This document shows, in pieces, positions 1-28,686 of a stretch of 28,686 bases of DNA; within the stretch, counting starts at the first letter, position 1, and each line of letters starts with the position of its first letter. A program made the position numbers and the translations under genes. Source of the DNA: a virus; IMG/VR virus record IMGVR_UViG_3300030109_001874, positions 1-28,686 of that record; one strand, written 5' to 3'. The notes below the pieces were generated by a model. The model had not been told where the DNA came from. It ran no database searches and was given only the letters and a program-made list of their open reading frames with translations.

Positions 1-555
1 ACCTGCACCATTGCCTGAGTTAAAATCATCCTCGTTAAACGGTGCTGAAAATACAATTTCTTGAGGTGTAGAAGACATTCCAGCGTAGAACATGTGTTCT
101 CGAAATGAAGCTACAAACTGCGCTCCTGCTACACTGCTTTCAGATATGGTTGTAACTGTTGTGTCATTAATTACTCTAGGAGCGTCAGCACCGTTAACCA
201 TACAAACTTTCTCAGCATTTTCGTAATTAAATCTTTCAAAATACGCCCGTCCGTTTGCTGTTAATCCAGTTGCTAATGTAGTCCATACGTTACTACCTGC
301 ATCAACAACTAAAATTCCATTAGAAACTGCGTATACTTTATCGTTGTAAATTAAAACACCTTGTACAATATTATCACCATTTACCCTAGCGGTAGAAACT
401 TTAGTTGTACCATTTAAACGGCGATAACCTCCTAATACAGAAGGTTCAAAATTTGTTAGCTTTGTTGCTGCTCCGGGCGGCATTGAATAGATATCTTGGT
501 CTAATATAAGACCACCCGTGGTCGTAATAATACTAGATGTTATGTCTTGTGTCAT
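1..555 (-). CDS. Tail/virion structural protein, partial (3' end outside window)
   Basis: The frame stays open from the ATG at 555 to base 1, giving about 185 residues of the N-terminus. It begins MTQDITSSIITTTGGLILDQ, followed by a Gly- and Asn-rich series of short beta-like segments (for example LGGYRRLNGTTKV, LIYNDKVYAVSNGILVVD, AGAQFVASFREHMFYAG). This spacing resembles a beta-propeller or beta-rich tail protein. It follows the T7 gp11-like adaptor with an ATGA overlap, the place where podoviruses keep the tail nozzle or other tail proteins. The tail role rests on position and on the beta-rich pattern; no catalytic motif is visible. Confidence 0.7.
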   Translation of the reverse strand, partial: MTQDITSSIITTTGGLILDQDIYSMPPGAATKLTNFEPSVLGGYRRLNGTTKVSTARVNGDNIVQGVLIYNDKVYAVSNGILVVDAGSNVWTTLATGLTANGRAYFERFNYENAEKVCMVNGADAPRVINDTTVTTISESSVAGAQFVASFREHMFYAGMSSTPQEIVFSAPFNEDDFNSGNGAG

Positions 556-1610
556 GGCGCTGTATTATATAACCTCATTCCTGCTGGATACATATAATTT
601 TTTGTGTTTATTAGTTCTATTCGCATACGTGCTAAACCTTCTTTATAATCTTTTTCAGAGAGTTGTGCAGCAGGTATGTTAGCTCTAAGAATATGGCAAT
701 AATATTTTCCACGATTTACAATTACGTCATCATAACGTGAAGGTAAGTCGGGAGTATCAGTAGATGAAGATAAATCTGTATGAACTTTGTAATACTCGTA
801 ACGAACACTTAAAAAACTTGAATCAGGTATTGGTGTAAGACCATACTTATCATCGTATGTTTCATAAACATAAAAAGGTGTACCAAAATGCTCTACAGAT
901 GTAGTGTTTAAGTCACGATCAGAAAACTTATCTAACCACTCACTGTAGGAAAGAAAAACAAGTTTTCGAGGACTTATATTTTCTGAAACTGATACGTTGT
1001 CTACATCGTGGTTTGCAGAAGCAGAGTTTACAAAACCTATAAAAGTCGATGTTGTTGTTGCTGTAAAAATAACAGTATGAAACTGACCGTCACCCGCATC
1101 ATCAATAGAAAGAGTTTGAGTTGATATTTGTGTACCACCAGAACCTGTTCCTATGTTTAATGTGATATCTCCTGTAAATGTACGAACACGAAGAACGTAT
1201 TCTTTATTTACAACAGTGCTAATAGACTGTTCCGCTCCTGCATTATTTAATCTCAGTCGAGCAGAAGCGTTAGCAGGACTTCCACTAGTAGTGCTCCAGT
1301 TAGTTATATTTGATGTAAAATTACCATTAGTAATTAAATCACTTGGAAGTAATACAAAGGTATTCATATTTGCCTGTCTGGCATCTGATGGCAGACTGTA
1401 TTCTTGAGTACCTGCCGTTAAAGAATCTGTTTGATCACTATGAATAAAAGGCCACTGAACTTCAGAATTATAAATATCGTGAATACTTTTATTCACCATG
1501 TTTTTAGCAACAGTTTGAATACCTCTAGAACTAGCAAAATTACTAGATGTTAATTCTGCTTCATTAAGTTCGTTTAATATTCTATTTGTTAATACAAGAA
1601 AAGTAGCCAT
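552..1610 (-). CDS. T7 gp11-like tail adaptor protein with an inserted jellyroll (CBM-like) domain
   Basis: The N-terminus (MATFLVLTNRILNELNEAEL, then SSNFASSRGIQTVAKNMVN) has the form of podovirus head-to-tail adaptor (tail tubular protein A) proteins: a helical start, a VQWPF segment near 51-55 and a YSLPSD segment near 71-76. The adaptor fold seems to resume at about 214 (RKLVFLSYSEWLDKFSDRD) and ends with RYDDVIVNRGKYYCHILRAN. Between about 91 and 211 sits an extra domain (ITNGNFTSNITNWSTTSG ... DVDNVSVSE) that reads like a CBM4_9 or DUF642-type beta-sandwich. An AGGA motif precedes ATG 1610. In the virion the protein would sit below the portal; the insert would face outward. The adaptor call is fairly secure; the insert's ligand is unknown. 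Confidence 0.75.
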   Translation of the reverse strand: MATFLVLTNRILNELNEAELTSSNFASSRGIQTVAKNMVNKSIHDIYNSEVQWPFIHSDQTDSLTAGTQEYSLPSDARQANMNTFVLLPSDLITNGNFTSNITNWSTTSGSPANASARLRLNNAGAEQSISTVVNKEYVLRVRTFTGDITLNIGTGSGGTQISTQTLSIDDAGDGQFHTVIFTATTTSTFIGFVNSASANHDVDNVSVSENISPRKLVFLSYSEWLDKFSDRDLNTTSVEHFGTPFYVYETYDDKYGLTPIPDSSFLSVRYEYYKVHTDLSSSTDTPDLPSRYDDVIVNRGKYYCHILRANIPAAQLSEKDYKEGLARMRIELINTKNYMYPAGMRLYNTAP

Positions 1611-1642
1611 TGTTTATCCTATAATTAAATATAAAGTATGTA

Positions 1643-1668
1643 GGAGAAGGGGTAAAGACCCCCTCTCC
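1643..1668 (-). terminator. Stem-loop between capsid-region and tail genes (possible weak terminator or processing site)
   Basis: GGAGAAGGGG, a six-base loop and CCCCCTCTCC form a ten-pair stem; as leftward RNA its one irregular pair is a G-U wobble. TATGT and ACATA could extend the base. It lies just after the decoration-protein gene and just before the adaptor gene. No clean U-run follows, so full termination is doubtful. Attenuation or RNase processing that lifts capsid mRNA over tail mRNA fits better. Confidence 0.5.
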
Positions 1669-1684
1669 ATTGTAACATACAAAG

Positions 1685-2158
1685 TTACGCGAAAGTGACT
1701 TTCTGAGGTTCACTTCCACCAAGACCGTCATAGTCAGCAACAATTGCGAATACGCGAATAATAGCGTTAATCGCTCCCGTTGCAATCACTACGTCAATCG
1801 TGTCGGCAGCGGTATAGTTACCGTAGCCTACAGAAGTCGTACCTTGCGAACCCGCACCCGCTTGAGCGCGAATAGGCACAAGGTTAGTATTAGCAATGGT
1901 TTGAGCCGTAACATAACGGTCAACATCGTCACCGTCACCTAACGACACAGTACCACTGTTTCCTGCAGTATCAGCAGTCATTACCTCGATTCCGGCAGTA
2001 ACAACATACGTATTAGCAGGAAGTTCGATACACTGGATGACATCACCAGAAGCGTTAGTAAAAGCGGTAAAGTCAATAACTTGCGTTAGTACTTTAACGT
2101 CTCCTGCGCTTGCGGAGATACCAGTAGAACCACCACCTGTAATGGTAAAAGTAGCCAT
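1685..2158 (-). CDS. Probable capsid decoration/minor head protein
   Basis: This 157-aa protein starts MATFTITGGGSTGISASAGD and is rich in Gly, Ala, Thr and Val, with alternating beta-strand patterns and almost no Lys. It lies 14 bases downstream of the major capsid gene. Its base composition is richer in G+C than the tail genes beyond it and resembles the capsid gene, consistent with high expression. Position, size and composition fit a head decoration or cement protein. I recognise no specific family, so a small tail protein is possible. Confidence 0.6.
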   Translation of the reverse strand: MATFTITGGGSTGISASAGDVKVLTQVIDFTAFTNASGDVIQCIELPANTYVVTAGIEVMTADTAGNSGTVSLGDGDDVDRYVTAQTIANTNLVPIRAQAGAGSQGTTSVGYGNYTAADTIDVVIATGAINAIIRVFAIVADYDGLGGSEPQKVTFA

Positions 2159-2172
2159 GTTCTAGTCCTCCC

Positions 2173-3120
2173 TTAACTATCCAAGTCGCACAAACCCTTA
2201 AACACGCCCTTAAAGCCTGTTCCGCTGCCCTTGAGAACTTTACGTCCAAAAACGTGTAGTCCACGAACAACATCAGCAAAGCTATCAGGGTCGCGTATCA
2301 CTTCCGTTTTGGCAATGTGCGAAGCCGTAACGACTGCGCTTTGATGCCCGAACAGGAAGAGGGTGTGACCACTTGTTGCAGATGAGCCAAAAGTGTGCGC
2401 TGCGTCTGATCCCGTAGAACCAACAACAATCGCATTAGTTTGATACAGGTCAAAGCCGTGAAGTGGCCTTTCTGTAACTTTACCGTTCAGAAGCGGAGAA
2501 CCGCCACCCGTGACCGACGCATCCATAATTTTGGATGAAGCGCCACGCAAAACTTCGTAGAATTGCGGCGGGGCCACAAGCCAACGATTTTCTTCTGGAA
2601 CGTCATTTTCATCACAGTTACGTGCTGCTTGTGCAACAAGATCAGCAATCTCGTCACCAGTATTTGCAGACGTAGCCTGAGTTGCGATAGTACCCGTAGG
2701 CGTAGCAGCATTATCAGAAATAGCCTTTAGAACATTAAAGTCAAAAGCTTTCTTCAAGCTGTATGCACCGGATGAAGTTGCCAAAGCTTCAAAATTAAGA
2801 TGACTGTGGCGTTCTTCGATATCGTCAACTTTAAAAGCAAAGTAGTTACCCTGATCAACGGTCAACTGAATCTGATCATCAGATAGGTCTTCCGTGTTCA
2901 CGGTTGTACCGCGAGCATAATCTCGAACCGTAATTGACGGCTCTTGGATAATATTCACGGTATCGCCAAAGTTTTCAATTTCTCCAGCGTAGTCGGTGTT
3001 TGTAACTGCTTCAGCTACCGACGCACGACGGAAAAACTTGAGAACTTTTTGGCTGAAAATAGTGGGTACAAAATTACCTGACGGTAAGTTGTTGTAACCA
3101 CCAGCGCGAGTAAAAGCCAT
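2173..3120 (-). CDS. Major capsid protein
   Basis: This 315-aa protein lies directly after the scaffold gene. Segments typical of HK97-fold phage coat proteins are visible: SQKVLKFFRRASVAEAVTN near 23-41, GDTVNIIQEPSITVRDYARG near 53-72, and LTVDQGNYFAFKVDDIEERH near 86-105. A later segment, RWLVAPPQFYEVLRGASSKI, has the usual form of this family's C-terminal half, and the C-terminus contains HVFGRKVLKGSGTGFKGVFK. Size and the order portal, scaffold, coat support the call. The reading comes from motif form only. Confidence 0.85.
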   Translation of the reverse strand: MAFTRAGGYNNLPSGNFVPTIFSQKVLKFFRRASVAEAVTNTDYAGEIENFGDTVNIIQEPSITVRDYARGTTVNTEDLSDDQIQLTVDQGNYFAFKVDDIEERHSHLNFEALATSSGAYSLKKAFDFNVLKAISDNAATPTGTIATQATSANTGDEIADLVAQAARNCDENDVPEENRWLVAPPQFYEVLRGASSKIMDASVTGGGSPLLNGKVTERPLHGFDLYQTNAIVVGSTGSDAAHTFGSSATSGHTLFLFGHQSAVVTASHIAKTEVIRDPDSFADVVRGLHVFGRKVLKGSGTGFKGVFKGLCDLDS

Positions 3121-3160
3121 TTTGGTTTCTCCTTACTAGGGGATGTTAAAATTAAAAGTA

Positions 3161-4021
3161 TTAAAGAGAATCAACAACTCGTCCCTCACGGGAAGCGGAA
3201 TCAATCTCTTTTTCGTATTTCTCAAATTCCCACGGTTTAAGCCGGGAGATTTCCTCTACTGTCCAGACTTTTTTATCTGGTCCTAAAGATTCTAAGCCTC
3301 GATTTGCTGCGGTGCGAGTTACAGCTTGCGCTGCTTCTGCCCGCTGATTCTTTTTTGAACCAGATCGTCTTGACTTAGTAGTGGTCTGACCGACATCTGC
3401 TTTGTACAGATCAATAACTCTTGCGGCCCAACGAACATCTGTATTATTGCGATAGACTCCATCAGAAATGCTTGATGGTTGTTCTTCTAACCAACGTAGA
3501 AAATCGTCACTTTCTTTGAGTTCTGCAAAGTCAGGATGTAATGCGGAAAGTTGTTTTTCAGCAGTTATTCGTTCTGCTTCTTCTTCCTTTTGTCGCAGTA
3601 CTTCCAAATGTTCTTCGACTTCTGAAACTCTGTCGTTAGCTTTTAGCGAAGAAATAGTTTCGACCACATCGTATACATCAGGGTATTGATTGCGGAAGTT
3701 TTCAAGTTCTTCTGCTGTCTTAGGAAGCTGTTCAGCTTTTAGAGAGGGACCATCACCCATCTTGAGTTTTGCTTCAAGAACTTCTCGGTTTTGTTTCCAC
3801 TCGTTTAGCTTAGTGTCATAGTGCTTCTTTAGATCATCATACCTTTTTTTGTAATCGTGATCTTCTTTTTGAACGATACCTTCTGTAAGTTGAGGAGTAG
3901 CCGCTTCTTCTACAACGGGGTCCAAAGTTTCTTCGTCTGGTTCATTCAAGGTTCGCCTATACGCATTTTCGTATGGGGTAGGCTCAAGTACTTCTTCTGT
4001 TTCGTTCTCAGTGTCAATCAT
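3161..4021 (-). CDS. Capsid assembly scaffolding protein
   Basis: This 286-aa acidic, highly charged protein has predicted coiled coils at about 52-88 and 130-160, a basic patch at 216-227 (KSRRSGSKKNQR) and no globular catalytic motif. A segment HPDFAELKESDDFLRWLEEQ near 162-181 is typical of podovirus scaffolds. It lies directly before the major capsid gene. AAAGGAG lies just upstream of ATG 4021, right after the second hairpin of the intergenic element. The protein would nucleate procapsid assembly and leave before or during DNA packaging. Confidence 0.85.
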   Translation of the reverse strand: MIDTENETEEVLEPTPYENAYRRTLNEPDEETLDPVVEEAATPQLTEGIVQKEDHDYKKRYDDLKKHYDTKLNEWKQNREVLEAKLKMGDGPSLKAEQLPKTAEELENFRNQYPDVYDVVETISSLKANDRVSEVEEHLEVLRQKEEEAERITAEKQLSALHPDFAELKESDDFLRWLEEQPSSISDGVYRNNTDVRWAARVIDLYKADVGQTTTKSRRSGSKKNQRAEAAQAVTRTAANRGLESLGPDKKVWTVEEISRLKPWEFEKYEKEIDSASREGRVVDSL

Positions 4022-4040
4022 GCTTTATCTCCTTTCTCTC

Positions 4041-4122
4041 GCGGGGCCAGAAATAATCTGGGTAGCCGTGCGGAGGAGTAATGTGTAGTTAAATAGCGGG
4101 GCCGAAAATTTCGGGTAGCCGC
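4041..4122 (-). other. Two tandem structured elements with compensatory stem changes
   Basis: Two copies, 4041-4068 and 4096-4122, share GCGGGGCC on one side and GGGTAGCCG on the other (+ strand). The bases between differ but stay self-complementary: AGA/TCT around a five-base loop in one, GAAA/TTTC around one base in the other. In the leftward transcript each folds as an outer CGG/CCG stem, an asymmetric internal loop (CUA opposite CC) and an inner stem starting CC/GG. They occupy the 119-base gap between the M15 peptidase and scaffold genes. The structure is visible; its role is unknown. Confidence 0.6.
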
Positions 4123-4140
4123 TCCGGTAAATGAAGCGTT

Positions 4141-4527
4141 TTAATAGCTCCAAACTGTAGGGCGTGGACGACCTTTTGCTTCTTTCATATTATCAAGGTG
4201 TATAAAACGTCCAGCCATTAATCCATTTTGTTTTACGCCTATGCCTGTCATACCTTTTCGTATTGAAAGGCAGATAAGCTCGTATGCGTCTTTTAAATTT
4301 ACAGAAACATCGACAGCTTGTCCGTGACGGTGTGGTGAGTCTTTAGCTCCACCTATGCTATCGTTGTGTTCCTTGCATCTAAACGCAGAGGTTATTACCA
4401 TAGGACGATCAAATTCTTTTCTAATTTCTACAAGAGTTTCCATAAACTCAGGTTTCATTGCTGCATCTTCACAACCGCACTTACATTCTAACTCGTTATG
4501 CGTAAAGTAGTCCCATTCTACAAGCAT
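4141..4527 (-). CDS. M15-family D-Ala-D-Ala carboxypeptidase-like endolysin
   Basis: This 128-aa protein matches the Peptidase_M15_3 pattern: an N-terminal FTHNELECKCGC, the SAFRCKEHNDSIGG substrate-side segment near 47-60, and the zinc motif S-x-H-x-x-G-x-A-x-D read as SPHRHGQAVD. Likely zinc ligands are His66, Asp73 and His110 (in FIHLD). The C-terminus ends in WSY, common in this family. It would cut peptide cross-bridges in peptidoglycan. It has no signal peptide, so it needs a holin or acts from the virion. It sits among head genes, sharing one base (4527) with the upstream gene, so a virion role is possible. Confidence 0.88.
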   Translation of the reverse strand: MLVEWDYFTHNELECKCGCEDAAMKPEFMETLVEIRKEFDRPMVITSAFRCKEHNDSIGGAKDSPHRHGQAVDVSVNLKDAYELICLSIRKGMTGIGVKQNGLMAGRFIHLDNMKEAKGRPRPTVWSY

Positions 4528-5201
4528 TATACAGACCTTCTGGTTACAAGACCACCGCCACTCATATCAAGAATAGCTTGTTCTTCTTCTTCTTTTTTTA
4601 CAGAAGGAGGACTTGTTAAAGGACTGCCTTGTGACGGTGAATGAAGTTGTTCACCACTATCTTTTTGTACCATTCCTCCACCCTGCATAGGCATTTGTGG
4701 TGCGTTTTGTTCTTGTGGTACTTGCATTGGAGGCATTTCTGCTTGTTGTGCTTGCTCTTGTTGTTGCGGTTGAGGTACAAAAGCTTTTTGTTTGTCTCCT
4801 CTTGATTTCTCAAGTTGTGCGCGAAGCTCTAAACCTTTTTCACGATAGGTTTCAAGACGCTGCATTCCTATGTACTCTACAAGCTCTTTTGGAATACGAT
4901 ACTCAAAGTTAGAAATCTTAATAGGAATATCAGAGTCAGGGTCAGCACCTTCAATCTGCACGCCGTCTTGTTGTGCTTGCTTCATAGCTTTTTTAACTTC
5001 TATGTTGATATTATTTAACCCTACGTACAGAACAGATTCATAGGGCAGTATAAAATCACCCTCTTTTGCTGTTGTAGGAATATCATCCTCTACGGACTCT
5101 ACACCACCCTCTACAGGCATATCACCCATAGGCTCGTTAACTACACCTGCTGGTATCGGTGGTGCTTCCATTTCAGGAATGTTAGGTTGAATAAGTGCCA
5201 T
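4527..5201 (-). CDS. Uncharacterised Gln/Pro/Met-rich phage protein
   Basis: This 224-aa protein has an acidic N-terminus (about 1-45), a central structured-looking part (GDFILPYESVLYVGLNNINI near 48-67 and IPKELVEYIGMQRLETYREK), a helical stretch, and a long low-complexity region rich in Gln, Pro and Met (about 145-200). The C-terminus is ILDMSGGGLVTRRSV. It lies between the Hint-domain protein and the M15 peptidase, which it overlaps by one base. The position suggests a structural or ejected protein, but I do not recognise the family. Confidence 0.65.
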   Translation of the reverse strand: MALIQPNIPEMEAPPIPAGVVNEPMGDMPVEGGVESVEDDIPTTAKEGDFILPYESVLYVGLNNINIEVKKAMKQAQQDGVQIEGADPDSDIPIKISNFEYRIPKELVEYIGMQRLETYREKGLELRAQLEKSRGDKQKAFVPQPQQQEQAQQAEMPPMQVPQEQNAPQMPMQGGGMVQKDSGEQLHSPSQGSPLTSPPSVKKEEEEQAILDMSGGGLVTRRSV

Positions 5202-5218
5202 TGTTTTTCCTATTTAAG

Positions 5219-7492
5219 TTAAGCTGCATTTTTTATTTTATTAAATTTTCTAACATATTCGTCTTTCATACTTCCTTCGTAGGAATTTGTGTCTCCAGAC
5301 AAATAAGCTTTACCCCATTGTTCTCCTCTTACAGCGCGTCCACGTATTGTTCTCATACCGTCTGCAATGTAAGTGTAGTTGTCTTCAGTTTCAAAGTTGT
5401 AAATAACTTGTTTCTTTAGTCGTCCTTCAGCAGGTTCAACTCGCGTAATTTCTACTAGATTGTTGTTGGGACCAAGAACTATGTCGCCTATATTTAACCA
5501 CTGTACGATAGCTGCTGTCCCATCACCTTTAATCATCCATTCAGTTCCAGATACCATCGAATCATTTAGATGCCAAATTTCAGGGTGTACATCTACAAGA
5601 AGAGATACAATAGGTTTAGCTTCAAGCGGTGTGTTCCAACGGCGTGTCTTTTTAGTTTCAGGATAAGACATAACCATATCGCCTATTTTTAAATCTTCAA
5701 TATTACGGTATGTATTGTTAGCCATAAGTATTTGAGTTCCTGCGACCCAACATGCTGATCCACCACCATCGTCGCCTTCTCCTTCGCCTTCTCCTTCTCC
5801 TTCCCCTCCATAATCTCCAAAATCGTCATCAAAACCGAATATTCCCATTGACGCTTCACTAAAAGCCACGTCTGCTGTAGGACCGCCTATTCCTTCTGAA
5901 GCTGCTTCTGCTGCGGGGTCAACATCAAATATCTCTTTATCTTGATTTCTTTCATCTAAAAATATAGCTTCAGCCTGATCTATCTCCGCTCTAATTTCTT
6001 TCTCAGTTTTAGTGGGCGGTGTTATATTTCTACCTGCTAATTTAGCTAGTTGACCTTCTAATTCTGCTTCTGTTCCGGGCATAGAGAATATACCCTCTAT
6101 AGCAAGATCATCTTGTTCTTGTTGATTTTCCATATCCTCAGGGCTTGTTCCAATACCGAAAAAGTCTGCAAATGGAACAATGTTGTTTATAAGTGCAGAT
6201 AAAAAGTCTTTTGTTGTAAAACCACTATACGTGGAAGAAGCTATCTGTGCGGCTGTAAGACCTACTCCAAATGCAGCGGTTCCAAGACCTGTTGCTACGA
6301 ACGGATTAATACCCGGTACAGCGCCTAATACAAAACCTTCAACAGTATCTTTACCGACTTGTGATAAAACTTGTCCTCCAATAGTTTTTGCAGTAGTCTC
6401 GTCTATCGCAAGATCAAGTTTTTCTGAAAATAAATCTATTGAACGAGATAGTTCCATACCTAAAGTATTTTTGCCTTCTGCTTCTGCTCTTGCAATGTCA
6501 GCAGGAGTTGTTATAGGTCCACCAAACAAAGACGCTGTAGGAGCATCTTGTGTGGCAAAAGCTGAACTTTGTGTAGCAGCAATTGCCTCTTCTTCTTCTG
6601 ATGCTTTAAAAAATCCTTCAAAATCATCCGAAATATTTACAAGTGGATCATCTACTTCTTCACCAAAAATAGGATCAATAACGTCTACAAAATCGGTTGA
6701 CTTAACTGCTTCTGTTAACTCATCTAAAACATCTCGTTCTCTTGTAACATCTGCAACTTGATCAAACACTTGTTTAACAGATTCCGGTTCCGTAACAGCT
6801 TTCGGTGCTTCTACTGGTTCAGCAAGAAAACCCGGATTTATTTGCTTTATTGTTTCTATAGCTAGATTTTGAATACTTTCTTGATCTTGTTTTTTTTGTG
6901 CCGCTCGTCTAGCCTTGAGTATAAAAGATTCAAGAGCTTGTGCTTCTGGATCGGTTCCTAAATCTTCTCGTAATTGTGTTACAAAAGATTGAATTGGTTC
7001 CGGTTTAGGAGCAGAAGGATCAGAAGGATCAGGAGTAGCAGTAGGTACAAAACCACTTTGTTGACTTAGTGCAGTTACTGCTGGAGTGCTTGATGAAAAA
7101 CCTGCTTGAGAAGAAGAAAACACGGGGTCAGGTTCTGGTGCTGGGGCTGGGTCTGAGGCTGTAGGTTTTGCAGCGGTAGTTTTAGTTTCAGGTTGTTCTT
7201 TACGATCTACAATCCCGTCTAAATTTCCTTCCCACCACTTTCTAAAATCTGGGTGTTCAGGGTAAGCATAGGGATGGTTGTCATAATCTGGCCCCTCATC
7301 ATCATAAAGACCTCCTGCAAAAGCATCTCCACTAACGTTTGGATTATGATAATGTGTAGGACCAACTTCTCCTCCCTCATTAATAACTCCTAAGACGCCC
7401 TGCTTTAAATACTCAGGATCACCAAACCCACCTATGTCTTGTAGATATTGTTTTAAATGTTGAAACCCGCTGTCAGTTTGATCTACTGGCAT
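5219..7492 (-). CDS. Large virion-associated protein with a C-terminal degenerate Hint (intein-like) domain
   Basis: This 757-aa protein has an acidic, Pro/Ala-rich N-terminal half, a hydrophobic Gly/Ala segment at about 383-418, an acidic linker with repeated Glu-Gly pairs at 563-573, and then a Hint-type module from Cys581. The module shows CWVAGTQILMANNTYRNIED and LKIGDMVMSY (block A-like) and VIYNFETEDNYTYIADG near 696-712 (block F-like). The nucleophile position Cys581 is kept. The block B His is not visible (SGTEWMI where T-x-x-H is expected), and the final HN is replaced by MRTIRG plus about 40 more residues. It lies between the portal companion gene and the M15 peptidase, so it is probably structural or ejected. 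Whether it cleaves itself is unknown. Confidence 0.75.
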   Translation of the reverse strand: MPVDQTDSGFQHLKQYLQDIGGFGDPEYLKQGVLGVINEGGEVGPTHYHNPNVSGDAFAGGLYDDEGPDYDNHPYAYPEHPDFRKWWEGNLDGIVDRKEQPETKTTAAKPTASDPAPAPEPDPVFSSSQAGFSSSTPAVTALSQQSGFVPTATPDPSDPSAPKPEPIQSFVTQLREDLGTDPEAQALESFILKARRAAQKKQDQESIQNLAIETIKQINPGFLAEPVEAPKAVTEPESVKQVFDQVADVTRERDVLDELTEAVKSTDFVDVIDPIFGEEVDDPLVNISDDFEGFFKASEEEEAIAATQSSAFATQDAPTASLFGGPITTPADIARAEAEGKNTLGMELSRSIDLFSEKLDLAIDETTAKTIGGQVLSQVGKDTVEGFVLGAVPGINPFVATGLGTAAFGVGLTAAQIASSTYSGFTTKDFLSALINNIVPFADFFGIGTSPEDMENQQEQDDLAIEGIFSMPGTEAELEGQLAKLAGRNITPPTKTEKEIRAEIDQAEAIFLDERNQDKEIFDVDPAAEAASEGIGGPTADVAFSEASMGIFGFDDDFGDYGGEGEGEGEGEGDDGGGSACWVAGTQILMANNTYRNIEDLKIGDMVMSYPETKKTRRWNTPLEAKPIVSLLVDVHPEIWHLNDSMVSGTEWMIKGDGTAAIVQWLNIGDIVLGPNNNLVEITRVEPAEGRLKKQVIYNFETEDNYTYIADGMRTIRGRAVRGEQWGKAYLSGDTNSYEGSMKDEYVRKFNKIKNAA

Positions 7493-7498
7493 ATTTAT

Positions 7499-7723
7499 TT
7501 ACTCTTGTGCTTTTGCATCTGATTTAACCGATATATTCAGGTTCTGAAGTGTTTCCAGTAAAGCCATCTTGCCCTGCAGACGGCGCATCTCCAATTCCGA
7601 TTCCACCACCACCAACTGCCGTTGCGTCATTTGGCCCAACTGTTGTAGGTACTCCTCCAGCGGCTCCCATGTTTCCGGGTTGTTGACCAGCGGGAGCAGC
7701 TTCTTCGCCTGTTGTGCGTTCAT
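7499..7723 (-). CDS. Small portal-companion protein overlapping the portal 3' end in another frame
   Basis: This 74-aa helical protein (MNAQQAKKLLPLVNNPETWE ... YLQQLGQMTQRQLVVVE) has the form of the short conserved protein often found just after the portal gene in podoviruses. ATG 7723 has a good AGAGGAC at 7728-7733, inside the portal coding sequence. It overlaps the last 200 bases of the portal gene and ends seven bases before the Hint-protein start. The stretch it covers encodes only a Gly/Ala/Pro-rich low-complexity portal tail, which suggests this frame carries the constraint. Confidence 0.75.
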   Translation of the reverse strand: MNAQQAKKLLPLVNNPETWEPLEEYLQQLGQMTQRQLVVVESELEMRRLQGKMALLETLQNLNISVKSDAKAQE

Positions 7724-9584
7724 TTAGTCCTCTCAATACCTCTGCAAAAATAGCAGCATCATTTACATCATTTACAAGAAGATCAGGGTCAATGTCTTGA
7801 CTGATTGCAAGTTCTCGTACTAGATTTGGAATCTTAATAAACGGAGCAAGCATCGGGTTTGCTACTGTTTGTAACAGTGCAGTCAAGCGTTGACTTCTTA
7901 CTTCTTTTTGTATGACTGCGCTTGTTCCGCGAGGCTTAATCTCAAGATCACCGTATATTTCGGTCATGTTATCATTAAACTGCATGTTCCACTGAAAAAA
8001 CGCCTCACCCATTGGCTTGAGAAGAAAGTCATCAATATTTTTAATTACTGTTTTAATGCTTAAACCTGCACTAGACATAAGCATACTTAGACCTGCTGCT
8101 GTTCGTCCAGTGCCAGTTACGCCTGTTTGACCGTGCGTAATACTTGGAATACCCGTCTGCTCGTCTGCAAGCTGTCGGGCCTTATCGTACATTTGTATAT
8201 TTTCTCCAGCAGTATTAGGAAACTTAATTCCATTTATTGCTGTTCCCGTTACGCCAGACTGCCTACGAAAGACCTTGCCGGGATATACATCGTACGATTG
8301 GCCGGGAACCAGTTGCGTTTCATCTATGTCAAATACAAGATTACCAGCAAGAGCTAGGTTATCAATAGCCATACGAACATGTCCGTTCATTAGAAGCTGG
8401 CTATCTTCCATATTTTCAGCTACACCTACACCAAAGATTTGATATGGGTTAAGTTCAAAAGGAAATGAATAAAATGGAAGCCGTGTAGGCAAGAATGGAT
8501 TAGATACAATACGAAGAATATGGTTGCCACAAATCCAAGCGTTTACCTGAATAGACGGTCCCGCATCTGCTGGTATTTCAAGACCAGCGTCTTCAGCACT
8601 GTTCGTATCCATGATACCCCAGTACTCCAACACTTCATAACGATACTTTTCATTTTGAGTATCTTTTTCGTTATTATAGAGAGTGCTTTCAAAATAACGT
8701 TCTTCATAGTTTGGTCCTTCTTCCAAAACTGCTTCAATAGCATCTTTGTCAAACAAAGGTCGGTTTAATAAATCAAACAGTTGCTCACGATTAAATCTGT
8801 GACGCTGAATAGCGTATTCGCAATCGTGTGTAGATGTAGCAGAAGGATCAGGATAAAAATCCCAACAACTTACAGACTCAATACGAGGCACAGACTTTTC
8901 GTACGGTGCGTAAATCTTTTCTTCTGTTTCTTCATTTATAGACCAGTTATGTACAGTCTTGTTGTAGTTAAATGGTCCTTTAATAATTCCTGTGCCTAAC
9001 AAAGCACATTCAAACAAAGCGTGACGCATAACAGTTACAGCGTTTGTATCTAAAAGCTGATCTTGCATACACTTTTCAAGAAAACGTGCAGCTTCTCTAG
9101 TTGGAGAAACTTGCGGCTCTCCTGCTCTTGATGGACCTTCTTCTAAATTTGCACCTTCATAACGATCAGCCATTCCACCCAAAGGTAGTGTAGCTTCTGT
9201 AGCACCGGGAGGAAGTTCTCTACCGTCACCCGGAAAACCTAGCGGGTCCGGTTCTTCTTCCGGTTGTTGAGGATTTTTAGACAGGTGTGCAAATTCTACA
9301 ATACCTTCTGGTACTGGAGTAGACTCAACTGAAATGGGAAACTTATTTTGCGAAAAAAGAATGTCTACGATCTGACCGTAAGCGGCAAGAACTTTTGTTT
9401 TTGTAATCTTAATAAAAACTTGACTTCGCTCATTTTCACGATACTGTGTTGAAGAATCGTAGATACCACGATAATTCTTATAAGCTTGTAGCCATCTCTC
9501 TTCGTCAGGAAGCCTTCCAGTTTCAGCATCTTCAAAACGAGACTGAATGGTTCCAACAAGTTCATACTTGTCTTCTTGCTTCAT
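7524..9584 (-). CDS. Portal protein
   Basis: This 686-aa protein lies in the packaging/head cluster and is of usual podovirus portal length. It opens with a helical region (LQAYKNYRGIYDSSTQYREN near 48-67, TKTKVLAAYGQIVDILFSQN near 80-99). Later portal-type segments include SFPFELNPYQIFGVGVAENM, EDSQLLMNGHVRMAIDNLAL and a stem/crown-like GRTAAGLSMLMSSAGLSIKT. The last 70 residues are low-complexity Gly/Ala/Pro and overlap the small gene at 7499-7723. The protein would form the dodecameric DNA channel at the capsid vertex and dock the terminase. Confidence 0.85.
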   Translation of the reverse strand: MKQEDKYELVGTIQSRFEDAETGRLPDEERWLQAYKNYRGIYDSSTQYRENERSQVFIKITKTKVLAAYGQIVDILFSQNKFPISVESTPVPEGIVEFAHLSKNPQQPEEEPDPLGFPGDGRELPPGATEATLPLGGMADRYEGANLEEGPSRAGEPQVSPTREAARFLEKCMQDQLLDTNAVTVMRHALFECALLGTGIIKGPFNYNKTVHNWSINEETEEKIYAPYEKSVPRIESVSCWDFYPDPSATSTHDCEYAIQRHRFNREQLFDLLNRPLFDKDAIEAVLEEGPNYEERYFESTLYNNEKDTQNEKYRYEVLEYWGIMDTNSAEDAGLEIPADAGPSIQVNAWICGNHILRIVSNPFLPTRLPFYSFPFELNPYQIFGVGVAENMEDSQLLMNGHVRMAIDNLALAGNLVFDIDETQLVPGQSYDVYPGKVFRRQSGVTGTAINGIKFPNTAGENIQMYDKARQLADEQTGIPSITHGQTGVTGTGRTAAGLSMLMSSAGLSIKTVIKNIDDFLLKPMGEAFFQWNMQFNDNMTEIYGDLEIKPRGTSAVIQKEVRSQRLTALLQTVANPMLAPFIKIPNLVRELAISQDIDPDLLVNDVNDAAIFAEVLRGLNERTTGEEAAPAGQQPGNMGAAGGVPTTVGPNDATAVGGGGIGIGDAPSAGQDGFTGNTSEPEYIG

Positions 9585-9615
9585 TTAAATGCAACTTTCG
9601 TTAAGTATTTCAAAA

Positions 9616-9849
9616 TTAACTGTGTGGCGAACTTGCTGCCATTTTACCAAGAACGTTAGCGTCCATGTGTTTGCTTCCTGCTTCTGAAGGAAAGTCTTCA
9701 GTTAAAGGGTAGTTATTTTTAATTTTAGTATCAAACTCTAGCTTTTCACGGTACAGTGCCGACTCGTTTACATCAGAGGTTTCACCCTGTTTTGCCATTT
9801 GTTTTTCGATGTATCCTGCACCGTACATTTGGGTATTTCCTGTAGGCAT
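9616..9849 (-). CDS. Uncharacterised small phage protein
   Basis: This 77-aa protein (MPTGNTQMYGAGYIEKQMAK ...) is hydrophilic and lies between the recombinase-domain protein (upstream) and the portal (downstream), with a 31-base gap to the portal start. It ends in MAASSPHS. It shows no motif, membrane segment or signal peptide. The position suggests a head or packaging accessory protein. Function unknown. Confidence 0.6.
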   Translation of the reverse strand: MPTGNTQMYGAGYIEKQMAKQGETSDVNESALYREKLEFDTKIKNNYPLTEDFPSEAGSKHMDANVLGKMAASSPHS

Positions 9850-9877
9850 AATATAGTTTCCTTTTGTAAGTTGTCAA

Positions 9878-11983
9878 TTAACGATTAAATAATTCTGCAG
9901 CTTGTGATTGTAAATCTCTTCGTGCAGCCCTAATCTTATCTAGCTGTTCTTCATTTATAGAGCGTGGATCAAGTTCCGTAATGCCGCTGTCTCTCATAAT
10001 TCCTGTAGATATCGCAGGTTGTTCTGCTTCTACTCGTCTTTGATACGTTTCCTCTAAATTATCAAGATACTGCATTCCACCTTCATCCGTAGCCTGTGCT
10101 ATGAAACGATCTTCATCACCCATAAGTCTTTGGGGTGTATCTGCTTCACTTGTTCTTGGTACAGGCATACTTTCCAAATAGTCTGCTTGTCTAACAGTCG
10201 AAGGAGCGGGTCTTTCTCTAGCTTCTGCAAATGCTGCAGGAGTTGCGGCAAGGGCTTCTTCTGCTACAGTTGCTGCTAAACCTAATCCTGTTGCTGCACC
10301 AGCGACAAGTTTTGGACCTGTTTTCTTTGCTGCTTCTGATAGACCTCTAAGAAAGTCTCCCATTTTATCACGACCTTCTTGACGAGAAAGAGTAGGCTCG
10401 GAAGATGTATCGGTAAGACCTTCTTTTAACGATGTTAAATCTCGTTCTGGTTCTACAGGTGCTTCTATTTTTGGTTGTGCAGCTACTTGCGAAGCTTGTA
10501 CTCTTTGTGCTTCTTGTGCAGATAAAGCTTCTTTAACATCATCTGCGTCAAACTCTCCATCAGGGCTGTATCCCTGCATAAACATATCGAATGATTGTTG
10601 AGTAGGAAATGAGGATTGTACTTTTGCTTTTGTTTCCGCATCCATTTCTAACTCATCTAAACGAACTTGGTACGCTGCGCGTTCTGCTACAGTTAACTTT
10701 GCCTTTTCTCCCAAAGCTTTCATGTCTGCTTCATTTGTTACGTCATACAATTCTGAAACAAAGTTTGCAGTGTTAAAACCTTGCTGAGTTAAAAACTCGA
10801 CGGGCGTAATATCCGATAAAAATTTTCGTAAAAAAACAGACTGTCCGGTTGTTGCTTGTGTTGTTTGAAACTCTCCTAAAGTACCTGCCAGATATGTCGT
10901 TTCTCCTATAGTCCTGCCTTTTTCTAGGTGTTGAATAAGGGCATTAGCGTTAGCAACTCCACCACCCTCTGCTTCAGGAGTGCGTGATACAAGAGAATAA
11001 GCAAATTTTCTTAAAACATTATGTGTTAGCGAAATATTTTTTAAAACACCAGTTTTGGTTACTTGTTTAATATTAGGATATCTAGTTTGCTTTAGTTTAT
11101 CTTGAATAATACTTAAATACGTTTCTTCTATTTTTTTTGGACTTGGAAAAACTTTCTCACCACTTGAAGATTTAACCGCATCAAAAAGAATACTATATAA
11201 AGTAGGAGTTAAAGCGTACTCTGTAAGTTTTCCTTTATTATTAATAACCATACTATAATCATCAGAACGAAGAAATGTCTTTACAGAGTCTGTAGCTTCA
11301 AGTTGTTCTTGTGTGGGGTTTATTTGAGATACAAGAGCGTTTACGTCTGATAATCGCATACCTGTAATTACAGACAAAAGCATGTGAGCTTTTACAATTT
11401 TCGCAGGTATGATTTTTTTCTTTTGTCCTACTTCTATATCCTGAATATCGTTTAGGGTATCTCGAAACGTTTTAAGCATAACTGCATCTGGTGCAGTTTT
11501 AATTTGACCGGGTATGTCACGCTCTGTTAAGTCAAAACCTAAAGTTTTAAATGGTTTTTTATCTGTTCCGTCATCAAAAGGATTAATTCTTCCTTTATTT
11601 CTTGTATTCCAAGTAGTTAAAGAATTTGATTCTCCTTTTCCTATTAAATTATTAATTACTGTTTGAATATGGTTTCCTAAATTTCTGACGTTTCCTGTTC
11701 CAAATTTTCTGTCTCCCTTTAAAGTGTTTTCTCCTTTAAGAAGACGCTCGTTTGTCATTACCTTTTCAATATTTTCTTCACTATTAAATTCTTTAAGAGT
11801 TGTAGTGTCAACATTAATACCCGCATCTTCAATTAATTCTAAACTGATACGGTATTCTTTCTCTGCTCCCCATTGTTGACCTTTAGCATCTTTTTGCATT
11901 TTTCGAGATTTAATATAATCTTCAAAAGACTGTCGAACAGATGGGCCTGTTTGTGGGGATTCTATAAAGGGTTTTTGTGCCAT
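9878..11983 (-). CDS. Tyrosine recombinase domain fused to a virion-like C-terminal region
   Basis: This 701-aa protein combines two parts. Residues about 1-375 read as a full tyrosine recombinase: a helical core-binding-like region (about 14-120) and then the catalytic set Arg210 (SVITGMRLSDVNAL), Lys250 or Lys252 (NNKGKLTEYALTP), His321 and Arg325 (LTHNVLRKF), His352 (LIQHLEKG) and Tyr364 (GETTYLAG), in the right order and spacing. Residues about 376-701 are helical, charged and Ala/Glu-rich, with a hydrophobic Gly/Ala segment at 557-583, a style shared with the 757-aa virion-like neighbour. The gene lies between TerL and the portal. Possible roles are resolution or circularisation of genomes, integration, or an ejected recombinase. 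The catalytic reading is strong; the role is inference. Confidence 0.8.
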   Translation of the reverse strand: MAQKPFIESPQTGPSVRQSFEDYIKSRKMQKDAKGQQWGAEKEYRISLELIEDAGINVDTTTLKEFNSEENIEKVMTNERLLKGENTLKGDRKFGTGNVRNLGNHIQTVINNLIGKGESNSLTTWNTRNKGRINPFDDGTDKKPFKTLGFDLTERDIPGQIKTAPDAVMLKTFRDTLNDIQDIEVGQKKKIIPAKIVKAHMLLSVITGMRLSDVNALVSQINPTQEQLEATDSVKTFLRSDDYSMVINNKGKLTEYALTPTLYSILFDAVKSSSGEKVFPSPKKIEETYLSIIQDKLKQTRYPNIKQVTKTGVLKNISLTHNVLRKFAYSLVSRTPEAEGGGVANANALIQHLEKGRTIGETTYLAGTLGEFQTTQATTGQSVFLRKFLSDITPVEFLTQQGFNTANFVSELYDVTNEADMKALGEKAKLTVAERAAYQVRLDELEMDAETKAKVQSSFPTQQSFDMFMQGYSPDGEFDADDVKEALSAQEAQRVQASQVAAQPKIEAPVEPERDLTSLKEGLTDTSSEPTLSRQEGRDKMGDFLRGLSEAAKKTGPKLVAGAATGLGLAATVAEEALAATPAAFAEARERPAPSTVRQADYLESMPVPRTSEADTPQRLMGDEDRFIAQATDEGGMQYLDNLEETYQRRVEAEQPAISTGIMRDSGITELDPRSINEEQLDKIRAARRDLQSQAAELFNR

Positions 11984-11997
11984 GTGTAGAGGTTTTT

Positions 11998-13662
11998 TTA
12001 ATATCCAAATGTTGAGTTAACTGGTTGATAGCTTTCTTGCTGTTTAATCGAATGAAACATAGAACTGGTAGCATAGCCAGTCTGACGAGTCATGCACATG
12101 TACCGTAACGCATCGTACGCATGATCCTCTGCCTTTGTATCCACATCTTCCGATTGTGTTTTGGAAAGTGGAAGTGTAGGCAGTGTACGTACAAGATTAG
12201 TACAAGTACCAAAGATTCGTAAACCGGGTTCTTCTCCATTTTTTAACGCAAGTCTACGGTGGAGTTCGATTTTCCCAGCTATGCGATTTCTATCCGCTGG
12301 CACAAAACGTGTACCTCTACGGATCATTGACTCTGCTATGCTTGGTCCCGTGCCATGTCTTGACCAACAAGAACCATCTAAAACTGATTGTGTCATTTGA
12401 GGATCGTCATATTCTAAAGACATAATAAGGTCTGCAATACTTTCTCCGGTGTGACCCTTTTCGTAAAGCTCTCGATATATCCAGATGTTGTTGTCCCAAT
12501 CTACAGCGCCCCAAAGAACACAAGAAGGACTGCTATATCCATAATCCATTGCGCGTATACGGGGCCAATTGTATGGAATCTCAAAAGGTTCAACAACATG
12601 TACAGACCTATCAAATTCACTAAATGCCGCTCCCTCTGCTACGTCCCAATCGCCCTCTAGAAGCCGTCTACGTTCTACTTCTGGTAGACTAAGAAGCATT
12701 GCCTCATATTCACCAGACTCCGCTAAGTAGGGATTGTCCGTAAGTCTTGCTGGTATAAATCTGCGCTGAAAGAGTGGTTGTTGTGTCTTTGGATTTTTTA
12801 ATGTTCGTCCCGTGTCTGGATCGACTGCCCAAAACGGCGTATTTGGTGGACACGGATCAATAAACATTTTTTTAATCCACCAACCACCTGAACCACCCGG
12901 ATTCGCAGAAGCTCGCATATACGTTTCCAACGAGGGGTCGGTGGTTCTGAGTCGGCTACGAAGGTAAGTCCAAACATAGGGGGTGGGATAATGTCCCAAT
13001 TCATCGACGCCAATCCATGTAAATGCTTGTCCTTGATACCTTGTAACATCGTGGTCTTTATCTACGTAGCTAAAAAGTGCTGTAGCTCCGCTTGGAAATA
13101 TCCACGTTGATTTTGATTCTCGAAATACTGCGCCGTTAAAAGCGCGAGGATAAAGTTTGCGTGACTGTTCGATAAGTTCAGTCAATTCTGCAAGTGTTCG
13201 TCTTAAAAGAAGCGCCTTATGGTTTGGATTATCCGCATATCGCAACAGATCAACCAACATCGCGTAAGATTTTCCACCACCTGCTGCGCCACCATACAAA
13301 ACTTCTTTTTCAGGAGATGCCAAAAAGTCCGTTTGCGGACCTTCGTTGGGTCTGAAGATAAGTTCTGTGTCTTCCTGTAGTTGATTTCTGACTTGGGCAG
13401 GTAGGGAAGCAATAGTCCTATCATCTACGACTCCACCTTTTCCAGCGATCTGATCCGATTTCTTCAACGCTTTCGCTTGATTGTTCAGATTCGCTAATTT
13501 CTTCTCTGATTGCTCTAATATCTTCTTCTGAGAGGCGATCTTTCGCCGCTCGCTTACTTTCTTTTTTTGAACTTTTGAATACTGGTAGCGCCCTTTTTCT
13601 CCGGGTTTTAAAGGTGGTCTGCCCCTTTGTTTCTTTTGTGTGCTTTCTGCTGCTTTCGACAT
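11998..13662 (-). CDS. terL: Terminase large subunit
   Basis: This 554-aa protein is the packaging motor: an ATPase followed by an RNase H-like nuclease. Walker A is GGAAGGGKS at 124-132 and Walker B is FTWIGVDE at 214-221. The nuclease acidic residues are likely Asp373 (AMDYGYSSP), Asp429 (VLDGSCW) and Asp517 (DHAYDALRYM). The first 70 residues are an unusually long Lys/Arg-rich extension containing RGRPP, an AT-hook-like core at 13-17. The gene sits between the small basic-protein cluster and the recombinase-domain gene; TerS is 3 kb upstream. Confidence 0.95.
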   Translation of the reverse strand: MSKAAESTQKKQRGRPPLKPGEKGRYQYSKVQKKKVSERRKIASQKKILEQSEKKLANLNNQAKALKKSDQIAGKGGVVDDRTIASLPAQVRNQLQEDTELIFRPNEGPQTDFLASPEKEVLYGGAAGGGKSYAMLVDLLRYADNPNHKALLLRRTLAELTELIEQSRKLYPRAFNGAVFRESKSTWIFPSGATALFSYVDKDHDVTRYQGQAFTWIGVDELGHYPTPYVWTYLRSRLRTTDPSLETYMRASANPGGSGGWWIKKMFIDPCPPNTPFWAVDPDTGRTLKNPKTQQPLFQRRFIPARLTDNPYLAESGEYEAMLLSLPEVERRRLLEGDWDVAEGAAFSEFDRSVHVVEPFEIPYNWPRIRAMDYGYSSPSCVLWGAVDWDNNIWIYRELYEKGHTGESIADLIMSLEYDDPQMTQSVLDGSCWSRHGTGPSIAESMIRRGTRFVPADRNRIAGKIELHRRLALKNGEEPGLRIFGTCTNLVRTLPTLPLSKTQSEDVDTKAEDHAYDALRYMCMTRQTGYATSSMFHSIKQQESYQPVNSTFGY

Positions 13663-13684
13663 TTCTTAACACCATGCGTATACG

Positions 13685-13945
13685 TTACTTAACACGACGA
13701 TACTTTCGAGTTTTCTTCGCAATACGGTTTGGTTGCTTGGCGTGTTGTTTACCCCTTTTAATTGCTTGCCTTTTCTTTTTTGTGGTTGCAGCATATTCAG
13801 AAGAGGATAAAGAACGAATTGCAGCAGAAGGCAGATACCTTTCACCTGTTGCTTTTGGCCCTTGTGTAGAAGGTTTACCAGACTTTGTTCTCCATTTTTG
13901 TTTACCCCATGATTTAAGGCTTCTTTGAGATTTTTTCAAAGCCAT
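13685..13945 (-). CDS. Small basic phage protein, DUF5872-like
   Basis: This 86-aa, strongly basic protein starts MALKKSQRSLKSWGKQKWRT and contains SGKPSTQGPKATGERYLPSA, followed by a Lys/Arg-rich tail. The SLKSWGKQKWRT and RYLPSAA segments match my recollection of DUF5872 proteins. It is the last of the small basic genes before TerL. Binding to DNA or packing inside the head is a reasonable guess from charge; function is unknown. Confidence 0.7.
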   Translation of the reverse strand: MALKKSQRSLKSWGKQKWRTKSGKPSTQGPKATGERYLPSAAIRSLSSSEYAATTKKKRQAIKRGKQHAKQPNRIAKKTRKYRRVK

Positions 13946-13951
13946 ACAAAA

Positions 13952-14152
13952 CTATCCTTTGTACCCGCCACCAGAAGCTTTATATCTTTTTGCTAACATT
14001 TGAGCTTTTCGTGCGCTCCACTGTCCCGGCTTGCCGCCTTTTCCACCTGCTTTAATTTGGTTAAAAAGACGTTTTCTCATAGCTGGCTTTGTGTAGTTTC
14101 CAGCTTCGTTTACCCTAGACTTAGATTTCGTAGCTTTTTTACGAGGAGGCAT
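13952..14152 (-). CDS. Small basic conserved phage protein
   Basis: This 66-aa protein contains VNEAGNYTKPAMRKRLFNQI and GGKPGQWSARKAQMLAKRYK and ends in ASGGGYKG. I recall this pattern as a recurring uncharacterised protein in marine phages. It is highly basic and has no membrane segment. Its ATG directly abuts the stop codon of the 32-aa gene upstream. Function unknown. Confidence 0.7.
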   Translation of the reverse strand: MPPRKKATKSKSRVNEAGNYTKPAMRKRLFNQIKAGGKGGKPGQWSARKAQMLAKRYKASGGGYKG

Positions 14153-14251
14153 TTACTTTTTCTTACGCCTTGTCGCTGGTTTCTTTTTAGAAGCATATTT
14201 ACTTTTCTTCATCATGCCGCCTTTTGACATGTATTTAGTTTTTTTACGCAT
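14153..14251 (-). CDS. 32-aa extremely basic peptide
   Basis: The peptide starts MRKKTKYMSKGGMMKKSKYA and ends in a run of Lys and Arg; about half its residues are Lys or Arg. The SKGGMMKK segment recurs in tiny marine-phage proteins as I remember them. Its TAA abuts the next ATG at 14152, and its start is four bases after the preceding gene. The tight packing supports translation. Function unknown. Confidence 0.55.
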   Translation of the reverse strand: MRKKTKYMSKGGMMKKSKYASKKKPATRRKKK

Positions 14252-14254
14252 GGT

Positions 14255-14911
14255 TTATTCCTTATATAAATTATTAAAGGTTATATCAGGGTCTGTGTAG
14301 CTATCATGTATTTCTGATGAGTGTATGTACTGGCTAGGAACGAAATCAGGTGCGCCCTCTCCAGTAACCCACAAAGCTGGGTTTGTAACTCGTACTCTGT
14401 TGTTTGGCAGTGCAACGATATTACCTGTCCATTTGTCAGCGTCGATAAGCTGTAGTACGTGGCTTTGTTTGTGTTGTGCAGGGTCGTCACTTATGTAGCT
14501 GTCCGTATAGTCTACAGTAAACATATAGCGTCCTTTGTAGAAATCTCCACCTATTTTACAAATCCACGGACTAGAACTTACTCTATCCATAACTATTATA
14601 CTGTGATTGCGTGAAGAACAGTCCCACGGTTGGGCTAGGTGTGTATCCATTCGCTCTGGTACTTCTTCTAAACCCTCATCTGCAATTAAAGCTGTAATGG
14701 GCATTCTTGCCCACATTGCTCCACCATGTACGTTTTCTTCTTCATCTATGCCAGTAAACACAACTTGAAAACTTAGGCAACGGTCTGGAATTGTATTTAC
14801 TGCGATAACAAGAGCGTGTAAAAGCTCTCCATGATATTCTTGATGATTATGAGTAAACTCTTTTCGTATCCAACATTTGAAATGAGGAATATTGCTCATT
14901 AAGTACGACAT
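14255..14911 (-). CDS. Conserved phage protein of unknown function
   Basis: This 218-aa protein starts MSYLMSNIPHFKCWIRKEFT and has a mixed alpha/beta look with many aromatic residues (ARMPITALIADEG, MDTHLAQPWDCSSRNHSIIV, GGDFYKGRYMFTVDYTDSYI). I recall similar proteins in T4-like cyanophages, without a known role. It is the only normally charged protein among its very basic neighbours. No catalytic motif is evident. Confidence 0.7.
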   Translation of the reverse strand: MSYLMSNIPHFKCWIRKEFTHNHQEYHGELLHALVIAVNTIPDRCLSFQVVFTGIDEEENVHGGAMWARMPITALIADEGLEEVPERMDTHLAQPWDCSSRNHSIIVMDRVSSSPWICKIGGDFYKGRYMFTVDYTDSYISDDPAQHKQSHVLQLIDADKWTGNIVALPNNRVRVTNPALWVTGEGAPDFVPSQYIHSSEIHDSYTDPDITFNNLYKE

Positions 14912-14926
14912 GGCACTTCTCCTTTA

Positions 14927-15202
14927 TTAGCATTTCCAGCGCCTTCTAGCTTGGCGTATTCTCGAATTAGGATTCTTTGCAGCTTTTGGAAACTTTTTCA
15001 TCTGTCCTGCGCTTCTAGCACAGTAAGATTTACGTCTTTTTGCTGCTTTGCTTCCCGGCTTGACCTTGCCAGTCACTGCCGTTTTGAGTTTACTCCCCGG
15101 ATTTGCTTTACGGTGCGCTGCTACGCCAGCGCGAGTCATTCCTGCACCCTTTTTGGTAGGACGATAGTTCTTTTTAGTGCGAGGAATTGGTTTTTGTGCC
15201 AT
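14927..15202 (-). CDS. DUF6321-like small basic protein
   Basis: This 91-aa protein contains GAGMTRAGVAAHRKANPGSK, LKTAVTGKVKPGSKAAKRRK, SYCARSAGQMKKFPKAAKNP and ends in RRRWKC. These are the hallmarks of a small viral family I know as DUF6321, common in marine phages. Two Cys residues and a very high Lys/Arg content suggest nucleic-acid binding, which is not proven. Confidence 0.8.
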   Translation of the reverse strand: MAQKPIPRTKKNYRPTKKGAGMTRAGVAAHRKANPGSKLKTAVTGKVKPGSKAAKRRKSYCARSAGQMKKFPKAAKNPNSRIRQARRRWKC

Positions 15203-15203
15203 A

Positions 15204-15332
15204 TTATGCTCGTTTTGTACGAGTTTTCTTTCTTTTCTTTAGATTTTTAAAGTCTGCACCCGTAATTTTGTTACGAGGGGGTGCAGAACCAGCAATTTTA
15301 CGCTGTTTTGGGCTTAATCTTTTGCTTTTCAT
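15204..15332 (-). CDS. 42-aa basic phage peptide
   Basis: The peptide starts MKSKRLSPKQRKIAGSAPPR and continues NKITGADFKNLKKRKKTRTK. The LSPKQRKIA...APPRNKITGADF pattern recurs in marine phages in my memory, always uncharacterised. It ends one base beyond the start of the DUF6321-like gene. Its start is two bases after the preceding gene. Function unknown. Confidence 0.7.
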   Translation of the reverse strand: MKSKRLSPKQRKIAGSAPPRNKITGADFKNLKKRKKTRTKRA

Positions 15333-15334
15333 AG

Positions 15335-15490
15335 TTATTTACGCCTTTTACGCGCAGTTTGCGCGGCTCTTTTAAATTGACCAGTAGTTGGAGCGCCTTT
15401 TGCTCCCGGTTTTCTCATTTTTTCACCAGAACCTGCCTTTATTCTACGTTTTTTAGCAGCAATATTAGCATACAAACCACGCCTAGCCAT
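15335..15490 (-). CDS. 51-aa basic phage peptide
   Basis: I choose the ATG at 15490, giving MARRGLYANIAAKKRRIKAG followed by SGEKMRKPGAKGAPTTGQFK. The RRGLYANI and GSGEKMRKPGAKGAPT segments are a recurring marine-phage pattern. A longer frame upstream is the shadow of the preceding gene. The start lies eight bases inside that gene, and AAGAAAGG there serves as its ribosome binding site. Function unknown. Confidence 0.75.
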   Translation of the reverse strand: MARRGLYANIAAKKRRIKAGSGEKMRKPGAKGAPTTGQFKRAAQTARKRRK

Positions 15491-15872
15491 TATACTTTGC
15501 CTTTCTTGAGCCACGCGAGTAGACCTTGCCACCGCTTTTCTTATTTTGAGGTAGTTTTCTTTTAGCTGTATCAATTCTACCTCTTGAAACTGTAACGCCT
15601 GTTAGTTTTGGTGGTTCTGGTTTCTTATTGTTAGCAATTAGTTTCCTTGCTCGGTCTCTTATTGCGTTGTTCTCCTCATCGGTTTTAAAAAGAGAAAACA
15701 TAAGGCTTGAGCGAAGGTCAGATATCTCATCTTCAAGACGACTTACTGGAATACCAAGATTAGCGGATACATTAGCTGTATTAAGTCTTCCTAACGTTGC
15801 TCTAAGACCAAAGTTAGCCCTGTTAGGGTTGGCTTGTATAGCACTTCCTCTATAGTTATTATCGTCAGGCAT
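15483..15872 (-). CDS. Uncharacterised protein carrying the shared GGKVYSRGSRKA C-terminal tag
   Basis: With the start at ATG 15872 the protein is 129 aa (MPDDNNYRGSAIQANPNRAN ...), with a helical middle (PVSRLEDEISDLRSSLMFSL) and a basic C-terminus. It ends GGKVYSRGSRKAKYNG, almost identical to the ends of the two upstream proteins although the rest is unrelated. GAAAGG inside the upstream gene lies nine bases before this ATG. The start overlaps the upstream stop by eight bases. Function unknown. Confidence 0.7.
   Translation of the reverse strand: MPDDNNYRGSAIQANPNRANFGLRATLGRLNTANVSANLGIPVSRLEDEISDLRSSLMFSLFKTDEENNAIRDRARKLIANNKKPEPPKLTGVTVSRGRIDTAKRKLPQNKKSGGKVYSRGSRKAKYNG
15488..15535 (-). 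repeat. Third, diverged copy of the gene-junction cassette
   Basis: This stretch encodes GGKVYSRGSRKAKYNG and the ATG of the next gene, as in the copies at 15870 and 16165, but with several silent and replacement changes. AAGAAAGG and the eight-base stop/start overlap are kept. It marks the end of the homology, because the Lys-rich KKAQKKMG part is not repeated here. Confidence 0.75.
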
Positions 15873-16167
15873 TGTAACTAGCCTTTCGAGAGCCACGCGA
15901 ATAGACCTTACCGCCGCCCATTTTCTTTTGAGCTTTTTTCTTAGGTTTAGACATTCCTCCTACATCTCCAGTTTCTTTACCTCGTTTAAAAACTCCCGAC
16001 ATTTCTCTAATTTCTGCATCAGTAAATTTCTTAGGGCTTAACATTTGAACATAAGCATTATGCTTTATTCGCTCACTGGGTTCATTATGTTTAAAAATTT
16101 TCATAAACCTTTTATACATACTATCTGTTACTTCATCTGAAGTATGTGTTAACATTTTATCAGCCAT
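15865..16167 (-). CDS. Uncharacterised basic protein with the shared C-terminal tag
   Basis: Taking ATG 16167 gives 100 aa (MADKMLTHTSDEVTDSMYKR ...), with helical, charged content (FTDAEIREMSGVFKRGKETG) and a C-terminus KKKAQKKMGGGKVYSRGSRK ending ASYNA. The preceding eight codons belong to the repeat shared with the upstream gene, so the longer start is rejected. It overlaps both neighbours by eight bases. Function unknown. Confidence 0.7.
   Translation of the reverse strand: MADKMLTHTSDEVTDSMYKRFMKIFKHNEPSERIKHNAYVQMLSPKKFTDAEIREMSGVFKRGKETGDVGGMSKPKKKAQKKMGGGKVYSRGSRKASYNA
15870..15946 (-). repeat. 77-bp direct repeat, copy 2 of the gene-junction cassette
   Basis: It matches 16165-16241 at 75 of 77 positions by eye. 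Each copy encodes PKKKAQKKMGGGKVYSRGSR plus KA, then a variable residue, Tyr, Asn, Gly or Ala, stop, with the next gene's ATG eight bases before the end. The codons for Ser-Arg-Lys contain GAAAGG, spaced nine bases from that ATG. Confidence 0.9.
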
Positions 16168-16681
16168 TGTAATTAGCCTTTCGAGAGCCACGCGAATAAA
16201 CCTTACCGCCGCCCATTTTCTTTTGAGCTTTTTTCTTAGGTGCGTATGTCTTCTTTAATTTTTTAATATGGTCTTTGGCCCCTTGACGAGTAAAGCCAGC
16301 ATCTATAAGTTTTTCTATAGCTTCCTTTTCACTATTTCGTTCAAAAATTCGTTTGTTTTGCCGTTGCATTTCTTCATATGACATGGATGGAGCATCGAAA
16401 AAGATTCCGTCATCACTTCCGCTTCTATATTCTAATACTTCGCCACCGTCTTTCATATTTGCCTTTACGTCCAGTTCTAAATCTTTTCTGGCTTTCTTTA
16501 TCTCAGCCCGTCCCGCTTCCGTTTTTTTAAGTTGGTTAAGTCGAGTTCGCGCTGCTTTTTGTTCTTGCGCTCTTTTTTCTGTATCACCTTCATCTGGACG
16601 GTCTTGTAAAATTCCTAATGCTTCAATAGCATTCATAGAACTAATTTGTCGTTTGGTTAACGGTAATAACGGACCTGCCAT
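16160..16681 (-). CDS. Uncharacterised helical protein with the shared C-terminal tag
   Basis: This 173-aa protein is mostly helical and charged (EKRAQEQKAARTRLNQLKKT, IERNSEKEAIEKLIDAGF-like region), with a central GGEVLEYRSGSDDGIFFDAP segment and a late GFTRQGAKDHIKKLKKTY. It ends in the shared KKMGGGKVYSRGSRKANYNG. ATG 16681 follows TerS by two bases, with GGGGAG upstream. Position between TerS and TerL suggests a packaging or virion accessory. Function unknown. Confidence 0.7.
   Translation of the reverse strand: MAGPLLPLTKRQISSMNAIEALGILQDRPDEGDTEKRAQEQKAARTRLNQLKKTEAGRAEIKKARKDLELDVKANMKDGGEVLEYRSGSDDGIFFDAPSMSYEEMQRQNKRIFERNSEKEAIEKLIDAGFTRQGAKDHIKKLKKTYAPKKKAQKKMGGGKVYSRGSRKANYNG
16165..16241 (-). 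repeat. 77-bp direct repeat, copy 1 of the gene-junction cassette
   Basis: This is the upstream copy of the near-perfect repeat at 15870-15946. The two visible differences are one C/T change near the ATG and one G/A change in the Tyr-Ser part. It joins the 173-aa and 100-aa genes and contributes the C-terminus of one plus the ribosome binding site and start of the next. Confidence 0.9.
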
Positions 16682-16683
16682 AT

Positions 16684-17124
16684 CTAAATCTCCCCATCTA
16701 TGGTAATGTTGGTTGCTAGTTCTTTTTTAGCAGGGAGTAATACAACACCGTGAACAACCTGCCCTGTAACTTCTGTGGTTTGCTTTTTTGAAACTCCAAT
16801 ACGATCCAGTATGGACTCTGCAGATTTAATTCGCATGTCCATCTGATTTAGCGGAGTTGTGCCATCAGCGTCCAAACCTTCTACGATACGTGTCGCAGCT
16901 TTTACGCCATTCACGGCTAAATAATCTTTAGTCCTTGCAGCTATTTCTTCACGTAGCGACTTCATAAGACTTGAGCGAGATGCGTTGTATCCCGCTGTCT
17001 TCATGGCTTCGCCTACTCTACCGCCGTTTTCAAACAAAGCGTCCAGAAAGGCAGCTTGCTTTTCTGTTAGTTTGCGGCTGGGGTCTGTGCGAAATGCTGT
17101 ACCTGCTACTGCTTTACCCGACAT
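16684..17124 (-). CDS. terS: Terminase small subunit
   Basis: This 146-aa protein has the classic TerS opening: LTEKQAAFLDALFENGGRVG followed by EAMKTAGYNASRSSLMKSLR, a helix-turn-helix at about 19-58 used to bind packaging-site DNA. A helical oligomerisation region follows (about 75-115), and the C-terminus is beta-rich (VVHGVVLLPAKKELATNITI), which would contact TerL. It is separated from TerL by about 3 kb of small genes rather than adjacent as usual. Confidence 0.85.
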   Translation of the reverse strand: MSGKAVAGTAFRTDPSRKLTEKQAAFLDALFENGGRVGEAMKTAGYNASRSSLMKSLREEIAARTKDYLAVNGVKAATRIVEGLDADGTTPLNQMDMRIKSAESILDRIGVSKKQTTEVTGQVVHGVVLLPAKKELATNITIDGEI

Positions 17125-17136
17125 AGTTTTTTGCCT

Positions 17137-17337
17137 TTAGCGTACCATTCTCATCATGGTCGGAAAGGATGACATCATCATTTCTTGCTGCTTTTTTTCT
17201 TTATCTTCTTTCGTTGTGTACGCAGACAAAGGCTCATATGGAGTACTGTCCATCGTAGGCTTTTCAGCAGAAGTGTTAGCAGCTTTTCGAGCGCCGTTTG
17301 CATAGGCTTTTTTATCTTCGTCTTTCATCATCATCAT
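17137..17337 (-). CDS. Small hydrophilic protein of unknown function
   Basis: This 66-aa protein begins with four Met codons (MMMMKDEDKKAYANGARKAA) and ends SSFPTMMRMVR. It is charged, with no motif or membrane segment. AAGGTG lies at the end of the preceding lipoprotein gene and could serve the first or a later ATG. It is packed between the lipoprotein and TerS. Function unknown. Confidence 0.5.
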   Translation of the reverse strand: MMMMKDEDKKAYANGARKAANTSAEKPTMDSTPYEPLSAYTTKEDKEKKQQEMMMSSFPTMMRMVR

Positions 17338-17342
17338 TGTCT

Positions 17343-17720
17343 TTAAACACCTTTTGGATTTACAATATTTTTAATAAGAAGCACGTACCCTTCAAAGTTT
17401 TCGTGGTTGTCACTTCTTGCTTTTACAATCATTATATCTTCTTTTGAAGTATCTTTGTATTCTGCTAAGATTTCTTCAATTACAAAAATTTGTGGATTGG
17501 AAAACTTTACACATTCTCTTGCCGCCATAAGAATACTAAAATACTGTGCGGCAAGTTGAATAGAGGTACTGTCGTAAAAAGCCAGCTTCATTATCAATTC
17601 TTCGTGCTTACACAAAAAAGAGATAGGGACTTTTTCTTTTTCTTGTTGTGTTTCTGCAGGTGTAACGCATGAGGTTAATACAACACACGATAGTAGCACT
17701 GCTGCTAGAAACTTTTTCAC
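17343..17720 (-). CDS. Phage-encoded lipoprotein
   Basis: This 125-aa protein has a clear lipoprotein signal: MKKFLAAVLLSCVVLTSCVT, with the lipobox LTSC putting the lipidated Cys at about 18. The mature part is soluble and mixed alpha/beta (HEELIMKLAFYDSTSIQLAA, GYVLLIKNIVNPKG). It abuts the Hsp20 gene (17722), so both come from the 18.3 kb promoter. Phage lipoproteins can act in superinfection exclusion or lysis; nothing here decides between them. Confidence 0.75.
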   Translation of the reverse strand: MKKFLAAVLLSCVVLTSCVTPAETQQEKEKVPISFLCKHEELIMKLAFYDSTSIQLAAQYFSILMAARECVKFSNPQIFVIEEILAEYKDTSKEDIMIVKARSDNHENFEGYVLLIKNIVNPKGV

Positions 17721-17721
17721 C

Positions 17722-18153
17722 TTAATTAATTGTTAGTTGTTTGGCTTGTTGAGACTCAGGAACAACTTCCTTAATGTGTACAGTCAACAGTCCATTTTTA
17801 AAAATTACATTTTCTACTTCTACGTTTCGTCCTAGCGCAAAGATTTTACGAAAGTTTCTTTTTGCAATACCACGATGCGCGTAGTTGTTGTGTTCTGTTT
17901 TATTTTCAACATTACCAGAAATAGAAAGGGTTTGACCTTTTAACACAACTTCTAGGTCTTCTTTGTCAAAACCAGCAACGGCTAACATGATTGCGTAAAT
18001 GCCATCTCGCTGATTGATTATGTCGTGCGGAGGGTAGTTTGCGTTTGATGAGTTTTCTACAACGGATTCCATACTTTTAAAAAACGGATCGGACCCGATA
18101 AACTGATTAAAGAAACGTGCTCCCAATAGTGTATCTAAATATACATGAGGCAT
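17722..18153 (-). CDS. Small heat shock protein (Hsp20/IbpA-like chaperone)
   Basis: This 143-aa protein is a clear alpha-crystallin-domain chaperone. It shows NYPPHDIINQRDGIYAIMLA, the AVAGFDKEDLEV strand pair, GIAKRNFRKIFALGRNVEVE, and the hallmark FKNGLLTVHI, then a short C-terminal LTI that may be the I-x-I assembly motif. Such proteins hold unfolding proteins in soluble form; phage versions are known in marine cyanophages. It is the first gene of the late block, with GGGAG nine bases before ATG 18153 and a long leader carrying an inverted repeat. Confidence 0.93.
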   Translation of the reverse strand: MPHVYLDTLLGARFFNQFIGSDPFFKSMESVVENSSNANYPPHDIINQRDGIYAIMLAVAGFDKEDLEVVLKGQTLSISGNVENKTEHNNYAHRGIAKRNFRKIFALGRNVEVENVIFKNGLLTVHIKEVVPESQQAKQLTIN

Positions 18154-18205
18154 AATCGTATACTCCCTTGCCCTTTGTTTCTAGGCGCAAATAGAATGAG
18201 TGTGT

Positions 18206-18314
18206 GTACTTAGCTTTGTGTTTTAAGTCCCGTCACATACTTTGTTACAATATAAAAATATTCTACAAGAGGTTGGCAAAGTGTGAACATGTAAAACACA
18301 AATAGCCTAAGTAC
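18206..18314 (-). repeat. Long inverted repeat in the 5' leader of the Hsp20/late transcript
   Basis: Arms at 18206-18224 and 18293-18314 pair over 8 bases (GTACTTAG with CTAAGTAC) and a further 10 (TTTGTGTTTT with AAAACACAAA), split by a small asymmetric internal loop. The apical loop is about 68 bases. The upstream arm begins within a few bases of the predicted transcription start (about 18316), so the stem would close the 5' end of the late mRNA. This may protect it from RNases or control Hsp20 translation. Confidence 0.7.
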
Positions 18315-18322
18315 TATATACT

Positions 18323-18351
18323 ATTATAGCGTGTAGGAGACATGTTGTCAA
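18323..18351 (-). promoter_or_regulatory. Consensus sigma70 promoter for the leftward late block
   Basis: On the minus strand TTGACA (18351-18346) and TATAAT (18328-18323) are separated by exactly 17 bases, a perfect match to the consensus. Predicted start is near 18316, about 160 bases before the Hsp20 ATG. It heads the Hsp20, lipoprotein, TerS, head and tail genes. Confidence 0.85.
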
Positions 18352-18381
18352 CACTTTTTTTACTTTTTGTACATTTTTTTC

Positions 18382-18410
18382 TTGACAGAATAGCTTTCAG
18401 CCTGTATAAT
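18382..18410 (+). promoter_or_regulatory. Consensus sigma70 promoter facing right, without an evident gene
   Basis: TTGACA at 18382-18387, a 17-base spacer and TATAAT at 18405-18410 match the consensus perfectly. Predicted start is near 18417. It is back to back with the leftward promoter (30 bases between the -35 boxes). Downstream + strand sequence has no credible protein, only structured repeats, so the product is probably an RNA. Confidence 0.85.
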
Positions 18411-18416
18411 AGGAGA

Positions 18417-18612
18417 TACTCCGTTGGGCAAAGGGATACTTATAGAGTATCTAATAGATCGTATAGCGAAAAGATTCACGCTCATAGTTTCTTTACGATC
18501 TGAGTAGCGAAAAGATTCACATACTAAAAATAAAATAAAATTCGCCTTTGGGTGTACAGTTATATGGGGGAGGCCACTGGCCCATCCCGCGCCCATTATG
18601 GATTTTTTTTAC
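18417..18612 (+). ncRNA. Candidate structured non-coding RNA
   Basis: The transcript would start just after the perfect promoter. It contains a six-pair hairpin (GATACT/AGTATC, about 18435-18451), an eight-pair stem AGATCGTA (about 18456) with TACGATCT (about 18493) enclosing AGCG/CGCT, two copies of TAGCGAAAAGATTCAC, a GGGA-GGCC hairpin at 18568-18588, and a run of eight T at 18603-18610 that might end it. The hairpin is 14 bases from the T-run, so the 3' end is uncertain. There is no good reading frame. Confidence 0.4.
18464..18520 (+). repeat. Paired 16-bp direct repeats
   Basis: TAGCGAAAAGATTCAC occurs at 18464-18479 and again at 18505-18520, 41 bases apart, close to four helical turns. 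Both copies are preceded by GATC. They lie 54 and 95 bases after the + strand promoter -10 box. They may be protein-binding sites or repeated elements of the RNA. Confidence 0.75.
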
Positions 18613-18861
18613 ATTTTTAGTGATAAAATCTCGGCGAGGTTGCTCGATAGTCTTTTCGGGGGCTTCGCGCTACACAGCCGCAAAGGCTCCAAAGTTTTCG
18701 CGCCAGTGCGGGCGCACATTTCAATGCAATGACAAAAAGTTTCTTTCAAAACTAAGCTGTAGAGGGGGGGTGGGCGCACAAAGCCTAGCAGGTCAAAAAG
18801 TCACAAAAGCCTATCCGATCAAGTCAGTACGGATTAATTAGCCACATTATCCATATCGCAC

Positions 18862-18903
18862 ACAAAAAAGAGCCCCGCAAAGACGTTACATCTGTGCAGG
18901 GCT
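18862..18903 (-). terminator. Intrinsic terminator of the leftward middle block
   Basis: As leftward RNA, AGCCCUGCA and UGCGGGGCU form nine pairs (one G-U) around a 15-base loop, followed at once by CUUUUUUG. It lies 29 bases after the last gene (stop at 18932). It isolates the block to the right from the late promoter. Confidence 0.85.
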
Positions 18904-18931
18904 GAGTTCACTCAGGGGAAAACGGTGGTGG

Positions 18932-19168
18932 TTATTGTTTAAGCCACCTTGAAATTAAGGCGTGTTTACGTGCTAGGAATACAGCCTCTTCAATCTCAAG
19001 GGCTACGTCTATCGGATCAATGCCAATAGCAGTAAGACGCCTTGCGGCTTCCTTTGTGTCTGCTTTGCCCGCAAGGCAATCGGCCTCGATACGCTCATAG
19101 GTATCTACGAAAGGCACACGGCGAAGCGTATCAGTCCACGCAGTTGCTGGATAGGTCAGCTTAAGCAT
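18932..19168 (-). CDS. Small uncharacterised protein
   Basis: I take ATG 19168, giving 78 aa (MLKLTYPATAWTDTLRRVPF ...), because GGAAAG then sits nine bases upstream and the eight-base overlap matches that of the previous junction; Met codons at 19174 and 19177 are alternatives. The protein is helical (YERIEADCLAGKADTKEAAR, VALEIEEAVFLARKHALISR). It is the last gene before the terminator. Function unknown. Confidence 0.6.
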   Translation of the reverse strand: MLKLTYPATAWTDTLRRVPFVDTYERIEADCLAGKADTKEAARRLTAIGIDPIDVALEIEEAVFLARKHALISRWLKQ

Positions 19169-19397
19169 ATTCATCATCTTTCCACGCTGCGCGCATGGTT
19201 AAGGTAAAGATAACATGCCCATTTGAGTTCACCACCCGCACTTCTCGGTTGCCATCCCAACTCTTGGCATCGCTAAGATGGAAGCCCGCAACGTCATTAA
19301 TAGCAACTTTAGGCTGATTGATTTCACAACCAGTGCTGTAGAATGTATCGCTTACGGGTCGCTTCTCTAGCTCTTCGATTTGCTTGAAATTAGCCAT
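19161..19397 (-). CDS. Small uncharacterised protein
   Basis: With ATG 19397 the protein is 78 aa (MANFKQIEELEKRPVSDTFY ...), beta-rich in its second half (REVRVVNSNGHVIFTLTMRA). GAAGGA precedes the start. A longer frame upstream overlaps the 57-aa gene and is its shadow. Both junctions are eight-base overlaps. Function unknown. Confidence 0.6.
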   Translation of the reverse strand: MANFKQIEELEKRPVSDTFYSTGCEINQPKVAINDVAGFHLSDAKSWDGNREVRVVNSNGHVIFTLTMRAAWKDDEYA

Positions 19398-19563
19398 CGT
19401 TTGTATTTCCTTCTTCAGAGTAAATGAAAATGTCTGCTTCTTCATCAGTAAAGAACGTTGCAATTAGGTTAAGGTCGTAATCCAAAACCTTAACCGTAGT
19501 CCCGCAATCACTGATTTGTTTTCGATAAAAATACTCTTTACCGTCTAAAAACATAGTTACCAT
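19390..19563 (-). CDS. 57-aa uncharacterised protein
   Basis: The frame reads MVTMFLDGKEYFYRKQISDC, continues VKVLDYDLNLIATFFTDEEA and ends before an eight-base overlap (ATGGCTAA) with the next gene. The balanced beta-strand/turn pattern and the junction, the same as its neighbours, support a real gene. The ribosome binding site for ATG 19563 is weak. Function unknown. Confidence 0.55.
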   Translation of the reverse strand: MVTMFLDGKEYFYRKQISDCGTTVKVLDYDLNLIATFFTDEEADIFIYSEEGNTNDG

Positions 19564-19631
19564 AGTAAGGACACTTCCATTTGTGGTTTACTACCAAACA
19601 GCGCCGTGCTGTCTGTTTCAGTACGCAAAGA

Positions 19632-19703
19632 TTATTCTATTATAAGATAGTACGCAAGCCCTAAACCAAACAGGGCAGTCTGTACAATAATGAAAGCACA
19701 CAT
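19632..19703 (-). CDS. 23-aa small membrane peptide
   Basis: MCAFIIVQTALFGLGLAYYL followed by IIE is almost one transmembrane helix. It has the strongest ribosome binding site in the window, AAAGGAGGT, with nine bases to ATG 19703. It begins just after an intrinsic terminator. A very short membrane peptide could modulate a host membrane protein; the role is unknown. Confidence 0.6.
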   Translation of the reverse strand: MCAFIIVQTALFGLGLAYYLIIE

Positions 19704-19722
19704 GGTTTATAACCTCCTTTGC

Positions 19723-19759
19723 AAAGAAAAAGGGCGGTAAAGCTAAACCCTACCGCCCT
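19723..19759 (-). terminator. Intrinsic terminator after the DUF932 gene
   Basis: AGGGCGGTA (19731-19739) and TACCGCCCT (19751-19759) form a perfect nine-pair stem with an 11-base loop. As leftward RNA it is followed by a U-rich run (UUUUUCUUU). Genes continue to its left, so it probably cuts rather than stops expression of the last four genes. Confidence 0.85.
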
Positions 19760-19764
19760 CTAAG

Positions 19765-19848
19765 TTAGATGTTAAATACAACAAGCAAGACCAGAACTAC
19801 AGCGCCAATCATTGCCAGCTTGTAAACGGCTGCAATTATATCTAACAC
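19765..19848 (-). CDS. 27-aa hydrophobic peptide (GTG start)
   Basis: The frame starts GTG directly after the DUF932 stop codon and reads VLDIIAAVYKLAMIGAVVLV then LLVVFNI, a single membrane helix. An inner ATG would leave only 15 residues. The ribosome binding site is poor, so translation would rely on coupling to the gene upstream. It ends six bases before the terminator stem. Tentative. Confidence 0.4.
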   Translation of the reverse strand: MLDIIAAVYKLAMIGAVVLVLLVVFNI

Positions 19849-20988
19849 CTACGCAGCTACCAATTCCCGCGCCTTATCAAGCGCGATACTTTTGTTGTTA
19901 CGTGTGCCACCATACAGCGCAGCATCAAGACGCTTATCCGGTCCAGTGTCCTTTATCGGATTATGGTCAATGATGTTCGTTACAGTCTGAAAAGCTCCCC
20001 AGAGTGTAATTCGGTCATTATCAGCCCGTGCGGACTTGAGATCATGCCCTGCATTAATGACGGGGGCTTCCTCGTTTGTATGAACAAAGTTGCCAATCGT
20101 ATCTGGCAGACCGGAAAGATCAATGGTGGTTGTACCTGCCGAAACAGCTTCTTGCATTAGCTGCTCTAGTGCGGCTAATTGTTGTTTCTTCAGCTTGGCA
20201 TCATTTGTTCGATTGCTTGGATTGTATTCTTGGCCTCTTGCCAACAGCAACGCCTTACGAACCGCAATGGAGTGCGTCACCTTGCCAGAATTATCGACAG
20301 TCTCTTTGCCACCAAAAACAGCGCGAAAAAAATCAATCTCCTCCTCACCAGTAAGCACCTTTGCCGCCATTTCTCTCGCAAGCTGTTCAAACTGTGAAAA
20401 CTCGGATTGAAACAGGCCAAGCGCCGTAACCATAACATCAGCGTCAAACGGTACTTTATGGTTATGCTTTACAATCTGGCTGGCTGTATTCTTAGCAAGT
20501 GTCCAAGTGTTGTTGCACACAACGCGAATAGGACTGAACAGACAGCTATTCGCACGCATTCCGCTATGATCCAGTGTGAACACAAGATTAGAAACGACAG
20601 TATCATCGCCATCAAGAGTGAAACCCTCGTTTGGTGTTGCCATTGCCCAAACCTTTGCGCCGTCAAATAAAGATCCGGCAGTATGTACGTAAAGACTTCC
20701 GGCATCCACAAATGGTTGGAAGAATTCAAACATCGTAGAGTTTTGGACAGGCAAATAGGCTTCGGTTACGCATTTGCCTAAAATCTGTCCGTCGCTTTCA
20801 CGCTCAATGTAATAGCTGGCGTCAATGGGCGAACCATCGGCCTTGTGATTGGCTTCTAGCTTTACAGTCCAATCTAGCCCGGCGGCGGCTTGGATTTCAT
20901 TAAGCGGCATATCGGCGCTGATTTGAGTGCCCAAACCATGCCACGGAACGTCTCCAACAAACGCCATATTTTCAACTGCATGTACCAT
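19849..20988 (-). CDS. DUF932 phage/plasmid-like protein
   Basis: This 379-aa protein opens with the family signature MVHAVENMAFVGDVPWHGLG and continues with LFDGAKVWAMATPNEGF, TLDHSGMRANSCLFSPIRVV and CNNTWTLAKN, all typical of DUF932 (TIGR03299). The family is common in phages and plasmids and its biochemical role is not established. AAAGGA precedes ATG 20988. Its codons are richer in G+C than those of the genes to its right, which may mean separate acquisition. The pentamer tract lies about 115 bases upstream. Confidence 0.9.
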   Translation of the reverse strand: MVHAVENMAFVGDVPWHGLGTQISADMPLNEIQAAAGLDWTVKLEANHKADGSPIDASYYIERESDGQILGKCVTEAYLPVQNSTMFEFFQPFVDAGSLYVHTAGSLFDGAKVWAMATPNEGFTLDGDDTVVSNLVFTLDHSGMRANSCLFSPIRVVCNNTWTLAKNTASQIVKHNHKVPFDADVMVTALGLFQSEFSQFEQLAREMAAKVLTGEEEIDFFRAVFGGKETVDNSGKVTHSIAVRKALLLARGQEYNPSNRTNDAKLKKQQLAALEQLMQEAVSAGTTTIDLSGLPDTIGNFVHTNEEAPVINAGHDLKSARADNDRITLWGAFQTVTNIIDHNPIKDTGPDKRLDAALYGGTRNNKSIALDKARELVAA

Positions 20989-21102
20989 CTAAAATATCCT
21001 TTCATTTCTGGTTAATCTGATAACGGTACGGATTGCATCTTAAAGCAAAGCAACTTGGTTGCAACTGCTTTTTTTGTTCGCAATGAACACAAAAAACTTG
21101 AC

Positions 21103-21154
21103 GCCGAGCCGAGCCGAGCCGAGCCGAGCCGAGCCGAGCCGAGCCGAGCCGAGC
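21103..21154. repeat. GAGCC pentanucleotide tandem repeat
   Basis: Nine perfect GAGCC units run from 21106 to 21150, with partial units on each side. The tract is GC-rich inside AT-rich non-coding DNA (21002-21233). It has no stop codon in any frame and reads Gly-Ser-Ala-Arg-Leu leftward. Unit number could change by strand slippage. It lies in the leader of the DUF932 gene. Confidence 0.95.
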
Positions 21155-21233
21155 GCCCCCATGAAAAAGATTAAAAACAAACATAACCTTTTAAATGGAT
21201 ATTTTAGCGTTGACAAAAGTATGATTGACAAAA

Positions 21234-21428
21234 CTAAAACTTAGAAAACTTCTCATATTCACGTTGTAATTCTCCTATAACATCGCCTAGAAAATCTAGA
21301 CAATACACAGAATAGCTAGGATCTTTTTTGCAAAAAGTTCTCCATTGTTTGAACATATTATGCGTAGATTTAGTGCTTCGTGCTTCGCCTTTTAAGTCTG
21401 AAAACGTATAGGAAATAGTTTCCTTCAT
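21234..21428 (-). CDS. Small uncharacterised protein
   Basis: This 64-aa protein (MKETISYTFSDLKGEARSTK ...) is charged and partly aromatic (FKQWRTFCKKDPSYSVYCLD, FLGDVIGELQREYEKFSKF). Its start is two bases after the preceding gene's stop region. No domain is recognised. A 233-base non-coding stretch with the GAGCC tract follows it. Confidence 0.6.
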   Translation of the reverse strand: MKETISYTFSDLKGEARSTKSTHNMFKQWRTFCKKDPSYSVYCLDFLGDVIGELQREYEKFSKF

Positions 21429-21429
21429 T

Positions 21430-21780
21430 TTATATAGTCTCCATATCTGACAAAACGCTAAACTCTTCGTGCGTCATAGGTCTTTGCCTATAACCAAACG
21501 GGCAGGATATCTTAAAGTCACCACATTCAATCTCACGAATAGTATTGAGATTGACATTGCGATAACCTTTTTTGTTCACATCGTACACACACAAATAATT
21601 GTTGTGTGCGTCTTTAGTCTTACCGCTGACTGTATGTTTAGTTACACCAAGCCTACCCGTCAAGGTGCGTTCTTCACCATTTGCTTTGACAAAAGTTACA
21701 GTAAAAAACTTACTACCTACACGCGAGGCAACATATTGCGAAAAGGTCATATCGCTCTTATCGGTATTGTTAAGCATCAT
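21430..21780 (-). CDS. Probable SH3-like beta-barrel phage protein
   Basis: This 116-aa protein carries FFTVTFVKANGEERTLTGRL, GVTKHTVSGKTKDAHNNYLC and YDVNKKGYRNVNLNTIREIE. This is the pattern I recall for small phage proteins annotated as having an SH3 beta-barrel fold. The first two residues are both Met and the exact start is uncertain. It overlaps the preceding gene's end by 11 bases. A DNA- or RNA-binding role is possible but unproven. Confidence 0.6.
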   Translation of the reverse strand: MMLNNTDKSDMTFSQYVASRVGSKFFTVTFVKANGEERTLTGRLGVTKHTVSGKTKDAHNNYLCVYDVNKKGYRNVNLNTIREIECGDFKISCPFGYRQRPMTHEEFSVLSDMETI

Positions 21781-22003
21781 CTTTCTCCATCTGTTCTGCT
21801 ACTTCACGGGAAAGGTCTAGCATGACTTCTGCTGCTTCGTCAACAATTGTTTGGGCATAGTGTTTTGCCCACACTTCACCTAGACCGTACTTATGATCTA
21901 GAATAGATGTAAGTTGAGTGCGTACAAACTCGCACACTTCTGCATCTAGATCATTGTATGAGTAGAACCCGACGCTATCTCTATCTTGTCTCCAATTATT
22001 CAT
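21770..22003 (-). CDS. Small uncharacterised protein
   Basis: This 77-aa acidic protein (MNNWRQDRDSVGFYSYNDLD ...) has a helical C-terminal half (AQTIVDEAAEVMLDLSREVA). It overlaps the upstream gene by an ATGA junction and the downstream one by 11 bases. No domain recognised. Confidence 0.6.
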   Translation of the reverse strand: MNNWRQDRDSVGFYSYNDLDAEVCEFVRTQLTSILDHKYGLGEVWAKHYAQTIVDEAAEVMLDLSREVAEQMEKDDA

Positions 22004-22236
22004 ACTTTTGCACTCTCACCATGTTTCTCAAAACAATCTATTCGAGCTATTGCTGTATCGGGATACCATTGATCCGCAAACTTACGTAGATTATCTAGAT
22101 TGTTGTGTACATGTTCATAACATTTTTCAATAGTTTTAAACTCAAGTATCTTTCCGTTTAAATGCGTAACAGTCAAAGCGTCATTTTCGTTTAACTGTGC
22201 AAAGGGAAGAAACATTAGAATTACTATTTTATACAT
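22000..22236 (-). CDS. Small protein with a hydrophobic N-terminus
   Basis: This 78-aa protein starts MYKIVILMFLPFAQLNENDA, which may be a short, weak signal peptide or membrane anchor. The remainder is hydrophilic with conserved-looking aromatic and Cys residues (IEKCYEHVHNNLDNLRKFAD, WYPDTAIARIDCFEKHG). ATGA and eight-base overlaps join it to both neighbours. Function unknown. Confidence 0.55.
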   Translation of the reverse strand: MYKIVILMFLPFAQLNENDALTVTHLNGKILEFKTIEKCYEHVHNNLDNLRKFADQWYPDTAIARIDCFEKHGESAKV

Positions 22237-22459
22237 CGGCTGCTTCTTTTTCTCTTGTTAGTTCCGCATCGCCTCCTATTGTCTCAAATATATCTTTAAT
22301 CTTAGCATCAACAGCATCTTGCCCGTAGTGATTATACATATGCCAACGAAAAATGTGTGATGGTACATCATCAATCATCGTTTGCCCCCAACCATTTAAC
22401 GGGCCATGTAAACAATCAACATAACGTTTCGCGTCTTCTTCGATTGTTGTCATTGTCAT
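22229..22459 (-). CDS. Small uncharacterised protein
   Basis: This 76-aa acidic protein (MTMTTIEEDAKRYVDCLHGP ...) has aromatic-rich segments (GWGQTMIDDVPSHIFRWHMY). It is coupled by ATGA to the gene upstream and by eight bases to the one downstream. No domain recognised. Confidence 0.6.
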   Translation of the reverse strand: MTMTTIEEDAKRYVDCLHGPLNGWGQTMIDDVPSHIFRWHMYNHYGQDAVDAKIKDIFETIGGDAELTREKEAADV

Positions 22460-22707
22460 ATTAAATGCCTTTCTGCATTCTGTTCATTTGATATGATTAC
22501 TTCAGAGTCAGTTTCTATCCACACTCTAGCACCACACGATAAAGGTTTATTGGGGCTATACACAACCCGACTTTCTCCTAAGATTGTTACATCAGAGCCA
22601 TAAATATTTTCTTTTGATGTCTTTACAGTGATCACAGGATCACTTGTTCCATTCTTTTTATTGGCTCTAATTTTGTGCATATTAATGTGAATGCGCTTTT
22701 TAGTCAT
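22456..22707 (-). CDS. Conserved small phage protein of unknown function
   Basis: This 83-aa beta-rich protein contains IHINMHKIRANKKNG, PVITVKTSKENIYGSDVTIL and VVYSPNKPLSCGARVWIETD. I recall this pattern in many phages, always without a function. It shares one base with the GP88 stop (TAATG) and four with the next gene. An OB- or SH3-like small barrel is plausible from the strand pattern. Confidence 0.65.
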   Translation of the reverse strand: MTKKRIHINMHKIRANKKNGTSDPVITVKTSKENIYGSDVTILGESRVVYSPNKPLSCGARVWIETDSEVIISNEQNAERHLI

Positions 22708-23417
22708 TACTTGTTTTTAACCTTCTCTATAACACAAGGGTTATTACTGAACTGATAACAGTTTAAACAATCCTTACACTTTTGACCAGTACAAGGTTTA
22801 TAGTGATCATCAGGAATAGCGTTGGTAGACATAGAGAAGCCTTTAGAAAACTCTTCTAAAGTAAAGTCTTTAGAGAGTGTATCGGTATATATCATGTTCT
22901 CATCGTCAGATACATTATTAAAAACATAATGAAAATACTTTGGTGGTTTCCATTGCACGTTGTCTATAAACGGATTAGACCACACAAGAATAAGATTAAA
23001 GGGCATTTCTATGTCTAGCTCTTTTGCCACTCTGTTCACAATGTCTGTGCGTTTTGTCCACAATGCAAAGTTACAATGTCGGTTTCTTTTTGCAATCAGT
23101 ATATAGTTTTTAAAATGTGTATCGTTTAATAACTCACCATGAGCATCAAAACGAAAATAGCTTGCATTTATAAAAGGTACATCAGCAACGTCTAAAGGTT
23201 TAGACAATATGTCTGTATTTCTTTGAAGCGCCTTTTCCAGATTAGTTCCGAAACGCTTTGTTTCTAGCGTATTAAAACTATAACACTTTGTACAGATTAT
23301 CTTGTCGTTCTTTGCCTTGTGCATCTTACGACAGAAGTCATTATCTAAAGTATTAACGCTAATTGCTTGGAAGTCTTCAAGCTTACCGTTAAGCTTACTT
23401 ATGTGTATTTTCTGCAT
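22707..23417 (-). CDS. GP88-family phage protein with Cys clusters
   Basis: I take ATG 23417 (MQKIHISKLNGKLEDFQAIS ...; 236 aa) because AGGA lies nine bases upstream; an ATG at 23426 is possible. The pattern IICTKCYSFNTLE, then LQRNTDILSKPL, YFRFDAHGELLNDTHFKNYI and CNFALWTKR is that of the mycobacteriophage Gp88 family. A second Cys group, CTGQKCKDCLNCY, sits near the C-terminus. The Cys sets may bind zinc or an iron-sulfur cluster. The family's biochemical role is not established as far as I know. A probable promoter lies just upstream. Confidence 0.75.
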   Translation of the reverse strand: MQKIHISKLNGKLEDFQAISVNTLDNDFCRKMHKAKNDKIICTKCYSFNTLETKRFGTNLEKALQRNTDILSKPLDVADVPFINASYFRFDAHGELLNDTHFKNYILIAKRNRHCNFALWTKRTDIVNRVAKELDIEMPFNLILVWSNPFIDNVQWKPPKYFHYVFNNVSDDENMIYTDTLSKDFTLEEFSKGFSMSTNAIPDDHYKPCTGQKCKDCLNCYQFSNNPCVIEKVKNK

Positions 23418-23448
23418 ATCTTGCATTCCTGTTTTGCTTCGATAATCT

Positions 23449-23477
23449 CTTTTAAACTACTGATCTGATAGTGTCAA
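23449..23477 (-). promoter_or_regulatory. Probable sigma70 promoter upstream of the GP88 gene
   Basis: On the minus strand a perfect TTGACA (23477-23472) is followed after 17 bases by TAAAAG (four of six consensus positions). The predicted start is near 23442, about 25 bases before ATG 23417. It lies in the only sizeable gap (23418-23499) of this part of the block. Confidence 0.45.
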
Positions 23478-23499
23478 GAACTTTCTTTGTACACAATGA

Positions 23500-23709
23500 T
23501 CACTCCATATCCGTACCAAAGTCGTCAACATTAACAAAACCAGAGATTTGTTCTTTTGTGTACATCATAGACTCTGATCGGTAGTTGCAAGTTTTACACG
23601 TAAACTTTACGAAGTCATCGACAAAAACTAAATCACGAACTATTGATGCTTTTTCGTAGGATTGACAAAATTTACAATAAACAAAAAACGCCTCTTCTGG
23701 ACTAGTCAT
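23500..23709 (-). CDS. Small zinc-ribbon-like protein
   Basis: With ATG 23709 the protein is 69 aa (MTSPEEAFFVYCKFCQSYEK ...). Two C-x-x-C pairs, YCKFC near 11-15 and TCKTC about 30 residues later, form a likely zinc ribbon. A longer TTG start would overlap the upstream lipoprotein and is less likely. It is joined to that gene by an ATGA overlap. Nucleic-acid binding or a transcription role is plausible, not shown. Confidence 0.6.
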   Translation of the reverse strand: MTSPEEAFFVYCKFCQSYEKASIVRDLVFVDDFVKFTCKTCNYRSESMMYTKEQISGFVNVDDFGTDME

Positions 23710-23873
23710 GGTTGACAAAATTCCTTTTTCAGTTGACAAAGTTGATCCTGCATTGTCATTGTATCGTGTACACTTTTAGCCTCTAATAAAATGGCTGGAA
23801 GGAGGAAGGGTGACAAACATCCTGACAAAAGTAGAACGGTTGACAAAATAAATACACAAAAAATTTTATTCAT
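23706..23873 (-). CDS. 55-aa small lipoprotein
   Basis: The frame starts ATG 23873 and reads MNKIFCVFILSTVLLLSGCL, a lipoprotein signal with lipobox LLSGC (lipidated Cys19). The mature part is about 37 residues, with a second hydrophobic stretch (SPFLLPAILLEAK) and a charged tail ending CQP. ATGA overlaps join it to the ribbon-helix-helix gene and to the zinc-ribbon gene. Five TTTGTCA copies lie within it. Possible roles include superinfection exclusion or an outer spanin; neither is proven. Confidence 0.65.
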   Translation of the reverse strand: MNKIFCVFILSTVLLLSGCLSPFLLPAILLEAKSVHDTMTMQDQLCQLKKEFCQP

Positions 23874-24061
23874 TCTTCACCAAACTGCTTTATCTCTTTG
23901 TGTTCATCCTCTATACCCCACTCAACATAAGTGCGAATAGCCTCTGATACACTTATGCCCTCAGACTCAGATTTACGAATAAGATGATCAAAGGTATCTT
24001 GCTCAAACCCACAAACTATTCTACGCAATCTGCGCTTTCCTTCAATGTGTCCTTTAACCAT
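23870..24061 (-). CDS. Ribbon-helix-helix DNA-binding protein
   Basis: This 63-aa protein has the ribbon-helix-helix order: a basic N-terminus and strand (RLRRIVCGFEQDTF at 11-24), helix (about 21-33), the turn GIS, and a second helix (VSEAIRTYVEWGI near 38-50). Such proteins bind DNA as dimers and repress or activate promoters. It lies in the leftward block, so it could regulate the 24.7 kb promoters; the operator is not identified. Confidence 0.7.
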   Translation of the reverse strand: MVKGHIEGKRRLRRIVCGFEQDTFDHLIRKSESEGISVSEAIRTYVEWGIEDEHKEIKQFGEE

Positions 24062-24063
24062 TA

Positions 24064-24300
24064 CTAGTTCTCCACAGTAAATTCAAAACTAACAGGACCA
24101 TCAGCACTCTGTACAAAGTCTACAAGTTCTTTTTGTTCTTTGTTCAGAACGTCCACAACAACCCACACAACAGGATTGTGTCCATTGTCAGCTTCCCACA
24201 ACCAATCCGCAAAGTCAGCATCGTAGTGAGAAAGATAGTCACGCCGCCAAACGTTAAACTTGCCATCCGAGCGTTCTTTAATCTCTATATTATTTAACAT
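24064..24300 (-). CDS. Small acidic uncharacterised protein
   Basis: This 78-aa protein (MLNNIEIKERSDGKFNVWRR ...) is acidic and rich in Trp (DYLSHYDADFADWLWEADNG, PVVWVVVDVLNKEQKELVDF). It abuts the ribbon-helix-helix gene with a two-base gap. Small acidic early phage proteins sometimes mimic DNA or inhibit host enzymes; nothing here proves it. Confidence 0.6.
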   Translation of the reverse strand: MLNNIEIKERSDGKFNVWRRDYLSHYDADFADWLWEADNGHNPVVWVVVDVLNKEQKELVDFVQSADGPVSFEFTVEN

Positions 24301-24316
24301 ATGTTAGTTTCCCTTT

Positions 24317-24571
24317 TTAGAATAGTTCGCCACGACTTTGTGGTGGTATGTGTTTTAAATTTGCAAATCTATCATAAACTGTCAAGGTATCTGAATTAAT
24401 TTGTACAACGTGGCCGTTTGAGTCGGTCCAAATGCTTGTGGTTATGTGTTCAAGAGCCTCGTTGTTCTTTGTCGCTATGACATTGTGTATGTTCTGTACA
24501 GCAACAGGAGAGGGTGCAGATATAGGATGTACACCAGAAACTATAGCCTCTATGGGTGGTACTGAAGACAT
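24317..24571 (-). CDS. Small uncharacterised protein
   Basis: This 84-aa protein (MSSVPPIEAIVSGVHPISAP ...) has a Pro-rich, low-complexity N-terminal third and a beta-like remainder (TTSIWTDSNGHVVQINSDTL). Its ATG follows the 42-aa gene's stop by one base, and GGAGTAG lies at the end of that gene. Function unknown. Confidence 0.55.
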   Translation of the reverse strand: MSSVPPIEAIVSGVHPISAPSPVAVQNIHNVIATKNNEALEHITTSIWTDSNGHVVQINSDTLTVYDRFANLKHIPPQSRGELF

Positions 24572-24572
24572 C

Positions 24573-24701
24573 TTAGACTACTCCTTTGTACAGGTTTAAG
24601 TAAAGCTTATGTTTTCTCCATAGCCAAGCGTCCAGTTTTCCGACTATCCGAAAGCCTATCAGAAACAATCTGTAAAGTAAATAGTAACATTTATTTTTCA
24701 T
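24573..24701 (-). CDS. 42-aa basic, membrane-prone peptide; first gene of the leftward block
   Basis: ATG 24701 has AAAGGA seven bases upstream. It reads MKNKCYYLLYRLFLIGFRIV then GKLDAWLWRKHKLYLNLYKG, a hydrophobic N-terminal helix with a basic aromatic tail. It starts about 30 bases after the predicted leftward transcription start, so it is the first product of this block. Function unknown. Confidence 0.65.
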   Translation of the reverse strand: MKNKCYYLLYRLFLIGFRIVGKLDAWLWRKHKLYLNLYKGVV

Positions 24702-24717
24702 TTTATATCCTTTACCG

Positions 24718-24746
24718 TTGACAACTCAGCCCCATAGAACTATAAT
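24718..24746 (+). promoter_or_regulatory. Consensus sigma70 promoter for the rightward replication block
   Basis: TTGACA at 24718-24723, 17 bases, TATAAT at 24741-24746: a perfect consensus promoter. Predicted start is near 24753, about 40 bases before ATG 24793. Its -10 box overlaps that of the leftward promoter. Confidence 0.88.
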
Positions 24747-24767
24747 ACTCAATGGAAGCCTTGTCAA
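24739..24767 (-). promoter_or_regulatory. Overlapping leftward sigma70 promoter
   Basis: On the minus strand TTGACA (24767-24762), 17 bases, TATAGT (24744-24739; five of six). Predicted start is near 24732, about 30 bases before ATG 24701. The two -10 boxes share 24741-24744, so polymerase can occupy only one promoter at a time. Confidence 0.75.
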
Positions 24768-24792
24768 CTAAAAAAAATCAGTTGGAAAATCA

Positions 24793-24987
24793 ATGGGTTA
24801 TCGAAGAGTTCAAAAAGACTTGCAACGTCAAAAGAAAAGGCGTAATGTCGTAGCCGCAAGTCTGTCTGATCCTATGTTTCGCAAACGTGTTGTCGAGTCT
24901 AAAAAGATTAAACACAAGCGAAGGCGATTGACAAAAGATCAGATTGACAAAATCTACAATGACACTGAACAGGAATCAAAGACATGA
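24793..24987 (+). CDS. Small basic phage protein
   Basis: This 64-aa protein (MGYRRVQKDLQRQKKRRNVV ...) is very basic and contains AASLSDPMFRKRVVESKKIK, a pattern I associate with short phage proteins near replication genes. It is the first rightward gene. GGAAAA precedes the ATG. Its DNA carries two TTGACAAAA copies read in different frames. It overlaps the next gene by ATGA. Function unknown. Confidence 0.65.
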   Translation: MGYRRVQKDLQRQKKRRNVVAASLSDPMFRKRVVESKKIKHKRRRLTKDQIDKIYNDTEQESKT

Positions 24988-25118
24988 CCAGATACTACGT
25001 AGAATACATAAACGAAGATAGAATAGAAGATATAATTTATCTTTATGCTCCTTCACAAATCTTTGTAGAGAGTATAATGTCTGACTATGAAATAGTTTCA
25101 ATTGATCAAACGGACTAA
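24984..25118 (+). CDS. 44-aa acidic small protein
   Basis: MTRYYVEYINEDRIEDIIYL then YAPSQIFVESIMSDYEIVSI reads as a compact beta-alpha-beta unit, acidic overall. An ATGA overlap with the 64-aa gene and a five-base gap to the next gene support it. Function unknown. Confidence 0.6.
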   Translation: MTRYYVEYINEDRIEDIIYLYAPSQIFVESIMSDYEIVSIDQTD

Positions 25119-25123
25119 AAGAT

Positions 25124-25627
25124 ATGAATATTTTCTACCTTGACAAAAATCCAGCAAAAGCTGCCGAGTATCACTGCGATAAGCATGTGGTAAAAATGAT
25201 CTTAGAAAGTTCACAAATGCTTTGCACTGCTCACAGAATACTTAGCAGTGAAGAGTTCTGTGATAATCGTGGTTTGTATAAACTTGCATACCAAAACCAT
25301 CCAAGCACAGTGTGGGCAAGAGAAAACTATGTGCAGTATCGCTGGTTGTATAATCTTTACGAAGCATTGCTTACAGAGTATACAAAACGTTACAAAAAAT
25401 CTCACGCTTCTGGACGACTGCGTGAAGCTTTAGAACTGTCTCCTATAGAAATAAATACAGGCCCATTTAAAGAACCACCACAATGTATGCCTGACGAGTA
25501 CAAGGTAAAGGGAAACTCTCTTATCGCGTATCGTAAGTATTACAGAGGTGACAAATCTTATTTTGCTAAATGGGCGTATTCTGATACTCCGTGGTGGTGG
25601 GAAAACCCCAACGAGGTAATCTTGTAA
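25124..25627 (+). CDS. Conserved phage protein, possibly endonuclease V-like
   Basis: This 167-aa protein opens MNIFYLDKNPAKAAEYHCDK with HVVKMILESSQMLCTAHRIL, then YKLAYQNHPSTVWARENYVQ and FKEPPQCMPDEYKVKGNSLI. The pattern recurs in many marine phages. The CDKHVVKMILE helix recalls T4 endonuclease V-like (pyrimidine dimer glycosylase) proteins, but I cannot confirm the catalytic residues. It shares one base with the SleB-type gene (TAATG). Confidence 0.7.
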   Translation: MNIFYLDKNPAKAAEYHCDKHVVKMILESSQMLCTAHRILSSEEFCDNRGLYKLAYQNHPSTVWARENYVQYRWLYNLYEALLTEYTKRYKKSHASGRLREALELSPIEINTGPFKEPPQCMPDEYKVKGNSLIAYRKYYRGDKSYFAKWAYSDTPWWWENPNEVIL

Positions 25628-26148
25628 TGAACAAAATACTAGCCCTGCTTCTAGTTATGCTCTGTATACCATTTACAGCCCACTCAGAGGAGACTGACGA
25701 GTTAAAGTGTCTTGTAGAGGCCATTTATCACGAAGCTCGTTCTGAACCGTTTATAGGGCAATTAGCAGTGGCTAATGTTATCATAGAACGTGTAAACCTT
25801 GAACACTTTCCTGACACAATATGTAAAGTCGTACACTCTGCAAAAAAGTGGAAAGGTAAAATCATTAGGCACAAATGCGCTTTTAGTTATTACTGTGATG
25901 GTAAAAGAGAGTGGGCCACAGTGAACAAAAAAGCATTTAATTCAGCTTACGATGCTGCTTCTTTGGCAATGAAAGGAGTAGTTGTTTTATCCACGTTAGG
26001 CGCTACACATTATCATGCAAGTTATGTGCAACCATCGTGGTCTATGACAATGGTAAGATTACAACAAATACAAACTCATATTTTCTACACAGATGCAGAT
26101 CAACCTTTTACGCCCGGAACTATCTTACATGAAAATATATACAAATGA
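25627..26148 (+). CDS. Secreted SleB-type cell wall hydrolase
   Basis: With ATG 25627 the protein is 173 aa and starts with a signal peptide (MNKILALLLVMLCIPFTAHS). The mature part matches Hydrolase_2/SleB: LVEAIYHEARSEP with the likely catalytic Glu36, GQLAVANVIIERVNLEHFPD, CAFSYYCDG and ATHYHASYVQPSWS. It would cleave the glycan strands of peptidoglycan after export by the host Sec system. A start 12 codons upstream would put a charged stretch before the signal and lies inside the previous gene. Confidence 0.88.
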   Translation: MNKILALLLVMLCIPFTAHSEETDELKCLVEAIYHEARSEPFIGQLAVANVIIERVNLEHFPDTICKVVHSAKKWKGKIIRHKCAFSYYCDGKREWATVNKKAFNSAYDAASLAMKGVVVLSTLGATHYHASYVQPSWSMTMVRLQQIQTHIFYTDADQPFTPGTILHENIYK

Positions 26149-26311
26149 TGAACACTTTGATATTCTGCATCGTGCAGTTGACAAAGCTAGAAAGAATGCA
26201 AAAGAAATAAAAGTACCTCGACAGGCGTTACTAAACGTTCTTATGGATCATGCAAATTTCATAGGAACAATTAAACAACTAGGTGAAACTGTGGAGTACC
26301 CTGACAAATGA
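26129..26311 (+). CDS. Small uncharacterised protein
   Basis: I choose ATG 26129 (MKIYTNDEHFDILHRAVDKA ...; 60 aa), which overlaps the hydrolase gene by 20 bases; a longer start would overlap it by 56. The protein is helical and basic (RKNAKEIKVPRQALLNVLMD). An ATGA joins it to the nuclease gene. Function unknown. Confidence 0.6.
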   Translation: MKIYTNDEHFDILHRAVDKARKNAKEIKVPRQALLNVLMDHANFIGTIKQLGETVEYPDK

Positions 26312-26838
26312 CTGACAATATAACTACAATAAACATAACATCAAAGATGCGTGATTACGCTTCTAAAAAATCTAAAGAAATGGGAGTTCTTAAACACTCC
26401 ATAGCAAAAGGTAAAGGAAACATGTATGGGTTCTTAGGAGAGAACATGTTTCAAGGATACGCATCTCCTTTTTATAAAGTAGAAACACACAATACATACG
26501 ATTATGATTTTATTTTAAATGATAGTATAAAGATAGACGTAAAAACAAAGTCTACAAGTGTCATTCCAAAAGGTCAGTATGACTGTAGTGTAGCAGCATA
26601 TAATACAAAACAAAAGTGTGACGCTTATGTGTTTTGCAGAGTTATGCACAGTTTTGATACAGGGTTCATACTTGGCGGGTTGACAAAAGAAGCTTTCTTT
26701 GACAAAGCGGAGTTTTGGAAAAAGGGTGTCATAGACCCGTCTAATGGTTACAGAGTAAAAGCAAATTGTTACAACATTAAAATTGATCAACTTCAATCCA
26801 TAAAGGACTTAGTAGAAACATGTATGGAGAACAGTTAG
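26308..26838 (+). CDS. Probable PD-(D/E)XK nuclease-like protein
   Basis: This 176-aa protein has the motif order of PD-(D/E)XK nucleases: Glu45 in MYGFLGENMFQGY, Asp67 in YDYDFIL, then IKIDVKTKS with Asp77 and Lys79 forming D-x-K. A later CDAYVFCRVM strand and FILGGLTKEAFF fit the core fold. It would cut DNA, perhaps host DNA degradation or recombination intermediates. It lies two genes before the DNA polymerase. Two TTGACAAA motifs lie in its 3' part. Confidence 0.7.
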   Translation: MTDNITTINITSKMRDYASKKSKEMGVLKHSIAKGKGNMYGFLGENMFQGYASPFYKVETHNTYDYDFILNDSIKIDVKTKSTSVIPKGQYDCSVAAYNTKQKCDAYVFCRVMHSFDTGFILGGLTKEAFFDKAEFWKKGVIDPSNGYRVKANCYNIKIDQLQSIKDLVETCMENS

Positions 26839-27092
26839 AGTTTCCCTTTATGACTAGACCATCTGCACTCAAGGTAGGTGTTAAATACAAGGGATTTTCA
26901 TATAAAGGTACAAAGAGTTTAGTGTTTGACAAGGACACGGGTTTATATGTATATAAGTGTGTGCATATTCTTAAAGGCCCAAACGGAGAAGAAGTGCCTT
27001 ATTTTAAAAAAGATAATCCAGATAGCTTTGAGACTTCAAAAGGCTTTAGAGAATACGTAGAGGCAATACTAGAAGTAGCACCACCACTATAA
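26820..27092 (+). CDS. Small uncharacterised protein
   Basis: This 90-aa protein (MYGEQLEFPFMTRPSALKVG ...) is beta-rich (VKYKGFSYKGTKSLVFDKDT, GLYVYKCVHILKGPNGEEVP). It overlaps the nuclease gene by 19 bases; an internal Met at residue 11 is an alternative start. It is followed by a 65-base gap before the polymerase. Function unknown. Confidence 0.55.
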   Translation: MYGEQLEFPFMTRPSALKVGVKYKGFSYKGTKSLVFDKDTGLYVYKCVHILKGPNGEEVPYFKKDNPDSFETSKGFREYVEAILEVAPPL

Positions 27093-27157
27093 GGCGTAGA
27101 CCATCCTCCTCCTCATTACTAGTACGTTTTTATATAAGTAACTGAATAGGCTAACAA

Positions 27158-28686
27158 ATGTCCAGATATATACTAGATTTAGAAGCAGACAGCTTGGACG
27201 CCACACGCATATGGGTTGTATGTATATGTGATATGGACGCGCCTAACCGCAAGGTTCTTTCATTTACAGACGCATCTTCCTTTTTAAAAGAAGTGGATAT
27301 AGAAAATGATACATTTATTGCTCACAACGGTATCGACTTTGATTTTCCAGTCATGCAAAAGATTTGGGGAGTGGATATCAAAAACACAATCGACACTCTG
27401 GTACTATCCAGACTATTTCATCCTGATCGTGTTGGTGGTCACTCTCTTGGCGCTTGGGGTGAACGGCTTGGCTACGCTAAGATAAGCTTTGACAAGTTTG
27501 ATGCTTATTCTGAGGACATGGTTAATTACTGTGAACAAGATGTATACATTACAGTAAAACTTTATGAATACTTGCTTGAAGAAGGTATAGATTTTTCTCA
27601 ACAAAGTATAGACCTTGAGCATTCTATTGCAAAGGTTATTTCTAAACAATCACGCTACGGTTTTTATTTAGATCAAAAGAAGGCAGTCGATCTGTTAGTT
27701 GAAACACAATCAAAAGCTGATGCGATTAAAGCCAACATAAAAGAATACTTTGCACCAAAAGTTAAAGTTGTTCGTACTGACCTACCAAAGTACACAAAGA
27801 CTGGCACTATATCTAAAGTGGGTTTAAAACAGTTTAAGTATGACGAGGTAGGCGGTCCCTTCTGGACAATTGACTTTGAAGAGTTTAATCCAGCATCACA
27901 TAAACAAGTTGTAGAACGTATGCAGGAGGCTGGCTGGAAGCCTGTTGAGTTTACACCAAAAGGCGCACCTAAAGTATGTGAAGCTAATCTAGCAACTCTT
28001 CCAGATACCGCGCCCAAACCTGCTAAAAAGCTTTCTGAATGGAAGATGCTTGAGACACGTTGGAAAACTGTTGAGTCTTGGCTAAACGCTTTAGGCAATG
28101 ATGGTAGAGTACACGGTAAGGTTTTTAGTCTTGGCGCAGTTACAGGTAGAATGACACATGCTGATCCCAACATGGCAAACATTGTCGCTGTATACAAACC
28201 ATACGGTAAGGAAAGCAGAGAATGTTGGACCGTACCTAATGATGACTACCGTATATGTGGTATGGACGCACAAGGCTTAGAGCTTCGTATGCTTGCTCAT
28301 TATATGCAGGACAAAGATTATGCGGAGGAAGTTGTAAACGGTGATCCTCATACAGTCACCATGCAAGCTTTAGATATTGATGATAGATCGCTGGCGAAAA
28401 CATTTATTTATGCGTTTTTGTATGGTGCTAGTCCACACAAGCTAGGCTCTATACTTAATCTAAATGCCTCTCAAGGTGACGTTATCAAACAAAGGTTTCT
28501 TAACAACATGCCAAGCCTACAAAACTTAATCAGTCGTGTAGATCAGGTGTCAGGGCGAGGCTACATACGAGGCATAGATGGTCGTAGGCTGTACGTGCGG
28601 CACTCTCATGCGGCTTTAAACACGCTGCTGCAAGGCGCAGGAGCTATTCTGTGTAAGCAGTGGTCTATTTGTATGGATGAAGCAAT
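27158..28686 (+). CDS. T7-like family A DNA polymerase, partial (3' end outside window)
   Basis: The frame opens at ATG 27158 (MSRYILDLEADSL) and stays open to the window end, about 509 residues. The 3'-5' exonuclease motifs are visible: DLEADSL, FIAHNGIDFDFP and NYCEQDVYIT, with the T7-like IDTLVLSRLFHPD and GGHSLGAWGERLGY. Polymerase motif A is GMDAQGLELRMLAHYM. Motif B is AKTFIYAFLYGAS, with Tyr at the position equivalent to E. coli Phe762, then YIRGIDGRRLYVRHSHAALN. It would replicate the phage genome. The C-terminal motif C lies outside the window. Confidence 0.95.
   Translation, partial: MSRYILDLEADSLDATRIWVVCICDMDAPNRKVLSFTDASSFLKEVDIENDTFIAHNGIDFDFPVMQKIWGVDIKNTIDTLVLSRLFHPDRVGGHSLGAWGERLGYAKISFDKFDAYSEDMVNYCEQDVYITVKLYEYLLEEGIDFSQQSIDLEHSIAKVISKQSRYGFYLDQKKAVDLLVETQSKADAIKANIKEYFAPKVKVVRTDLPKYTKTGTISKVGLKQFKYDEVGGPFWTIDFEEFNPASHKQVVERMQEAGWKPVEFTPKGAPKVCEANLATLPDTAPKPAKKLSEWKMLETRWKTVESWLNALGNDGRVHGKVFSLGAVTGRMTHADPNMANIVAVYKPYGKESRECWTVPNDDYRICGMDAQGLELRMLAHYMQDKDYAEEVVNGDPHTVTMQALDIDDRSLAKTFIYAFLYGASPHKLGSILNLNASQGDVIKQRFLNNMPSLQNLISRVDQVSGRGYIRGIDGRRLYVRHSHAALNTLLQGAGAILCKQWSICMDEA

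What the first reader, a model, noticed from the sequence alone, without database searches (positions are those of the whole stretch)
9878..11983. A complete tyrosine-recombinase domain fused to a virion-like protein inside the packaging/head operon
Residues 1-375 show the full catalytic order R...K...HxxR...H...Y (Arg210, Lys250/252, His321, Arg325, His352, Tyr364). Phage integrases are normally short, stand-alone and next to an attachment site. Here the domain lies between TerL and the portal and carries about 325 extra residues with a hydrophobic Gly/Ala segment, similar in style to the neighbouring 757-aa protein. The late position suggests it is made with the virion and perhaps packaged and ejected with the DNA. 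It could circularise or resolve genomes, or integrate at infection. I know of no described recombinase used this way.
Basis: partly seen in the sequence, partly recalled or inferred. Interest (0 to 1): 0.82.

Follow-up and report, generated by a model that had tools for sequence, protein, structure and literature searches.

The report
Tyrosine recombinase fused to packaging-operon protein
Many ocean phages of the HMO-2011 type carry, between their DNA-packaging motor gene and their portal gene, an exchangeable gene that fuses a DNA-recombining enzyme to a long tail of unknown function; it may be a recombinase that travels inside the virus particle, which would be new for tailed phages.

Summary
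The ORF at 9878-11983 (minus strand, 701 aa) is a divergent tyrosine recombinase (YR) fused to a ~320-aa C-terminal module. No library named it, but a portal-anchored scan showed that the same slot (TerL - X - ~75-aa ORF - portal) holds a YR fusion in 62 of 83 related HMO-2011-type loci, and in 0 of 35 more distant ones. At ~15% identity, R210, R325 and Y364 stay invariant, with K250 and H/R352. A profile made only from distant members finds the window protein (E 1.5e-10).

The gene is a translationally coupled cassette: 9 relatives lack it, flanks that are 97-98% identical carry slot proteins only ~25% identical, and the YR and C-terminal modules recombine separately. Three large relative records hold no other YR. 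Coding position and architecture suggest a recombinase made with the virion, perhaps packaged and ejected, but virion association and activity are unproven. Baculovirus VLF-1 is a structural YR, so the idea is not without precedent; for tailed phages I found none.

The parts
9878..11983 (-). 701-aa slot protein: tyrosine recombinase + C-terminal module (P0001)
   Evidence: homologous slot ORFs
11444..11941 (-). N-terminal mostly helical region (res. ~15-180), core-binding-like domain
   Evidence: AF2 model of residues 1-405, pLDDT mostly 80-95; assignment as core-binding domain is inference from helical content and position
10859..11404 (-). Catalytic domain (res. ~194-375)
   Evidence: profile hits to XerC-like/XerH/XerD/XerA chains; Foldseek hits XerA, Flp, Cre; distant-member profile E 1.5e-10
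11354..11356 (-). Arg-I, R210
   Evidence: R in 37/37 aligned members and 27/28 held-out
11234..11236 (-). beta-hairpin Lys, K250
   Evidence: K in 31/39 and 24/28 held-out
11018..11020 (-). box-II first position, N322 (His in canonical HxxR; variable here)
11009..11011 (-). Arg-II, R325
   Evidence: R in 37/37 and 28/28 held-out
10928..10930 (-). His-III/Trp-III position, H352 (H or R in the family)
   Evidence: H17/R20 and H12/R15 held-out
10892..10894 (-). nucleophile Tyr, Y364
   Evidence: Y in 37/37 and 25/28 held-out
9881..10843 (-). C-terminal module (res. 381-701): helices plus low-confidence stretches; exchanges independently of the recombinase module near res. ~400
   Evidence: chimera analysis; model
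10226..10312 (-). Gly/Ala-rich hydrophobic segment (res. ~558-586)
11998..13662 (-). TerL, upstream flank of the slot; 14 nt before the slot gene
9616..9849 (-). 77-aa ORF, downstream flank of the slot (kept when the slot gene is absent)
7524..9584 (-). portal protein (SU10_portal PF23899)

Best explanation
The gene is an exchangeable cassette in the packaging/head operon of a large clade of HMO-2011-type marine podoviruses. It encodes a tyrosine recombinase (helical core-binding region plus catalytic domain with R-K-(x)-R-[H/R]-Y) fused to a C-terminal module. SHOWN from sequence: recombinase homology, conserved catalytic residues, fusion, slot position, tight coupling to TerL, clean presence/absence, modular exchange, and purifying selection on the recombinase core. 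INFERRED: it cleaves DNA through Tyr364; it is made late, because it is co-directional and coupled with TerL and portal; the C-terminal module takes it into the virion or the portal/packaging complex; and its substrate is the phage's own DNA. The mechanism I think likeliest is site-specific strand exchange on the entering genome (circularisation at redundant ends, or integration), carried in with the DNA. A packaging-time action on replicated DNA is the nearest alternative.
For: Profile to PDB: XerC-like 4a8e E 4e-11, XerH 3e-7, with the catalytic R, R, [H/R] and Y of the two sides aligned; domain-only profile 4a8e 9e-11, integrase 3nkh 9e-9. 14 of 34 members hit Pfam Phage_integrase singly and 14 hit phrog_1 integrase; slot proteins L038 and L066 hit PF00589 at 3e-19 and 6e-21, above the curated cut-off. 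AF2 domain model pLDDT 82, pTM 0.77; the top nine Foldseek PDB hits are all recombinases or type IB topoisomerase. 62/83 slots in the clade, 0/35 outside. Starts abut or follow the TerL stop within a few nt. Chimeras and empty slots. dN/dS of the recombinase core 0.22-0.34. No second YR in three large relative records, 43.8-53.7 kb. One non-YR slot protein (L033) shares the C-terminal module (15.8 bits, 0 of 200 shuffles), and GG-K/F-V tags recur at C-termini of slot, post-portal and other late proteins; both fit a virion role but do not prove it.
Against: No virion proteomics, no activity data and no identified DNA site. Nine relatives have an empty slot, so the protein is not an essential structural part. 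Box-II His is missing and His-III is Arg in half of the members; one member (L154) has Arg-I changed to His. Foldseek E-values are weak (best 8e-3, TM at most 0.48) and residues 354-373 around Tyr364 have pLDDT below 50. Terminator-like matches on the coding strand occur near the TerL end (12082-12063), though their number in the region is near chance. L033's C-terminal similarity falls to E 0.09 with composition adjustment.
Confidence: 0.45

Rival explanations
1. Acts late in the producing cell and is not injected: a VLF-1-like or Xer-like enzyme that resolves or processes replicated concatemers next to the terminase, or helps packaging, and may be left in the particle or not.
For: Coupled to TerL; baculovirus VLF-1 is needed for capsid formation, and in a bracovirus VLF-1 and INT-1 are needed for excision of DNA to be packaged (PMC3649998; PMC11654684).
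Against: Closely related phages do without the gene (empty slots), so it cannot be required for packaging in this group; no shared resolution site was seen at the cassette junctions.
Confidence: 0.2
2. An ordinary phage integrase for lysogeny that moved into the late operon; the C-terminal extension is incidental.
For: Real recombinase domain; other HMO-2011-type phages have a tyrosine integrase, and CRP-3 integrates into tRNA-Met (PMC6918029); it is the only YR in three large records.
Against: Late position and translational coupling to TerL are unsuited to lysogeny control; no tRNA or attP-like site is seen beside it; the known int is a separate early gene; no prophage with a slot YR turned up among 84,980 species genomes, the single genome hit from this clade being a 4-kb contig with a non-YR slot protein; the extension is kept in all members, 205 aa or more.
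Confidence: 0.2
3. The recombinase fold was taken over as a DNA-binding part of a head/portal/ejection protein; catalysis is no longer needed.
For: Box-II His lost, His-III often Arg, one member with Arg-I to His; slot proteins without any YR exist.
Against: Arg-I, Arg-II and the Tyr nucleophile are invariant or nearly so at ~15% identity in 60+ proteins, which binding alone would not demand.
Confidence: 0.08
4. A cassette of phage-phage or phage-host conflict: a rapidly swapped, virion- or late-made DNA-cutting protein that acts on competitors' or host DNA.
For: Flanks 97-98% identical with slot proteins ~25% identical, precise gain/loss, independent module exchange; unrelated proteins can occupy the slot.
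Against: No immunity partner seen; dN/dS of the core is purifying; nothing ties it to another target.
Confidence: 0.07

Closest known systems
Xer/Cre/Flp/lambda-type tyrosine recombinases (Pfam PF00589)
   Same: Fold, helical N-terminal region, R-K-R-[H/R]-Y order; several slot proteins pass the PF00589 cut-off
   Different: Box-II His replaced; His-III often Arg; long C-terminal fusion; coded between TerL and portal
HMO-2011-type early integrase (HMO-2011 phage1322_09, CRP-3 gp02)
   Same: Tyrosine recombinase in the same phage group; faint similarity to the slot profile
   Different: 292-357 aa, stand-alone, in the early module upstream of replication genes; HMO-2011 itself has no gene in the slot
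Baculovirus/nudivirus/bracovirus VLF-1
   Same: Tyrosine-recombinase-family protein tied to virion assembly; a virion component; mutation of its catalytic Tyr gives non-infectious virus as reported in PMC3649998
   Different: Unrelated virus lineage, no fusion of this kind known to me; [quoted passage not shown]
Poxvirus type IB topoisomerase
   Same: Catalytic set R-K-R-H-Y without the box-II His (own knowledge); variola enzyme is Foldseek hit 9. Packaging of the poxvirus enzyme in virions is from my own knowledge, not checked
   Different: Profile hits are recombinases, not TopIB; N-terminal region here is helical
Telomere resolvases (TelN, ResT)
   Same: Tyrosine recombinase fold with altered box-II residue (own knowledge)
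   Different: No sequence hit; no hairpin-end data; different gene context

Membership tests
Tyrosine recombinase superfamily | Significant profile similarity to known members | tested here: met
   Family profile vs PDB E 4e-11 to XerC-like; 14/34 members hit PF00589. P0001 alone has no hit
Tyrosine recombinase superfamily | Arg-I, Arg-II and Tyr nucleophile | tested here: met
   37/37 each; held-out 27, 28 and 25 of 28
Tyrosine recombinase superfamily | Box-II His (HxxR) | tested here: not met
   N322 here; S/Y/K/T/A elsewhere. Known active families vary at this place (own knowledge), so this lowers 'complete', not superfamily membership
Tyrosine recombinase superfamily | His/Trp-III | tested here: met
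   H352 in the window; family H or R
Tyrosine recombinase superfamily | Fold | tested here: inconclusive
   Top nine PDB hits are YR/TopIB, prob. up to 0.98, but E at best 8e-3 and TM at most 0.48; coordinates could not be inspected
Tyrosine recombinase superfamily | DNA cleavage and strand exchange | not testable with these tools
   needs biochemistry
Phage integrase for lysogeny | Adjacent attP or tRNA-derived site | tested here: not met
   No tRNA in the window; no space or repeat at the cassette junctions; a distant attP is not excluded
Phage integrase for lysogeny | Integrated prophages with attL/attR | tested here: inconclusive
   No slot-YR prophage found by the portal scan of genome contigs; host genomes are poorly sampled
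HMO-2011-type phage group | Shared TerL, portal, capsid, DNA polymerase and gene order | tested here: met
   TerL and portal ~50-55% identical to HTVC033P/103P/115P and HMO-2011; head and polymerase hits
Virion/ejection protein | Presence in purified virions | not testable with these tools
   no proteomic data found

The most novel reading that the evidence does not exclude
A clade of abundant marine tailed phages builds a tyrosine recombinase into the virion and injects it with the genome, so that the incoming DNA is circularised or integrated before any phage gene is expressed; the recombinase and its carrier are swapped between phages as a cassette.
Probability: 0.4. Interest if true: 0.87.

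Novelty: new variant of a known kind. Interest (0 to 1): 0.72.

Why it matters
[quoted passage not shown] A hidden tyrosine recombinase in the packaging operon of most members of one clade changes how their life cycle should be read. If it is in the virion it would be the first tailed-phage counterpart of a structural tyrosine recombinase that I could find, and a delivered, swappable site-specific recombinase would be directly testable.

Tried and rejected
Single-sequence searches of P0001 in Pfam, PHROGs, PDB and annotated phages gave nothing useful. Foldseek with the full-length model gave only weak integrase hits in the viral library and noise in the PDB; the domain-only model worked better. 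Query-based scans found only close kin, so I anchored on the portal. A genome scan with N-terminal patterns found nothing. The 849-aa slot protein of Rhizobium phage N3_19 and the SGNH hydrolase of phiM6 are unrelated to the YR. No dyad or att-like site was seen at the cassette junctions; repeats at 18.4-18.5 kb were not linked to the protein. General homology of the C-terminal module to non-YR slot proteins was rejected except for L033. Literature searches for virion-borne tyrosine recombinases of phages returned none; only the PMC open-licence library was searched.

Full report
WHAT IS THERE. The ORF at 9878-11983 is on the minus strand, 701 aa, ATG start. The window is a 28,686-base virus record whose TerL and portal are about 50-55% identical to Pelagibacter phages HTVC033P/103P/115P and Puniceispirillum phage HMO-2011; it is an HMO-2011-type podovirus fragment. 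The genes from the tail region through TerL to the small late genes are on the minus strand. The slot gene starts 14 nt after the TerL stop, then come a 77-aa ORF and the portal.

IDENTITY OF THE PROTEIN. Alone, P0001 has no useful hit in Pfam, PHROGs, the PDB or annotated phages, and scans with it find only close kin. I therefore fetched loci by the portal and read what lies between TerL and portal. Forty-two large slot ORFs join one BLAST-linked group with P0001. In a MAFFT alignment of 39 of them R210, F279, R325 and Y364 are invariant where present (37/37), K250 is K in 31/39, and position 352 is H (17) or R (20). Two further alignments of 34 members, at 15% mean column identity, give the same invariant columns. 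Proteins found mainly by a second portal scan and not used in the alignment repeat the pattern: 27/28, 28/28 and 25/28 for R, R and Y. A profile of members that excludes the window's close kin detects P0001 with E 1.5e-10, 36.2 bits, against 8.3 bits for the best of 500 shuffles.

The family profile matches solved tyrosine recombinases: XerC-like 4a8e E 4e-11, XerH, XerD, XerA, with the catalytic residues aligned. Fourteen of 34 members hit Pfam Phage_integrase on their own, and two slot proteins pass its curated cut-off, at 3e-19 and 6e-21. An AlphaFold2 model of residues 1-405 (pLDDT 82, pTM 0.77) has as best PDB matches XerA, Flp and Cre, probabilities up to 0.98, but with weak E-values (8e-3 and above) and low TM-scores; variola topoisomerase IB is ninth. 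The region round Tyr364 is modelled poorly, and I could not measure active-site distances.

CORRECTION. The box-II motif is not HxxR. The sequence THNVLR puts H321 one residue too early; N322 is the HxxR position and is variable in the family. The lysine is K250. The catalytic set is thus R-K-(x)-R-[H/R]-Y.

SLOT BIOLOGY. Of 83 non-redundant loci with both flanks and a portal at least 59% identical to the window's, 62 hold a YR fusion (546-1078 aa), 12 another large ORF, and 9 only the small ORF; of 35 more distant loci none has a YR (three of the 62 were called by motif and one by Pfam). In L067 and L119 the cassette is missing while both flanks are 94-97% identical in DNA to L066, which has it. 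L066 and L092 have flanks 97-98% identical but slot proteins only 25% identical over the aligned part. Window, L002 and L005 look like chimeras: window and L002 share the C-terminal module (90%) but differ in the YR module (71%), while L002 and L005 share the YR module (86%) but not the C-terminal one (41%), with the switch near residue 400. Cassette starts overlap or closely follow the TerL stop. dN/dS of the YR core is 0.22-0.34.

C-TERMINAL MODULE. It is 205 aa or longer in all members, with a Gly/Ala-rich, mildly hydrophobic segment usually 150-230 residues after the Tyr. One slot protein without a YR, L033, has weak but shuffle-supported similarity to it; others do not. Many late proteins of these phages, including slot and post-portal proteins, end in GG-[K/F/R]-V-type tags: 35 of 122 motif copies lie in the last 25 residues, against about 8 expected by length (the expectation is my own arithmetic). 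P0001 itself lacks the tag.

OTHER RECOMBINASES. HMO-2011 and CRP-3 carry a stand-alone early integrase; CRP-3 integrates into tRNA-Met (PMC6918029). [quoted passage not shown] Three large relative records (53.7, 52.3 and 43.8 kb) contain one YR each, the slot one. The portal scan of 84,980 species genomes found no prophage with a slot YR.

INTERPRETATION. Recombinase identity, fusion, slot and cassette nature are shown. Catalytic competence is likely but inferred. Virion association is suggested by position, coupling and the C-terminal module only. Empty slots argue against an essential structural or packaging role. Precedent: baculovirus VLF-1, a tyrosine-recombinase-family nucleocapsid component; [quoted passage not shown] I found no phage example in the held library, which lacks most subscription journals.

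Noticed in passing
window 5219-7492 (-), res. ~578-757: The post-portal 757-aa protein carries a C-terminal Hint/intein-like domain (SACWVAGTQI...; PF05203 E 5.7e-5, below the curated cut-off); the homologue in L002 (8979-10769) lacks it.
   Followed up: partly
window 15483-15896, 15865-16191, 16160-16681 (-); also slot or post-portal proteins in L062, L065, L096, L172, L018, L019, L071: A C-terminal tag of the type GG(G)KVYSRGSRKAxYNG or GGFV/GGKV recurs at the ends of unrelated late proteins in these phages; 35 of 122 GG[KRFLM][VI] motifs fall in the last 25 residues of 600 proteins. Could be a virion-targeting or assembly tag.
   Followed up: partly
window 14927-15202 (-): 91-aa very basic protein whose sequence matches the extreme C-termini of several much larger phage protein families (e.g. 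phrog_10346 443-525/525, phrog_3477 859-928/928), as if a stand-alone copy of a C-terminal domain.
   Followed up: no
window 18154-18931: About 780 bases without a convincing ORF, with a perfect 16-nt direct repeat (18464, 18505), an 11-nt dyad and several imperfect repeats; a candidate regulatory or origin region.
   Followed up: partly
window 21103-21154: Perfect array of about 10 copies of the 5-mer GCCGA between two genes.
   Followed up: no
window 14255-14911 and 17722-18153 (-): PHROG hits to a ferredoxin-labelled family (phrog_3704) and to Hsp20 (phrog_432) in the late region.
   Followed up: no
L154:1174-3051: Slot YR with Arg-I changed to His (TGIH) and Trp at the His-III position by eye; possibly an inactive member.
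   Followed up: partly
NZIV01000047.1 and NHFY01000045.1; NZIV01000030.1 and NHFY01000018.1: Phage contigs of identical length (62,825 and 55,371 bases) are binned in both a Neomarinimicrobiota and a Flavobacteriales MAG; probable mis-binning of phage contigs.
   Followed up: no
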